Assembly: GCF_027604915.1 (NCBI RefSeq)
Contig: NZ_JAJAQC010000035.1
Span: 1 to 64,000, forward strand
Length of the DNA stretch: 64,000 bases
From: Streptomonospora mangrovi
Lineage (GTDB): Bacteria > Actinomycetota > Actinomycetes > Streptosporangiales > Streptosporangiaceae
Reading direction: 5' to 3'
In this document: positions 1-64,000 of the stretch, piece by piece
Numbering within the stretch: position 1 is the stretch's first letter
Layout: the number at the start of each line of letters is the position of its first letter
The notes under the pieces: generated by a model
Told to the model about the DNA's origin: nothing
What the model saw: only the letters and a program-made list of their open reading frames with translations
Databases searched by the model: none
Position numbers and translations under genes: made by a program

Positions 1-1923
<1,923 letters not shown>

Positions 1924-1989
1924 GCGGAGCCAGCGGTGTGAGAGGAGTGAACGGAGTGAGCCGAGCGGCGTGAGCCGCCGGTGAACGCC

Positions 1990-2013
1990 GGGTCCGTCCT
2001 TCGGGGCGGACCC
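1990..2013 (+). terminator. Hairpin downstream of the cellulase
   Basis: GGGTCCGTCC and GGGCGGACCC pair around a TTCG loop with one wobble. It lies 67 bases after the cellulase stop and has no U tract, as is common in actinomycetes. Confidence 0.5.
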
Positions 2014-2151
2014 GGCCACCAGGTCGCCGACCGCGCGGAGCCGCACCGGCGCGCGCCGCCCCAGGTAGGAGCCCTCTTGGCCCGGAGGCCATGACGCCGA
2101 CCCGCCGCCGGACTAGCGTCCATGCCGACACCCCTGCACCTGGAGGTCACC

Positions 2152-2289
2152 ATGGGCGACCACGGCAATCCCGACAAACCCCAAGACACCCATCCCGGGT
2201 CCGACCGCGACGGCCAGAAACCGCCCCGCCACGGCACCGGGGAACCCATCCCCGACCAGGGCGGCGACGGCCAGCGGCCGGGTCAGTGA
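2152..2289 (+). CDS. 45-residue hydrophilic peptide, candidate RiPP (imiditide-like) precursor
   Basis: A short ORF starting ATG 2152, nine bases after a CTGGAGG ribosome site, ending in a TGA that overlaps the GTG of the methyltransferase (GTGA). The peptide is rich in Gly, Pro, Asp, Gln and charged residues and has no hydrophobic or signal segment. It carries Asp-Gly pairs (SDRDGQK and GGDGQ) and DHG, the kind of site where a PIMT homologue can form aspartimide. Third codon positions are mostly G or C, which supports translation. It is the only partner of the methyltransferase; no LanB/LanC, ATP-grasp or protease gene lies nearby. The precursor role is inferred from coupling and DG motifs. 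A plain leader peptide is the alternative. Confidence 0.55.
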   Translation: MGDHGNPDKPQDTHPGSDRDGQKPPRHGTGEPIPDQGGDGQRPGQ

Positions 2290-3470
2290 CCGCCCCGCCG
2301 CCGGGGCTCGCGCTGGCCCGCCTCCTCGCCGCCAAGGGCGCCGTCCAGGACCCCGCCTGGCACCGCGCCGTCCTCGCCGTGGACCGGCTCGCGTTCATCC
2401 CCGACACGGTGTGGGTCCCCGACCCCGACAACCCCGGTTGGGACGTCCCCGTCACCTCCGACGACCCCGACTACCACCGCTGGGCCGCCGACGACTACGC
2501 GCTGGTGACCCAAGTGGACGACGGCCACCCCACGGGGTCTGAGGGCCGGGGGCGGGTCCCCTCCTCCAGCATCTCCCAGCCCTCCCTCGTCATGGCGATG
2601 CTCCAGGCCATGGACGTCCGCGACGGCGACACCGTGCTGGAGATCGGCACCGGCACCGGCTACAGCACCGCCCTGCTGTGCGAGCGGCTGGGCAACGAGA
2701 ACGTCGTCTCCGTCGAGGTGGACCCCGGCGTGGCCGAGCGCGCCCGCGCGACCCTGCACGGGTTCGGCTACAAGCCCCGGCTGGTCGTGGGCGACGGCGC
2801 CCACCCGCCCGAGGGGGTGTACGACCGGGTGATCGCCACGGTCGCCGCCCGGCGCGTCCCGGGGGCGTGGATCGCCCAGACCCGGCCCGGCGGCACGGTC
2901 GTGATCCCGTGGGGGCCGGGGTTCACCTCCGCCGGGCTGCTGCGCCTGGCGGTCGGCGACGGCATGGCGCAGGGCCGGATGATCGCCGACGCCGCGTTCA
3001 TGTGGCTGCGCGACCAGCGGCGCTCCGCCGACCCCTGGCACACCTTCGTGGACGAGCACGACCCCGCCACCGTGGCCGGGCACACCCGCCTGAACCCGCG
3101 CGTGGTGGCCGACCGCGACCCCGGCTGGGGGGTGGTTTTGGGCTGGCGGGTGCCCGGCCTGGCCTACGCCTCGTTCGAGGCCGACCCCGACAACCACGCG
3201 GCGGCGGGCGAGGCCACCGTCTACGTCTACGACCGCGACGGCTCCTGGGCGCTGGGCGAGTACGTGCCCGCCGGAGAACCCTACGAGACCCTGCGGGCCG
3301 GGCCGCGCGACCTGTGGGCCGAGATCGCCGCCGCCCGTGAGGTGTGGCGCGCGGCCGGGGCGCCCGGCCGCGACCGGCTGGGGCTGACCGTGACGGCTGA
3401 GGGGGAGCACACGCTGTGGGTGGACACCCCCGGGCACGTGATCGAACCGGGCCCGCTCGGCGGCGGCTGA
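2286..3470 (+). CDS. PIMT-like SAM-dependent methyltransferase
   Basis: About 394 residues. The N-terminal half is a protein-L-isoaspartate O-methyltransferase (PCMT) fold: SSSISQPSLVMAM, the SAM-binding VLEIGTGTGYSTALL, the acidic VSVEVD strand end and a GVYDRVIATVAA strand. A further 180 residues follow, much longer than repair PIMT (about 210 residues). Such extended PIMT homologues occur with RiPP precursors (imiditides, FxLD-type lanthipeptides, fuscimiditide-type graspetides). The GTG start is chosen because it overlaps the stop of the upstream peptide and because residues before it look non-coding. It probably methylates an Asp in the coupled peptide. A housekeeping repair role is less likely given the extension and context. 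Confidence 0.8.
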   Translation: MTAPPPGLALARLLAAKGAVQDPAWHRAVLAVDRLAFIPDTVWVPDPDNPGWDVPVTSDDPDYHRWAADDYALVTQVDDGHPTGSEGRGRVPSSSISQPSLVMAMLQAMDVRDGDTVLEIGTGTGYSTALLCERLGNENVVSVEVDPGVAERARATLHGFGYKPRLVVGDGAHPPEGVYDRVIATVAARRVPGAWIAQTRPGGTVVIPWGPGFTSAGLLRLAVGDGMAQGRMIADAAFMWLRDQRRSADPWHTFVDEHDPATVAGHTRLNPRVVADRDPGWGVVLGWRVPGLAYASFEADPDNHAAAGEATVYVYDRDGSWALGEYVPAGEPYETLRAGPRDLWAEIAAAREVWRAAGAPGRDRLGLTVTAEGEHTLWVDTPGHVIEPGPLGGG

Positions 3471-3522
3471 GGTCCGCGACCCGCCCCGAGGTAGCCCTCG
3501 GTGCCCCGTCGCCTCCACCGCC

Positions 3523-4683
3523 CTAACGGGTGCTGCGGCGCATCAGCCACAGGAAGAACGGCGCTCCGCACAGCGCGGTGAGGATTCCCACGGGGATCTC
3601 CTCGGGCCGGGCCAGGGTGCGGGCCGCCAGGTCGGCCAGGATCATGAAGGACGCGCCGATCAGGACCGCCACCGGCAGGGTGCGCCGGTGGTCGGGACCC
3701 ACGAGCATGCGGGCGATGTGGGGCGTCATCAGCCCGACGAACCCCACCGGGCCGCTGACCGCCACCAGCACGCCCGTGGCCAGCGAGGTCACCACGAACA
3801 TGGCGGCGCGGAACCCGTTGACCCCCAGCCCCACCCCGGTGGCGGTCTCCTCGCCCAGGGCGAACACGTTGAGCGCCGGGGTCTGCGCCGCGATGACCAG
3901 GGTGCAGACCGCCACGGCCGCCGCCGGTGCGGGCAGGGTGGCCCACGTGGTGCCGCCCAGCCCGCCCAGGGTCCAGCGCTGCACGAGGGTGGCGGCGTGG
4001 GGGTCGCCCGAGGTCATGATGGCCAGCGCGGCGGCGGCCGCCAGCACCTCGGCCATGACCACCCCCGAGAGGATGAGCCGCAGCGTGCTGATCCGGCCGC
4101 CGGTGCGGGCCAGCACGTAGACCGCGACCAGGGCGGCCAGCGCGCCCACGAACGCGGTGACCGGCAGGGACGCGCCGCCGAACAGGCGCACGCCGAACAC
4201 CGCGACCACCACCGCGCCCAGGGTCGCGCCCGATGACACCCCCAGCAGCAGCGGGTCGGCCAGCGGGTTGCGCACCAGGGTCTGGAGCACCAGCCCCACC
4301 CCGGCCAGGCCCGCGCCCACCAGCGCGGCCAGCAGCACGCGGGGCAGGCGCGCCGTCACGACGATGGCCTCGGTGGCGGGCGGCCAGGTGGGCGTGACCA
4401 GGCCGGGCGCCGCCTGGTGGAGGAGGATGCGCCAGGTGTCGGCGGCCGAGACGCCGACCGAGCCGACGCCCACACCCAGCGTCGCGGCGAGGGGCAGCGC
4501 GGCCAGCAGCAGCGCCAGCGCCACCGGCAGCGGGACCCGGCCGCGCCGACGGCGGGACGCGGGCGGGCGCTCCCGGCGGTCCGGGCGGTCCTGGGCGCCC
4601 GCCGCGTCGGGCGGGGCGGGTGCGGCGCGCGGTGCGGCGCGGGTCTCAGGAGTGTCGTCGGAGGTCTCGGAGGTCTCGGCCAT
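3523..4683 (-). CDS. btuC: BtuC/FecCD-type ABC permease, probably for cobalamin
   Basis: A polytopic membrane protein of 386 residues. After a 50-residue Pro/Arg-rich cytoplasmic head come about nine to ten hydrophobic segments and the family signatures: LPRVLLAALVGAGLAGVG, the NPLADPLLLGVSSGA stretch, and GPVGFVGLMTPHIARMLVGPDHR near the C-terminus, which contacts the ATPase. It lies four bases after the binding-protein gene. The family imports corrinoids or ferric siderophores; the cobalamin riboswitch in the leader makes corrinoid the better guess. No ATP-binding subunit follows: the next gene is convergent. Confidence 0.9.
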   Translation of the reverse strand: MAETSETSDDTPETRAAPRAAPAPPDAAGAQDRPDRRERPPASRRRRGRVPLPVALALLLAALPLAATLGVGVGSVGVSAADTWRILLHQAAPGLVTPTWPPATEAIVVTARLPRVLLAALVGAGLAGVGLVLQTLVRNPLADPLLLGVSSGATLGAVVVAVFGVRLFGGASLPVTAFVGALAALVAVYVLARTGGRISTLRLILSGVVMAEVLAAAAALAIMTSGDPHAATLVQRWTLGGLGGTTWATLPAPAAAVAVCTLVIAAQTPALNVFALGEETATGVGLGVNGFRAAMFVVTSLATGVLVAVSGPVGFVGLMTPHIARMLVGPDHRRTLPVAVLIGASFMILADLAARTLARPEEIPVGILTALCGAPFFLWLMRRSTR

Positions 4684-4687
4684 CCCG

Positions 4688-5704
4688 TCAGAACGCCTCG
4701 GGGTGCAACTGCTCGGCGATGCGCGTCACCGCGTCGCCCACCCGGATCCCCACCACGGTGGAGGACAGCGGCAGCTCGGCGAACCGCTCCTCGCGGACGG
4801 CGGGCGCGTGGGCCAGGGCGGGCTGCCCCAGCACCGCGCGGCGCTTGTCCTCGACGGTGGTGGAGCCGTAGTCGTAGAACAGGATCGCCTCGGGGTCGCG
4901 GGCGGCGGCCTGCTCGATGGAGACGTCGGCGAACACGTCGTCCACGTCGGAGAACACGTTGCGCCCTCCGGCGGAGCGGATCATGTCGTCGGCGATCCCG
5001 GCGCCGCCGGAGGTGAAGACGGTGGCGTCGAGGGAGTCCACCACCAGCACGTCCACCGGCTCGACGCCCGCCAGCCGCTCCTCGACCGAGGCGACGTCGG
5101 CCTCGATTCCGGCGATCAGCTCCTCGGCGCGCTCCTCCACGCCGAAGACGCGGCCGATGTTGCGGATCTCGGTGCCGACCGTGTCCATGTCCACGTCGGC
5201 GGCGCACTGCTCGATGGAGGCGTAGGTGGTCATCCCGGCCGCCTCCAGCGCGTCTCGGCCCCGACCCTCGGCGGGGTCGAAGGCGCTGGCGGCGAACCCG
5301 GCGTAGACGAAGTCGGGTTCGGCGGCCAGCAGCGCCTCGTAGGAGGGGTACCGCTCGGCGAGCACGGGAACGGAGTCGTAGGCGTCGCGCAACTCCGGCA
5401 CGATCGCGTCGTCCAGGAAGGCGGTGCCCACCATGCGGTCGGCCAGGCCCAGGGCGAGCATGATCTCGGCGACGTGCTGGTTCATGGCCACCGCCCGCTG
5501 CGGCGGCGCGGTGACGGTGACCTCGCGCCCGCACTCGCGCACGGTCACGGGGTAGCCCTCGGCCGGCGCCGCCTCGGCGGGTCCGCCGCCGGGGGCGCCG
5601 CAGGCGGCCAGGGCGAGGACGGTTCCGGCCACGGCGGCCGACCTGGCCACCCGGCCGGGGCGGGCGGGACCTGTGGAGCGGGGGAATCGAGGGGATGGGC
5701 GCAC
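4688..5704 (-). CDS. btuF: Corrinoid-binding lipoprotein of the ABC importer (BtuF-like)
   Basis: A substrate-binding lipoprotein of about 338 residues. The chosen GTG start has AAGGA eight bases upstream and gives a short basic head, a hydrophobic core and lipobox LALAAC. The mature part is a periplasmic-binding (TroA/BtuF) fold: VTVTAPPQRAVAMN, AEIMLALGLADRMVG, then YPSYEALLAAEPDFVYAG and a C-terminal lobe. It would hold the corrinoid outside the membrane and hand it to the adjacent permease. It is first in a two-gene operon behind a cobalamin riboswitch. A siderophore ligand is the alternative but fits the regulation less well. Confidence 0.85.
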   Translation of the reverse strand: MRPSPRFPRSTGPARPGRVARSAAVAGTVLALAACGAPGGGPAEAAPAEGYPVTVRECGREVTVTAPPQRAVAMNQHVAEIMLALGLADRMVGTAFLDDAIVPELRDAYDSVPVLAERYPSYEALLAAEPDFVYAGFAASAFDPAEGRGRDALEAAGMTTYASIEQCAADVDMDTVGTEIRNIGRVFGVEERAEELIAGIEADVASVEERLAGVEPVDVLVVDSLDATVFTSGGAGIADDMIRSAGGRNVFSDVDDVFADVSIEQAAARDPEAILFYDYGSTTVEDKRRAVLGQPALAHAPAVREERFAELPLSSTVVGIRVGDAVTRIAEQLHPEAF

Positions 5705-5811
5705 GTCTGGTCCTTCCGCGAGGCCGGGCGCGGCCACGGCGCGGCCCGCGGGCGGGGGCTGGGGGCCGCCGGCGCGCTCCGCCTCCGGGGTCCGCGCCCC
5801 TGGGTGACGAG

Positions 5812-5965
5812 TCGCGACGGGTCAGTGTCCTGACTCCCGGATCAGCGCCTGGCCCGGCCTTCCAGCGCACGCGGCGCCGTGGCCGTGAGCGGGTTCGGCT
5901 CCCCGGTCACAGTGGCGGGACCGTGCCGGAGTCCCACCGGCTTCCTGTCGTCCCGTCGCCGTCCC
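5812..5965 (-). promoter_or_regulatory. Cobalamin riboswitch
   Basis: Read on the minus strand, the leader of btuF shows the ordered cobalamin-aptamer marks: GGAAGCCGGTGGGACTCCGG, then GGTCCCGCCACTGTGACCGG (cf. the usual CCCGCAACTGTGA), then the B12 box GAGTCAGGACACTGACC just before 5812. About 110 GC-rich bases able to fold separate the box from the start codon, so either attenuation or start masking is possible. High cobalamin should reduce btuFC expression. Confidence 0.88.
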
Positions 5966-6124
5966 AGGCTAGCGAGCGGCCCATGGCGGCGCGGGCGCGG
6001 GGCAGGGGGCGGCGCCCGCGCCGCTTGACCTCAAGTTAGGTCGAGGATTTATCGTCCGTTCTGTCGCAGGGAGGCGATAGGAACGGCCGTGCGGCGCCGG
6101 ACGACGACGGGATGGGTGGAGCCG

Positions 6125-8047
6125 ATGAGCATGGAGGTCAGCGCGTGGACATCGATGTACAACGCGATGCACGCGCAGGAGGACCGGCGGCCGTTCTCCT
6201 GGACGACACTGCGCCGCATCGGCCGGTTCGCCCGCCCGCACCGGCGCACGCTGGGCTGGTTCGTGCTGCTGAGCAGCGTGGTGGCGGCGCTGGCGGTGGC
6301 CACTCCCCTGCTGGCCGGGCGCATCGTCGACGCGATCGTCCACGGTGAGCCCTTCGACGTGGTCGTGGGCCTGGCCGCGCTGATCGCGGGCATCGCCGTG
6401 GCCGAGGCCGGGCTGGGCCTGCTCCAGCGGTGGCTGTCGGCGGGCATCGGCGAGGGCCTGATCCTGGACCTGCGCTCGGCCGTCTACGACCACGTGCAGC
6501 GCATGCCGATCGCCTTCTTCACCCGCACCCGCACCGGCGCGCTGGTCAGCCGGCTGAACAACGACGTGATCGGCGCCCAGCGCGCCTTCAGCGACACCCT
6601 GTCGGGCGTGGTGGGCAACCTGGTCACCCTTGTGCTGACGCTGGCCGCCATGCTGGCGCTGTCGTGGCAGATCACGCTGATCTCGCTGCTGCTGCTCCCG
6701 GTGTTCGTGGTGCCCGCGCGGCGCATGGGCAGCCGCCTGGCGCGGCTGGAGCGCGAGGCGGCGGCGCACAACGCCGCCATGGGCACCCAGATGACCGAGC
6801 GGTTCTCGGCGGGCGGGGCCACCCTGGTGAAGCTGTTCGGCCGCCCCGACCGGGAGTCGGCGGAGTTCCGCGCGCGGGCGCGGCGGGTGCGTGACATCGG
6901 CGTGCGCACCGCCATGGTGCAGACGGTGTTCATGACCGCGCTGACCCTGGTGTCGGCGCTGGCCCTGGCGCTGGTCTACGGCCTGGGCGGGTTCATGGCG
7001 CTGCGCGACCAGTTGGCGGCCGGGGCCGTGGTGTCGCTGGCGATGCTGCTGACCCGGCTGTACGCCCCCCTGACCGAGCTGGCCGGGGCGCGGGTGGAGG
7101 TCATGAGCGCGCTGGTGAGCTTCGAGCGGGTCTTCGAGGTGCTGGACCTCCCGCCGATGATCACCGAGCGGCCCGGCGCGCGGGCGGTGCCCGACGGCCC
7201 GGTGTCGGTGGAGTTCGACCGGGTGGGGTTCGCCTACCCCGCCGCCGACAAGGTGTCGCTGGCGTCGCTGGAGGAGGTCGCCGTGCTCGACACGCGCGGC
7301 GGCGACCAGGTGCTGCACGACATCACCTTCCGCGCCGAACCCGGGCAGACCGTGGCGCTGGTGGGGTCCTCGGGCGCGGGCAAGTCCACCATCGCCTCGC
7401 TGCTGCCGCGCCTCTACGACGTCGACACCGGCGCGGTGCGGCTGGCCGGGGTGGACGTCCGCGACCTGACGGCGGAGTCGCTGCGCGGGGTGCTGGGCAT
7501 GGTGACCCAGGACGGCCACCTCTTCCACGACACCGTGCGGGCCAACCTGCTGCTGGCCCGGCCCGAGGCCGACGACGACGAACTGTGGGAGGCCCTGCGC
7601 CGGGCGCGGCTGGACACTTTGGTGGCCGAACTCCCCGACGGCCTGGACACGGTGGTGGGCGAACGCGGCTACCGGTTCTCCGGTGGCGAGCGGCAGCGGC
7701 TGACCATCGCGCGGCTGCTGCTGGCCCGCCCCCGGGTGGTCATCCTCGACGAGGCCACCGCGCACCTGGACGCCACCTCCGAGGCGGCGGTGCAGGAGGC
7801 GCTGGCCGAGGCGCTGGCGGGCCGCACGGCCGTGGTGATCGCGCACCGGCTGTCCACCGTGCGGGCGGCCGACCAGATCCTGGTGGTCGAGAAGGGCCGG
7901 ATCGTGGAGCGCGGCACCCACGACGAACTCCTGGCGGCGGGCGGGCGCTACGAACTGCTGTACCGCACCCAGTTCGCCCCGGCCGAGGGCTCCGGCGAGC
8001 CGACGGCGGCCCCGGCCGACCGCCCCGTCGAACCGGCGGCGCGCTGA
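6125..8047 (+). CDS. ABC half-transporter: fused membrane and ATPase domains (exporter type)
   Basis: About 640 residues. The N-terminal half has six membrane segments (ABC_membrane fold). The C-terminal half is an ATPase with Walker A GSSGAGKST, Q-loop VTQDGHLF, signature FSGGERQRL, Walker B VVILDEATAHLD and H-loop IAHRLS. Nucleotide-binding strand A is stretched by an unusual insert (DKVSLASLEEVAVLDTRGGD) between the FAYPA and VLHDI elements. It probably works as a homodimer exporting a lipid, drug or peptide. The start at 6125 follows GGTGGAG; ATG at 6131 or 6089 is possible. It has no partner gene. Confidence 0.9.
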   Translation: MSMEVSAWTSMYNAMHAQEDRRPFSWTTLRRIGRFARPHRRTLGWFVLLSSVVAALAVATPLLAGRIVDAIVHGEPFDVVVGLAALIAGIAVAEAGLGLLQRWLSAGIGEGLILDLRSAVYDHVQRMPIAFFTRTRTGALVSRLNNDVIGAQRAFSDTLSGVVGNLVTLVLTLAAMLALSWQITLISLLLLPVFVVPARRMGSRLARLEREAAAHNAAMGTQMTERFSAGGATLVKLFGRPDRESAEFRARARRVRDIGVRTAMVQTVFMTALTLVSALALALVYGLGGFMALRDQLAAGAVVSLAMLLTRLYAPLTELAGARVEVMSALVSFERVFEVLDLPPMITERPGARAVPDGPVSVEFDRVGFAYPAADKVSLASLEEVAVLDTRGGDQVLHDITFRAEPGQTVALVGSSGAGKSTIASLLPRLYDVDTGAVRLAGVDVRDLTAESLRGVLGMVTQDGHLFHDTVRANLLLARPEADDDELWEALRRARLDTLVAELPDGLDTVVGERGYRFSGGERQRLTIARLLLARPRVVILDEATAHLDATSEAAVQEALAEALAGRTAVVIAHRLSTVRAADQILVVEKGRIVERGTHDELLAAGGRYELLYRTQFAPAEGSGEPTAAPADRPVEPAAR

Positions 8048-8051
8048 GGCG

Positions 8052-8098
8052 GGCGGGGGTGTCCGCCGGCGCGGTGCGCACCGGCGGGCGCCCCCGCC
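8052..8098. terminator. Bidirectional terminator hairpin
   Basis: An 18-base stem, GGCGGGGGTGTCCGCCGG with CCGGCGGGCGCCCCCGCC (two G-U type pairs), between the convergent ABC exporter and SRPBCC genes. Confidence 0.75.
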
Positions 8099-8108
8099 TC
8101 GCGGGGTC

Positions 8109-8756
8109 TCAGGCGCCGGTCTCGGGCGTGCCCGCACCGGTGTAGAACGCGGTGGTGCGGTCGGCGGCGGCCTTGGCGGCGGCCTCGTCGGTGCCGGCCT
8201 CCACGCTGGCCTGGCGCCAGCGGTCGCTGCTCAGCTCCACGAATCTGCGGCCCTCCTCGGAGGTGCTCCACGCCTCGACCTCGGCGGGGTCCACGGCGGC
8301 GCCGGAGGCCAGGTGCTCCGACAGCCCCAGGAGCGCCATGTCCCAGCCCACACCGGTGGCGCCGGGGCCGAACTGCGCCCACAGGTCGTCGTCGATGTGG
8401 GCGATGTGCACCAGCTCCACGCGGGTGCCGGTGGGCTCGGCGCCCAGGGTGACCTCGATCCAGCTCACGTTGTCGCCGTACTCCCAGGTGGCGGTGAAGG
8501 CGGTGGGCGGGTCGCAGGAGGTGATGGTGCCGCCGGCGTTGCCTTCGAGCTGGTAGTGGCCGCCCTCGCGCAGGTCGCCCGTGACGGGCAGGAACCACCG
8601 GGGGATCCGCTCGGGGTTGGTGCAGGCGTCCCAGACGTCCTCCAGCGGGGCGTCGTAGGTCTGGCTGATGGTCGAGACGCGCGCCTCGCCCGCCTCCAGC
8701 ATGCGCGTGCCCAGTCGGCGGCGCACGGCGCTGATCTGGTGGGTCACGTCGATCAC
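8109..8756 (-). CDS. SRPBCC (AHSA1/START-like) domain protein
   Basis: A soluble protein of 215 residues with the AHSA1-type helix-grip fold: YDAPLEDVWDACTNPERIPRWF, then LREGGHYQLEGNAGGTI, the WEYGDNVSWIEVTL strand and a GWDMALLGLSEHL C-terminal helix. It also has a C-terminal tail of some 60 residues. Family members bind hydrophobic ligands, but the ligand cannot be told here. It lies 28 bases after an ArsR-type regulator and is very probably co-transcribed with it, the common regulator/SRPBCC pair in actinomycetes. Confidence 0.85.
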   Translation of the reverse strand: MIDVTHQISAVRRRLGTRMLEAGEARVSTISQTYDAPLEDVWDACTNPERIPRWFLPVTGDLREGGHYQLEGNAGGTITSCDPPTAFTATWEYGDNVSWIEVTLGAEPTGTRVELVHIAHIDDDLWAQFGPGATGVGWDMALLGLSEHLASGAAVDPAEVEAWSTSEEGRRFVELSSDRWRQASVEAGTDEAAAKAAADRTTAFYTGAGTPETGA

Positions 8757-8784
8757 GGTGGTCTCCTCTGCCTCGGATGGGTCC

Positions 8785-9171
8785 TCAGCCCGGGGCGTCG
8801 GGCGCGCCGGGCTCCCCGGCCGCGCCGCCGCCCCGCTCGGCGGGGAGCCGGCGCTCGCGCCGGCCCCGGGCCAGTTCGGTGGCCAGCGCCTCCAGCGGCG
8901 GTGTCCAAAAGCGCCGGAAGCGGTCGAGCCACTGGTCGATGTCGCGGAGGGGTGCGGGGTTGACCGCGTAGAGCCGGCGCGCGCCCACGGGGCGCACGGT
9001 GGCGAAGCCGCTGTCGCGCAGGACCTTGAGGTGCTGTGAGACGGCGGGCTGGCTGATCCCGAACTCCTCCCGGATGACCGCGCTCACCGCCCCGGAGGTG
9101 GCCTCGCCCTCCGCGAGGAGTTCGAGGATCCGGCGGCGGACCGGGTCGCCGAGGACGTCGAACGCGTTCAT
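8785..9171 (-). CDS. ArsR-family transcriptional regulator
   Basis: 128 residues, winged helix: MNAFDVLGDPVRRRILELL, then SQPAVSQHLKVLRDSGFATVR, with a wing rich in Arg. No metal-binding Cys pair (ELCVCDL-like) is visible, so sensing of a metal is unlikely. It belongs to the class paired with SRPBCC proteins. It is first in the operon; the 5' flank (9172-9230) is AT-richer than its surroundings and must hold the promoter and likely the operator. Confidence 0.9.
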   Translation of the reverse strand: MNAFDVLGDPVRRRILELLAEGEATSGAVSAVIREEFGISQPAVSQHLKVLRDSGFATVRPVGARRLYAVNPAPLRDIDQWLDRFRRFWTPPLEALATELARGRRERRLPAERGGGAAGEPGAPDAPG

Positions 9172-9297
9172 CGTACGAATGTACAGCCGCGACTAATATA
9201 AGCCAAGACTAAAACTCCCAGGTGGATCCGACACACGAGGGGGCTACCCGGACTCGGGCGCGGCACGCGCCGCCCCGTGCGGGGTCCGCCCAACCAC

Positions 9298-9314
9298 GTA
9301 CTACAGTCTGTCGT
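9298..9314 (+). promoter_or_regulatory. Dyad operator-like site upstream of ctaA
   Basis: GTACTACAGTCTGTCGT ends directly before the ctaA ATG. It is an imperfect dyad (ACTACAG-T-CTGTCGT). Sixteen of 17 bases recur upstream of ctaB (14055-14071). The shape resembles BlaI/CopY-family operators (TACTACA-N-TGTAGTA). Confidence 0.6.
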
Positions 9315-10394
9315 ATGCGCGGTCTCCCAGCTCCGGCGCCTGCTGCGGCGCCCGAACTCGAACTCCTCTCCCAGCCCCTGTGGGTGTGGCAAATCGCCTT
9401 CGCGGTCGTGGGCGTCCTGGTCCTGGCGGGCCTGGCCCGCACCGTGTGGCAGCCCACCACGGCGGCCCTGCGGTGGTGGGGGCTGGGCAACGTCGTGGTC
9501 AACGCCGGGATCGCCGTCACCGGTGCCACGGTGCGGGTGACCTCCTCGGGCCTGGGCTGCTCGGAGTGGCCGCGCTGCACCGAGGAGAGCTTCGTCCCGG
9601 TGGGCACCGGGCACAGCCCGCTCAACGCCGCGATCGAGTTCGGCAACCGGACGCTGACCTTCCTGGTCCTGGCGGTCGGCGTCATCGTGTTCATCGCCAC
9701 CCTGCGCAGCCGGCCCCGCCGCCGCGACCTCGTCACGCTGGCCACGATCATCCCGCTGGGCGTGCTGGGCCAGGCCGTGGTCGGCGGCATCACCGTCTGG
9801 AGCGACCTGCACCCGGCCTCGGTCGCCGCGCACTTCCTGCTCTCCACGATCGTGGTGGTCCCGTGCGTGGCCTACTACGTGCGCTGCCGCGAGCCGCAGG
9901 GGCCGCTGCGCGTCACCGCGCCGCGCTGGGTGCGCCCGCTGGCCACCGCCCTGCTGCCGGTGGGGTTCGCGCTGCTGGTGGCCGGGACCGTGGTCACCGG
10001 CACCGGCCCGCACGGCGGCGACCCCGGCGCGCCGCGCTGGGACTTCGACATGGTGACCGTGGCGCGGGTGCACTCGGCGCTGGCGTGGCTGGTGCTGCTG
10101 GGCGCGGCCGCGCTGGTGGTGCTGACCCTGCGGCGCGGGCCGCGCGTCCTGCGCACCTCGGCCCTGCTGCTCCTGGTGTCGGTGCTCGCCCAGGGCGCGC
10201 TGGGCTACACCCAGTACCTGCTGGGCCTGCCCGAGTGGCTGGTGGTGCTGCACGTCCTGGGCTCGGCCGTGGTGTGGATCGCGATCCTGCGGACCTACTT
10301 CGCCACGGCCGAGCGCACGGCGGCTACCAGCCCTGCGGCGGCTGGGGCGGGTACGGCGGCCGCTGCGGCGGGTACGGCGGCTGCCCCCCGCTAG
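9315..10394 (+). CDS. ctaA: Heme A synthase (COX15/CtaA)
   Basis: Membrane oxygenase of about 359 residues that oxidises the heme O methyl group to make heme A for the aa3 oxidase. Eight hydrophobic segments are visible. Diagnostic parts are VTGATVRVTSSGLGCSEWPRC (the extracellular cysteine pair), IEFGNRTLTFLV with the first heme histidine replaced by the usual FGNR context, HPASVAAHFLLS and LHVLGSAVVW. ATG 9315 is chosen because the shared operator abuts it. The last 25 residues are Ala/Thr repeats lying antisense to the end of the next gene, so the two genes overlap tail to tail by 71 bases. Confidence 0.92.
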   Translation: MRGLPAPAPAAAPELELLSQPLWVWQIAFAVVGVLVLAGLARTVWQPTTAALRWWGLGNVVVNAGIAVTGATVRVTSSGLGCSEWPRCTEESFVPVGTGHSPLNAAIEFGNRTLTFLVLAVGVIVFIATLRSRPRRRDLVTLATIIPLGVLGQAVVGGITVWSDLHPASVAAHFLLSTIVVVPCVAYYVRCREPQGPLRVTAPRWVRPLATALLPVGFALLVAGTVVTGTGPHGGDPGAPRWDFDMVTVARVHSALAWLVLLGAAALVVLTLRRGPRVLRTSALLLLVSVLAQGALGYTQYLLGLPEWLVVLHVLGSAVVWIAILRTYFATAERTAATSPAAAGAGTAAAAAGTAAAPR

Positions 10395-11697
10395 GCGGGG
10401 TGCCCGGTCCGGGCTGATGCGGCGGGCGGCCCTGCTGGGCGGCGTCGCGGCGGGCCTGGGCCTGGGCGATGACGTGGGCGAAGTCGGCCCGCTGGAGGAA
10501 GCCGGAGTCGGTGGCCTTGGGCGCCCACGCCGGGGCCACCGGCTGCTGCACGTGGCCCAGGAACGCCACGCGGGCGGCGTGCATCAGCGCCAGGAAGCTG
10601 TCGCGGCGCTCCTCCCAGTGCGGGCGGGTGACCCCGCGCGCCAGCCGCTGGTGCAGCAGCGCCAGCTCGGTGGCGGCCAACTGGTAGTCGCGCATGGCGT
10701 CGCGCCCGCGCTTGCCGGCGTTGCGCTGCGCCCAGGAGCGCGCGCCCCGGCGGCCCGGGATGGAGCTGAGCATGCGGATGTCGGCCGGGGTGACCAGCCC
10801 GGTCGGGGTGTAGGGCGGCAGGAACTGCGCGATGGCCGCCACCTGGCGGCGGCGGTCCTGCACGGCCAGCACGATGATCGACAGCAGCACGAAGAACAGC
10901 ACCACGTAGGCGATGCCGAGCCCCAACCAGCCGAAGACGGTGGAGCCGTTCCACAGGCCGTGCAGGATGACGGCGCCCACCCAGCCCAGGAACGGCGCGA
11001 AGAGGCGGCCACCGCCCCGGTTGATGGCGGCGTAGGCCACGCCGATGCCGATCATCGCGGTGTAGAGCGGGTGGCCGAACGGCGCGATGAGCCCGCGCAG
11101 CACGAAGGTGAACCCGAGGCCGAACATGCCCTGGTCCAGGAACGAGCTGAGGAAGTAGAGGATGTTCTCGGTGAAGGCGAACCCGGTGGCGACCATGGCG
11201 GCGTAGGTCACACCGTCGGTCATGGAGTCGATCTCGTAGCGGCGCCGCCACAGCAGGATGAGCAGCACCATGCCCTTGGCGCTCTCCTCGACCAGGGGCG
11301 CGCCCACGGCGGTGGACACGAACTCGCCCAGGTCCGGGCCGAAGGCGGGCACCGCGAGGAGTTCCATGCCGGCGGTGTTGAGGATGAAGGAGACCACGAC
11401 GGCCACGCCCGCACCCCACAGGAACGCGAACAGCAGCATGGTGCCGGGTTCGGGTTCCAGGCGGTCCAGGAGCAGGATCAGGGGGACCAGGATCGCCACC
11501 GGGATGACGGCGGCGAAGAGGCTGAGGAAGAACCCGACGACGCCGGCCACACCGCCGCCCGCCACGCCCGACCACAGCAGGTAGACCAGCATCAGCAGCA
11601 TGCAGAACACGCTGACGGCGATGCCTATGGTGAGGCCGATGGAGCGGCGACCGGGCTTGCGCCCCTCCAGGATGGCTTTAGCGTCAAGTGCGGGCAT
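10324..11697 (-). CDS. PrsW-family intramembrane metalloprotease
   Basis: A polytopic membrane protein of 457 residues. PrsW/CAAX-like signatures are APLVEESAKG (the EExxK metal-ligand motif), FAFTENILYF, APFGHPLYTAMIG and VILHGLWNGS, with about eight membrane helices. The cytoplasmic C-terminus of about 170 residues ends in a Pro/Tyr/Gln-rich PYPPQ-repeat tail. PrsW proteases cleave membrane anti-sigma factors in Firmicutes; the actinobacterial substrate is unknown. The gene sits between ctaA and ctaB, and its 3' end overlaps ctaA. Confidence 0.88.
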   Translation of the reverse strand: MPALDAKAILEGRKPGRRSIGLTIGIAVSVFCMLLMLVYLLWSGVAGGGVAGVVGFFLSLFAAVIPVAILVPLILLLDRLEPEPGTMLLFAFLWGAGVAVVVSFILNTAGMELLAVPAFGPDLGEFVSTAVGAPLVEESAKGMVLLILLWRRRYEIDSMTDGVTYAAMVATGFAFTENILYFLSSFLDQGMFGLGFTFVLRGLIAPFGHPLYTAMIGIGVAYAAINRGGGRLFAPFLGWVGAVILHGLWNGSTVFGWLGLGIAYVVLFFVLLSIIVLAVQDRRRQVAAIAQFLPPYTPTGLVTPADIRMLSSIPGRRGARSWAQRNAGKRGRDAMRDYQLAATELALLHQRLARGVTRPHWEERRDSFLALMHAARVAFLGHVQQPVAPAWAPKATDSGFLQRADFAHVIAQAQARRDAAQQGRPPHQPGPGTPPSGGQPPYPPQRPPYPPQPPQGW

Positions 11698-11894
11698 GGC
11701 CCCAGATCGTAGTGCGTCAACGCCCCCGTCCTAAATCACAGGTACCGCCCGAGCAGGCCGATCACCGGCCGGGACGGGCGTTGCCGCTCCCCCGCGCCCG
11801 GCGCGGCCACTACCGGCCACGCGGCCGCCTCCGTCTCATCGGGTGGGAGTGAAAACCCGGTGTCGGTTCGGACGCGCGGTGCCAAGCTGAGCCG

Positions 11895-12806
11895 ATGCGC
11901 ATGCACGCCGACCAGATCACGGTGGCAGAGCCGACGGCCGCCGCCCTCGTCGCCGCCCAGTTCCCGCAGTGGGCCTCTCTGCCGCTCTCCCCCGTTGTGC
12001 CCGGCGGCACGGTGCACACCGTGTACCGGATGGGCGAGCGGTTGGCGCTCCGGTTCCCGCTGACCCCCGGCGATCCCGCCGCTGTCCACCGGCGCCTGGC
12101 GGCCGAGGCCGCGGCCGCGCGGGAGATCGCCGGGCACAGCCCGGTGGCCACGCCCCGGCCGGTGGCGATCGGCGGGCCCGGCGAGGGGTACCCCCTGCCG
12201 TGGGCGGTGTGGACGTGGCTGCCCGGGACACCGGCCGACCAGGTCGCCGGCATCGGGGAAAGCACCGCCCTGGCCCTGGACGTCGCCGACCTCATCCGGC
12301 GCCTGCGGGCCATGGACGTCCGCGGCCGCGTGTTCGCCGGGTCCGGTCGCGGCGGCCGCCTGGCCGACCACGACGCCTGGGTGCGCACCTGCCTGGAGCG
12401 CAGCGAGGGGCTGGTGGAGGTCGCGGCCCTGCGGCGCCTCTGGGAGCGGATGCGGGACCTGCCCCGGGGGCCGCGGCCCGACGTGATGAGCCACACCGAC
12501 CTGATACCGGGCAACCTCCTGGTGCGCCAAGGGCGCCTCACCGGACTGCTCGACGTGGGCGGGCTGGGACCGGCCGACCCCGCTCTCGACCTCGTGAGCG
12601 CCTGGCACCTGCTGGAGAAGCGGCCGCGGGACCTTGTGCGCGAGGCGCTGGACTGCGACGGCGCGGAGTGGGAGCGGGGCCGCGCCTGGGCCTTCGAGCA
12701 GGCGATCGGCCTGGTCTGGTACTACCTGCACAGCAACCCGCCCATAAGCCGCATGGGGCTGCGGACGCTGCGGCGTATCACCGAGGACGCGGAGTCCGCG
12801 GCCTAG
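11895..12806 (+). CDS. APH-family (aminoglycoside/choline kinase-like) phosphotransferase
   Basis: 303 residues with the APH kinase core: a nucleotide-binding GGTVHTVYRMGERLALRFP lobe, WTWLPGTPADQ, the catalytic-loop-like SHTDLIPGNLLV and the metal-binding LLDVGGLGPADPALDLV. The last is usually D-W/F-G, so Val-Gly is a mild change. Such proteins phosphorylate aminoglycosides, macrolides or small alcohols and most are of unknown substrate; resistance cannot be claimed. It stands alone between divergent prsW and convergent ctaB. Confidence 0.85.
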   Translation: MRMHADQITVAEPTAAALVAAQFPQWASLPLSPVVPGGTVHTVYRMGERLALRFPLTPGDPAAVHRRLAAEAAAAREIAGHSPVATPRPVAIGGPGEGYPLPWAVWTWLPGTPADQVAGIGESTALALDVADLIRRLRAMDVRGRVFAGSGRGGRLADHDAWVRTCLERSEGLVEVAALRRLWERMRDLPRGPRPDVMSHTDLIPGNLLVRQGRLTGLLDVGGLGPADPALDLVSAWHLLEKRPRDLVREALDCDGAEWERGRAWAFEQAIGLVWYYLHSNPPISRMGLRTLRRITEDAESAA

Positions 12807-12839
12807 CGCGGCCGCGCGTCGGGTGCCTCCACCACCGGA

Positions 12840-12875
12840 AAGCGGTCGGCGGCCCCCAGGGGCCACCGACCGCTT
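12840..12875. terminator. Bidirectional terminator hairpin
   Basis: AAGCGGTCGG-c-GGCCCC pairs with GGGGCC-a-CCGACCGCTT between the convergent kinase gene and ctaB. Confidence 0.75.
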
Positions 12876-12896
12876 GCGCCTGTCCCGCCGGCCGCT

Positions 12897-13889
12897 CTAG
12901 GCCAGCACGCCCGCCAGCAGCGGGTCGACCGTGACCGCGCAGAACAGCAGGGCCAGGTAGGCGTTGGACAGGTGGAAGAACCCCATGGTGCGCAACTGGG
13001 TGCCCGTGGCGCCGGCGCGGACCCGGGCCAGCAGGCGGTGGGCCTGGACCAGCAGCACGCCGCCCAGCACCGCCGCCACCACCGGGTAGAGCAGGGTGGT
13101 GCCGGCCACCGGCCACAGCAGCAGCGAAGTGGCGACCGTGGCCCAACTGTAGAGGACGCACTCCAGCAGCACGCGGCGCTCGCCGGCCACCACGGGCAGC
13201 ATGGGCACCTTGGCGGCGGCGTAGTCCTCGCGGTAGCGCATGGCCAGCGCCCAGGTGTGCGGCGGGGTCCAGAAGAACACCACGAGGAACAGCACGAACG
13301 GCGCCCAGTCGAGCCGGTTGGTGACCGCGCTCCAGCCGATGAGCACCGGCATGCAGCCGGCGATCCCGCCCCAGACCACGTTCTGGGCGGTGCGCCGCTT
13401 GAGCAGCAGGGTGTAGACGAAGATGTAGAAGAGGATCGCGAACAGCGACAGCGCCGCCGACAGCAGGTTCACCAGCAGGGCGAACCCGACCGTGGAGCCC
13501 ACCGCCAGGACCAGCCCGTAGACGATGGTGCCGCGCGGGGTCACCTGCGCCATGGCCACCGGGCGGCGGCGGGTGCGCCGCATCTCCTGGTCGATGTCGC
13601 GGTCGATGTAGCAGTTGATCGCGTTGGCGCTGGCCGCCGACATCGTGCCGAAGACCAGGGTGGCCACCGCCGTCCACAGCGGGGGCACGCCCTGGGCGGC
13701 CACGAACATCACCGGGATGGTGGTGATCAGCAGCAACTCGATGACGCGCGGCTTGGACAGCGCCACGTAGGCGCGCACGTGCGCGCCGAAGGCGGAGCGC
13801 CGGGTGCGGGGACCGGCGCCGGGTTCGGGGGTCTCGGGCGCGGGGCTGCCGGCCCCGCCGCCGGAGGCCGCGCGGTTCGCGAGGGCCAT
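12897..13889 (-). CDS. ctaB: Protoheme IX farnesyltransferase (heme O synthase)
   Basis: UbiA-family membrane prenyltransferase of 330 residues that attaches farnesyl to heme b to give heme O, the substrate of CtaA. The Asp-rich motif [22 protein letters not shown], the [17 protein letters not shown] loop and [22 protein letters not shown] are diagnostic, with nine hydrophobic segments. A shared dyad with ctaA in its upstream region points to joint control. The gene is divergent from tkt, the usual actinomycete arrangement. Confidence 0.95.
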
Positions 13890-14611
13890 CAGCGCCGCCG
13901 CGCGTTCGGCTCGGCGCCGGGCGCCGAGGAATCGGGGGTCATCCGCACTCCGGACACTGACACGCGCAACCTCAAAAGGAACTCAGGGGTGTTCTGCTCG
14001 CCGTCGCGGGGTCCGCATTCCGGCGCCACGCCGGATCCCGCGACAACCCCGTCAACGACATACTGTAGTACTTGCCCGCGAGCGGGCTTGACCGGGGCGG
14101 TTTCGGCACCGCGCGGCCCGCTGACCCCCGGCGACGCGGGGCGCGGCGGGGGCCGGCGCCCGGCCGGGCGCGGCGCGGGGCACGCTGGCAGGGTCGCACA
14201 CCCCGCTCCCGCGCGCACGCCCGCCACGCCCCCGCTCCCCCCGCCGCTCCTCGGCGCCGCCGGGGCCGACCTGGCCGCCCGGTGCGCGCCCGCGCCGTGA
14301 GCGGCGGCGATCCGGAGGCGCGGCGGGCCGCGGCGCGAGGGCTGTGTGAGACGTGTCGAACATCCCTGGGTCGGCATTGGGACGATAGGCTCGCAGATGG
14401 TCGAACCTGTCGTGTTCGGCGGGCGACGGGGCCGGGTTCGGGCCCGCGTCCGGGCGTCGGCCGAGCGGCTCGGCGGCCACCGTGCGGCGGTAGTCCCCGT
14501 GGACGGCTGCCTTCGGCAGGCACGCGACCTCGGACAACTCATTACATTCGCGACCCGGCCGAAACTATCGGCCGGGAGTCGCCGGATGCCCGAAAGGAGC
14601 CCTGAGCCCGC
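13890..14611. other. Intergenic region between divergent ctaB and tkt
   Basis: 722 bases. It holds the ctaB dyad at 14055-14071 and, close to tkt, an AT-richer stretch around 14535-14580 that probably carries the tkt promoter. The ORFs crossing it have no SD or family likeness. No RNA gene was recognised. Confidence 0.6.
14055..14071 (-). promoter_or_regulatory. Dyad operator-like site upstream of ctaB
   Basis: On the minus strand it reads GTACTACAGTATGTCGT, differing from the ctaA site at one base. It lies 166 bases upstream of the ctaB start. Confidence 0.6.
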
Positions 14612-16732
14612 GTGAAAAGCGACACCTCCCAAGCCCTTGAGTGGTCGGATCTCGACCGGCGTGCGGTCGACACGGTGCGCGCCCTCGCGATGGACGCGGT
14701 TGAGGAGGCGGGTTCAGGTCACCCCGGCACCGCGATGAGCCTGGCGCCGGCGGCCTACCTGCTGTTCCAGAAGATCATGCGGCACGACCCCTCCGAGCCC
14801 GCCTGGGTGGGCCGCGACCGGTTCGTGCTGTCGTGCGGCCACTCCAGCCTCACCCTCTATATCCAGCTCTACCTCGCCGGGTACGGCCTGACGCTCGACG
14901 ACCTCAAGCGGCTGCGGCAGTGGGACAGCCTCACCCCCGGCCACCCCGAGGTGCACCACACCCCCGGGGTCGAGACCACCACCGGTCCGCTGGGCCAGGG
15001 CATCGGCAACGCGGTGGGCATGGCCATGGCCGCCCGCCGCGAGCGCGGCCTGTTCGACCCGGAGTCGGCGCCCGGCGAGAGCCCGTTCGACCACTTCGTC
15101 TACGCGATCTGCTCCGACGGCGACGTGCAGGAGGGCATCAGCCACGAGGCCAGCGCCCTGGCCGGCACCCAGAAGCTCGGCAACCTGGTGCTGATCTACG
15201 ACGACAACCACATCTCCATCGAGGACGACACCCAGATCGCGTTCTCCGAGGACGTCGCCGCCCGCTACCGCGCCTACGGCTGGCACGTGCAGGAGGTCGA
15301 CTGGACCGCCGGCGGGTCCTACTCCGAGGACGTCGAGGAGCTGCACCGCGCCGTGCTGGCGGCCCAGGCCGAGACCGAGCGGCCGTCGTTCATCCGGCTG
15401 CGCACGATCATCGGGTGGCCCTCGCCCAACAAGCAGAACACCGGCGCGATCCACGGCGCGGCCATGGGCGCCGAGGAGGTCGCGGCCACCAAGGAGGCCA
15501 TGGGCCTGGACCCGGCCCACTCCTTCGAGGTGGCCGAGGACGTGATCGAGCACACCCGCGGCGCGGTGGAGCGCGGCCGCAGCGCCCGCTCCGCGTGGGA
15601 GCGGGAGTTCGCCGCCTGGCGCGAGAACGCCGGCGAGCGCGCCGAACTGTTCGACCGGCTGCACTCCGGGCGGCTCCCCCAGGACTGGGAGAAGTCGCTG
15701 CCGGTGTTCGAGGCCAGCGCCAAGGGCATGGCCACCCGCAAGGCCAGCGGCGAGGTGCTGAGCGCGATCGCGCCGGTGCTGCCCGAGCTGTGGGGCGGGT
15801 CGGCCGACCTGGCGGGCTCCAACAACACCACGCCCAAGGGCGAGCCGTCGTTCATCCCCGAGGAGTACTCCACCAAGGCGTTCTCGGGCAACCGGTTCGG
15901 CCGGGTGCTGCACTTCGGGATCCGCGAGCACGGCATGGGCGCGATCCTCAACGGGATGGCGCTGCACGGCCCCACCCGCCCCTACGGCGGCACGTTCCTG
16001 GTGTTCAGCGACTACATGCGCCCGGCGGTGCGGCTGGCCGCGCTCATGGGCCTGCCCGTGACCTATGTGTGGACCCACGACTCCATCGGCCTGGGCGAGG
16101 ACGGCCCCACCCACCAGCCGGTGGAGCACCTGTGGTCGCTGCGCGCGATCCCGGGCCTGGACGTGGTGCGCCCCGCCGACGCCAACGAGACGGCGGTGGC
16201 CTGGCGGACGATCCTGCGCCAGCGGGAGCGCCCGGCGGCGCTGGCGCTGACCCGGCAGAACGTGCCCACGCTGGACCGCACCGAGCTGGCCTCGGCCGAC
16301 AACACCGCCAAGGGCGGCTACATCCTGGCCGAGGCGGGCAACGGCCAGCCCCAGGCGCTGATCATCGCGACCGGCAGCGAGGTGGCGATCGCCCTGGAGG
16401 CGCGCGCCCGCCTGGAGGAGTCGGGCACCCCCACCCGGGTGGTGTCGATGCCCAGCGTGGAGTGGTTCCGCGCGCAGGACTCCGCCTACCGCAACAGCGT
16501 GCTGCCCTCGGCGGTGCGCGCGCGGGTGTCGGTGGAGGCCGGTGTGGCGCTGGGCTGGCACGAGTTCATCGGCGAGGCCGGCGTGGCGGTCGGCCTGGAG
16601 CACTTCGGCGCGTCGGCGCCCTACACCACCCTCTACGAGCAGTTCGGGCTGACGCCGGACCGGGTAGTCGCGGCGGTGCACGCCAGCCTCGCCAAGCTCG
16701 GCGGCGAGCAGGGTTCGACCACCGGGAATTGA
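14612..16732 (+). CDS. tkt: Transketolase
   Basis: 706 residues, the usual length. It is a thiamine-diphosphate enzyme moving two-carbon units between ketose and aldose phosphates in the non-oxidative pentose-phosphate pathway. Visible marks: [15 protein letters not shown], the ThDP-binding [13 protein letters not shown]...[24 protein letters not shown] and the [20 protein letters not shown] loop. The start is GTG with AAAGGAG 13 bases upstream. First of the tkt-tal-zwf-opcA-pgl run. Confidence 0.97.
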
Positions 16733-16858
16733 TCGGGTTCGGGGGGCCTTTCGAGGGTGAGGAACCTTAGGGAGGGCCCCCCGCCGCGCCGGGGCGGGCG
16801 CGCGCAGCGCCCGTCCGGGCCGCGGCCGGGAGCCACAGCGACGAGGAAGAGCGAGGTC

Positions 16859-17965
16859 ATGACGAATCCGTTGCAGACACTGTCCGGCGAGGGCGTCGCC
16901 GTCTGGCTGGACGACATCAGCCGGGAGCGGCTGCGCTCGGGCAACCTCAAGAAGCTGATCGACGAACGCAGCGTGGTGGGGGTGACCTCCAACCCGACGA
17001 TCTTCGACAAGGCCCTCAAGGAGGGCGACGCCTACGACGACCAACTGCGCGACCTCGCGGTGCGCGGGGTGTCGGTCGACGAGGCCGTGCGGGCGATCAC
17101 CGCCTACGACATCCGCTGGGCGGCCGACGTCCTGCGCGACACCTACGAGGCCACCGGCCGGCTCGACGGCCGGGTGTCGCTGGAGGTCGACCCGCGGCTG
17201 GCCCGCGACACCGAGCGCACCGCCGCCGAGGCGCGCGCCCTGTGGTGGCTGGTGGACCGGCCCAACCTGTTCATCAAGATCCCCGCCACCGCCGAGGGCC
17301 TGCCGGCGATCACCCAGGCGCTGTCGGAGGGGATCAACGTGAACGTCACGCTGATCTTCTCGCTGGAGCGCTACCGGGGTGTCATGGACGCGTTTCTGTC
17401 GGGTCTGGAGAAGGCGCGCGAGAACGGCCTGGACGTCTCGCAGATCCAGTCGGTGGCGTCGTTCTTCGTCAGCCGGGTGGACACCGAGATCGACAAGCGG
17501 CTGGAGAAGATCGGCACCGACGAGGCCGCGGAGCTGCGCGGTCGCGCCGCGATCGCCAACGCCCGCCTGGCCTACCAGGCGTATGAGGAGGTGTTCTCCT
17601 CGGAGCGGTGGAAGGCCCTGGCCGCGGCCGGCGCCGCGCCGCAGCGCCCCCTGTGGGCGTCGACCGGGGTGAAGGACCCCTCCTACGACGACACCCGCTA
17701 TGTGACCCAACTGGTGGCGCCTGGCACGGTCAACACCATGCCCGAGGCGACCCTGGAGGCCACCGCCGACCACGCCGAGATCACCGGCGACACCGTGCGC
17801 GGCACCTACGCCCAGGCGCAGGCCGACCTGGACGCGCTGGCGGCGCTGGGGATCGACTACGAGGACGTGGTCAAGGCCCTGGAGGACGAAGGCGTGGACA
17901 AGTTCGCGAAGTCCTGGGAAGGGCTGCTGGCGCGCGTGACCGAGCAGCTCAACCGGCAGGTCTGA
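16859..17965 (+). CDS. tal: Transaldolase
   Basis: 368 residues, the long actinobacterial/cyanobacterial type. It transfers dihydroxyacetone units between sugar phosphates. [13 protein letters not shown] at the N-terminus, the Schiff-base lysine in [28 protein letters not shown] and the [14 protein letters not shown] strand are all present. ATG 16859 is chosen (GAGG four bases upstream, MTNPL start typical of the family). It follows tkt by 126 bases. Confidence 0.97.
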
Positions 17966-18080
17966 GCGGCCCCGCGCCCGGCGGGCGCCGGAGCGCCTCG
18001 CGCGGCGGGGCGGGCCGGCGCGCCGGGCGGAGCCCCCGGGCGGGCGCCCGCGCGCGCCCGCCGGGGCCGCCGGGTTCTCC

Positions 18081-18164
18081 CGGGCGACCGGGACCTCCCG
18101 GGATGCCGGGACCATCCGGGGCACCGGATCCCGGGATATCGGGACCTCCCGGGGTACGAAATCC
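18081..18164. repeat. Short tandem repeats with CCCGGG joints between tal and zwf
   Basis: Five units of 18, 18, 15, 18 and 15 bases, each starting CGGG and ending in a (C)TCC/ATC-type joint, e.g. CGGGCGACCGGGACCTCC. The whole 17966-18295 gap is otherwise very GC-rich and holds no gene. All unit lengths are multiples of three, and one forward frame reads as Gly-Pro-rich collagen-like triplets, but no start codon with an SD serves it. Confidence 0.6.
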
Positions 18165-18295
18165 CGGGGTGCAAGGAGAAGTGGCGGGGTGAAGACAGGG
18201 GCGACCGAGCGCCGCCGGCCCGGCCCCGCAGGACAGCGGCGCGCGCCCACCCGCCGCCACGGCGGACAGCCACAACACCGACACGGGAGTCGACG

Positions 18296-19840
18296 TTGAA
18301 AGAACCGGTGATGCCGGGAGCGATTCCGAACCCGTTGCGCAGCGAACTGGACCGCCGGCTGCCCCGCATCGCAGGCCCCAGTGTGCTCGTTCTGTTCGGA
18401 GTCACGGGCGATCTCGCCCGCAAGAAGCTGCTCCCCGCGATCTATGACCTGGCCAACCGCGGGCTGCTGCCACCGGGTTTCGGCCTGGTGGGGTTCGCCC
18501 GCCGCGACTGGGAGGACCAGGACTTCGCGGCCCAGGCGCACGAGGCGGTGCGCGAGCACGCGCGCACGCCGTTCCGCGAGGACGTGTGGCGCCAGCTCAG
18601 CGAGGGCGTGCGGTTCGTCTCGGGTGAGCTGAACGACGACGCGGCGTTCGACGAGCTGGCGCGCACGGTGCGCGCCCTGGACGCCGACCGCGGCACCGGC
18701 GGCAACTACGCGTTCTACCTGTCGCTGCCGCCCAAGCTGTTCCCGACCGTGGTCAAGCAGCTCAAGCGGTCGAACCTGGCGGAGTCGGAGGACGGCGCCT
18801 GGCGGCGGGTGATCATCGAGAAGCCGTTCGGCCACGACCTGGAGAGCGCCCGCGAGCTGAACGCGGTGGTGGACGACGTGTTCCCGCCGCAGTCGGTGTT
18901 CCGGATCGACCACTACCTGGGCAAGGAGACGGTCCAGAACATCATGGCGCTGCGGTTCGCCAACACGCTCTTCGAGCCGCTGTGGAACCGCAACTACGTC
19001 GACCACGTGCAGATCACCATGGCCGAGGACATCGGCGTGGGCGGCCGGGCGGGCTACTACGACGGGATCGGCGCCGCCCGCGACGTGATCCAGAACCACC
19101 TGCTGCAACTGCTGGCGCTGGTGGCCATGGAGGAGCCGGTGACGTTCAGCGCCGACAGCATCCGCACCGAGAAGCAGAAGGTGCTGGAGGCGGTGGAGCT
19201 GCCCGAGGACCTGGCCACCGGCACGGCGCGCGGGCAGTACGCCGCCGGCTGGCAGGGCGGGATGTATGTGCCGGGCTACCTGGAGGAGGAGGGGATCCCC
19301 GCCAACTCCATCACCGAGACCTACGCCGCGCTGAAACTGGGGGTGAACAGCCGCCGGTGGGCGGGGGTGCCGTTCTACCTGCGCACGGGCAAGCGCCTGG
19401 GCCGCCGGGTGACCGAGGTGGCGCTGGTGTTCCAGCGGGCGCCCCACCAGGTGTTCAGCTCGGTGGACGTGGAGGACCTGGGGCAGAACTCGCTGGTGCT
19501 GCGGATCCAGCCCGACGAGGGTGTGACGCTGCGGTTCGGGTCGAAGGTGCCCGGGGCGTCGATGGAGGTCCGCGACGTCACCATGGACTTCGCCTACGGG
19601 CAGTCGTTCACTGAGGCCAGCCCCGAAGCCTACGAGCGGCTGATCCTGGACGTGCTGATCGGCGACCCGCCGCTGTTCCCCCGCCAGGAGGAGGTGGAGC
19701 TGTCGTGGCAGATCCTGGACCCGATCGAGGAGTACTGGGCCAAGGAGGGCCGCCCCGAGCAGTACGAGGCGGGCACGTGGGGTCCGCAGTCGGGCCACGA
19801 GCTGCTGGCCCGCGACGGCCGCCAGTGGCGGCGCCCATGA
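18296..19840 (+). CDS. zwf: Glucose-6-phosphate 1-dehydrogenase
   Basis: 514 residues. First step of the oxidative pentose-phosphate pathway, producing NADPH. N-terminal nucleotide site VLFGVTGDLARKKLLPAIYDL and the active-site FRIDHYLGKETVQN are intact. EKPFGHDLESA and the C-terminal WAGVPFYLRTGKRL substrate-binding part also fit. The TTG start has GGGAG six bases upstream; ATG 18311 is an alternative. It lies 330 bases after tal, across the tandem repeats, so it may have its own promoter. Confidence 0.96.
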   Translation: MKEPVMPGAIPNPLRSELDRRLPRIAGPSVLVLFGVTGDLARKKLLPAIYDLANRGLLPPGFGLVGFARRDWEDQDFAAQAHEAVREHARTPFREDVWRQLSEGVRFVSGELNDDAAFDELARTVRALDADRGTGGNYAFYLSLPPKLFPTVVKQLKRSNLAESEDGAWRRVIIEKPFGHDLESARELNAVVDDVFPPQSVFRIDHYLGKETVQNIMALRFANTLFEPLWNRNYVDHVQITMAEDIGVGGRAGYYDGIGAARDVIQNHLLQLLALVAMEEPVTFSADSIRTEKQKVLEAVELPEDLATGTARGQYAAGWQGGMYVPGYLEEEGIPANSITETYAALKLGVNSRRWAGVPFYLRTGKRLGRRVTEVALVFQRAPHQVFSSVDVEDLGQNSLVLRIQPDEGVTLRFGSKVPGASMEVRDVTMDFAYGQSFTEASPEAYERLILDVLIGDPPLFPRQEEVELSWQILDPIEEYWAKEGRPEQYEAGTWGPQSGHELLARDGRQWRRP

Positions 19841-20072
19841 CCGCCCGGCGCGCGCTGGCGGGCGCGCGCCCGGCTGCCGGGGGCGAGGCCGGGGCCGGCC
19901 GCCCGCGCGCAGCGGGTGCCGGGACCGGCGGGGGTGGCAGGGGCGGCGGAGGAGTCCGGTGTCCATGGACCCACCGTGGCACCCGGGCGGCGCGCCCCGC
20001 CAACGCACTTCGCGGGCCTGTGGAAAACCGGCCCGGCCCTGCCCGTCAGACGTCCTTCGGGAGGCGACACCC

Positions 20073-20999
20073 ATGACGCTGTACCTGCCGCGCACCACGA
20101 CCTCGCAGATCTCCGAGGCGCTGACCGCCGAGCGGCACAGCGTCGGCGGCGGTGCGCTCAACATGGTCCTCACCCTGATCGTGGTGACCGACGAGGCCGA
20201 CCACTACGACGCGGTGCGCGCCGCCACCGAGGCCGGCCGCGAGCACCCCTCGCGCATCCTCGCGCTGATCCGGCGCGACCCCGACGCCGAGCCCGCCATC
20301 GACGCCGAGATCCGCCGCCCCGGCACCGCCGGACCGGGCGAGGCGCTGCTGCTGCGCCTCTACGGCCCGCTGGGCGACCACCCCGGCTCGGTCGTCACCC
20401 CGCTGCTGGTGCCCGACGCCCCGGTGGTGGCGTGGTGGCCGGGCATCGGCCCGGCCAACCCCAGCGCCGACCCCGTGGGCCGGCTGGCGCACCGCCGCAT
20501 CACCGACGCGCTGCGCGCCGCCGACCCCGTGGCCGACCTGCTCAACCGCATCCGCAACTACCAGCCCGGCGACACCGACCTCACCTGGACCCGGCTCACC
20601 CCCTGGCGGTCGCTGCTGGCCAGCACCATGGACCAGCCCTGCGGGTGGGTCAACGGCGCCGAGGTCACCGCCGAGCCGCGCTATCCCAGCGCCGACCTGC
20701 TCGTGGCCTGGCTGGCCGACCAACTGGAGGTGCGGGTGGAGCGCACCACCTCCAACGGCCCGGGTATCACCGGGGCACGCCTGGTGACCGAGCAGGGCGA
20801 CATCAACCTCCAGCGCTACGACGGCCGCGTGGCGACCCTGACCCGGCCCAACCAGCCCGACCAGACGGTGGCGCTGGCCCGCCGCCGCCCGGCCGAGGCG
20901 CTGGCCGAGGAGCTGCGCCGCCTCGACGCCGACGAGATCTACGAGCGCACGGCCAAGTTCATGGCGGCCATGCTCGACCGCACCGAGGAGCCCGTGTGA
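20073..20999 (+). CDS. opcA: OpcA, G6PDH assembly/activator protein
   Basis: 308 residues. OpcA proteins assist tetramer assembly and redox activation of G6PDH in cyanobacteria and actinomycetes. The family pattern is clear: GALNMVLTLIVVTDE, HPSRILALI, the TLVVPLLVPDAPVVAWWPG region and FTWTRLTPWRSLLA-like TDLTWTRLTPWR. ATG 20073 follows a GGGAGG. Its stop overlaps the pgl start, so the two are coupled. Confidence 0.93.
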   Translation: MTLYLPRTTTSQISEALTAERHSVGGGALNMVLTLIVVTDEADHYDAVRAATEAGREHPSRILALIRRDPDAEPAIDAEIRRPGTAGPGEALLLRLYGPLGDHPGSVVTPLLVPDAPVVAWWPGIGPANPSADPVGRLAHRRITDALRAADPVADLLNRIRNYQPGDTDLTWTRLTPWRSLLASTMDQPCGWVNGAEVTAEPRYPSADLLVAWLADQLEVRVERTTSNGPGITGARLVTEQGDINLQRYDGRVATLTRPNQPDQTVALARRRPAEALAEELRRLDADEIYERTAKFMAAMLDRTEEPV

Positions 21000-21778
21000 G
21001 CCGCCCCGGCGCGATCGTCCACCCCGACTCCTCGCTGCTGGCCAAGGCCACGGCGGCGCGCATCGTGACGCGGCTGGTCGACGCCCAGACCGCGCAGGGC
21101 TCGGCCTCGATCGTGCTCACCGGCGGCGGCATCGGCATCGCCGTGCTGACCGAGCTGGCCGCCGCCCCGGCGCGCGACGCGGTGGACTGGCGGCGGCTGG
21201 ACGTGTGGTGGGGCGACGAGCGGTTTCTGCCCACGGGCGACCCCGAGCGCAACGAGACCCAGGCGCGGGCGGCGCTGCTGGACCACGTCGGGGTGGACCC
21301 GGACCGGGTTCACCCGATGCCCGCGCCCGACGGCCCCGACGGGGACGACCCCGAGCGGGCGGCCGAGCGCTACGCGGCCGGACTGGCGCGCGCGGCGCGG
21401 CACGAGGACCACTCCCCCGTGCCCGCGTTCGACGTGTGCATGCTGGGGATCGGCCCCGACTCCCATGTGGCGTCGCTGTTCCCCGAGCAGCCCGCGCTGT
21501 ATGAGGAGGAGCGCCCGGTGGTGGCCGTGCGCGGCGCGCCCAAGCCCCCGCCCACCCGGATCTCGCTGACGTTCCCGGCGATCCGCTCGGCCCGGGAGGT
21601 GTGGGTGATCGCCTCGGGCGAGGGCAAGGCCGACGCCGTGCGGCTGGCCCTCAGCGGCGCGGGCCCCACCCAGGTCCCTGCGGCGGGGGCGTGGGGCCGC
21701 TCGCGCACCCTGTTCCTGCTCGACCGCGCGGCGGCCTCCCGCCTGCCCGAGGAACTGGCCCCGCACGGGGTGATGTGA
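20996..21778 (+). CDS. pgl: 6-phosphogluconolactonase
   Basis: 260 residues (DevB/SOL family). Hydrolyses 6-phosphogluconolactone made by Zwf. VLTGGGIGIAVL, WWGDERFLPTGDPERNETQ and GIGPDSHVASLFP (usually DGHTASLFP) are conserved, and ATRISLTFPAI-like PTRISLTFPAIRSA follows. GTG 20996 overlaps the opcA stop (GTGA). Last gene of the pentose-phosphate run. Confidence 0.94.
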   Translation: MSRPGAIVHPDSSLLAKATAARIVTRLVDAQTAQGSASIVLTGGGIGIAVLTELAAAPARDAVDWRRLDVWWGDERFLPTGDPERNETQARAALLDHVGVDPDRVHPMPAPDGPDGDDPERAAERYAAGLARAARHEDHSPVPAFDVCMLGIGPDSHVASLFPEQPALYEEERPVVAVRGAPKPPPTRISLTFPAIRSAREVWVIASGEGKADAVRLALSGAGPTQVPAAGAWGRSRTLFLLDRAAASRLPEELAPHGVM

Positions 21779-21816
21779 CGCGGAGGAGCAGCCGAAGCGT
21801 AGCGGCGCGACGGCAC

Positions 21817-21855
21817 AGCGGCCGGGACCCCATGTTCACGGGGTGCCCGGCCGCT
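21817..21855 (+). terminator. Terminator after pgl
   Basis: AGCGGCCGGGACCCC pairs with GGGGTGCCCGGCCGCT (one bulge) around an eight-base loop, in the gap between pgl and the convergent ArsR gene. Confidence 0.75.
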
Positions 21856-21911
21856 TCGCGTGGTCACCGCCGGGACCAAGCGAACCGAACGGACTGTGGA
21901 GACCAAAGAGG

Positions 21912-22289
21912 TTAAACGCGGCTGTGCCAGAAGCACCGCTCCTCGTCCTCCGCGACCCCCGCGCGGCCCTTCCTCCGCCCCTCCTCGATGGCGAGGTCCA
22001 GCAGGCCCGGGAAGCGCCGGTCGAGTTCGGCTCGGCGGAGGTCGTTGCGGCGGCGCGTGCCCTCGTCCCACTGGCGCAGCAGGCCGGCCTCGCGCAGGAC
22101 GCGGAAGTGGCGGCTGGCCGCCGACTTGCCCACGGGCAGGGCGAAGCGTCCGCACGGCAGGCCGGGGTGGTCGGCCAGGGTGGCGACGATGCCGAGGCGC
22201 ACGGGATCGCTCAGCGCCGCCATGACGCGGGCGAACTCCAACTCGCGCTCCTCGGGGTGGTCGAGCGGGGTCGAGGTGCGGCTGGGCAT
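21912..22289 (-). CDS. ArsR-family transcriptional regulator
   Basis: About 125 residues. Winged helix with ALSDPVRLGIVATLAD and KSAASRHFRVLREAGLLRQ as recognition helix, then a basic wing. The single late Cys is not a metal site. ATG 22289 gives MPSRTS. It is divergent from the flavin oxidoreductase gene and the two share an upstream region with inverted repeats, so it likely represses that gene and itself. Confidence 0.88.
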   Translation of the reverse strand: MPSRTSTPLDHPEERELEFARVMAALSDPVRLGIVATLADHPGLPCGRFALPVGKSAASRHFRVLREAGLLRQWDEGTRRRNDLRRAELDRRFPGLLDLAIEEGRRKGRAGVAEDEERCFWHSRV

Positions 22290-22322
22290 CCCTCGATTAT
22301 GGCACCGCCCTATGGCGCGCGC

Positions 22323-22346
22323 CATGTTCACATCCTCACGAACATG
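22323..22346. promoter_or_regulatory. Inverted repeat in the ArsR/oxidoreductase divergent region
   Basis: CATGTTC at 22323-22329 mirrors GAACATG at 22340-22346. A second pair, CATCCTCAC (22331-22339) and GTGAGGATG (22387-22395), overlaps the oxidoreductase start region. Either could be the operator of the ArsR protein. Confidence 0.5.
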
Positions 22347-22399
22347 GAGTAGCTTCGCCTCCAGACGGCAGCGGAGCTACGACCGATGTGAGGATGCCG

Positions 22400-23341
22400 A
22401 TGAGCCAGCAGCAGACGCCCCCGCAGACCGACCCGGCCGCCCTCAAGGAGCGGATCGGCCCCTACGGGGTGTGGCTGGGGTCCACCCTCTTCGCCGCGCC
22501 CGCCGCCACCCTGCGGCGCGCGGCGGCCGAGATCGAGGACCTGGGCCTGGGCGCCCTGTGGTTCGGCGGCGACTACCCCGGCGGCACCGAGGCGCTGTCG
22601 AAGGCGGCGGTGCTGCTGTCGGCCACCCGGCGCCTCACCGTGGCCACCGGGATCGCCAGCATCTGGTCGCGCGACGCCATCCTCGCCACCACGGCCGCCG
22701 ACACCCTGGCCGACGCCTGGCCCGACCGGTTCGTGCTCGGCCTGGGCGTCAGCCACGCGCCCCTGGTGGCCGCGCGGGGCCGCACCTACGCCAAGCCGCT
22801 GACCGCCGTGCGCGAGTACCTCGACGCCATGGACGCCGCCGCCTCCTACGCCGCCCCGCTGCACGCGCCCGTGCCCCGGGTGCTGGCCGCCCTGCGGCCC
22901 CGCATGCTGGAACTGGCCCGCGACCGCGCCCAGGGCGCCCACCCCTACTTCACCACCCCCGAGCACACCGCCAAGGCGCGCGCGGTGCTCGGCCCCGACC
23001 CGCTGCTGGCGCCCGAGCAGGCGGTCGTGCTCACCACCGACCCCGCGCACGCCCGCACGCGCGGCCGCGAGTACACCGCCATCTACCTGTCGCTGCCCAA
23101 CTACGTCAACAACCTGCGCGAACTCGGCTGGAGCGACGCCGACCTCACCGCCGAGAACGGCACCGGCAGCGACGCCCTGGTCGACGCCCTGGTGGCCTGG
23201 GGCGACGCCGCCGCCGTCGCCGAGCGGGTGAACGCCCACCGCGCGGCCGGCGCCGACCACGTCAGCGTGCAGCCGCTGGCGCCCACCGTCGAGGAGCAGA
23301 CCGCCCAGTTGCGCGAACTGGCCCCGCTGCTGCGCGCCTGA
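22400..23341 (+). CDS. LLM-class (luciferase-like) flavin-dependent oxidoreductase
   Basis: 313 residues, TIM-barrel luciferase-like monooxygenase fold; probably F420- or FMN-dependent. GVWLGSTLF, AAEIEDLGLGALWFGGD, TRRLTVATGIASIWSRD and the family-typical PDRFVLGLGVSHAPLV are visible. It resembles the TIGR03620 F420-dependent group, an assignment from memory. ATG 22400 has GTGAGG six bases upstream. The substrate is unknown; the divergent ArsR gene is the likely regulator. Confidence 0.87.
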   Translation: MSQQQTPPQTDPAALKERIGPYGVWLGSTLFAAPAATLRRAAAEIEDLGLGALWFGGDYPGGTEALSKAAVLLSATRRLTVATGIASIWSRDAILATTAADTLADAWPDRFVLGLGVSHAPLVAARGRTYAKPLTAVREYLDAMDAAASYAAPLHAPVPRVLAALRPRMLELARDRAQGAHPYFTTPEHTAKARAVLGPDPLLAPEQAVVLTTDPAHARTRGREYTAIYLSLPNYVNNLRELGWSDADLTAENGTGSDALVDALVAWGDAAAVAERVNAHRAAGADHVSVQPLAPTVEEQTAQLRELAPLLRA

Positions 23342-23360
23342 CCTCCCCGCCCGCGCCAAG

Positions 23361-23402
23361 CGGCGCCCGCACCCCCGAGCCCATGAGGGGGTGCGGGCGC
23401 CG
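23361..23402. terminator. Bidirectional terminator hairpin
   Basis: A perfect 16-base stem (CGGCGCCCGCACCCCC / GGGGGTGCGGGCGCCG) with a ten-base loop, between convergent genes. Confidence 0.85.
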
Positions 23403-23434
23403 CCGCTGTGGTGCGACCCGCCGAGGGGCGGGCC

Positions 23435-24718
23435 TCACTCGTCGCCGGTGGCCTCCTCCACCTCCGACATCCACTGCTCGGCGGCCTCCTCGGGGCCGAT
23501 CTCGCCGAACATCAGGTCCTCGTTGACGCGCTTGGTGATGTCCACGACCTCACCCGCGCCGATGGGCGGCGGCGGGACCGCGCCGGCGACGTCGGGCTCG
23601 ATCTCGTCCAGGAAGTCGGCGCCCAACTGGTCGGCCTCGGGGAGCTGGTCGCGGATCTGCTCGCGGACCTCGGTGTTGGCCGGCAGGCCGCGGTCGGCCA
23701 GGATCAGCTCGGCCGCCTCGGGGTCGTTGAGCAGGTAGTCCACGAACATGGCCGCCTCCTCGGGGTGCTCGGTCTCCGCGGAGATGGAGTAGAACATCGC
23801 CGGCTTGAAGAACGTCCCGGCCTGCTCGGACTCCGCCTCGCCGGGGAACCGCAGCAGCTCCAGGTCGCGCCCGGCGGTCTCGGCCATGGCGCCGAGCTGG
23901 TTGGTCCAGAACGCCGCCATGGCGCCCTCGTTGGTGGCCAGCACCGACAGGTCGGGGCCGCCCGACTCGTACTCCACGCTCTCGGCCGCGCCGGGCGCGC
24001 CGCCCTCCTCGTGCAGGCGCCGCATCAGCTCCCAGTACTCGGTCATGGTGGCGGTGTCGAAGGCCAGGTCGCCGTTCTCGTCGTAGAGCTGCTCGCCGCG
24101 CTGGCGGGCGAAGATCTGGAAGCTCTGCTCGTTGAAGGCGGGCGTCTGGCTGCCGACGACCTCGCCGTCGGTGGCCTCGGAGATCTCCACGGCCGTGTCG
24201 ACGTACTCCTCCCAGGTCCAGGTCTCGTCGTCGGGCATCTCCACGCCCGCCTCCTCGAACGCCTGGGGGTCGGCCATGATCGTGAACGCGTTCACCCCGG
24301 TGGGGGCGCCGTGGAGGGCGCCGTCCAGCTCGCCGCCGGGCATGACCAGCTCGTCCAGTTGGGAGGTGTCGAGCTGGTCGGAGACCTCGTTGAGGTCCAG
24401 CAGCGCGCCGCGGTCGGCGTACTCGCGCAGGTAGCGCTCCTCCTGGGTGATGATGTCGGGAGCGTCGTTGGCGGCGGTGTTGGTGGCCAGCCGGTCCCAG
24501 TAGCTCTCCCAGTCGGTGTACTCGCCCTCGATGCGGATGTTGGGGTGGGCCTGCTCGAAGCGCTCGATGACCTCCTGGGTGGTGGCGTGCCGGTCGTCGG
24601 CGCCCCACCAGGAGAACCGCAGCTCCACCACCTCGTCCTCGCCGGAGCCGCCTCCGCAGGCGGTCGCGGCCAGCACCAGCGCGGCGATCCCCGCCGCCGG
24701 CCGAAGACCTTTTCGCAT
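23435..24718 (-). CDS. Sugar ABC transporter substrate-binding lipoprotein
   Basis: 427 residues, family-1 extracellular solute-binding protein. Signal peptide ends in the lipobox LAATAC followed by Gly/Ser-rich linker. The mature part fits the MalE-like fold: VELRFSWWGADDRH, TQEVIERFEQAHPNIRIEGEYTDW, then a DAPDII strand. It would capture an oligo- or monosaccharide and pass it to the two permeases encoded upstream. Within this operon the order is permease, permease, binding protein. No ATPase gene is present, as usual in actinomycetes where a shared MsiK serves many importers. Confidence 0.93.
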   Translation of the reverse strand: MRKGLRPAAGIAALVLAATACGGGSGEDEVVELRFSWWGADDRHATTQEVIERFEQAHPNIRIEGEYTDWESYWDRLATNTAANDAPDIITQEERYLREYADRGALLDLNEVSDQLDTSQLDELVMPGGELDGALHGAPTGVNAFTIMADPQAFEEAGVEMPDDETWTWEEYVDTAVEISEATDGEVVGSQTPAFNEQSFQIFARQRGEQLYDENGDLAFDTATMTEYWELMRRLHEEGGAPGAAESVEYESGGPDLSVLATNEGAMAAFWTNQLGAMAETAGRDLELLRFPGEAESEQAGTFFKPAMFYSISAETEHPEEAAMFVDYLLNDPEAAELILADRGLPANTEVREQIRDQLPEADQLGADFLDEIEPDVAGAVPPPPIGAGEVVDITKRVNEDLMFGEIGPEEAAEQWMSEVEEATGDE

Positions 24719-24735
24719 GGTCGGGTTCCTTTCGG

Positions 24736-25599
24736 TCACTTGATTCCGGTGGTCGCGATGCCGCGCACGAGGTAGCGCTGCCCGGCGAGGAAGAAGCCGA
24801 AGATCGGGCCGAGCGCGACCGCCGACATCGCGAACAGCGGGCCCCAACTGGTCTGGCTCTGGGAGTCGACGAAGGTCCGCAGCGCGACGGGGACGGTGTA
24901 CATCTCGGGGTCGGTCAGGAAGATGAGCTGGCTGAAGAAGTCGTTCCAGGTCCAGATGAACGTGAAGATCGCGGTGGTGGCCAGCGCCGGCATGGACAGC
25001 GGCAGCACGATCCGCAGGAAGATCCGGGCGTGCCCGCAGCCGTCGATGCGCGCCGCCTCGTCCAGGTCGCGCGGCAGGCCGCGGATGAACTGCACCATCA
25101 GGAAGATGAAGAAGGCGTCGGTGGCCAGCAGCTTCGGCACGATCAGCGGGTAGTAGGTGTTGATCCAGTCCAGGTTGGCGAACAGGATGTACTGCGGCAC
25201 GATCACCACGTGGATCGGCAGCATGATCGTGGTGAGCATGATCCCGAAGAACAGCCGGCGGCCGCGGAACTCCAGGCGGGCGAACGCGTAGGCGGCCATG
25301 GAGCAGGCCAGCAGGTTGCCCACGATCGAGCCGGCCACCACCACCAGCGAGTTCCAGATGTAGTGGTGGAAGGGGTACTCCAGCGCGGTCCAGCCCTCGG
25401 GGTAGTTCTGCGGGACGAACGTGCGCGGGATGAGGCTGGGGTCGCTGAAGATCTCCGAGGTCGGCTTGAACGAGCTGGAGACCATCCACAGCAGCGGATA
25501 CAGCATGGCCAGGCCGAACGCGATCAGCGCCGCGTGGGTGAGCAGGCGCCGGCGGCGGCCGAACATGCGGGGGGCGGCGGTGTGCGGCTTAGTCACCAT
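24736..25599 (-). CDS. Sugar ABC transporter permease (MalG type)
   Basis: 287 residues with six membrane helices and the EAA loop DEAARIDGCGHARIFLRIVLPLSMPAL near residue 190, which docks the ATPase. It begins inside the end of the other permease (11-base overlap) and ends 17 bases before the binding-protein gene. Confidence 0.94.
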   Translation of the reverse strand: MVTKPHTAAPRMFGRRRRLLTHAALIAFGLAMLYPLLWMVSSSFKPTSEIFSDPSLIPRTFVPQNYPEGWTALEYPFHHYIWNSLVVVAGSIVGNLLACSMAAYAFARLEFRGRRLFFGIMLTTIMLPIHVVIVPQYILFANLDWINTYYPLIVPKLLATDAFFIFLMVQFIRGLPRDLDEAARIDGCGHARIFLRIVLPLSMPALATTAIFTFIWTWNDFFSQLIFLTDPEMYTVPVALRTFVDSQSQTSWGPLFAMSAVALGPIFGFFLAGQRYLVRGIATTGIK

Positions 25600-26548
25600 A
25601 AAAGACCCAGTACTTGGAGGCGAGGAAGTTCACGGCGGTGAACCCGGCGATGATCGCGAGCAGCAGCCACGCCATGGCCGAGGCGTAGCCCATGTCGAAG
25701 TTGCCGAACCCTTCCTGGTACAGGTAGAGCGTGTAGAACATGGTGGCGTCGGAGGGGCCGCCCGTTCCGCCGCTGACGATGAACGCCTGGGTGAAGGTCT
25801 GGAAGGCGTTGATCATCTGGAGCACCAGGTTGAAGAAGATGATCGGCGTGAGCAGCGGGACGGTGATGGAGAAGAACCGCCGCACCGGGCCGGCGCCGTC
25901 CACGGCGGCGGCCTCGTGGTACATCACGGGGATCTGGCGCAGTCCGGCCAGGAAGATCACCATCGGCGCGCCGAACGTCCAGACGTTGAGGATGACCAGG
26001 GTGCCCAGGGCGTAGTCGGGGTGGGAGACCCAGCCCTCGCCCTGGATCCCGAAGAACGCCAGCACCTGGTTGATCAGGCCGTCGGCGCCGAACACCCGGC
26101 GCCACAGGATCGCGATGGCCACGCTGCCGCCCAGCAGCGAGGGCAGGTAGTACACCGACCGGTAGAACGCCAGGCCGCGCACACCGCGGTCCAAGACCAT
26201 GGCCAGCGCCAGGGCGAGCGCCAGTTGCAGCGGCACCGACACGAACACGTAGGTGAACGTGACGCCGAGCGAGGTGTGCAGCCGCTCGTCGCCGACCATG
26301 CGGACGTAGTTCTCCAGGCCCACCCACTCCGGGTCGCCGATGAGCGAGTAGTCGGTGAAGGAGTAGTACAGCGAGGCCAGGATCGGGCCGACGGTGATGG
26401 CGATGAGGCCGACGAACCAGGGGGCCAGGAACACGTAGGCGGCCAGGCCGTCGCGGCGGCGCAGCCGCGAGACGCGGCGCCGGCGCGGGCGGGGCGGCGG
26501 GGGCTCGGCCCCGGGCGGCGCGGTGCGCTCTCGGGTGGCCCCGATCAC
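25589..26548 (-). CDS. Sugar ABC transporter permease (MalF type)
   Basis: 319 residues with a Pro/Arg-rich head, six membrane helices and the EAA loop HEAAAVDGAGPVRRFFSITVPLLTP. The GTG start has AGGAG 12 bases upstream. First gene of the importer operon; a LacI-type site lies about 190 bases upstream. Confidence 0.93.
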   Translation of the reverse strand: MIGATRERTAPPGAEPPPPRPRRRRVSRLRRRDGLAAYVFLAPWFVGLIAITVGPILASLYYSFTDYSLIGDPEWVGLENYVRMVGDERLHTSLGVTFTYVFVSVPLQLALALALAMVLDRGVRGLAFYRSVYYLPSLLGGSVAIAILWRRVFGADGLINQVLAFFGIQGEGWVSHPDYALGTLVILNVWTFGAPMVIFLAGLRQIPVMYHEAAAVDGAGPVRRFFSITVPLLTPIIFFNLVLQMINAFQTFTQAFIVSGGTGGPSDATMFYTLYLYQEGFGNFDMGYASAMAWLLLAIIAGFTAVNFLASKYWVFYGD

Positions 26549-26736
26549 GCGGCCGGCTCCTCACGGGAGGGGGCGCGCGGTGCGGCCGGGGGTGGGCTGG
26601 GGGGTGTGTGCATGGGCTCTACCGTCCTCACGTCTGCCCGGAGGCGGACGAACGCAACGTGGGGTGCGGGGGTCGTGCGGGGCCGGCCGCGAGAGGCGGG
26701 TCGCGGTCGCACCGCCAGGTGGTCGAGTCGGGTTCT

Positions 26737-26750
26737 GGTAAGCGCTATCC
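26737..26750. promoter_or_regulatory. LacI-family operator, importer side
   Basis: GGTAAGCGCTATCC, a near match to the LacI/GalR half-site pair around a central CG (consensus like GGTAAGCGCTTACC). Confidence 0.65.
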
Positions 26751-27107
26751 ACGATCGGATGAACGGTTTTTAACACCGTGGAGATACGCCGTCAATGGAG
26801 GGGTGACGCCCGATCGACGGCCGCGCGCGCCGGAATTTCCCGTGGCAGCGGCCCCTTGCTGGGCGGACGTCGAAAATTGCGAAGCGCGGAACCGGTTGGG
26901 AAAATCCCGGGCGCCACCCCGGCCGCGCGGGCACCGTGTCCCGATCGTTGCGGAATACCGCTGGCAATCGCTTCCCGGACGTGGTGCCCGCCTCCGCGCC
27001 GACACCCCCGGCGGCGGGTCCGCGTCCCTACAGGGCGTACCTGGGCAAACGCCGATTCGACGCGCGTTCGACGGCGGCGCCGGGCACGCACCGGTGGACC
27101 CGTCGCG

Positions 27108-27121
27108 GGAAAGCGTTTACC
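27108..27121. promoter_or_regulatory. LacI-family operator, dehydrogenase side
   Basis: GGAAAGCGTTTACC, ending nine bases before the GTG of the dehydrogenase. At this place bound repressor would block initiation. Confidence 0.65.
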
Positions 27122-27129
27122 GTTGGAGT

Positions 27130-28479
27130 GTGACCGACGCGACCGCACACGCCGACCAGGCCGTTCCCGCCACCGCCCCCCAGCCGCGCCGCTTCGCCGT
27201 CGTGGGCACCGGCGCCCGCGCCCGGATGTACACCACCGCCCTCGTCTCCAGCCACACCGCCACCGCGCGCCTTGTGGCCCTGTGCGACACCAACCGCACC
27301 CGCATGGCCGTGCACAACGACATCGTGCGCGCGCACGGGCTCGACCCCGTCCCCGAGTACCCCGCCGAGGCGTTCACCGACATGCTGCGCGCCGAACGCG
27401 TGCGGGAGGTCGTGGTGTGCACCGTGGACCGCACCCACGCCGACTACATCTGCGCCGCGCTGGAGGCCGGCTGCGACGTGGTCACCGAGAAGCCGATGAC
27501 CGCCGACGCCGAGGGCTGCCGCCGCGTCCTCGACGCCCAGCGGCGCACCGGCGGCCGGGTCAACGTCGCTTTCAACTACCGGTTCAACCCGGTGCACCGC
27601 CGGGTCCGCGAGATCGTCGCCGCCGGCGAGATCGGCGAGGTGGGGTCGGTGCACTTCGAGTGGCTGCTGGACCTGCGCCACGGCGCCGACTACTTCCGCC
27701 GCTGGCACCGCGAGAAGGCGAACTCCGGCGGCCTGCTCGTGCACAAGGCCAGCCACCACTTCGACCTGGTCAACTGGTGGATCGGCAGCGCGCCGCGCAC
27801 CGTGTTCGCCTGGGGCGACCTGTTCTTCTACGGCGAGCACAACGGCCGCCGCCGCGAACTGGCCGCCGACTACGAGCGGGCGCACGGCGCGCCGGCGGCG
27901 CAGGAGGACCCCTTCGCGCTGCACATCGCCGACAGCGACGACATGGCCCGGCTCTACCTGGCGGCCGAGCACGAGGACGGCTACCGGCGCGACCAGAACG
28001 TGTTCGGCCCCGGGATCACCATCGAGGACGACATGTCGGTGCTGGTGCGCTACGCCTCGGGCGCCACGCTCAGCTACCACCTGGTGGCCTACTCCCCCTG
28101 GGAGGGCTACCGGGTGGCGATCACCGGCAGCCGCGGCCGCCTGGAGCTGGACGTCACCGAGAGCCCCCACACCGCCCCCGGGCGCACCGAGGCGGCCCCG
28201 GTGCGGGGCATGCCCGCGCCCAAGGAGAACACCACCGCCCGGCTGCTGCTGCGCCGGCACTGGCAGCCGCCCGAGGAGGTCGAGGTGGCGGTGGGCGAGG
28301 GCTCCCACGGCGGCGGCGACACCCACCTGCTGGACACCCTGTTCGGCGCCACCGGGCTCCAGCCGCGCCCCACCCACACCGACGGCGCCAACGCGCTGCT
28401 GACCGGGCTGGCGGCCAACGAGTCGATGCGCACCGGGCTGCCGGTGGACGTGGCGCGCCTGCTGCGCGGCCGGGACTGA
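27130..28479 (+). CDS. Gfo/Idh/MocA-family oxidoreductase
   Basis: 449 residues. Rossmann head FAVVGTGARARMYTTAL for NAD(P), followed by the family EKP motif (VVTEKPMTADAEG) with its catalytic-pocket lysine, and the GGLLVHKASHHFDLVNWW segment with the H-x-x-x-D pair. Likely oxidises or epimerises the sugar brought in by the divergent ABC importer. The GTG start has only a very close GGAG, so the mRNA may be leaderless; shared LacI-type sites suggest joint induction. Confidence 0.88.
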   Translation: MTDATAHADQAVPATAPQPRRFAVVGTGARARMYTTALVSSHTATARLVALCDTNRTRMAVHNDIVRAHGLDPVPEYPAEAFTDMLRAERVREVVVCTVDRTHADYICAALEAGCDVVTEKPMTADAEGCRRVLDAQRRTGGRVNVAFNYRFNPVHRRVREIVAAGEIGEVGSVHFEWLLDLRHGADYFRRWHREKANSGGLLVHKASHHFDLVNWWIGSAPRTVFAWGDLFFYGEHNGRRRELAADYERAHGAPAAQEDPFALHIADSDDMARLYLAAEHEDGYRRDQNVFGPGITIEDDMSVLVRYASGATLSYHLVAYSPWEGYRVAITGSRGRLELDVTESPHTAPGRTEAAPVRGMPAPKENTTARLLLRRHWQPPEEVEVAVGEGSHGGGDTHLLDTLFGATGLQPRPTHTDGANALLTGLAANESMRTGLPVDVARLLRGRD

Positions 28480-28496
28480 GCCGCGCCCGCCCGCCG

Positions 28497-28527
28497 CCGG
28501 TCCCGCCCCCGGCGGGGGCGGGACCGG
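28497..28527 (+). terminator. Terminator after the Gfo/Idh/MocA gene
   Basis: Perfect 14-base stem CCGGTCCCGCCCCC / GGGGGCGGGACCGG with a three-base loop, 17 bases after the stop. Confidence 0.85.
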
Positions 28528-28660
28528 TGTCCCGGCGGTGTCCCCGGGTTCGCGATGCCCTCGGCGGGCGCGCGGTGCGCTCTGCTGGTCGCAGAGTCGT
28601 CGGGGCGGTCGTGGTGCTATGCCCTCAGCGGGCCGGCACCAGCGCGGGACGGGGCGGAAG

Positions 28661-28691
28661 TCCCGGCGGCCGGGGTCACGGGCCGCCGGGA
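28661..28691 (-). terminator. Terminator at the end of the CRISPR-Cas operon
   Basis: TCCCGGCGGCC and GGCCGCCGGGA form an 11-base perfect stem just past the stop of the last cas gene. Confidence 0.65.
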
Positions 28692-28699
28692 CGCGGGGG

Positions 28700-31174
28700 T
28701 CAGCCCGTATCGGTGCCGGGCTGCGGCACCTGGGCGTGGGCGGCGAACCGGTCCTGGAGGCCGGGCAGGACCGGGAAGACGGCGAACTCCTCGACGTCCA
28801 TGACCCGTGTCCAGCTCTCGGGCAGCCGGTGGCGCCACTGGGCCGCCAGCAGCAGCGCCTCGACGCGGGGGACGTCGCTCCAGTCGTCGGGGATGGCCTC
28901 GCCGGCGCGGACGCTCTCCTCGCGCTCCCAGGTGAGCAGGGCGTCGCCGAAGGAGTCGAGGAGCTTCTGCACGCCTTCGTCGCCGATGCGGTGCACCCCG
29001 GCGCCGGGGTCCAGCGAGCTGGCGCGTTCGGCGGGGTCGATGAGGTAGAGGGCCGGGCTGATGTGCACGCTGCCGAACCCCAGCGCCTTGCCCAGGCCGA
29101 TCTTGTGGGCGTAGAGGGGGTCGGCGGTGTCGCCCCCGCCGGCGGGGTTGCCCAGGTGCAGGGCGCGCAGCAGCGCGCCGAGTTCGGCGTCGGTGAGGTT
29201 GGTGAAGGTGATGCGGCCGTGGAAGGTGAGGCCCTCGCGCATGGGCAGGACGTCGCGGGTGGTGGGGCCGGCGGCCACGCGGTCGGGGTGGAGGTGGGCG
29301 TAGCGCTGCGCGGAGGCGGGCAGGGGGTCGTAGCGGTGCAGGTAGACCTTGTAGCCGCCCAGGCGGACGTCGCCTTCGTGTGACCAGGTGACCAGGTCGG
29401 GCGAGGTGCCGTAGGTGCGGTCGGAGACCGGCTGGAGCAGGTAGTTGGCGAAGCAACTGCGCTGGGGCGAGAGGAGTTCGACCCGCAGCGGGTGGGCGAA
29501 CCAGGGGTCGGGGTCGTCGCAGACGGCCGAGCCCACCGAGACCCGCCCGCGCGCGGCCGAGCCGGCGTTGTCGCGCGCCGGGAGGAGGTCGAGGTCGCCG
29601 AAGAGGGCGCGGGGGACGTCGGGGGCGCGCCCGGTGCCGCCGCGCGCGCGGCGCGGGGTGAGCAGGGGTTCGGGCACGGCCCGGCTGACGGGGTCGAACT
29701 CCCCCACCGCCACCCGGTAGCCGCCGGAGCGGCCGAAGGAGACCACGCGGCCGTCGGCCTCCTGGTACCAGACGGGTTCGGCGCCCGAGCGGGCCAGGCC
29801 GCCGTCGACCCGGCGGGCCGCGCGCGGGCGGCCGGAGGCGGTGCCCAGGGCGGCGGCGGGCGCGGCGCGGGGGTGGTTGCGCTCCTGGAACCGGGTGATC
29901 TGGTCGGCGGACTCCACCAGGTGCACGAGGTGGTCGGGCACGGGCAGCCGCCGGGCGGGGTCGACGTCCTTGGGGAAGAGGTAGGCGTTCTTGCGCTCGC
30001 CCGCCACGCCGGTGAGGACCAGGACGCAGTCGAAGGCGCGGAACCCGATGTGGTCGACGCGCTCCAGGGCGCGGTCGAGGTCGTTGCGCCGCCCGCGCGA
30101 GGAGGAGCGGGAGCGCTCGCCCGCCGCGCGGCGCAGGGACTGTTCGGCGCGGGCGCGTTTCTGCTCCCAGCGGTCGCGCAGGCGGTGGCGGGCGGTCTCG
30201 CGGTGGCCGAAGGTGACCTCGGTGCCGGGGGGCAGCACGGTCATGGCCCAGAAGCGGGACTCGCCCACGGTGCGGCCGTGGGTGTCGGGGCACAGGGCCA
30301 CGACGTCGAGGTACTGGAAGGGGCCGTGGAAGTCGGCGGGGACGTAGCCGGAGGGGCCGCCGCCGTCGCCGGACTCGTGCGGGGGGAGTTCGAAGGGCGG
30401 CAGCCCGGGGAAGCGGCGGAGGTCGTCGCGGAGGTCGGTGAGGCGGACCTGGAGCGGGCGCTCCACGGGCAGCGGCAGGATCTCCCAGCCGCCGGTGTCG
30501 GCGCGGTGGTGCAGGAAGCCGGCCTTGACCGGCACCCCGGGCGGGCTGGAGGGGGCGCCGTGGCGGTGGCGGTACTGCCGGTTGAGGTTGCGCATGACGT
30601 GGCGGGCGCGGCGGTCGCTGTGGGAGGCGGCGGGCGCGCGGAAGAACAACTGCGGGGTGTTGACCGGGCCGGTCTCGCCGCCGGTGAGCACGCGCAGGGT
30701 GTTGCGGATGAGCCCGCGCAGGGAGGCGCCGGGCAGCGCGGCGCGGCCGTCGATGGTCAAGGAGCGGTCGGGGCGCCCGCCGCCGCGGGTGGCGCCCACG
30801 AACGTGGGGCTGAGGGTGCGCACGGCGACGTCGATCCAGCCGGTGTGGGTGCCGGGGACGCGGTGGTCGTGGCCGGCCAGGAGGCGCTCCTGGGGGGTGC
30901 CGTCGCGCAGGACGGACTCCTGAAGGCGTTCGGCGGGCATGGGGCGCTCGGGCAGCGGGACCAGGCCGTAGGGTGCCACGGCCTGGTGGTCGCGCACGGG
31001 GTCGGGCGGGCCGCAGGGCACGGTGGGGGCGGGGTGGTCGTCGTGGCGGCGCGCCCGGCCCGGGGCGGGCGCCGCCCCGCCGGGGGCGGCGCGGTGGCCG
31101 CCGCCGGTGGGGCGGCGGCGCGGCATGGCGGCTGGAGTGGGCCGGTGGGCGCGGCGGGGTGGCTGGTCGCTCAC
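28700..31174 (-). CDS. TIGR03986-type CRISPR RAMP protein (Cas7-like)
   Basis: About 824 residues. The N-terminal 65 are a Pro/Arg-rich extension. Next comes APYGLVPLPE (about residue 67), matching the family opening APYNFVPL, then the RAMP motif LPGASLRGLIRNTLRV (about 147-162), a FRAFDCVLVLTG core strand and, near the C-terminus, the Gly-rich HKIGLGKALGFGSVHI loop. The family is known from type III, mainly III-D-like, loci and is thought to be a backbone subunit binding crRNA. The GTG start follows AGGAGG and overlaps the stop of the Csx19-like gene. Whether it holds one or two RAMP folds is unclear. Confidence 0.85.
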   Translation of the reverse strand: MSDQPPRRAHRPTPAAMPRRRPTGGGHRAAPGGAAPAPGRARRHDDHPAPTVPCGPPDPVRDHQAVAPYGLVPLPERPMPAERLQESVLRDGTPQERLLAGHDHRVPGTHTGWIDVAVRTLSPTFVGATRGGGRPDRSLTIDGRAALPGASLRGLIRNTLRVLTGGETGPVNTPQLFFRAPAASHSDRRARHVMRNLNRQYRHRHGAPSSPPGVPVKAGFLHHRADTGGWEILPLPVERPLQVRLTDLRDDLRRFPGLPPFELPPHESGDGGGPSGYVPADFHGPFQYLDVVALCPDTHGRTVGESRFWAMTVLPPGTEVTFGHRETARHRLRDRWEQKRARAEQSLRRAAGERSRSSSRGRRNDLDRALERVDHIGFRAFDCVLVLTGVAGERKNAYLFPKDVDPARRLPVPDHLVHLVESADQITRFQERNHPRAAPAAALGTASGRPRAARRVDGGLARSGAEPVWYQEADGRVVSFGRSGGYRVAVGEFDPVSRAVPEPLLTPRRARGGTGRAPDVPRALFGDLDLLPARDNAGSAARGRVSVGSAVCDDPDPWFAHPLRVELLSPQRSCFANYLLQPVSDRTYGTSPDLVTWSHEGDVRLGGYKVYLHRYDPLPASAQRYAHLHPDRVAAGPTTRDVLPMREGLTFHGRITFTNLTDAELGALLRALHLGNPAGGGDTADPLYAHKIGLGKALGFGSVHISPALYLIDPAERASSLDPGAGVHRIGDEGVQKLLDSFGDALLTWEREESVRAGEAIPDDWSDVPRVEALLLAAQWRHRLPESWTRVMDVEEFAVFPVLPGLQDRFAAHAQVPQPGTDTG

Positions 31175-31974
31175 GGTGCCCTCCTGTTCTCCAGGTGGTG
31201 GTCCCGGCGGTCGGCCGGGGTGTCCGGGGCGGCGCGGCGCGGCGGGGTGGGCTTGGCCCCCGCGTGGTAGCCGGTCAGTCGGTGGAGGACAACGCCCACC
31301 GCCCCCGTGACGGGATCCTCCCCCCAGTACTCTCGGACGCTCAGCCAACTGCCCACCTCAGCGGGCTCGGCCGCGCCCGGTGCGGCGGGCACGATGTCGA
31401 AGTCCTGCCAGCTCACGGGGTGGCAGGCGGTGGTGCCGGAGAGTTCGCGGCCGATGCTGAAGGGGATCGCGCCGCCGAGGTCGCGGCTGGCGCGCGGGCC
31501 GCTGTGCCAGCCCGCCAGCAGGAACGAGCGGTCGCGGGGGCGCAGCCAGTCGGGCAGGGAGTCGAGGTCGGGGGCGTCGCCGGTGAGCCAGGCGTCCTCG
31601 GCGGCCTCGCCGATGTGGATCTGGGCGGAGGGGCTGAACACCCAGGCGCCCAGCAGCCGCCAGGTGTCGGAGAGGTCGGGGGCCGGCGGCGGCGCGGAGA
31701 GGTCGGCGGTTTCGGGGTCGGCGCTGGAGAGCCGCCACCGCTGCCGCGGGCAGGCGCCGGTGATGCGGCCGTCGCCGAACTCCGCGAGCAGCCACTGCGG
31801 CTCGCCGGGGGCGTGGCGGTCGAGGGCGGCGCAGCGCCGGGCGGGCGCGGCGGCGAAGAGGTCGGCGAGGACGGCGTGCGCGGCGGACCGGCCCAGGGCG
31901 GCGGTGCGGGCGCCGCGGGGGTCGGGCGGCGGCGCCGCGGCAGCGGCGGGGACCGTGGTGAGCGGGGTCGGCAT
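31171..31974 (-). CDS. Csx19-like protein of the type III-D locus
   Basis: 267 residues, soluble, rich in Trp (WLLAEF, WRLLGAWVF, WLRPRDRSFLLAGW, VSWQDF). No RAMP Gly-rich loop is seen. Csx19 (TIGR03984) is a similarly sized, Trp-rich protein of III-D loci found beside Csx10 and Cas7 genes, and this gene occupies the matching position; the assignment rests on context, size and composition. ATG has a strong GAGGAGG seven bases upstream. The stop overlaps the next gene's GTG (GTGA). A gap of 165 bases separates it from the double RAMP gene. Confidence 0.5.
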   Translation of the reverse strand: MPTPLTTVPAAAAAPPPDPRGARTAALGRSAAHAVLADLFAAAPARRCAALDRHAPGEPQWLLAEFGDGRITGACPRQRWRLSSADPETADLSAPPPAPDLSDTWRLLGAWVFSPSAQIHIGEAAEDAWLTGDAPDLDSLPDWLRPRDRSFLLAGWHSGPRASRDLGGAIPFSIGRELSGTTACHPVSWQDFDIVPAAPGAAEPAEVGSWLSVREYWGEDPVTGAVGVVLHRLTGYHAGAKPTPPRRAAPDTPADRRDHHLENRRAP

Positions 31975-32139
31975 CGCTTCGCCTCCTCGGGTGTGGGTGG
32001 TGGTGCCGCCGGTGGCGGGCGCCGCGCCCGGGCGGCCCTCACACGGCGCCGGGCGGTCCCGCGCGCATGCGGCGGGGCGGGGCGGGCCGCCCTCCGCGCT
32101 CCGGGGCCGGCGCGGCGGGGCCGGAGGGCGGCGGGTGGA

Positions 32140-33912
32140 TCACCGGGCCGCACCATCGGCGTCTGGGCCGGCGGAGGGGCCGGCGGAGACGGCCGCGCGC
32201 AGCGCGCTGATCCAGGGGCTTACGGCGGCGCGTTCGGGGCTGCGGGCGTCGTCGATGGCGGCCAGCAGGTCGACGCGGTCGGGTTCGGAGCCGGGCTCGT
32301 GGCGGGTCAGCACGGCGCTGGTGACTGTGACGCGGCCGTGGCCGGCGCCGGACCCGCCGCCGATGGCGTCCAGCGGGACGGTGTGGAGTTCGCGGACGAT
32401 GAGCGCGAGCAGGCCGCGCACGGCGTCGTCGGGCTGGAGGGCGTCGAGGGTGACGGTGGCCTGGCCGCCGGCGTGGACGTCGTCGGTGAGCAGGGTGGAG
32501 TCGACGGCGTCGCCGAACAGGGAGTCGATGGTGACGCGGGTGGTGCGCTGGGTGGTGCCGCCGGTGAGTTCGGCGGCCTGGCGCAGCCGGATGCCCGAGG
32601 GCGCGGGCGCGGCGCCCGAGCGGGTGTCGCCGCCCCACCAGCGGGAGTGCAGCCGGCGGGCGGGGCTGTCCTCGGGCCACTCTGCCAGGGTGGTGGCGGA
32701 CTCACCGGAGATGTCGCGGACCAGGCGCCGGCTCAGCCGCTTGAACAGGGCGAACAGGGCGGTGTCGCCGAGCGCGGGGCGCCATTGGACCGCGCCGTCG
32801 CCGCCGACGCTGGGGCGGCTCAGGTGGGCGCGGTCGACCTCGCCCAGGGAGCCCAGGCGGGGGGTGTCGCCGACCATGAGCAGGCCCGGGCGCGGGCCGG
32901 GGGCGCGCGGCGGCGTGCCGGCGCCGGTGCGCAGGAACGCCTCGGTGGGGCGCTCGGCCAGGCGCAGGGTAAGGGTGAGTTCGTCGCGGTGGCGGCGGTC
33001 GGTGGCGAGGTCGGCCAGCGCCGCGGAGTAGTCGCCGCCGATGGCGGCGGCCAGGGCGGGGTCGCGCTGGAGGTGCTCGGGGACCAGGGTGAGCAGGCCG
33101 GGGGCCCGGGCGGCGCGCGGGCGGGCGGGGGCGGTGACGGCGCGGTGGGCGCGGTCGCGACGCTGCCGCCAGGTCAGGGCGTACCAGTCGGCCCACCCCT
33201 GGGGGGTGCGCAGGTCGTGGCGGCGCAGGTGCCAGGAGTCGCAGCGCACGGCGCCGTAGCCGCGGGCGGTGCGGGCGCCGATGGCCACGCCGGGGGCGAG
33301 GTCGGCGCCGTTGAGGCCGTCGGCGGCCAGGGCGGCGAGCGCGAGCAGGCGGCCTTCGTCGGCGGGGTCGGCGACCTGGAGGCGCAGGGTCAGCGTGAAG
33401 AGGGTGCCGGCGGGCAGGGTCTCCATGCGCCAGAAGGCGCCGGGCGCGGCGGCGCCGCTGCCGGGATCGACCCGGTTGCCGGCGCGCACGGCGATCCCGG
33501 CCTCGGGCGGGAGTTCGGCGTAGGAGTCGTCGATGTCCAGGGCGCTGGGGCCGGCGGCGCCGGGGCCGGCGGGGTCGGTGCCGCGCGCGGCCTCGCCGAA
33601 CAGCTCGGCCACGGCGTCGGCGCGGTCGGGGCCGAGCCGGGCGGCCAGGTGGTGGCGCAGCAGGCCGGCCTGGGTGCTGGCGCGCAGCCGCGGCACGTGG
33701 TCGACGGGGTCGCGGTCGATGGGGGCGATGTCGGCGGCGGTGCGCGCGGAGTCGTCGGCCGAGCCGATGTGGGTGTCGCTGAGCAGCCGCACGCGGGCGG
33801 TCAGCTCCCACAGCACCACGGGGTGGCGGTGGGCGCCGGCGGCGAGGTCGTCGAGGTCGGCGAGGCGGGCGCCCGGGTGGGCGCCGGCCCGGGCCGCGCC
33901 GGCGGGGGTCAC
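32140..33912 (-). CDS. Double RAMP (Cas7-Cas7, Csm3-like) protein
   Basis: About 590 residues with two RAMP modules. First (about 35-250): LLSDTHIGSADD, an Asp-rich IAPIDRDPVDHVPRLRAS stretch like the Csm3 segment carrying the target-cleaving Asp, RASTQAGLLRHHLA in place of PGSSLKG, and VAIGARTARGYGAVR. Second (about 340-560): RVTIDSLFGDAVDSTLL and GGGSGAGHGRVTV, the classical Gly-rich end. Such fusions are known in III-D loci. Its GTG overlaps the csx10 stop. The first module could be the RNA-cleaving subunit; the second lacks a clear catalytic segment. Confidence 0.83.
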   Translation of the reverse strand: MTPAGAARAGAHPGARLADLDDLAAGAHRHPVVLWELTARVRLLSDTHIGSADDSARTAADIAPIDRDPVDHVPRLRASTQAGLLRHHLAARLGPDRADAVAELFGEAARGTDPAGPGAAGPSALDIDDSYAELPPEAGIAVRAGNRVDPGSGAAAPGAFWRMETLPAGTLFTLTLRLQVADPADEGRLLALAALAADGLNGADLAPGVAIGARTARGYGAVRCDSWHLRRHDLRTPQGWADWYALTWRQRRDRAHRAVTAPARPRAARAPGLLTLVPEHLQRDPALAAAIGGDYSAALADLATDRRHRDELTLTLRLAERPTEAFLRTGAGTPPRAPGPRPGLLMVGDTPRLGSLGEVDRAHLSRPSVGGDGAVQWRPALGDTALFALFKRLSRRLVRDISGESATTLAEWPEDSPARRLHSRWWGGDTRSGAAPAPSGIRLRQAAELTGGTTQRTTRVTIDSLFGDAVDSTLLTDDVHAGGQATVTLDALQPDDAVRGLLALIVRELHTVPLDAIGGGSGAGHGRVTVTSAVLTRHEPGSEPDRVDLLAAIDDARSPERAAVSPWISALRAAVSAGPSAGPDADGAAR

Positions 33913-35816
33913 CGGGTGTCCTCGCGCTGGCCGGTGTCGCGGCCGATCCAGGCGGCGGCGGCCAGCCAGTAGCCGATGAGCTGCGCCGACAGCCGGGCGC
34001 GGACGTCGGGGCGCTCGCTCCAGGCGCGGGCGGCGGCACCGGGGGCGCCCTCGGCGCCGGGGCGCCAGGTGAGGTCGACGGGGGCCAGGGCGGCGGCGAG
34101 GTCGGCGGGGTCGGGGCCGGCGTGGCGCCACCACGCGCGGGGGTCGCCGGCGGCGGAGTCGAGCCACTGCGGCAGCGGGAGTTCGGTGTCGCCGTGGGGC
34201 ACGGAGGTGGCGGCGAGGTCGGCGCGGGCGGGTTCGGGCAGGGGGGTGTGCGGCGCGGCGCGGTCGGGGTCGCCGGTGACGACCCCGGCCAGGCGGGCGA
34301 GCACGGCGCGGGGGTCGGCGCCGGGGTCGGCGGCGACCTCGCGCAGGCGGCCCAGCAGCGGCGCGGGCGGCAGCCGCGCCGAGCGGCGGGCGAGGTCGCG
34401 GGCGCGGGCGCGGACGAGGTCGGCGGCGGCGCGGGTGAGCAGGGTGTCCTGGAGCCGGGCGACGGGCGAGCGCGCGGGGTCGGCGGCGGCCTCGGCCGCC
34501 ACCCACGCGGGGTCGACGCGGACCGGGGAGCCGTCGGCGAGCGCCACCGGCCGGGTCCGGAGTTCCGTCCTCTCCGGACCCGGCGGCTCCACGGCGGCTG
34601 GGGGGTGCGGCGGGTGGTCGGTGGTGCGGGCGGTGTCGCCGGTGCCGGGGGTGTCGGTGCGGGCCAGGGGCGCGTGGTCGGCGGGCACGGGGCCGGGCGC
34701 GGCCACGGGCAGCAGGACGGCGACGCCGTGGCCGTCGGCGGCGCGGCGGCCCAGCGGGCGGGCCTCGACGGCGCGGATCTGCTCAAGGGTGATGGTCCGC
34801 AGCGCCCGCAGCCGGACCACCGAACCGGGCGCGGCGGCCCACTGCTCGGCCATGGGCCCCTGGTAGAGGCGGTGGTAGGCGCCGACGGCCTCCTGCTGGA
34901 TGTGGGCGCCCACGGGTTCGGCCGCGCCGGGGCCCAGGACGGCGGCCAGCGCGCGGGTGGCGGCGGCGGTGAGCGCGGCGGGCGCGGGGCGGCCCAGGTG
35001 GTCGTCCACGAGCGCGGGCGCCAGCAGCAGGAGGTCGCGGAGTTCGCCCGCCGGCCAGTCGCGCCGGCCGGAGTCGATGCGGTCGGGGGTGAGCGGCGCC
35101 GCGGCGCCCAGCGCGGCGGTGACGCGGATGCCGCCGCCGTGGGCGCGGGTGCCCCCCGAGCCCAGCGACAGCAGGCCGTCGGCGGCGGCCAGGACGTCGA
35201 GGACGCGGGCGGCGAGGTCGGCCAACTCCTCGGCGGAGGCGGCCGACAACTGCCAGCGGGCCTCGAAGACCTGGCCGGGTTCGAGGCTGGTGGTGAGGTA
35301 GGGCACGCCGTGGCGCCCGGCGTCCCTGCGGGCCACGCCGAGGTACTGCTCGGTGCGGGTGCGGGGGACGGCGCGGCGGGTGAGGTCGGGGGTGACCAGG
35401 CCGCCCAGGGCGCGGTAGGCGGTGCCGGGCGCGGCGGGCGCGGCCAGCAGGTCGGCGAGGAGCGGCGCGGTGTGCCCGGGGGGTGTGTGGACGTGCCAGC
35501 AGCGCGGCGCGGGCACGGTGGCGGCGGCGCCGCCGGGGTCCTCCAGCCGGGGGAAGGCCGGCGCGAACCGGATGGCGGTACCGCGCGCGATCCAGGGCTC
35601 GACCAGGTCGTCGCGGCCGGCGTGGCGCAGGGCGGCGGCGAGCATGCCGCGCTGGGCGCGCCCGTTGACGACGTGGTCGGTGGTGATGCGCAGGGGGTCG
35701 TAGCCCGAGCGGACCACCAGCGACTCGGTGAGCACGTAGCGCAGTGCGAGGTAGGAGTGCACGATCGCGCCGGAGGCACCGGCGGGGCGGCCGGGCTGGA
35801 GGTCGGTGATCGTCAC
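33909..35816 (-). CDS. csx10: Csx10 (Cas5-like RAMP)
   Basis: 635 residues. The N-terminal RAMP fold has YLALRYVLTESLVV, NGRAQRGMLAAALR in the PGSSLRG place, and an extended Gly-rich loop LGSGGTRAHGGGIRV at about 218-232. A further 400 residues form a second, less conserved part. In type III-D, Csx10 replaces Csm4 as the Cas5-like subunit that caps the crRNA 5' handle and contacts Cas10. GTG start with AGGAGAG close upstream; it overlaps the stop of the preceding cas7-like gene and the start of the following gene. Confidence 0.8.
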   Translation of the reverse strand: MTITDLQPGRPAGASGAIVHSYLALRYVLTESLVVRSGYDPLRITTDHVVNGRAQRGMLAAALRHAGRDDLVEPWIARGTAIRFAPAFPRLEDPGGAAATVPAPRCWHVHTPPGHTAPLLADLLAAPAAPGTAYRALGGLVTPDLTRRAVPRTRTEQYLGVARRDAGRHGVPYLTTSLEPGQVFEARWQLSAASAEELADLAARVLDVLAAADGLLSLGSGGTRAHGGGIRVTAALGAAAPLTPDRIDSGRRDWPAGELRDLLLLAPALVDDHLGRPAPAALTAAATRALAAVLGPGAAEPVGAHIQQEAVGAYHRLYQGPMAEQWAAAPGSVVRLRALRTITLEQIRAVEARPLGRRAADGHGVAVLLPVAAPGPVPADHAPLARTDTPGTGDTARTTDHPPHPPAAVEPPGPERTELRTRPVALADGSPVRVDPAWVAAEAAADPARSPVARLQDTLLTRAAADLVRARARDLARRSARLPPAPLLGRLREVAADPGADPRAVLARLAGVVTGDPDRAAPHTPLPEPARADLAATSVPHGDTELPLPQWLDSAAGDPRAWWRHAGPDPADLAAALAPVDLTWRPGAEGAPGAAARAWSERPDVRARLSAQLIGYWLAAAAWIGRDTGQREDTR

Positions 35817-36535
35817 ACCTCTCCTTCTCGGACACCGCCGCCGGGGGCCAGGCCGGCCCAGGTCAGGGTGGCGGCGTGGGCGGTGTCGGGGTCGGTGTCG
35901 GGATCGGCGGCCAGGCGGGCGTCGAGTCGGCCGCGCCCCCGGTTGGCCTTCAGCCCGGCCTGGGTGAACGCGAGGGCGGCGCGCGCCAGGCAGCGGAGTT
36001 CGGCGGGGTCGGGGCGGCGGGTCCAGCGCAGGGCGGCGGTGAGGCGCAGGCCGGGGGTGACGACGCGGACGGTGCGCAGCCGGGCTTCGGCGGGGGCGCC
36101 GCCGGCGTCGATCTCCACGCCGCTCTCCACGGAGGTGAAGGCGTCGGTGACGGCCCGCACGAGGGCGGCGGCCCCGCCGTCGAGGCCGCGCCGCTGCTCC
36201 ACCGCCCAGGCGACGGCGGCGCGCACCGCCTGGGGCGGCTGGGCGTGGGAGACGCGCAGGATGCGGCCGGGGCCGTGCTCGCGGGAGGCCCCGAACAGCG
36301 CGTGCGCCGCCGGCAGCAGGTCGGGGTCGGCGCGCACCGCCGTGACGGCGGCGTCGCGCAGCCGCGCGGCGATGCGGTGCCGGGGCAGGTAGGGCAGGCC
36401 GTGGGAGTCGGTGACGACATCGGCGTCGGCGGCGGTGCCGGCGGCGCTGGCCCCGGCGAAGATCGCCGGCGCCGCGAGGTCGACCACCAGCACCGAGGGC
36501 GGTTCAAGCCCCGCGCGCTCCCCCACCCCGCTCAC
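35813..36535 (-). CDS. Cas7-like RAMP protein (Csm3 family)
   Basis: About 240 residues, typical Csm3 size. VLVVDLAAPAIFAGASA first strand, LPYLPRHRIAARLRDA in the PGSSLKG position, then GVEIDAGGAPAEARLRTVRVVTPG and the Gly-rich GLKANRGRGRLDARL loop. It would polymerise along the crRNA. The GTG at 36535 is chosen because it has GGAG five bases upstream and overlaps the stop of the small gene before it (GTGA); a longer reading frame upstream of it is less likely. Confidence 0.8.
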   Translation of the reverse strand: MSGVGERAGLEPPSVLVVDLAAPAIFAGASAAGTAADADVVTDSHGLPYLPRHRIAARLRDAAVTAVRADPDLLPAAHALFGASREHGPGRILRVSHAQPPQAVRAAVAWAVEQRRGLDGGAAALVRAVTDAFTSVESGVEIDAGGAPAEARLRTVRVVTPGLRLTAALRWTRRPDPAELRCLARAALAFTQAGLKANRGRGRLDARLAADPDTDPDTAHAATLTWAGLAPGGGVREGEV

Positions 36536-36864
36536 CGGCGCTCCACCCCTTCGGCGCAGCCCACCCGGCCGCGTACACCCGGGCGACGGAGCACGGCCGC
36601 CGGGGCCGCCGGGCGCACGGGAAGCCCCGGGAGCGCCGAGGCGCGGACCCACCGGCGCGCGGTGCCGGCGGCGACCCCCGGGTGGCGGGCGGCCGATTGG
36701 TGCCGGCGACCGGTGTCCGTCGTGCTCCGCGGCCGCTCGTCACGCGGGGCCGTGGTCGGCCCGCCGGCGAGGGCGCCGCTCGCAGCGCGCTCGGCGCGCG
36801 CGGTGGTGCGGGCCGGCGCTCGGCGGGACGGCGGGCGGGGGCTGGGGGTGGGGAGTGGGGTCAT
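36532..36864 (-). CDS. Small basic protein coupled between cas10 and cas7; candidate small subunit
   Basis: 110 residues. The ATG at 36864 overlaps the cas10 stop (ATGA) and the TGA at 36532 overlaps the GTG of the cas7-like gene (GTGA), so the gene fits the 325-base gap exactly. More than 90 percent of third codon positions are G or C, as in real genes here. The product is very Arg-, Ala- and Pro-rich and strongly basic, with a Trp-containing central part (GTARRWVRAS). It lies where other type III operons encode Cas11 (Csm2/Cmr5), but I see no long helices and no sequence match. RNA binding is plausible from charge only. Confidence 0.6.
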   Translation of the reverse strand: MTPLPTPSPRPPSRRAPARTTARAERAASGALAGGPTTAPRDERPRSTTDTGRRHQSAARHPGVAAGTARRWVRASALPGLPVRPAAPAAVLRRPGVRGRVGCAEGVERR

Positions 36865-38618
36865 GGTCGGGCGGGTTCCTCGCGCGGGGGTGGCGGGCGG
36901 TGGGCCAGCGGGACGTCGAGGTGGAGGTCGAGCAGGCCGATCGCGTCGAGCAGGAGGCCGCGGTCGAAGGGCTCGGGCAGCCGGACGGGCAGGCCGATGT
37001 CGCGGCGGCGGTCGAGTTCGGGCGCGGGGTCGCGGCCGTCCTGGAGCAGCGGGGCCAGCCGCGACAGCAGCCAGGAGCGCTGCCCCGCCATGGGGGCCGA
37101 ACGCAGGCTGCCGGGGGCGGCGGGGTCGAGGTAGGCCCGCAGGAACGCGCGGAAGTCGGCCCCGGGCATGGGCAGGGCGGTGCGCCCGGAGCCGGCGCGG
37201 TCCTCGTGCAGCCGGGCCACCACCCGGACGGGGTCGTCGAAGACGTGGGACCACGCCACCACGTGGTCGTGCATCCGGTGCTCGGCGGCCTTGCGGTGCT
37301 CCTTGGCGGTGTCGCACAGGGCGGCGCAGATGTCGTAGCCCACCGACAGCGGCGCCCCCACCGGCTGCACCGCGATGCCGATCCCGGCCGAGGGCACGCC
37401 GGTGGTGCGGCCGGTGGCGCCGAGCCGACGGGTCCAGGGGGGCTCGGCGGCGCGGGCGGCCATGGCGGCGCGGGGGTCGCCGGGCGGGACGAGCGCGGGG
37501 TCGGTGTCGAGCCAGTCGAGGGCGAACCGGGTGACGCTCCAGGCCAGGCGGGCGTCGCAGATGACGGTGAGGTCGTCGCCGGCCACGACCACCGGGCGCA
37601 CCGGCACGTGGACCGCGCCGCGCAGCACGTGCGGGCGCAGCCGGCCGCCCGCGCCGTGGCCGAGGATGGCGGGTTCGCCGGTGTCGGGGTCGGTGGTGAC
37701 GGCGCCGGCCACGGCCCGGATGACCGCCTGGGCCAGGCCCTCGGTGAGCCGGGCGATGTCGGCGGAGACGGTGCGCATGTGGGCCACGACGTCGGCGCCG
37801 GCGGAGTCGAGGGCGGCGTGGTAGCGCTTGAGGAGGTCGCCCAGCCCGTTGAAGTCGAGGTGGATGACCGCCAGGCGGCTGAGGTCGCCGATCTCGCGGC
37901 CGAGGTGGTCGACGTCGGTGGGGAGTTCGAGGCGGTCGGCGCCGGGCGGGGGCGCCAGGCCGCGCAGCCAGGTGCGGGTGTTGGAGTCGTGCCACTGGCG
38001 GGCGCGCACCCGCGCGGTGACGATGTCGCGGGCGGCGCGTTCGCGGACCGGGCCGCGGTCGCGGGTGTGGTCGAGGAGTTCGGCGGGGCGCCCGGTGATG
38101 TCGCAGGCGGCGGTGACGCCCACCCCGAGCGCGGGCAGGTGGCCGGGGGCGGGCACCGCGCGGGCGGCCTGGAGCGCCGAGGGCAGCAGCCGCAGCGCCT
38201 CGGCCTGGGTGGCGGGGCCGGATCCGGGGCCGCCGTAGGGCACGTGCGCCACGACCGGGTTGAGCTGGTCGGAGAGGTCGCGCAGGCGGCGGGTGTAGCG
38301 GCCGGTGAAGGCGCGGGCGTGGTCGGCGGCGCGGCGGGGGTCGGTGAAGGCGATGTAGAGCGCGCCGCCGGCGTCGCGCAGCACCGCGCACGAGCCGGCC
38401 GGGAGGTCGGCCAGCAGCGGCGCCAGGTGCGGCCCGGCGGGGTCGGTGAGGTCGGCCATCAGGGTGGCGCGGCCGATGGCGTCGAGCAGCCGCCGGCCCT
38501 CGTAGACGAACCGCTGGATGCCCGCGAGGTCGACACCGACGACCACGCCGGCGGCCGGGCGCGGCCGGGCCGCCGCCGGAGGCGGGGCGGCCTGGGTGGC
38601 GGGGCGGGCGGGGGCCAT
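36861..38618 (-). CDS. cas10: Cas10, HD-less large subunit with polymerase/cyclase core
   Basis: 585 residues. Palm 1 opens at about 28-38 with GVDLAGIQRFV. Palm 2 has VIHLDFNGLGDLLKR (about 251-265) and VVVAGDDLTVIC with AGDD at 346-349, in place of the usual GGDD. Both catalytic aspartates are kept. No N-terminal HD nuclease is present: palm 1 starts almost at once. Cas10 converts ATP to cyclic oligoadenylate when the complex binds target RNA. No DNA-cutting HD means interference must come from the effector and from RNA cleavage. ATG follows AGGAGA by seven bases. 18 bases after the effector gene. Confidence 0.9.
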   Translation of the reverse strand: MAPARPATQAAPPPAAARPRPAAGVVVGVDLAGIQRFVYEGRRLLDAIGRATLMADLTDPAGPHLAPLLADLPAGSCAVLRDAGGALYIAFTDPRRAADHARAFTGRYTRRLRDLSDQLNPVVAHVPYGGPGSGPATQAEALRLLPSALQAARAVPAPGHLPALGVGVTAACDITGRPAELLDHTRDRGPVRERAARDIVTARVRARQWHDSNTRTWLRGLAPPPGADRLELPTDVDHLGREIGDLSRLAVIHLDFNGLGDLLKRYHAALDSAGADVVAHMRTVSADIARLTEGLAQAVIRAVAGAVTTDPDTGEPAILGHGAGGRLRPHVLRGAVHVPVRPVVVAGDDLTVICDARLAWSVTRFALDWLDTDPALVPPGDPRAAMAARAAEPPWTRRLGATGRTTGVPSAGIGIAVQPVGAPLSVGYDICAALCDTAKEHRKAAEHRMHDHVVAWSHVFDDPVRVVARLHEDRAGSGRTALPMPGADFRAFLRAYLDPAAPGSLRSAPMAGQRSWLLSRLAPLLQDGRDPAPELDRRRDIGLPVRLPEPFDRGLLLDAIGLLDLHLDVPLAHRPPPPREEPARP

Positions 38619-38636
38619 GTGGGGTCTCCTGCGGGG

Positions 38637-41339
38637 TCAGAGCCGGAGGGCGGACAGGTGGGCGGCCAGGGCGGCGCGGAAGCGCGGTGTCGCGGGGTCC
38701 GCGGATACCACTCTCGGACGCCGGGTGTCCTCGTGGGCGGTGATGGTGTCGGCGGGGGGCGCGGTGTCGTCGGCGTCGTGGCCGGTGCCGCGCCACCAGG
38801 AGAACCAGTCGATGAGGTCGAGGGCGCGCCGTGGGTCGCCGTCGCCGGGCCGGTGCAGCGCCAGGGTGGTGCCGGCGGTGCCGCAGCGGACGTTGAGCAG
38901 GGCGGCCGAGGCGAACACGTCGTGCGCCCAGCCGCCGGCGCCGACGTCCTGCTCCAGGTGGGCCCCGCCGGAGGTGAAGTAGCGCAGCCGGGTGCGGCGC
39001 GGCGCGCTGAGGCCCAGGGCGCGGTCGGCCACGGTGAGGACGACGGTGGGGCGCTGCGGCGCGGAGTACTGGGGCAGCGGGGGCGCGCCGGCGGTGACGG
39101 TGTCGTCGACCCAGGCGGCGACGTCGTGGCCGGCCGCCAGCGCGCGGATCTGGTCGGCGGCGGCGTCGATGAGGGCGACGTCGATCTGGCGGGCGGCGAT
39201 GGGGGCGACGGCCTCGGCCAGGGAGCCCGTGAGGAAGCGGTAGCCGCGCAGCAGCAGCCGCCACTCCACGGCGGCCGGGCCGTGGCGGCCCACCGGGCCG
39301 TGGGTGCGGCAGTAGACCTCGCGGGTGAGGGGCGAGACGTAGGTGATGCAGCCGCCGCGCTCGTGGGCGGCCAGGGCCAGGCCGGTGCTCATGGCCTTGG
39401 TGCCGATGGTGATGTCGGCCACGACGGGGGCGTCGGCGTCGGCGTACTGGTCGATCTTGGCGCGGGCGCGGGCGGCGACGTCGGCCACGTCGGCGGCGTC
39501 GACGGCGGCCTCGGCGAACTTCACGCGGTCGGGGTAGCCGTCACGCCGCAGGCGGGCGGCGAGGCGGCGCCGGTTCACGGCGCGGAAGGCGGCGGGGTCC
39601 TCGGCGGCGAACAGGGTGCGGCGCACGGCGGAGTCCAGGGCGGACAGCTCTTTCTCGCTCTGCCGGGTGAACAGCAGCACGGCGCGCGCGGGCAGGCAGG
39701 CGCGGACGGCGGCGAGGACGGACAGCCGGCTGCCGCCCAGGCCCATGATCAGCAGCGGCCGCCGACCGGGCGGGGCGCCGGCGCCGGGGGGCGGCGCGTG
39801 CGGGCCGGTGCGGGCGCCGGCGGCGCCGGGTTGGCCGGGCTGTGCGGCCGGGCCCGGGCCGGCGGCGGTGGGCTCCTCCCCTGCTTCGGGGGCGGGGTCG
39901 GCCGGACGCGCCTGCGGAGGACCCGGGTCGGGGCGGGCGCCGCCGGCGGGCGGGGCGGCGCGGGGCGGCTGGGGGCGCTCGGGTGCGGGGCGGTCGGCGG
40001 CGGGGGCGCAGCGCGCCGGGCGGGACAGGCCGGGGACGCCGTGGGCGGGGGTGCGGTCGCGGGCGGGGCGGGAGGTGGTGCGGGCGGTCACCGCCGAGGC
40101 GCGCGGCGCGGCCTCGGCGGGCAGGGAGCCGCGCGCGGAACGCCCCGGGGCAGGCGGCTCGGCGGCGGACGCGGCTCCTCCGGCGCCGGGGGCGGGCGGT
40201 GCGGCCTCAGCGGACAGGGGCGCCGGCGCCTCGGGGAGGGGGGCGGCGGGGCATGCGGCCGGAACCGGCGCGGCGGGGCCGGGGAGGTGGCGGGGGACCG
40301 GAGCCGGCGGGGCGGCGGCCGGGCGGGGCGGCGCGGCGGGGAAGAAGCCGTCGATGACGTGCTGGGCGGAGGGGAAGTCGCGGACCAGCTCGTCCAGGCT
40401 GCGCACGTGCAGCGGGGCGGTGCTGAGCTGGGGGTCGTAGGCCGCGAGTTGCTCGACCGAGCAGTCGCCGCCGCCGCCCTCGTGGACGAACAGCACCCGC
40501 GCGGCGCCGCCGAAGGCGCGCTGGGCCTTGGTCAGGGTCCAGCCCGCGGCGTCGAGGATGTGGGAGGGGTCGCGCTTGACCTCGACGCACAGCACCCGGT
40601 GCCGGTAGCGCACGATGAGGTCGAAGTCGCCGATGGAGGCGTGCGGCGCGCGGGGGTCGGGCATGACGCGGTTGCCCAGCACCTCGGCGCCGGGCACGCC
40701 GGCGAGCCGGCGGCGGAACAGCGCCAGCACCCGGGCCTCGGCCATGTCGCCGCTGCCGAGGTCGGCGCCGCGCCCGCGCCGCAGCCACTCCTCCTGCGCC
40801 GCCGCCTGGTCGCCGGGGCGCAGGTCGACGCCGTGCACCGCCGCCAGGGCCTCGATGGTCAGCGCGCCGCTGTCGATGCCGCCGGGGTGGACCGAGCCGT
40901 CGGTGAAGCGCAGGGTCTCGGAGGTGGCGTCGAGGTAGCTGCGCCACCGGTGGCGGTCGGGGAAGCGCTCGACGTGGCGCAGCACCGCGTGGGTGCTCAT
41001 GACCTTGGTGCCGCCGGTGTAGCACAGCCGCCAGTCGCGCCGGAGGTCGGCCGCGAGCGCGGCGAAGCGCGCCCCGACGGCGTGGAAGTCGAAGGCGTCC
41101 TCACCGATGTCGAAGCGGCGGGCGACCTCGATGCCGGGGCACAGCCGGCGGGCCGTGGCGACGATGCGGGCGGCGCGCCGCGCGGTGTCGGTGGTGTGCA
41201 CCAGCACCAGGCGGCGGGGCGTGAAGGTCAGCGCCGCCAGCAGCGCGGGCGTGGGGCTGGTGCCCGCCAGGACGACCAGGGTGGCGGGGGTGCCGCCGGG
41301 GTCGCGGGGGGCGTGGGTGTGCTCCGGTCTCCGCTCCAT
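38637..41339 (-). CDS. Can1-like effector: CARF - PD-(D/E)XK nuclease - linker - CARF
   Basis: About 900 residues. CARF 1 (about 20-150): VVLAGTSPTPALLAAL and LCYTGGTKVMSTHA (TGGTK at 108-112). Nuclease (about 198-325): SIGDFDLIV...LCVEVKR, catalytic D240-E253-K255, like Card1/Can1. Linker (about 333-525): some 190 residues, mostly Pro, Ala, Gly. CARF 2 (about 527-685): LLIMGLGGSRLSVLAAV and ITIGTKAMSTGLAL. The tail (686-900) has GGWAHDVFASAALLN, perhaps a worn-out nuclease remnant. CARF domains bind cyclic oligoadenylate made by Cas10; the nuclease would then cut DNA or RNA. ATG 41339 is favoured over a TTG 57 bases earlier. First gene of the operon. Confidence 0.85.
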   Translation of the reverse strand: MERRPEHTHAPRDPGGTPATLVVLAGTSPTPALLAALTFTPRRLVLVHTTDTARRAARIVATARRLCPGIEVARRFDIGEDAFDFHAVGARFAALAADLRRDWRLCYTGGTKVMSTHAVLRHVERFPDRHRWRSYLDATSETLRFTDGSVHPGGIDSGALTIEALAAVHGVDLRPGDQAAAQEEWLRRGRGADLGSGDMAEARVLALFRRRLAGVPGAEVLGNRVMPDPRAPHASIGDFDLIVRYRHRVLCVEVKRDPSHILDAAGWTLTKAQRAFGGAARVLFVHEGGGGDCSVEQLAAYDPQLSTAPLHVRSLDELVRDFPSAQHVIDGFFPAAPPRPAAAPPAPVPRHLPGPAAPVPAACPAAPLPEAPAPLSAEAAPPAPGAGGAASAAEPPAPGRSARGSLPAEAAPRASAVTARTTSRPARDRTPAHGVPGLSRPARCAPAADRPAPERPQPPRAAPPAGGARPDPGPPQARPADPAPEAGEEPTAAGPGPAAQPGQPGAAGARTGPHAPPPGAGAPPGRRPLLIMGLGGSRLSVLAAVRACLPARAVLLFTRQSEKELSALDSAVRRTLFAAEDPAAFRAVNRRRLAARLRRDGYPDRVKFAEAAVDAADVADVAARARAKIDQYADADAPVVADITIGTKAMSTGLALAAHERGGCITYVSPLTREVYCRTHGPVGRHGPAAVEWRLLLRGYRFLTGSLAEAVAPIAARQIDVALIDAAADQIRALAAGHDVAAWVDDTVTAGAPPLPQYSAPQRPTVVLTVADRALGLSAPRRTRLRYFTSGGAHLEQDVGAGGWAHDVFASAALLNVRCGTAGTTLALHRPGDGDPRRALDLIDWFSWWRGTGHDADDTAPPADTITAHEDTRRPRVVSADPATPRFRAALAAHLSALRL

Positions 41340-41360
41340 GGATCCGTTTCGCGCTGTCGC

Positions 41361-41375
41361 GTGCCGATACGGCAC
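41361..41375. promoter_or_regulatory. Perfect palindrome upstream of the effector gene
   Basis: GTGCCG-ATA-CGGCAC, ending 21 bases before the effector ATG. Possible operator of the CRISPR-Cas operon. The AT-richer stretch at 41376-41450 beyond it is the likely promoter. Confidence 0.5.
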
Positions 41376-41717
41376 TTCCGGTAGTGATTCCCGCAATCAA
41401 CCAGAAACCACTCTTTTCACCCCTGTGTCCGAGAGAAGTCATGCGATGGAGGTGATCACCCCTACGAACCACGACCAAGCCACTCATGCAGGCACATCCC
41501 CTCGCACATACACGCTAGGCCCCGCACCGGCCCCTGGTGCGGACCGTCCACAGCAGGCGCCTCCGCCGCCTCGGCGGCCGGAAGGAGGAGCGGTGCCACC
41601 ACGACGGACACGGAACCACGTCGAGCACCCGGACCGCCCCGGTCATCCCCAACCCGCCCCGGCCCCGCCGGGGCACGGCACCGGCGGTCCCGGACGTCGC
41701 GGTCCTCGCGGACACAC

Positions 41718-41979
41718 CCGGCAGACGGGATAGACCCACCCACCGCATGTCTCGCGCGTCGATCAGGGAAGTTCTCCCCGCCCCGGCCGACGGGACAGCG
41801 ACCGCGCAGAGTACGACCTTGGCTTCCTCTTCGTCGTCCATCCCCGGTTGACGGGATAACAACGCCAGTTGTTGATGGGCGCTCCGTCCAGGGTCGTTCC
41901 TCCCCGGCAGACGGAATCTTTCCAACATCTGGCTCGCCTGCGATCGTGTTCGCCCAGCCCATATCCGGCAGACGGAATG
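41718..41979. CRISPR. Degenerate CRISPR-like array of five units
   Basis: A 14-15 base core recurs at 41718, 41783, 41844, 41904 and 41965 (steps 65, 61, 60, 61). On the minus strand it reads [AG]T[TC]CCGTC[TGA][GA]CCGG[GA]; CCCG and CGGG can pair around a five-base loop. Two units continue as GAGGAACGAC and GATGGACGAC. Bases between cores differ completely. The series sits between cas6 and the effector operon. Cores differ from each other at up to four positions, and no longer perfect repeat exists, so it is either a decayed array or spaced protein sites. The rest of 41340-42234 holds no convincing gene. Confidence 0.45.
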
Positions 41980-42003
41980 GCTGCGGCCGAGGCTGTGGCA
42001 ACA

Positions 42004-42054
42004 CGGGCGGTTCCGGTCCCTGGGCGCTCGCCGCCCCGCGACCGGAACCGCCCG
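42004..42054 (-). terminator. Long inverted repeat between the repeat array and the small gene
   Basis: CGGGCGGTTCCGGTC (42004-42018) pairs perfectly with GACCGGAACCGCCCG (42040-42054), extended by CAAC/TTG outside. Loop of 21 bases. It lies downstream of the minus-strand gene ending at 42235 and may end that transcript before the array. Confidence 0.6.
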
Positions 42055-42234
42055 TTGCCGCGTCGCCGGTCGCGGCGCGGGCCGCACCCGCGCGGGCGTG
42101 CGCCCGGCGCGCCACCCGGCCCCGCGGCGGGCCGGGTCCACTCATCGGTCCACTCCTCGCGCTCCACACCTCCGCCACCCGCCGCCGTGCCTCCGCGGCC
42201 CGCGCACCGGCCGCGCCGGTCCGGCGGCACCGGG

Positions 42235-42567
42235 TCAGGCGCTGCGCCGGCCCAGGGCCTTGCAGCCCACGATCGTGCCGTCGGAGGAGCGCACCAGGTC
42301 GGTCGGCACCAGCAGGTCGGTCCGCTCGGGATGGGCCATGGCCACGGCGGCCGACACGATGTACCAGACCCCGCTCGCCGGCGCGGGCAGCATCGCCCGG
42401 CCGTAGTCCTCGGAGAACACGGGGATGCCCCCGATGCGGCCGATCTCGCAGCGGTCGACCGCCACGCGCACCGGCTTGGCCGCCGCCGGACAGCGGACGA
42501 CGACGCGGTCATTGGAGTCGAAGATCGTCACCTCGTGCGGTGTCAGGTTGACCAGCGGAACACGCAT
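42235..42567 (-). CDS. Small conserved-type protein of unknown function
   Basis: 110 residues, soluble. LVNLTPHEVTIFD at the N-terminus, IGGIPVFSEDYG in the middle and GVWYIVSAAVAMAHPERTDLLVPTDLVRSSDGTIVGCKAL at the end; I recall similar proteins in actinomycetes and phages, without known function. AGGGAAG stands just upstream of the ATG. It follows cas6 by 81 bases on the same strand, so it may belong to that transcript, but no CRISPR role is known to me. Confidence 0.75.
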   Translation of the reverse strand: MRVPLVNLTPHEVTIFDSNDRVVVRCPAAAKPVRVAVDRCEIGRIGGIPVFSEDYGRAMLPAPASGVWYIVSAAVAMAHPERTDLLVPTDLVRSSDGTIVGCKALGRRSA

Positions 42568-42648
42568 TCTTCCCTCTCACATCCCGAGCCGGCGAGGCGG
42601 GCCGAGCGGACCTGCGCACACTGCGGATCCCGCGCCCGGCGGCCGAGG

Positions 42649-43572
42649 TCAGTCGAACAGCAACCCGTCAAATTCCTGTTCCTGAAACTCCGCGTACGTG
42701 GGACGCGGAGGCCGGGGCCGCCGGCGGTCTCGGGCGGGACCCCGTCGCCGCCCGGCTGCCACGTCGTTGCCGGTGGTGAGGGTGTCGACGCGCAGCGCCC
42801 CGAATCCCTGCGCGGTGTACTTGCCCACCCCGGTCAGCTCGATGAGTTCCAGTAGCGCCCCGAAGTCGGCCAGGCGCCGACCGTCGGTGCCCCGCGGCAG
42901 GGTCAGCCGCAGGCCGCCCTCCCACCCGGGCACGGTGCGCCCGGCCGGACCGGGGTGCTCGGTGGCGCGGATGGGCGCGGATTCGTCGGGGGCGCGGCGC
43001 AGCAGCGTGGTGACGTCGTCAATGCGGCGCAGCCAGGGCTCGGCGAGGTCGCGCGGTGCGAAGCGGGCGACGGCGCCCACCGCCCCGCTGCCGCTGAGCT
43101 GCCCCGACGCGGTGCGGTGCACCACGCCGAACAGCAGCCGCGGGCCGGGCCACGCCTGGAAGCTGTCCTCTCCGTCGTAGTTGCGGGCCAGGGAGACCAC
43201 CGGGCTGAGGGTGTGCAGGGCGGCCTCGTGTACGACCCTGCGCGGTTCGGTCAGGATCGCGGTGTAGTCGCGTGCGTGGACGTCGGTGACCGAGAGCGGT
43301 TCGAGCAGGTGGTCGCCGACGCGCTGGACCCGGCCGACCAGGTCGGCGGGATCGGTCTCGGGCGGTTCGTCGTCGAGCCAGGTCAGGGACCAGACCCACA
43401 GCCGGTCGGCCAGGGGCTGGGGCCAGCCGTTCATGGCCCACTTCTTGGCGGCGCCGTGTTCGGGGCCGGGCTGGGGCCACCAGGTGTTCAACAGGCCGTG
43501 ACAGTCAACGGCGCGCACGGGCCGGGCGGCGTCGGCGTGGTCGCGCAGGACCAGCGTCCAGCGTCGTGGCAT
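42649..43572 (-). CDS. cas6: Cas6-family crRNA-processing endoribonuclease
   Basis: 307 residues. A ferredoxin-like double fold is suggested; HTLSPVVSLARNY mid-protein and the C-terminal LLELIELTGVGKYTAQGFGALRV (about 240-262) match the Gly-rich LTGIGK-xSxGFG loop of Cas6. It would cut precursor crRNA within each repeat. The likely catalytic His is not certain from sequence. A basic tail of 45 residues follows. ATG 43572 has GGGGGAG five bases upstream; residues before it are non-coding in appearance. Confidence 0.8.
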   Translation of the reverse strand: MPRRWTLVLRDHADAARPVRAVDCHGLLNTWWPQPGPEHGAAKKWAMNGWPQPLADRLWVWSLTWLDDEPPETDPADLVGRVQRVGDHLLEPLSVTDVHARDYTAILTEPRRVVHEAALHTLSPVVSLARNYDGEDSFQAWPGPRLLFGVVHRTASGQLSGSGAVGAVARFAPRDLAEPWLRRIDDVTTLLRRAPDESAPIRATEHPGPAGRTVPGWEGGLRLTLPRGTDGRRLADFGALLELIELTGVGKYTAQGFGALRVDTLTTGNDVAAGRRRGPARDRRRPRPPRPTYAEFQEQEFDGLLFD

Positions 43573-43755
43573 CGTCACTCCCCCTTTTCGCCGATGTGCC
43601 TCGGCCGTCGTGGGCGCGTCCGGATCGGGCCGGAGCATCCATTGCTCTCGGACAGGGACATCGGCGCCGTCCGAGAGGTGTCGGCACACGATCGAGCAGG
43701 AGGACGGGCCATGGCAGCACGCCGCTCGGCGGACCAGGACGGAGCCCGCTAGCCC

Positions 43756-44061
43756 ATGAGTTGCGCAGACGACCACCCCGACCCGCAGCCCACGAACCGC
43801 GGCGCGCCGCGGCCGAGGCCACGCGACTGGCTGGACGCCTACGTCGACTGGCGGGTGTCGCGGCTCGAGGCCGACCTCGCCGAGCCCGCGCCCGGGCGCG
43901 GCGCGGCCGACGGCGCCGATCCGGCGGGCGCCCCGGGCGGGCGCGCACCGGCCGAGGACCCCCGCGCGGCGCCCGCGCCGCCGGTGCCCGAGGTCGCGGC
44001 CCCCGACCTGGCCGCCCACCTCGCCGAGCTGGCCGAGCGCTACCGCCGCCGCTCGGGGTAG
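43756..44061 (+). CDS. Small protein of unknown function, divergent from cas6
   Basis: 101 residues with a WLDAYVDWRVSRLEADL helix-like head, a Pro/Ala/Gly-rich middle and a C-terminal AAHLAELAERYRRR helix. Third positions are nearly all G or C, which favours a real gene. The start codon has only a weak ACGGAG 13 bases upstream. I do not recognise it. Confidence 0.5.
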   Translation: MSCADDHPDPQPTNRGAPRPRPRDWLDAYVDWRVSRLEADLAEPAPGRGAADGADPAGAPGGRAPAEDPRAAPAPPVPEVAAPDLAAHLAELAERYRRRSG

Positions 44062-44111
44062 GCGGCGCCGGGTCCCGGCCGCTCCGAGGGGGCGGCGCCG
44101 GATCCCGGCCG
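44060..44111. repeat. Direct repeat of 22 bases, 30-base step
   Basis: GGCGGCGCCGG(G/A)TCCCGGCCGC occurs at 44060-44081 and 44090-44111, right after the small ORF. Each copy can fold on itself and may act in termination. Confidence 0.55.
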
Positions 44112-44252
44112 CCCGGTCGCGGTGAGGCGATCGGCACACCGCGGAGGGTCCGCGGGGCGCCGCCGCCCGGCGGCGCGGTCCGCGGCACCGGCCGCCCATC
44201 ACTACACAGAACACCGCATCGCGTTCGGCACACACTTGCGTGCCTGCGCTTC

Positions 44253-44282
44253 TTGACGGTGCGCCGCGTGTGGCCCTAATTT
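44253..44282 (+). promoter_or_regulatory. Putative sigma-70-type promoter
   Basis: TTGACG and TAATTT with an 18-base spacer, about 150 bases upstream of the next gene. Confidence 0.5.
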
Positions 44283-44432
44283 CTTAGGTGACCACGCGCG
44301 TCACGAGGGCGGTGCCCCTGCGGCACCAGCCGACGTGGGTGTGTCACCGGGCACAACCGTCCTTCTTCTATGCACTTTCCCGGAGGAGCTGGGGAAGAGC
44401 CTCAGCCCCGTGCCACGGGGAGTAGAAGGACC

Positions 44433-45665
44433 TTGAGCACGCGCTGCCTGTTCACTGACCTTTTCGGTTCGACCGCGTTCCTGCACGCCCTGACCCGCGC
44501 CTTCGGCTGCGGCCGCTGCGACACCGGCCAGCACCAGCCCGCGCCCGAGACCCTTCAGACGTGCGACCGCCACGCCGCGCAGTTCGACTCCGCGGTCACG
44601 CTGCTGAGCGAGCACTGCCCCTGCCCCAGACACGGCGGGGCCGACGACTCCAAGATCGCCAAGCGCATGGCCGACGTCCACGCGTCGCTGTCCGCGGGCA
44701 CCTCGGTGTCGGCCCAGGTCCGCCGGCTGGGCTTCGCGCTGCGCGACACCGAGACCGACCGCGCCTTCGCCCGGCTGCGGCTGGTCTTCCCGCAGTGGTC
44801 GGGCCGCACCCTGCGCTGCGCGTTCTCCGAGCGCCCGCGCCGCTGGGCCCGCCAGCAGTCGGTCGCCTCGTGGGTGGCGCCCAGCGTGGTCGAGCAGGAG
44901 GCCCTGGCCGCGCTGGTGCTGGCCGCCGGGTTCGGCCACCCCGCCGTCGACCTCCCCGACGAGCAGCCCGACGACCCCGAATCCGGCCTGGCGAGCGTGT
45001 TCGGGCGGGTCGGCGACCACGGGTTCACCCAGGAGTCCGGCGCGGTCCCGGTCGCCGACCGCGCCGGGCGCGCCGTGGCGGTCGTGCGGGAGCGCCCGCT
45101 GGTGTCGGTGCCCACCGCCGAGTACGTGCTGCGCAAGCTGCGCGAACTCGCCGACGGCGTCGACCCCGCCCGCGCCCGCACCGCCGACGAACTCCGCCGC
45201 GCGGGGCTGGCCGAGGCCCTGCGCGGCATCGACGCCGAGGCGCTGGCCCGCATGCTCACCGGGGTGCTGCGCCGCCTCGCCGAGCGGCTGCCCGAGCACT
45301 TCGACCTGCTGGAGCGGGCGCGCGGCCGGGCGCGCAGCGCCCCCTACCACCCCGTGGCCGACCCCGCGCCGACCGCCCCCGAGCCCCCGGCCGCCCGCTC
45401 CCCCGAACTCCCCCGCCCCGAGTCCCTGCCCGAGCCCGAGCAGGCGTGGCTGCGCTGGACCGCCTGGACCCTGGTCACCCAGGCGCGGCGCAGCCCGGTG
45501 CACTACGCCACCAACCCGGCGGCCGCGCTCGACCGGTTCCTCGACGCCCACCTGCGGTCCCGCTCCTGGGCCATTCCGGCCGCCTGGGCGGACGCCGTCC
45601 ACGACGACGACGTCCGCGCCGACCTGCTGGACACCCTGGCGGAACTCGTGACCACGGTGGAGTGA
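44433..45665 (+). CDS. Unrecognised 410-residue protein with Cys/His cluster
   Basis: The N-terminus holds CGRC, a C-x-x-H and CPCPRH (within about residues 25-75), which could bind zinc. The rest is helical and Arg/Ala/Leu-rich, with a Pro-rich hinge near residue 310 and a C-terminal domain containing WLRWTAWTLVTQARR and WAIPAAWADAVHDDDVR. No membrane segment. No known family comes to mind. TTG 44433 has GGGGAG ten bases upstream; ATG 44370, in frame, lacks an SD. It stands alone behind a promoter and before a strong terminator, next to the CRISPR locus, but nothing ties it to CRISPR function. Confidence 0.7.
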   Translation: MSTRCLFTDLFGSTAFLHALTRAFGCGRCDTGQHQPAPETLQTCDRHAAQFDSAVTLLSEHCPCPRHGGADDSKIAKRMADVHASLSAGTSVSAQVRRLGFALRDTETDRAFARLRLVFPQWSGRTLRCAFSERPRRWARQQSVASWVAPSVVEQEALAALVLAAGFGHPAVDLPDEQPDDPESGLASVFGRVGDHGFTQESGAVPVADRAGRAVAVVRERPLVSVPTAEYVLRKLRELADGVDPARARTADELRRAGLAEALRGIDAEALARMLTGVLRRLAERLPEHFDLLERARGRARSAPYHPVADPAPTAPEPPAARSPELPRPESLPEPEQAWLRWTAWTLVTQARRSPVHYATNPAAALDRFLDAHLRSRSWAIPAAWADAVHDDDVRADLLDTLAELVTTVE

Positions 45666-45730
45666 GGGGCCGGTAGGCAGGGAGGCGGGATGGCGGACGC
45701 GCGGCGCGGACACCCGCCTCGTTGAGCCGA

Positions 45731-45785
45731 GGGCCTGTGGGGGTGCGGCCGGGTCGGCCGGGATCGGCCGCACCCCCACAGGCCC
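45731..45785 (+). terminator. Strong terminator hairpin
   Basis: A perfect 21-base stem: from GGGCCTGTGGGGGTGCGG to the mirrored CCGCACCCCCACAGGCCC, followed by TTT. Confidence 0.9.
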
Positions 45786-45828
45786 TTTCACATGCGCACA
45801 GGGGCGCCACTGCGGTAAAAAGCCGTCC

Positions 45829-46128
45829 ATGACTGCATTCGACTGCCCCAAGTGCCCCGGCACCCTCTCCCGCCGCACGCTCGTCGGCGTCACCGTCGAC
45901 CAGTGCGAGAAGTGCCGCGGCATCTTCCTGGACCGCGGCGAGCTGGAGGAGCTGCTGGAGGCCGAGCACCGCTGGAGCCGCGGCCACGACGCCTCCTACA
46001 CCGGCGGCCGCCACCAGCGCCGCGACGACGACCCCTTCGACGACGACCACGAGTACCGCGACCCCACCCCCTACTACGGCGAGCGGCGCAAGCGCCAGGC
46101 GAGCTTCCTGGACGAGATCTTCGACTGA
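45829..46128 (+). CDS. zf-TFIIB (zinc-ribbon) domain protein
   Basis: 99 residues. Two CxxC pairs, FDCPKCPG and VDQCEKCRGIFLDRGELEELLE, form the zf-TFIIB domain; the remainder is charged, rich in Arg, Asp and Tyr, and probably disordered. Function of these proteins is unknown. The terminator just upstream means it has its own promoter. Confidence 0.9.
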   Translation: MTAFDCPKCPGTLSRRTLVGVTVDQCEKCRGIFLDRGELEELLEAEHRWSRGHDASYTGGRHQRRDDDPFDDDHEYRDPTPYYGERRKRQASFLDEIFD

Positions 46129-46207
46129 GGCCCACGCCTGAAGGGCCGTGCCCATCCCCCCGATCGGCGCGGCCCCGCCCGCTGTAGACCGTCTCGGTTC
46201 CCATGGC

Positions 46208-46475
46208 GGACGGCCGAGGCGGCGACGAGGCACCGAGGCGAGATGCGGGTCCGAGGCGGCGCCCATCGGGCAGCAGTGCGGATGGTTGAGGCGCCGACGG
46301 GGCAGCGAAGGCGGGTGGGGGCCAGGGTCGCGACCAGCGGTTCTCACAGCGATGGGCTGAGGGCGCGACGATGCCCCGAGGCGAGGCGGGGTCCGAGTCG
46401 GCGACCAGCGGCCCTCATGGCGGACGGCCGGGGTGGCGACGGGAGACGAAGGCCGGGGGCGGCGCCCTCCTCCCA
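46208..46475. repeat. Four imperfect tandem repeats of 70-72 bases
   Basis: Units begin at 46208, 46280, 46350 and 46422 (GGACGGCCGAG, GGATGGTTGAG, CGATGGGCTGAG, GGACGGCCGGG) and share blocks such as GGCGACGAGGCACCGAGGC / GCGACGATGCCCCGAGGC and TCGGCGACCAGCGG. The last unit is partial. Because the similarity runs along the whole unit it is a minisatellite-type repeat, not a CRISPR. Confidence 0.7.
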
Positions 46476-47043
46476 CGCGGCGATCGCGTGGTCCGGTCCC
46501 ACCTCCGACTGACCAGGGGTGGCTTCGTTCCGGGGGGCCGATCAAAACTCGCATGTCGACGGTATACAAGACAGCACTTTGCCCCAGCTTGCCCTATTCA
46601 TCCCCCACAGCGCGACCCCAGTGGCACCCGACACGCCCACACAGACGCCCAATTGGCCACATAGTGAGACACCCAGGGCACCCGCCACGCCTTTTTGTCC
46701 GCAACGCCGGTTTCAGTGAGCGATGAACACGCCCTATCCACCGAAACGGCGAACGGCAGACGCATCTCGTGGTGAAAGAGGCCGTTTTCGTCTCATCATG
46801 CGAGATGACAGGCGCCACTCGCCCGATTTGTCCGCCCGGCGCCCACCCCGGCCACCGACTCACCAGCCGATCACCGCCCGCCGAGCCGCCCGCCGCCCCG
46901 CTGCCCGCTCCACCATCCGCCCCGCGATGCGATGACCGCCGAACCCGGCCACCCGCCGCCGTCGCCGCCCCCGTCGCACACGCCGACCACCCGCCGCGAG
47001 GGACGCTGGTCGCCGCCTCCGCCCCGACGGGCCTGGCTTCTCC
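46476..47043. other. Gene-poor stretch of lower GC content
   Basis: No convincing gene. Around 46540-46830 the base composition is clearly AT-richer than the rest of the window (for example GTATAC, AACGGCGAACGG and TTTTTGTCC tracts), as in a decayed gene or foreign remnant. No RNA gene or mobile-element end was recognised. Confidence 0.5.
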
Positions 47044-47424
47044 TCAGCCCCGGGTGGTCGCGGGCTGCTGGGTGACATGCACCTTCTCGGCGCCGATGCG
47101 CGCGATGCGCTCGGTTCCCCACCGGCCCAGCGCCTCCAGGGCGGCGTTCAGCGACTTCCCGTGCTCGGTCAGGGAGTACTCCACCTTCGGCGGCACCTGG
47201 CGGTACACCTCGCGGTGCACCAGGCCGTCCTCCTCCATCTCGCGGAGGTGCTGGACCAGCATCTTCTCGCTCACACCCGGCAGCCCGCGCCGCAGCTCGG
47301 CGAACCGGCGCGTGCCGTGCTCCTCCAGTTCCCACAGGATGAGCGACTTCCACTTCCCGCTGACCACGTCCATCGCCGCGTCGATCCCGCAGAAGTAGGG
47401 GCCGCGCCGCTCCGATGCCGCCAT
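47044..47424 (-). CDS. HxlR-family transcriptional regulator
   Basis: 126 residues. The HxlR winged helix is clear: CGIDAAMDVVSGKWKSLILWEL, FAELRRGLPGVSEKMLVQHLREMEEDGLVHREVY and PPKVEYSLTEHGKSL. ATG 47424 follows GGGAGG. Divergent from the imine-reductase-like gene, with a perfect palindrome between them that is its probable operator. Cys in the YFCG context, used for sensing in some relatives, is conserved. Confidence 0.93.
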   Translation of the reverse strand: MAASERRGPYFCGIDAAMDVVSGKWKSLILWELEEHGTRRFAELRRGLPGVSEKMLVQHLREMEEDGLVHREVYRQVPPKVEYSLTEHGKSLNAALEALGRWGTERIARIGAEKVHVTQQPATTRG

Positions 47425-47458
47425 TCGTCCTCCCAGCCTCGCCCGCACCAGTCCTGCC

Positions 47459-47480
47459 GTACTTACCTCAAGGTAAGTAC
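47459..47480. promoter_or_regulatory. HxlR operator palindrome
   Basis: Perfect ten-base arms GTACTTACCT and AGGTAAGTAC around a CA centre, 34 bases upstream of the regulator start. This matches the HxlR/MarR-like style of operator. Confidence 0.75.
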
Positions 47481-47563
47481 CCCACTTTAAAGTCCGTACT
47501 GGTCAACCGTACCGGCAGCCGCGAGGATCATGGCGAACCCCGACAAGCAGGACGGAGCGACAC

Positions 47564-48448
47564 ATGCCAACCACGAACGACCTCCAGGTGAGCGCGCTGG
47601 GTCTGGGCGAGATGGGACGCGCGCTGGCCGAGGCGCTGGTGAAGGCGGGCCACCCCACAACGGTGTGGAACCGCTCGCCCGGCAGGGCCGACGCCCTCCT
47701 CGCGCAGGGCGCGCGGGAGGCGGCCACGGCCGGGGACGCGGTCCGGGCGAGCGGCCTGGTGGTCGTGTGCCTCCTGGACCACCCCTCGGTCCACGAGGTG
47801 CTCGACCCGCTGGCGGCGGACCTGGCCGGGCGGACCGTCGTCAACGTGACCACGACGAGCCCCGACCAGGCGCGGGAACTCGCCGCCTGGGCGGCCGAGG
47901 CCGGGGCCGCCTACCTGGACGGCGGCATCATGGCCGTGCCGTCGATGATCGGCACTCCCGGGGCGTCGATCCTCTACAGCGGCTCCTCCGCCGTCTTCGA
48001 GGAGCACCGCGCCCTGCTGGACCTGTGGGGCACCAGCACCTACCACGGCGCGGACGCCGGGCTGGCGTCGCTCTACGACCTGGCGCTGCTGGCCGGGATG
48101 TACGTCATGTTCGCCGGGTTCGCGCACGGCGCCGCCATGGTGGCCCCGTCCGGGATGAAGGCGCGCGAGTTCGCCGCCATGGCCGCGCCGTGGCAGGCGG
48201 CCATGACCGCCGCCTTCGACGGCCTCGGCGAGGTCATCGACGGCGGCGACTACACCGTGCCGGGCCAGCAGAGCCTGCTGTTCTCCGATCTGGGCGACAT
48301 GGTGGACGCCAGCGCCGCCCAGGGCATCAGCACCGAGGTCGTGGCCATGGTGCAGAACCTGATCCGGCGCCAGATCGACGCGGGCCACGGGGAGGAGGGC
48401 TTCGCCCGCATCTACGAGAGCATCCGCAACCCGGCCGCCCGGGCGTAA
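47564..48448 (+). CDS. NAD(P)-dependent imine reductase/beta-hydroxyacid dehydrogenase-like enzyme
   Basis: 294 residues. Rossmann head VSALGLGEMGRALAEALVKAGHPTTVWNRSPGRAD (NADP-type Arg), VVNVTTTSPDQARELA, GGIMAVPSMIGTPGASILYSG and the NAD-binding 11-type C-terminal helix bundle. The lysine found in beta-hydroxyacid dehydrogenases is replaced here (YDLALLAGMY), the pattern of imine reductases. Substrate unknown; control by the divergent HxlR protein is likely. Confidence 0.88.
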   Translation: MPTTNDLQVSALGLGEMGRALAEALVKAGHPTTVWNRSPGRADALLAQGAREAATAGDAVRASGLVVVCLLDHPSVHEVLDPLAADLAGRTVVNVTTTSPDQARELAAWAAEAGAAYLDGGIMAVPSMIGTPGASILYSGSSAVFEEHRALLDLWGTSTYHGADAGLASLYDLALLAGMYVMFAGFAHGAAMVAPSGMKAREFAAMAAPWQAAMTAAFDGLGEVIDGGDYTVPGQQSLLFSDLGDMVDASAAQGISTEVVAMVQNLIRRQIDAGHGEEGFARIYESIRNPAARA

Positions 48449-48510
48449 CCGCCGCCCCGGCCCGGGCCGCCCCGGCGGCCGACCGGGCGCATGCGGCTCC
48501 CCCTCCCTTC

Positions 48511-48541
48511 GGGGGCGGCCCGCCACCGGCGGGCCGCCCCC
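48511..48541 (+). terminator. Terminator hairpin
   Basis: Perfect 14-base stem GGGGGCGGCCCGCC / GGCGGGCCGCCCCC with a three-base loop. Confidence 0.85.
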
Positions 48542-48733
48542 GCCCCCCGGCCGCTCGGCGTACGGCTCGGCGCGCGACCGGCAACGCGCGTGATCACCAC
48601 CGATGCCGCGCTCCGCTAGGCTCTGGTGCGTCCGCCGTGTCGGGTGGGAAGTTCGCGAAGCCCCGATCCCGACGTTCGTACACGTGTATGATTCGGTAGG
48701 AACCCGCACCCACTACCGAAGGGACGCACCGCC

Positions 48734-49012
48734 GTGGTCACTGAGGTCTTCACGCGCAAGTACTGCGATCCGCACGCCCTCCGCGAGGAGAAGGTCGAGG
48801 CGACCGACGTCATCCAGTTCGCCTGGGAGGGCACGGTCCGCGAGGTCGACGCCTGCGACGAGTGCCGCAAGGAGCACGAGACCCGCTACGAGCCGCTGGT
48901 CGACTACTCCCGGCCCGTGAAGAAGCGCCGCGCCACCACCAAGAAGGCCGACACCGCCGACGCCAAGGCCGCCTCCGACAGCGGCGACGCCGAGGGCTCC
49001 GACGAGTCCTGA
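48734..49012 (+). CDS. Small actinobacterial protein, Lsr2-like N-terminal pattern
   Basis: 92 residues: CDPHALREEKVEATDVIQFAWEGTVREVDACDECRKEHE, then a Lys/Ala/Asp tail. The V-x-F-x-W-x-G-x-x-x-E-V-D run resembles the dimerisation part of Lsr2, but no DNA-binding AT-hook is present. The two Cys and two His near CDECRKEH may bind metal. GTG 48734 with AAGGGA ten bases upstream. Function unknown. Confidence 0.7.
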   Translation: MVTEVFTRKYCDPHALREEKVEATDVIQFAWEGTVREVDACDECRKEHETRYEPLVDYSRPVKKRRATTKKADTADAKAASDSGDAEGSDES

Positions 49013-49125
49013 CCGGCGCTCCCGGCGTCCCCAGCGCGCCGCCCGGACCGCGTCGGCGCCCGCGTCCCGCGCCCCCGGGCGGGACGTCCACGGCGTGAGC
49101 CGCGCGAGCGGCGCGAACGGCGTAA

Positions 49126-49165
49126 GCGGGGGAGACCAGCGCCCCATTTCACCAGTCTCCCCCGC
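49126..49165. terminator. Bidirectional terminator hairpin
   Basis: GCGGGGGAGAC pairs with GTCTCCCCCGC across 18 bases, between convergent genes. Confidence 0.7.
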
Positions 49166-49237
49166 CGCCTTTCAGGAGGGCTCTTGCGGGCTCTTCGGGC
49201 TCTTCCGGCGCTTCAAGCGCATCTCAGGTAGGCGGCG

Positions 49238-50335
49238 TCAGGTGCCGGCGGCACCCGGCTCGGTCATCAGCCCCGCCAGCCGGCCCATGCGCCGGGCGGG
49301 CAGCGCGCCCGCCACCGGCAGGCGGGCCTGCACCACGCCGTCGCGCGGCGGGCCGACCGTGGCGCCCATGCGGCGCATGATCCGCTGCATCTGGGCGTTG
49401 CCGGCCACGGTCTCGGCGCGGACCTCGGCCAGCCCCCAGTCGGCGGCGACAGCGGTGAGCGCGCGGGTCAGCGCCGTGCCCACGCCCTTGTTCTGCCACT
49501 CGTCCTCGACCAGGAACGCGATCTCGCCGACCCCGGGGTCCAGCGTGTACATCAGGTGCGCCAGCGCCACCGGGTCGCCGCCCCCGACGGGGTGGGCGGC
49601 AAGGGTGAGGCCGAGTTCGGGGTCGCAGAACACCCCGAGCATGCGCGGCGTCAACTGGCGGACGCTGGAGAAGTAGCGCCGCCGCGTGGTCTCCCCCGAG
49701 CAGCGGCGGTGCAGCCGCTGGATCGCCTCGGCGTCGGCCGCGCCGACCTGGCGCACGTCCAGTTCGACCCCGTGCCCGGTGACCAGGCGCCCACCGGTGG
49801 GCGCCGGGCCGGTGGGCGGCAGCACCGAGCGCACCAGGGCGTCGGCGCGGGCGGTCTCGGTCCAGGTGAACGGCTGGTCGGGGCGGCGCAGCCGCACCCC
49901 GCGCAGCGGCCCCACCGGCACCACCAGGGTGGTCTCGGGCTCCTCCAGGAACTCCGGGGCCGAGCGCGTGAGGTTGGTCCAGCGGGCGTCCTCGGCCTGG
50001 AGCAGCTCCCCCAGCGCCTCGGGCAGCCGGTTGGGCGCGCTGCGCAGCCGGGCGGTGAGCAGCAGGGCCTTGGTGACGTCGTCGCCGACCTCGCGCGGCT
50101 GGGCGGGGACCGCCGTGACGGAGTCGCTGTCGCTCACGCTGCGCCGCGCGACCTCGCGCAGCAGCGTGTAGTGCTCTCCGGGGACGTCGACGACGAACTC
50201 GTCCACCACCCCGGCGGCGTCGGCGTGGATGGACAGCCCCACGATGTTGCCGCCCTGGGCCGCCATGGCGTCGACCAGTCCGGCCAACTGCCCGGGCCGG
50301 TCCTCCACCACGGTGCGGATCCGCCACAAAGCCAT
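49238..50335 (-). CDS. ACT-domain GNAT acetyltransferase
   Basis: 365 residues. N-terminal ACT domain (about 1-75): RIRTVVEDRPGQLAGLVDAMAAQGGNIVGLSI. C-terminal GNAT domain (about 195-345): LHRRCSGETTRRRYFS, then EIAFLVEDEWQNKGVGTALTRAL, the acetyl-CoA Q/R-x-x-G-x-G/A signature. Actinobacterial enzymes of this build are protein lysine acetyltransferases turned on by amino acids bound to ACT. Here the gene lies next to hut; a link to amino-acid levels is plausible. ATG 50335 with AGGGGG six bases upstream. Confidence 0.9.
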   Translation of the reverse strand: MALWRIRTVVEDRPGQLAGLVDAMAAQGGNIVGLSIHADAAGVVDEFVVDVPGEHYTLLREVARRSVSDSDSVTAVPAQPREVGDDVTKALLLTARLRSAPNRLPEALGELLQAEDARWTNLTRSAPEFLEEPETTLVVPVGPLRGVRLRRPDQPFTWTETARADALVRSVLPPTGPAPTGGRLVTGHGVELDVRQVGAADAEAIQRLHRRCSGETTRRRYFSSVRQLTPRMLGVFCDPELGLTLAAHPVGGGDPVALAHLMYTLDPGVGEIAFLVEDEWQNKGVGTALTRALTAVAADWGLAEVRAETVAGNAQMQRIMRRMGATVGPPRDGVVQARLPVAGALPARRMGRLAGLMTEPGAAGT

Positions 50336-50526
50336 TGCGCCCCCTTGTCGCTGGAGCACGTCCCCCGGGAGGCGCCGTTGCCTCCCGGGGGTGCGCGCCG
50401 ACTCCCTTCCAGGATGGGAGGGGTACATTTCGGGCGTGCTACGCGGACGTTAGGTCCTGCCGACACCCCGCCCCGCCGCCGCGCGCCCCAACCCGCATCC
50501 CCCTGTGCCCCCGCTGTGCCCCCTCC

Positions 50527-51783
50527 TCAGGGCCGCCCCGACACGAGTCCCCCGTCCTTCCACACCGCCGCGACCAGGGGCACACCGGGCCGGTAGGCGA
50601 GGTAGACGGGGTTGGGCGCGGCCAGCAGCACCAGGTCGGCGCGGGCGCCGACGCCCAGGTGCCCCACGTCGGTGCGGCGCAGCGCGCGGGCGCCGCCCGC
50701 CGTGGCCGCCCACAGCGCCTCGGCCGGCGTCATGCGCATCTCGCGGACCGCCAGCGCCACGCAGAACGCCATGCTCGTGGTGAAGCAGGTGCCGGGGTTG
50801 CAGTCGCCGGCCAGCGCCACCACCGCGCCTGCGTCCAGCAGGGCGCGGACGTCGGGGTAGGGCTGGCGGGTCGAGAAGTCCACGCCGGGCAGCAGGGTGG
50901 CCACCGTTCCGGGCCCGTCCGACGCGGCGTCGGCGAGCGCGGCCACGTCCTCGCGGGTGAGGTGGGTGCAGTGGTCCACCGACGCCGCGCCCTCCTCCAC
51001 CGCCACGCGCACCCCGGGGCCGGGGCCGAGCTGGTTGCCGTGCACCCGCACGCCCAGGCCCCGGGCGCGGCCGGCCCGCAGCACGGCGCGCGCCTGGTCG
51101 GCGTCGAACGCGCCGCGCTCGCAGAACACGTCGATCCAGCGGGCGTGCGGCGCGCACGCCGCGAGCATGGGGCCGGTGACCAGGTCGACGTAGCCGGCCG
51201 GGTCCTCGGCGTACTCCGCCGGAACCACGTGGGCGCCCAGGAACGTGGTCTCCTCGGTCAGGGCGGCGGCCACCCGCAGGCAGCGCTCCTCGTCGGCGAC
51301 GCTGAGCCCGTAGCCCGACTTCACCTCCAGGGTGGTGGTGCCCTGCGCCCGCGCCTCCGCCAGCAGGGCGGCGGCGGTGGCGGCCAGTTCGGCGTCGGCG
51401 GCCGCGCGGACGGCCGCCACGGTGGTGCGGATCCCGCCCGCCTCGTAGGGGCGGCCGCTCATGCGGGCCTCGAACTCGCGGCTGCGGTCGCCGGCGAAGA
51501 CGATGTGGGAGTGGCTGTCGACGAAGCCGGGCATGACGCACCGCCCGGCCGCGTCGACGCGGGTGTCGGCGGCGGGCGCCCGGGTGCGCGGCCCCGCCCA
51601 GGCCACCCGGCCGTCCTCGACCACCAGGGCGGCGTCGGCGATCTCGCCCAGCGCGCCGTCGCCCAGGCCGGGGTCGTTGGTGACCAGGGTGCCGATGCCG
51701 TCCACCAGGAGCGAGCCCGCGGCGGGCTCGCCCGGCGCGGTCGGCGAGCCGGAGGCGCCGGAGCCGGTCGGGTGTGCGGTCAT
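50527..51783 (-). CDS. hutI: Imidazolonepropionase
   Basis: 418 residues. Third step of histidine breakdown: opens imidazolonepropionate to N-formimino-L-glutamate. Metal-dependent amidohydrolase: [67 protein letters not shown] and [10 protein letters not shown]. Last of the hut operon; 85 bases separate it from hutF. Confidence 0.96.
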
Positions 51784-51868
51784 GGGCGTTGCGGCGCCGG
51801 GCCGCCCGCGCGGGCGCCGGGCGCCTGCCTCCCTTCCCAGGACGGGCCGGCGGGCGCCGGCGCGGTGC

Positions 51869-53287
51869 TCACGCCGCGGCCTCGCGGATCGCGGCGTCCA
51901 GGCGGGCGGCGGCGTCGGGGATCAGCGTGTGCACGCCGTCGCGCACGATCCAGCGGCCGTCGGCCATGACGTGGCGCACGTCGGCGGCCGTCGCGGCGAA
52001 GACGGCGGCGTCGGCGGCGCGGGCGGGGTCGAACCCGGCCAGCCGCACCCCGTCCAGGCCCAGCACGACCAGGTCGGCGCGGGCGCCCGGGGCGATCCGC
52101 CCGGCCTCGGCGCCGCCCTCCCCCGCCGCCGCGCTCTCTCCTGCGGTGCCGCCCCAGCCCAGGGCGGCGTGCCCGTGGGCGTGCAGGGCGGTGAGCAGGT
52201 CGGCCGCCGCCAGGGTGCCGCGGCGGCCGGTGCGCAGCCGCTCGTGCATCTCGGCGCCGCGCGCCTCCTCGAACAGGTCGATCGAGGAGTGGCCGTCGCT
52301 GCCCAGGGCGAGGTCGGTGCCGCGCAGCGCGGCCAGGTCGCACAGCCCGTCGGCGAGGTCGCGCTCGGTGGTGGGGCACAGGCACACCCGCGCGGCGGCC
52401 TCGCGCACCAGGGCGGCGTCCTCGGGGGTGAGGTGGGTGGCGTGCACGAGGGTGGGGCGCAGCCGCTCCAGGAATCCGGTGTCGGCCAGGAGCCGGGCGG
52501 GGGTCACGCCGTGGGCGGCGCGGCAGGCGGCGTTCTCGGCGGGCTGTTCGGAGAGGTGGACGTGCACCGCCGGCCAGCGCGCCTGGGCGCCGATCTCGGT
52601 GATGCGGGCGATCTGGTCGCGCGGGACCGCCCGCACCGAGTGGACGGCCGCGCCGACGCGGGCGTGGCCGCCGGCGGGGGCGAACGCGGCCACCCGCGCG
52701 GCCCAGGTGTCGGCGTCGGTGTCGCCGAAGCGGATCTGGGGGCCGCGCAGCGGGGTGTGCCCGGCCGCGCCGTCCAGCCCGCCGGCCAGGTAGCAGGTGT
52801 CCAGCAGGGTGATGCGTATCCCGGCGTCGGCGGCGGCCGCCACCAGCGCCTGCCCCATGGCGTTGGGGTCGGCGTAGCGCCGCCCGGCGGGGTCGTGGTG
52901 CAGGTAGTGGAACTCCCCGACGCAGGTGACGCCGGCCAGGGCCATCTCGGCGTAGACCGCGCGGGCCAGCCGGTGGTAGGAGTCGGGGTCCAGCCGCGCG
53001 GCCATCCGGTACATGGCCTCGCGCCAGGTCCAGAAGCTGCCGCCGGCCTCGCCCGTGCGCCCGCGCAGCGCCCGGTGGAAGGCGTGGGAGTGGGCGTTGG
53101 CCAGGCCGGGCAGGACCAGGCCCTCCAGCCGCTCGGCGTCGGGCGGCGGGGCGGCGGCGGTGGACACGGCGGTGATCACCCCGCCGGCGGTCTCGACCAG
53201 CAGGCCCGGCACCGCGGCGCCGCCCGGGCGGGCATCGGGCAGCGCCCACGCGCACCAGTGGCGGGCGGGCCGCGCGGGCGCGCTCAC
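51869..53287 (-). CDS. hutF: Formimidoylglutamate deiminase
   Basis: About 472 residues. Amidohydrolase that turns formiminoglutamate into N-formylglutamate and ammonia. [53 protein letters not shown] and [21 protein letters not shown] carry the metal and substrate residues. GTG start overlaps the stop of the M20 hydrolase gene. Choosing HutF means the deiminase route (not HutG hydrolysis to formamide) is used. Confidence 0.95.
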
Positions 53288-54519
53288 GCCGGCTCCGCCG
53301 GGGCGGCCTCGGCGAGTTCGGCCAGGACGTCGGCCAGCGCGGCGACCCCGGCGTGGCGGTCGGCGGGCTCCACGTACTCGTCGGGGGCGTGGGAGAGCCC
53401 GGTGGGGTTGCGCACGAACAGCATCGCGGTGGGCACCGCGCTCGCCAGCACGGCGGCGTCGTGCCCGGCCCCGGTGGGCAGCACCGGCGCCGGGCCGGCC
53501 TCCCCTCCCGCCAGCACCGCGATGCGGTCGCGCAGGGCGCGGTCGAAGTGCACCACCGGCGAGTTGGACTCCAGGTAGGTGGCCAGCATGACCCCGTGGT
53601 CGGCGGCGCTGCGCCGGGCGGCCGCGTCGACGTGGGCGACCACGGCGCGCAGCGCGGCCTCCGAGGGCGCCCGCGCGTCCAGCCAGGCGCGCACCCGCGA
53701 GGGGATGGCGTTGGTGCCGTTGGGCGCCACCTGCACCTTGCCGATGGTGGCCAGGGCGTCGTTGGCGTGGGCGGCGGCGCGGGCGGCCAGCACGGTCTCG
53801 GCGAAGGGCAGCACGGGGTCGTTGCGGTCGGCCAGCCGGGTGGTGCCGGCGTGGTCGGCCTGGCCGGTGAAGTCCAGCCGCCAGCGCCCGTGCGGCCACA
53901 CCGCCGAGGCCACGCCCACGGGCGACTCGGTGCGGGCCAGCGCCCGGCCCTGCTCCACGTGCAGCTCCACGAACACCCCGACCAGGCCGAGCAGGTCGGG
54001 GTCGGCGCCGATGCGCTCGGGGTCCAGCCCGGCACCGGCCATGGCCGCCGCCCAGGTGGTGCCCTCGGCGTCGGTCAGGCCGGCGGCCCGCTCGGGGGTG
54101 ATGGCGCCGGTCAGCAGCCGGGTGCCCAGGCACGGCACCCCGAACCGGGCACCCTCCTCCTCCACGAACACGGTGACGGCCAGGGGCCGGCGCGGGCGCA
54201 GGCCGCGCCGGCGCAGCTCCTCCACCGCCGCCAGGGCGCTGACCACGCCCAGCGGGCCGTCGTAGGCGCCGCCGTCGGGCACGGAGTCCAGGTGGGAGCC
54301 GGTGACCACGGCCTCGGCTCCGGGTCCGCCCCACCACGCCCACAGGTTGCCGTTGCGGTCGGTGCGGACGTCCAGACCGCGGGCGCGGGCGGCCTCGGTG
54401 AACCACGCGCGCACCTCGGTGTCGGCCGGCCCCCAGGAGAACCTGCGGTAGCCCCCGGTGGTGCGGTGGCGCCCCAGCGGGGCCAGCCCCTCCCACAGCC
54501 GGTCGAAGACCTCGCTCAT
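53284..54519 (-). CDS. M20-family amidohydrolase in the hut operon (allantoate/N-carbamoyl amino-acid hydrolase type)
   Basis: 411 residues. Di-metal peptidase fold: VVTGSHLDSVPDGGAYDGPLGVVSAL, VFVEEEGARFGVPCLGTR, VELHVEQGRALARTESPVGV and LPTGAGHDAAVL. The family cleaves allantoate or N-carbamoyl amino acids. In this operon an N-formylglutamate deformylase (HutG) is missing, and this enzyme, located between hutU and hutF, is the natural candidate for that last step. The same arrangement is known, by recollection, in streptomycetes. Function by position is inference. Confidence 0.88.
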   Translation of the reverse strand: MSEVFDRLWEGLAPLGRHRTTGGYRRFSWGPADTEVRAWFTEAARARGLDVRTDRNGNLWAWWGGPGAEAVVTGSHLDSVPDGGAYDGPLGVVSALAAVEELRRRGLRPRRPLAVTVFVEEEGARFGVPCLGTRLLTGAITPERAAGLTDAEGTTWAAAMAGAGLDPERIGADPDLLGLVGVFVELHVEQGRALARTESPVGVASAVWPHGRWRLDFTGQADHAGTTRLADRNDPVLPFAETVLAARAAAHANDALATIGKVQVAPNGTNAIPSRVRAWLDARAPSEAALRAVVAHVDAAARRSAADHGVMLATYLESNSPVVHFDRALRDRIAVLAGGEAGPAPVLPTGAGHDAAVLASAVPTAMLFVRNPTGLSHAPDEYVEPADRHAGVAALADVLAELAEAAPAEPA

Positions 54520-54594
54520 CTGCCGCGCCCCCTCGTGGTGGGTGGTGACCCGCGGCGGTGCCGCGGGCGGTGGCCGCGCGTGCGGCCGGCCGGG

Positions 54595-56274
<1,680 letters not shown>

Positions 56275-56293
56275 GGCGGCTCCTTGTGGCGGG

Positions 56294-57832
56294 TCAGCGC
56301 AGCGGGGTGACGGTCCGGGCGGCCGCGGTGACGGCGCCTTCGGCGATGAGGTCGGCGGCGGCGGAGATCTCGGGGGCGAGGTGGCGGTCGGGGCCGGGTC
56401 CGGGCACGCGCTCGCGCACGGCGGCGCGCACGGCGGCGGTGGCGGGCGCCGGGGAGAGGGGGGCGCGCAGGTCCAGGGCGCGGGCGGCGGTGAGCAGCTC
56501 CACGGCCAGCACCGAGCGCAGGCCCGCCAGGGCGCGGCGCAGCTTGCGCGCGGCCGACCACCCCAGCGACACGTGGTCCTCCTGCATGGCGGAGCTGGGG
56601 ATGGAGTCGACGCTGGCGGGGGCGGCCAGCCGCTTCAGCTCGGCGACGATCCCCGCCTGGGTGTACTGGGCGATCATGTGGCCGGAGTCCACGCCGGGGT
56701 CGTCGGCGAGGAAGGCGGGCAGGAGGTGGGAGCGGGCGACGTCGAGCATGCGGTCGGTGCGGCGCTCGGCGATGGAGGCGAGGTCGGCCACGGCGATGGC
56801 CAGGAAGTCCAGCACGTAGCCCACGGGCGCGCCGTGGAAGTTGCCGTTGGACTCCACCCGGCCGTCCTCCAGCACCACCGGGTTGTCGATGACGGCGGCG
56901 AGTTCGCGCTCGGCCACGGCGCGGGCGTGGTCCAGGGTGTCGCGGGCGGCGCCGGCGACCTGGGGCGCGCAGCGCAGCGAGTAGGCGTCCTGCACGCGGG
57001 TGCAGTCGGGGCCGCGGTGGGAGGCCACGATCGGGGAGCCGGCCAGCAGCGCCCGCATGTTGGCCGCCGCGGCGGCCTGGCCGGGGTGGGGGCGCAGCGC
57101 CTGGAGGTCGGCGGCGAAGACCCGGTCGGTGCCCAGCAGCGCCTCCACGCTCATGGCGGCGGTGATGTCGGCGACCCGCAGCAGCTCGGCCAGGTCCTCC
57201 AGCGCCAGCAGCAGCATGCCGAGCATGCCGTCGGTGCCGTTGATGAGCGCCAGCCCCTCCTTGGCGGCGAGCCGGACCGGCGCCAGCCCGGCGGCCGCCA
57301 GCGCGTCGGCTGCCGGCCGCAGCTCCCCGGCGGCGTCGCGCACCGGCCCCTCACCGGTGAGGGCCAGCGCCACGTGCGCCAGCGGCGCGAGGTCGCCGGA
57401 GCAGCCGAGGCTGCCGTACTCGTGGACCACGGGGGTGATGTGGGCGTTGAGCAGCCCGGCCAGGGCATCGGCGGTGCCCGGCCGCACCCCGGTGGCGCCG
57501 CTGGCCAGGGTGCGCAGCCGCAGCGCCATCAGCGCCCGCACCACCTCGCGCTCCACCTCCTCGCCGGCGCCGGCGGCGTGGGAGCGGATGAGCGAGGTCT
57601 GGAGGCGGGCGCGCAACTCGGGGGCGATGTGGCGGGTGGCCAGCGCGCCGAAGCCGGTGCTGACACCGTAGGCGGGGGCGGTGTCGGCGGCGAGGGCCTC
57701 GACGCGCTTGCGGCCCTCGGCCAGGGCCGCGCGGGCCTCGGCGCTCAGGCGCACGGGGGCGCCGCGGCGGGCCACGGCCACGACCGCCTCGGCGGTCAGG
57801 CCGCGGGGGCCGATGTCGATCGGGGTGGGCAT
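56294..57832 (-). CDS. hutH: Histidine ammonia-lyase
   Basis: 512 residues. Removes ammonia from histidine to give urocanate. [60 protein letters not shown] and [12 protein letters not shown] belong to the active site. The MIO prosthetic group forms from a tripeptide that is usually Ala-Ser-Gly; here it is Cys-Ser-Gly. ATG 57832 starts MPTPIDIG. First gene of the operon; the LysR gene lies upstream on the same strand behind a hairpin. Confidence 0.95.
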
Positions 57833-57865
57833 ACCCCTATTGCACGCGCCCGGGGGCGCGGGCGC

Positions 57866-57918
57866 GAGCCCCGACACCGCCGAAGTGTCTGGGATTTCGG
57901 ATGCGGCGGTCGGGGCTC
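57866..57918 (-). terminator. Hairpin between the LysR gene and hutH
   Basis: GAGCCCCGACaCCGCC and GGCGGTCGGGGCTC pair around a 23-base loop, overlapping the LysR stop codon. It separates the LysR transcript from hut. Confidence 0.65.
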
Positions 57919-58861
57919 AGGCGACCGCGGGCTCGACCGCTCCGCGCGGGGGCGCCACGGCCTCGGCGGCCACCTCGCGCAGGGCCGCGATCCCCCGCGC
58001 GATGGCGGGGTGCCCGGCGCTGCCGGCGCGCACGCAGGTGAGGATGGAGCGGGACGGCGTGGAGGCGCCGTGCAGCGGCACCCGCACCACCGGGCGCGCG
58101 GTGGCCACGGGCAGCATGCGCGGCACCAGGGTGACCCCCAGCCCGTGGGCGACCAGCGCGGTGGCCGCGCTCCACTCCGTGGCCTCGTGGGCGATGCGGG
58201 CGGTGAACCCGGCGGAGGCGCACGCCACCTGGATGAGCCGGTGGTGGCCGCAGGTGCCGTCGGGGATCACCCAGTCCTCGCGCGCGGCCTCGGCCAGGGC
58301 GACGCTGCGCCGGGCGGCCAGCGGGTGGCCGGCGGGCACCAGCAGGTCGTGCGGCTCCTCGATGAGGACCCGCTGGTCGAACCGGGAGTCCTCGGCGGCC
58401 ACCACGGTGGGGTCGGGCACGAACACCGCGAGGTCGGCGGAGCCGGCCAGCAACTGGTCGAAGCAGGCACCGGTCTCGGCCTGGGTGACGGACACCGACA
58501 ACTGGGGGTGGGCGCGGCGCAGCCGCGCCGCGGCGGGGGCCAGCAGCACGGTGATACCGGTGGCGAAGCCGGACATGCGCAGCGGGCCGGTATCGCCGTC
58601 GGCGTGCACGGCGAGGTCGGCCAGCGCCTGCTCCCAGCGGGTGCTCAGCGCGTCGGCGTGCTCCAGCAGCACCACGGCCGCCGAGGTCAGCCGCACCCGG
58701 CGACCCTCGGGCTCCAGCAGCGCCACCCCCAACTCCTTGGCGAGCTGGCGGATCTGCTGGGAGACGGCCGAGGGGCTCAGGTGCAGCGCCTCGGCCGCGC
58801 CGGTGACCGTGCCGTGGTGGTGGACCGCGCGCAGCACCCGCAGCCGTCGCAAGTCGAACAT
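57917..58861 (-). CDS. LysR-family transcriptional regulator
   Basis: 314 residues. Helix-turn-helix GTVTGAAEALHLSPSAVSQQIRQLAKELG and a periplasmic-binding-like effector domain with GHHRLIQVACASAGF. The start gives MFDLRRLRVLRAV. Located just upstream of hutH and possibly its regulator; the IclR protein nearby is the other candidate. Confidence 0.93.
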   Translation of the reverse strand: MFDLRRLRVLRAVHHHGTVTGAAEALHLSPSAVSQQIRQLAKELGVALLEPEGRRVRLTSAAVVLLEHADALSTRWEQALADLAVHADGDTGPLRMSGFATGITVLLAPAAARLRRAHPQLSVSVTQAETGACFDQLLAGSADLAVFVPDPTVVAAEDSRFDQRVLIEEPHDLLVPAGHPLAARRSVALAEAAREDWVIPDGTCGHHRLIQVACASAGFTARIAHEATEWSAATALVAHGLGVTLVPRMLPVATARPVVRVPLHGASTPSRSILTCVRAGSAGHPAIARGIAALREVAAEAVAPPRGAVEPAVA

Positions 58862-58936
58862 GAAGTTGAGGCTACACGGTTGTGTGCGTAAACCTGCGAT
58901 GGACATGAACGGATGGGGCACCCGAGACTGGGAGGC

Positions 58937-59122
58937 ATGGAAGCACACGCCGAACGCGAAGCCCGCTGCCCCGACTGCGGATGGCCGCAGGCCGACGTCT
59001 ACCAGGTGGTGTCGCGCCACATGACCTCGACCGGGATGCTCCTCTACACCCGCTGCGCCTGCGGGCGGCTCCAGGTGCGGTCCCTGCGCGTGCCGGGCGC
59101 GGGCCGCCCCTGCGGAACCTGA
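58937..59122 (+). CDS. Small zinc-ribbon protein
   Basis: 61 residues with ARCPDCGWP and TRCACGRLQ, two knuckles that can hold one zinc. ATG 58937 has GGGAGG directly upstream. Divergent from the LysR gene and 31 bases before the IclR gene. Function unknown. Confidence 0.75.
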   Translation: MEAHAEREARCPDCGWPQADVYQVVSRHMTSTGMLLYTRCACGRLQVRSLRVPGAGRPCGT

Positions 59123-59153
59123 GAGCCGATACCGGGCATGCCACAATCGCGGT

Positions 59154-59918
59154 ATGAGCCATGTTCCAGCAGCCACGCGCGCCCTGCGGCTGCTGCGCTA
59201 CCTGGCCACCCGGCCGGGCCCGGTCTCGGCCACGGCCATCGCCTCGGAGCTGGAACTCCCCCGCTCCAGCGTCTACCAGCTCCTGGAGGCCATGGCCGAG
59301 GAGGGGTTCGTCGTCCACCTGCCCGAGGAGCACCGGTGGGGGCTGGGGGTGGCGGCCTTCGAGATCGGGTCGGCGTTCCTGCGCCACGACCCCCTGGAGC
59401 GGCTGGCCCGCCCGCTGCTGCGCCACCTGGTCGAGGAGACCGGCGCCACCGCGCACCTGGGGGTGCTGCACGGCGCCGACACCCTGTACCTGCTCAAGGA
59501 GCACCCGCCGCACACGCCCGCGCTGGTCACCGGCGTGGGCGTGCGGCTTCCGGCGCACCTGACCGCATCGGGCCGGGCGCTGCTGGCCCACCTGCCGCGC
59601 GCCCAGGTGCGGGCGCTCTACCCCGACGCCGGGAGGTTCGTGGACCGCACCGGGCGAGGCCCGCGCACCCCCGGTGAGCTGCGGGAGACGCTGGCGCGGG
59701 AGCGCCGCGCGGGGTTCTCCGTTGAGGAGGGCCAGGTCAGCGAGGGGTTCTCGTCGGTGGCGGCGGCGGCCTTCGACCACAACGGCGCCCCGGCGGCGGC
59801 GATCAGCCTGACCGTGCCCGCCGGCGAGCGCCCGCTGCCGACCGCCGCGCTGGCGGGCAGCGCCCGCGAGGCCGCCGCCGAACTCACCCGCCGGCTGGGC
59901 GGGCGCCGGCCGGGGTGA
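59154..59918 (+). CDS. IclR-family transcriptional regulator
   Basis: 254 residues. N-terminal winged helix: ALRLLRYLATRPGPVSATAIASELELPRSSVYQLLEAM. C-terminal ligand domain: LGVLHGADTLYLLKEHP, LPAHLTASGRALLAHL and GFSVEEGQVSEGFSSVAAAAFDHNGAP. It faces the hut operon and could respond to histidine or urocanate. Confidence 0.93.
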   Translation: MSHVPAATRALRLLRYLATRPGPVSATAIASELELPRSSVYQLLEAMAEEGFVVHLPEEHRWGLGVAAFEIGSAFLRHDPLERLARPLLRHLVEETGATAHLGVLHGADTLYLLKEHPPHTPALVTGVGVRLPAHLTASGRALLAHLPRAQVRALYPDAGRFVDRTGRGPRTPGELRETLARERRAGFSVEEGQVSEGFSSVAAAAFDHNGAPAAAISLTVPAGERPLPTAALAGSAREAAAELTRRLGGRRPG

Positions 59919-59949
59919 GCCGGCGGGCGCGGCGCCGGGCGGCTCGGGC

Positions 59950-60321
59950 TCAGTTGGCGTTGGCCCGCATGTACGCCTCGACCTCGGCGCGGTCGGCACG
60001 CAGCTTGGCCAGGGCCTCGTCGAGGATGAGGCGGCCCTCCTCCTCGCTGCGGCGCTCCTTCACGTAGGCCAGGTGGGTCTTGTAGGGCTCGGTGCGCGGC
60101 GGCGCCGGCGGGTTCTGGGGGTCCTTGCCGGCGGGGAAACCGCAGCGGGGGCAGTCCCATTCGTCGGGGACGGCGGCCTCGTGCGCGAAGCTCGGAACCA
60201 CCTCGTGCTTGTTGGCGCAGTAGAAGGGGACCCGCACGCGCGGCGCGGACTCCCCGCGCTCGGCCTCGCCCATAGGTCCGGCACCGACGCGGCTGCCACG
60301 GATGGCGCTGCCACTTCCCAC
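59950..60321 (-). CDS. rbpA: RNA polymerase-binding protein RbpA
   Basis: 123 residues. Actinobacterial essential factor that binds group-1/2 sigma factors and stabilises the open complex. AIRGSRVGAGPMGEAERGESAPR, FYCANKHE...WDCPRCGFPAGKDP (zinc ribbon, first Cys pair reduced to one Cys plus His context) and TEPYKTHLAYVKERRS are all standard. The GTG with AGGAG eight bases upstream gives the family N-terminus; longer frames would not. Confidence 0.97.
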   Translation of the reverse strand: MGSGSAIRGSRVGAGPMGEAERGESAPRVRVPFYCANKHEVVPSFAHEAAVPDEWDCPRCGFPAGKDPQNPPAPPRTEPYKTHLAYVKERRSEEEGRLILDEALAKLRADRAEVEAYMRANAN

Positions 60322-60430
60322 GAGTAACTCCTTTGTCAACGGCGAAAGTGCGCTCCGCACGGCAACAGGGTGCGGTACACGCGGACCCGCGCCACGCGGG
60401 CGGGGCCAGGGGGCGTGTGGAGCAGGGCGG

Positions 60431-60670
60431 CTAGACGCCGCCCTGGTTGAGGAGCAGGCCCAGGGCCACCACGGCGACGATCCACACCAGCCCGATGGCG
60501 ATGGTCAGCCGGTCCAGGTTGCGCTCGACGACCGAGGACCCGCCCAAGGAGGACGTGACGCCGCCTCCGAACAGGTCGGAGAGCCCGCCGCCCTTGCCCT
60601 TGTGCAACAGCACCATCAGGACCAGCAGCACGCTACAGAGCATCACGACTATGGACAGACCGAGGATCAC
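60431..60670 (-). CDS. secG: Preprotein translocase subunit SecG
   Basis: 79 residues, two membrane helices (LSIVVMLCSVLLVLMVLLHKGKGGGLSDLFGGG loop, then LTIAIGLVWIVAVVALGLLL). Part of the SecYEG channel. GTG start. In actinomycetes it usually follows gap-pgk-tpiA, as here. It lies 232 bases after tpiA, so it may have a promoter of its own. Confidence 0.95.
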   Translation of the reverse strand: MILGLSIVVMLCSVLLVLMVLLHKGKGGGLSDLFGGGVTSSLGGSSVVERNLDRLTIAIGLVWIVAVVALGLLLNQGGV

Positions 60671-60902
60671 GTGCTCACCCGTAACTCGACCCCGATGCGG
60701 GGGAATTGACGACCTTGGGCCCCCCGGGTCCGCGCGCCGGTCCGCCGCGGCGGTGCCGGCGGTCCGATGGAGGAGGGACCGGGGACAATGCTGGATTCTA
60801 CCGTGTGCCGCTGAGGCATACGTTGATTGCGGAAAGGTACCTTCGGGCAGTCTAACCCGGCGCCGGCGCTCCCTCGTCCGCCCCAGCGGCCGGGCGCCGG
60901 GC

Positions 60903-61688
<786 letters not shown>

Positions 61689-61762
61689 GGGTGTCGTTCC
61701 TCGGGGCTTGGGTGCGTGAAGGGCGTGCGCCGGCGGACCGGGGCGGCCCGCCGGGCGCGGGG

Positions 61763-62950
61763 TCAGTCGGCCAGCGCCTCGATACCGGGCAGCCGCTTGC
61801 CCTCCAGGTACTCCAGGCTGGCGCCGCCGCCGGTGGAGATGTGGCCGAACGCCGACTCCTCGAAGCCCAGCGACCGCACGGCCGCGGCGGAGTCGCCGCC
61901 GCCCACCACGGTGAAGGCGTCGGAGTCGATGAGGGCCTGGGCCAGGGCGCGGGTGCCGTGGGAGTAGGGCTCCATCTCGAAGACGCCCATGGGGCCGTTC
62001 CAGAAGACGGTGGCGGTGTCGGCGAGGCGGCTCGCGAACAGCTCGCGGCTCTTGGGGCCGATGTCCAGGCCCATGCGGTCGGCCGGGATGGCGTCGGCGT
62101 CGACCGGGGCGTGGGGGGCGTCGGCGGAGAACGCCTCGGCGGCCACCACGTCGACCGGCAGGACGATCTCCACGCCCTGCTTCTCGGCGCGCTGGAGGTA
62201 CTCGCGCACGGTGTCGAGCTGGTCCTCCTCCAGCAGGCTCTTGCCGACCTCATAGCCCTTGGCCTTGAGGAAGGTGAAGACCATGCCGCCGCCGATGAGC
62301 AGGCGGTCGGCGGTGCCCAGCAGGTTGTCGATGACGCCGAGCTTGTCGGAGACCTTGGAGCCGCCCAGCACCACCGCGTAGGGGCGCCGGGGGTCGCCGG
62401 TGAGGGTGCGCAGCACCTCGACCTCGGCCAGGACCAGGCCGCCCACCGCGTGCGGCAGGCGCCGGGGCAGGTCGTAGACGCTGGCGTGCCGGCGGTGCAC
62501 CGCGCCGAAGCCGTCGCCGACGTAGAGGTCGGCCAGGCGCGCCAGGCGGTCGGCGAACTCGCCGCGCTCGGCGTCGTCCTTGCTGGTCTCGCCGGGCTCG
62601 AAGCGGAGGTTCTCGATGACGGCGACCTGGCCGTCGGCCAGGCCCTCGGCCACCGCGCGGGCGGAGTCGCCGGCGGTGTCGGTGGCGAAGGCGACCTCGG
62701 TGCCCAGCAGCTCGCCCAGGCGCGCGGCCACGGGGCGCAGGGAGTAGGCGGGGTCGGGGGCGCCCTTGGGGCGGCCCAGGTGCGCCGCGACGACGACGCG
62801 GGCGCCGCGCTCGCGCAGCTTGCTGATCGTGGGGACGCTGGCCCGGATGCGGCCGTCGTCGGTGATGCGGTCGCCGTCGAGGGGGACGTTGAGGTCCGCC
62901 CGGACGAACACGCGCTTGCCCGAGACGTCGAGGTCGTCGATGGTGCGCAA
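61763..62950 (-). CDS. pgk: Phosphoglycerate kinase
   Basis: 395 residues. [66 protein letters not shown] and the ATP-site [15 protein letters not shown] are intact. The TTG start with GGAG five bases upstream is chosen because upstream codons in the frame are not family-like. An ATG lies near but out of frame. A strong hairpin separates it from gap. Confidence 0.96.
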
Positions 62951-63000
62951 GGGGTCTCCATTCCGCGAAGAGTCGCGCCGCGTGCGCGCCCGCGCGACGG

Positions 63001-63031
63001 CGGCGCCCCCCGCGCTGGGCGGGGGGCGCCG
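63001..63031 (-). terminator. Hairpin between gap and pgk
   Basis: Perfect 13-base stem CGGCGCCCCCCGC / GCGGGGGGCGCCG with a five-base loop, 34 bases after the gap stop. Could end or attenuate gap transcripts so that gap is made in excess of pgk. Confidence 0.75.
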
Positions 63032-63065
63032 CACCGGCGCTCACACGGCTGGGGTCCGTCCGGAA

Positions 63066-64000
<935 letters not shown>

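Follow-up and report, generated by a model that had tools for sequence, protein, structure and literature searches.

Imiditides, or type I pamtides, are RiPPs defined by an aspartimide as the sole modification. Predicted type I pamtides number more than 1,400; two of them, NmaA-NmaM (Nonomuraea maritima) and SpaA-SpaM (Streptomyces sparsogenes), have been characterised, and none has a known function. In this class an Asp side chain is converted to its methyl ester in a SAM-dependent reaction, the next backbone amide attacks the ester with loss of methanol to give an aspartimide, and the aspartimide hydrolyses slowly, mostly to isoAsp, the corresponding mass changes being +14, then -18, then 0 Da (PMC10787088, PMC13001092). 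The PIMTs that act on lasso peptides, graspetides and imiditides have been reported to carry a WxxxGxP motif, and for the characterised imiditides it was proposed that a positively charged peptide pairs with an acidic loop of the enzyme. Here we describe a gene pair in a 64,000-nucleotide stretch of the Streptomonospora mangrovi genome (contig NZ_JAJAQC010000035.1, positions 1 to 64,000; hereafter the window). The pair very probably constitutes a two-gene RiPP operon belonging to the imiditides, or type I pamtides, and by analogy with its characterised relatives it would share their chemistry. This assignment is based on the two-gene layout, the precursor of about 45 residues rich in Gly, Pro and Asp, the single conserved Asp near Pro and Gly, and the C-terminal extension of the enzyme with its WxxxGxP motif. 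The features of the locus are listed in Table 1.

Table 1. Coordinates of the features assigned at the peptide-methyltransferase locus, numbered from the first nucleotide of the window.
Feature	Position	Strand	Remarks
Candidate operator palindrome, TGGCC-CGGA-GGCCA	2078-2091	+	Abuts the -35; position and form conserved upstream of related pairs
Predicted promoter	2091-2119	+	-35 ATGACG (2091-2096), 17-nt spacer, -10 TAGCGT (2114-2119); fixed architecture in relatives
Ribosome-binding site, GGAGG	2142-2146	+	Serves the start at 2152; similar sites before the aligned start in most relatives
Precursor peptide gene	2152-2289	+	45 aa; Cys-free; net charge (K/R minus D/E) -3; alignments, profile search, dN/dS
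Asp20 codon	2209-2211	+	Only residue invariant across the peptide family; predicted site of methylation and aspartimide formation, in D-G-Q-K-P-P-R-H-G
Asp39 codon	2266-2268	+	Second DG site; confined to the longer subtype (alignment)
PIMT-like peptide aspartyl O-methyltransferase (PAMT), predicted	2286-3470	+	394 aa; GTG start overlaps the peptide stop; C-terminal extension with WxxxGxP

The first-pass annotation of this DNA had proposed a 45-residue peptide with Asp-Gly (DG) sites, coupled through GTGA to a PIMT-like methyltransferase about twice the size of repair enzymes, with no other modification gene present, and had taken the pair for a further imiditide member. These proposals held up. 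The peptide ORF translates as MGDHGNPDKPQDTHPGSDRDGQKPPRHGTGEPIPDQGGDGQRPGQ (10 Gly, 8 Pro and 7 Asp), with DG at residues 20 and 39, and its TGA shares the GTGA at 2286-2289 with the start codon of the enzyme. The size estimate was fair (394 residues versus about 205-230 in repair enzymes), the enzyme ORF matches the Pfam PCMT domain with an E-value of 9.5e-25, and none of the adjoining genes encodes another RiPP modification enzyme. Every class-defining genomic feature of imiditides that could be tested is present at this locus. The window pair has no evident leader cleavage site, protease or exporter. An alternative peptide start at 2122, which would give 55 residues, was ruled out because it coincides with the predicted transcription start and the residues that it adds are absent from relatives.

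An AlphaFold2 model of the enzyme had a mean pLDDT of 92.4. The predicted fold resembles PIMT structures with Z of 24-27 over residues of about 3-250, and the alignment with T. maritima PIMT (1DL5) spans 306 residues and reaches residue 381 of the model, inside the C-terminal extension. The extension carries WRAAGAP, which fits the WxxxGxP motif. The genome of the window (G000) encodes 13 PIMT-like homologues (L001-L008, L016-L020), several of them adjoining RiPP genes. Their contexts include type I pairs (L001-L004), ATP-grasp graspetide clusters (L016-L018), FxLD-type enzymes (L019, L020) and a type II-like pair with the Cys-motif peptide MAQCAMCEGTGVVFTTTDGDGKNPWKSTRPVQCPNCKGTGRV (L008).

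The first-pass annotation had also called for homologous coupled pairs to be searched for, and had named relatives with the methyltransferase and no peptide as counter-evidence. The outcome was favourable: of 49 enzymes that share at least 45% identity with that of the window, 45 have an intact coupled peptide of the same family, three a broken one (L039 and L032 are frameshifted, as read by eye, and L065 has a nonsense codon) and one, L059, none. The L059 enzyme, a PAMT 56% identical to that of the window, lacks the promoter element upstream as well as the peptide. L063 (158-4150) contains three tandem PAMT genes, of which the third is coupled to a peptide of the window's family. An enzyme homologue at E ≤ 1e-70 was found in 38 of 299 genomes of the actinomycete family to which the window belongs. 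A scan of genome contigs with the single enzyme sequence returned no relative, and the alignment-based scan returned distant homologues. In a class-wide sample of 395 genomes the peptide family was confined to this same actinomycete family, to which the peptide/enzyme pair is apparently limited.

The pair lies between a GH9 cellulase gene upstream and FecCD and Peripla_BP_2 transport genes downstream on the opposite strand. Beside the sampled pairs we found no recurrent neighbours for export or proteolysis; the only such genes were HTH regulators near some pairs (HTH_3 at L009, L070 and L072; XRE-DUF5753 at L055, L060 and L064). A functional link to FecCD/FecB was considered and dropped, because these genes do not recur beside other pairs and both are missing from the corresponding stretch of genome G002, where the cellulase is followed directly by the ABC exporter of the window and the peptide pair is likewise absent. 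The variable segment spans 1921-6080 in the window, where the pair and FecCD/FecB are located and the cellulase is shorter, and 3956-5125 in L156 of G002, where the frame of the GH9 cellulase continues, by way of a linker, to give a longer C-terminal part. G002 has a pair of its own (L070), located beside the HTH_3 regulator gene on the second of its two contigs (G002:C2, 90 kb), which is possibly a plasmid. As the G002 locus lacks the pair and the pair of G002 sits on its second contig, comparison of these sequences indicates that the pair is accessory. The G003 locus shows synteny with that of the window (89% over about 8 kb); its enzyme is 84% identical, but its peptide, of 26 aa, lacks the segment between the DGQ repeats.

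The 45-aa ORF is not due to chance, since the family HMM finds the peptide adjoining its own enzyme in genome after genome. Used alone on 30 genomes, the peptide profile recovered the enzyme-adjacent peptides and three orphans; in the genomes searched, peptides were about as many as enzymes. The family is rich in Gly (23.9%), Asp (13.2%) and Pro (10.9%) and net acidic (mean charge -2.4). Among peptide pairs at least 70% identical dN/dS was mostly 0.1-0.5, an identity filter that biases the ratio downward, and for the gene of the window against its relatives it was 0.22-0.5. The peptide genes of L002 and L023 differ at about 13 nucleotides, with AGC/TCC serine swaps among the changes, yet encode an identical peptide. 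Judged by dN/dS in pairs of at least 70% identity, the peptides are under purifying selection.

An alignment of 42 paired peptides contained one invariant column, Asp20 (42/42), followed by Gly in 37 and Ser in five. The family core around it is D-G/S-x-x-P-x-x-H-G, the MGxH start is conserved, and M1, G2, H4, D8, D12, H27 and G28 are near-invariant. Two subtypes can be distinguished, a long one, to which the peptide of the window belongs and which has another DGQ towards its end, and a short one that ends in HGGGGEKTG and has no second DGQ; as the second DG is missing from the short subtype, the first is the conserved one. The DG conservation expected by the first-pass annotation was therefore borne out for Asp20, whereas Asp39 is dispensable in the family. 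The peptides of L021 and L029 (26 and 28 aa) lack the part that separates the DGQ repeats and retain a single DG site, which could correspond to site 1 or site 2. The three orphan peptides bear further on Asp20. G005 has no enzyme nearby and reads EWNGRSG for the EWDGQSG of its relatives (Asp20 to Asn), in G145, where enzyme residues 339-393 are all that remains, KDNGSQ stands in place of KDNDSQ (Asp20 to Gly), and G012, with an enzyme cut to residues 6-42, has kept Asp20. Asp20 is missing from two of three orphans but present in all 42 paired peptides of the alignment (hypergeometric 0.003, with sequences treated as independent), which supports Asp20 as the substrate residue, and from these sequence patterns we consider Asp20 likely to be the modification site.

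The same operon could instead act on Asp39, or on both residues, in which case a doubly aspartimidylated peptide would result. Both sites read D-G-Q-x-P, their DGQ stretches form nearly identical direct repeats at the DNA level, and most of the longer peptides have kept the second DG; the site is nevertheless absent from the HGGGGEKTG subtype, and the published systems modify one Asp, so we regard a role of Asp39 as rather unlikely and Asp20 as the preferred site. A different concern is whether the peptide is the substrate at all. The enzyme might have another protein as its main substrate, with the peptide serving as a regulator or decoy, an idea that draws on the several PAMT genes that share the promoter element and have no evident peptide, and on a published review in which the function is left open. 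The tight one-to-one pairing and the loss of the invariant Asp after loss of the enzyme speak against it and make it improbable.

Two other explanations concern the identity of the enzyme, and we consider both very improbable. An ordinary isoaspartyl repair PIMT, expressed from the same message as an unrelated small protein, would agree with the PIMT fold and the Pfam PCMT domain. It would not account for the score against the repair-PIMT equivalog TIGR00080 (72 bits, cut-off 159.05), the C-terminal extension with WxxxGxP, the 13 homologues in one genome, several of them beside RiPP genes, or a peptide Asp that is invariant only while the enzyme is present. The pair might alternatively be what is left of a graspetide cluster after loss of the ATP-grasp ligase, given that the best NCBIfam match of the enzyme is the graspetide methyltransferase TIGR04188 and that one graspetide cluster has the same promoter element. 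However, the TIGR04188 score is 300.1 bits against a cut-off of 380, whereas the L016 enzyme, which adjoins an ATP-grasp gene in the same genome, reaches 455 bits; moreover, no ligase recurs beside the sampled pairs and the peptides form a conserved family of their own. The evidence favours the reading as an imiditide-class operon.

Upstream of the peptide genes we identified a conserved element, present in 37 of 42 upstream regions of related peptides in near-fixed geometry. It consists of a palindrome (family consensus approximately TGGCCG-N4-CGGCCA), then TGACR, then GGTTACCGT, with 17 nt from the -35 to the -10 (TACCGT), and it lies about 30-40 nt before the start codon. The palindrome of the window is among the weaker copies. 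The information content of the element is 31.3 bits versus a mean of 9.5 and a maximum of 10.4 in shuffles, a difference that overstates the evidence because related sequences are not independent. Its unlinked copies in one genome and its occurrence before other gene classes are a stronger argument than this information content. A strict pattern had seven copies in four genomes, six before peptides of the window's family and one before a graspetide precursor and ATP-grasp gene (L192), and the reversed control had no matches. A PWM scan of 2.2 Mb (both strands counted) gave matches of at least 22 bits only at PAMT loci, including copies outside the training set, although the scan is biased in that most of the scanned loci were chosen for carrying PAMT genes; shuffled DNA gave no match of at least 22 bits. 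Copies beyond that at 2078-2119 of the window were recorded at L192 and L199-L248.

A less biased view was provided by running a profile of the element (R1) on 15 whole genomes and reading the best 35 matches. On the window this profile matched 2080-2121 weakly (19.6 bits, E 0.008), in register with the element. Most of the best 35 matches precede the subfamily of the window, and the remaining strong copies are found mainly ahead of other PAMT systems. Matches before other PAMT systems, some of which rank among the weaker ones, include other imiditide types (L231, L239, L245, L248), a radical-SAM/PAMT pair (L229/L251), radical-SAM genes near imiditide pairs (L241, L246) and PAMT genes with no evident peptide (L232, L234, L235, L242, L243, L247). 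At L232, L234, L243 and L247 the PAMT gene starts right after the element, with no recognisable peptide between. At L230, L233 and L238, and at several weaker matches (L236, L237, L240, L244), the stretch read contained no PAMT. This sharing of the element across PAMT systems suggests a shared regulon, and a single regulator may act at the element. In our view there is about an even chance that several imiditide subfamilies, a graspetide, radical-SAM/PAMT pairs and PAMT genes without a peptide form one regulon through this element, that aspartimide/isoaspartate peptides serve a common physiological programme, and that the window pair represents an acidic imiditide subfamily within it.

Taken together, these features lead to the following proposal. 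Both genes would be transcribed from the sigma70-like promoter just upstream, and a regulator binding the palindrome next to the -35 probably controls the operon. The PIMT-fold enzyme would recognise the linear peptide, aided by its extra C-terminal domain, and methylate the Asp20 side chain with S-adenosylmethionine as the donor. Methanol would then be displaced by the backbone amide of Gly21 to form the aspartimide (-18 Da), which would slowly hydrolyse, mostly to isoaspartate; Gly at n+1 should favour both ring closure and hydrolysis. Since the family is net acidic, the charge-pairing model cannot apply unchanged and recognition must differ in detail, and the acidic precursor thus offers a test of that model. 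The subfamily provides an invariant target Asp together with natural cases of decay that tie this Asp to the enzyme, and its conserved promoter is common to other PAMT systems. Its interest is raised by the enzyme-dependent conservation of one Asp and by the element shared across PAMT systems, of which we found no description in the literature searched, including no paper on a promoter common to graspetides and pamtides. If the element is a real operator, its regulator and the condition that triggers it would give a route to the role of aspartimide peptides.

Among known systems the pair most resembles NmaA-NmaM and SpaA-SpaM, with which it shares the two-gene operon, a linear precursor that is rich in Gly, Pro and Asp and has no Cys motifs, a single conserved Asp close to Pro/Gly, and, as the only modification enzyme, a PIMT homologue with a C-terminal extension and WxxxGxP. 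Unlike NmaA and SpaA, which are strongly positive, its family is acidic, the comparison being by description only; a cationic precursor is a property of the characterised imiditides and not part of the class definition. Set against the same descriptions, the family is distinguished by its MGxH start, the D(G/S)xxPxxHG core, the frequent second DGQ and its occurrence in one actinomycete family. Cysimiditides or type II pamtides (FcaA, TceA, NalA) have the same two-gene layout and enzyme family, but their precursors carry two CxxCxGxG zinc motifs flanking the Asp, whereas the window peptide has no Cys. Group 13 graspetides (TIGR04188; fuscimiditide, amycolimiditide) have a homologous methyltransferase, and one of their clusters (L192) the same promoter element, but the window pair has no ATP-grasp ligase among its neighbours and its enzyme scores below the TIGR04188 cut-off. 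The predicted structure of the enzyme has the catalytic fold in common with the canonical repair PIMTs 3LBF, 2YXE and 1JG1 and with T. maritima 1DL5 (Z 26-27), the last of which also has a C-terminal extension; in contrast to repair PIMTs, its equivalog scores are far below the cut-offs, and peptide substrates are indicated by its genomic setting, its paralogy and its motif.
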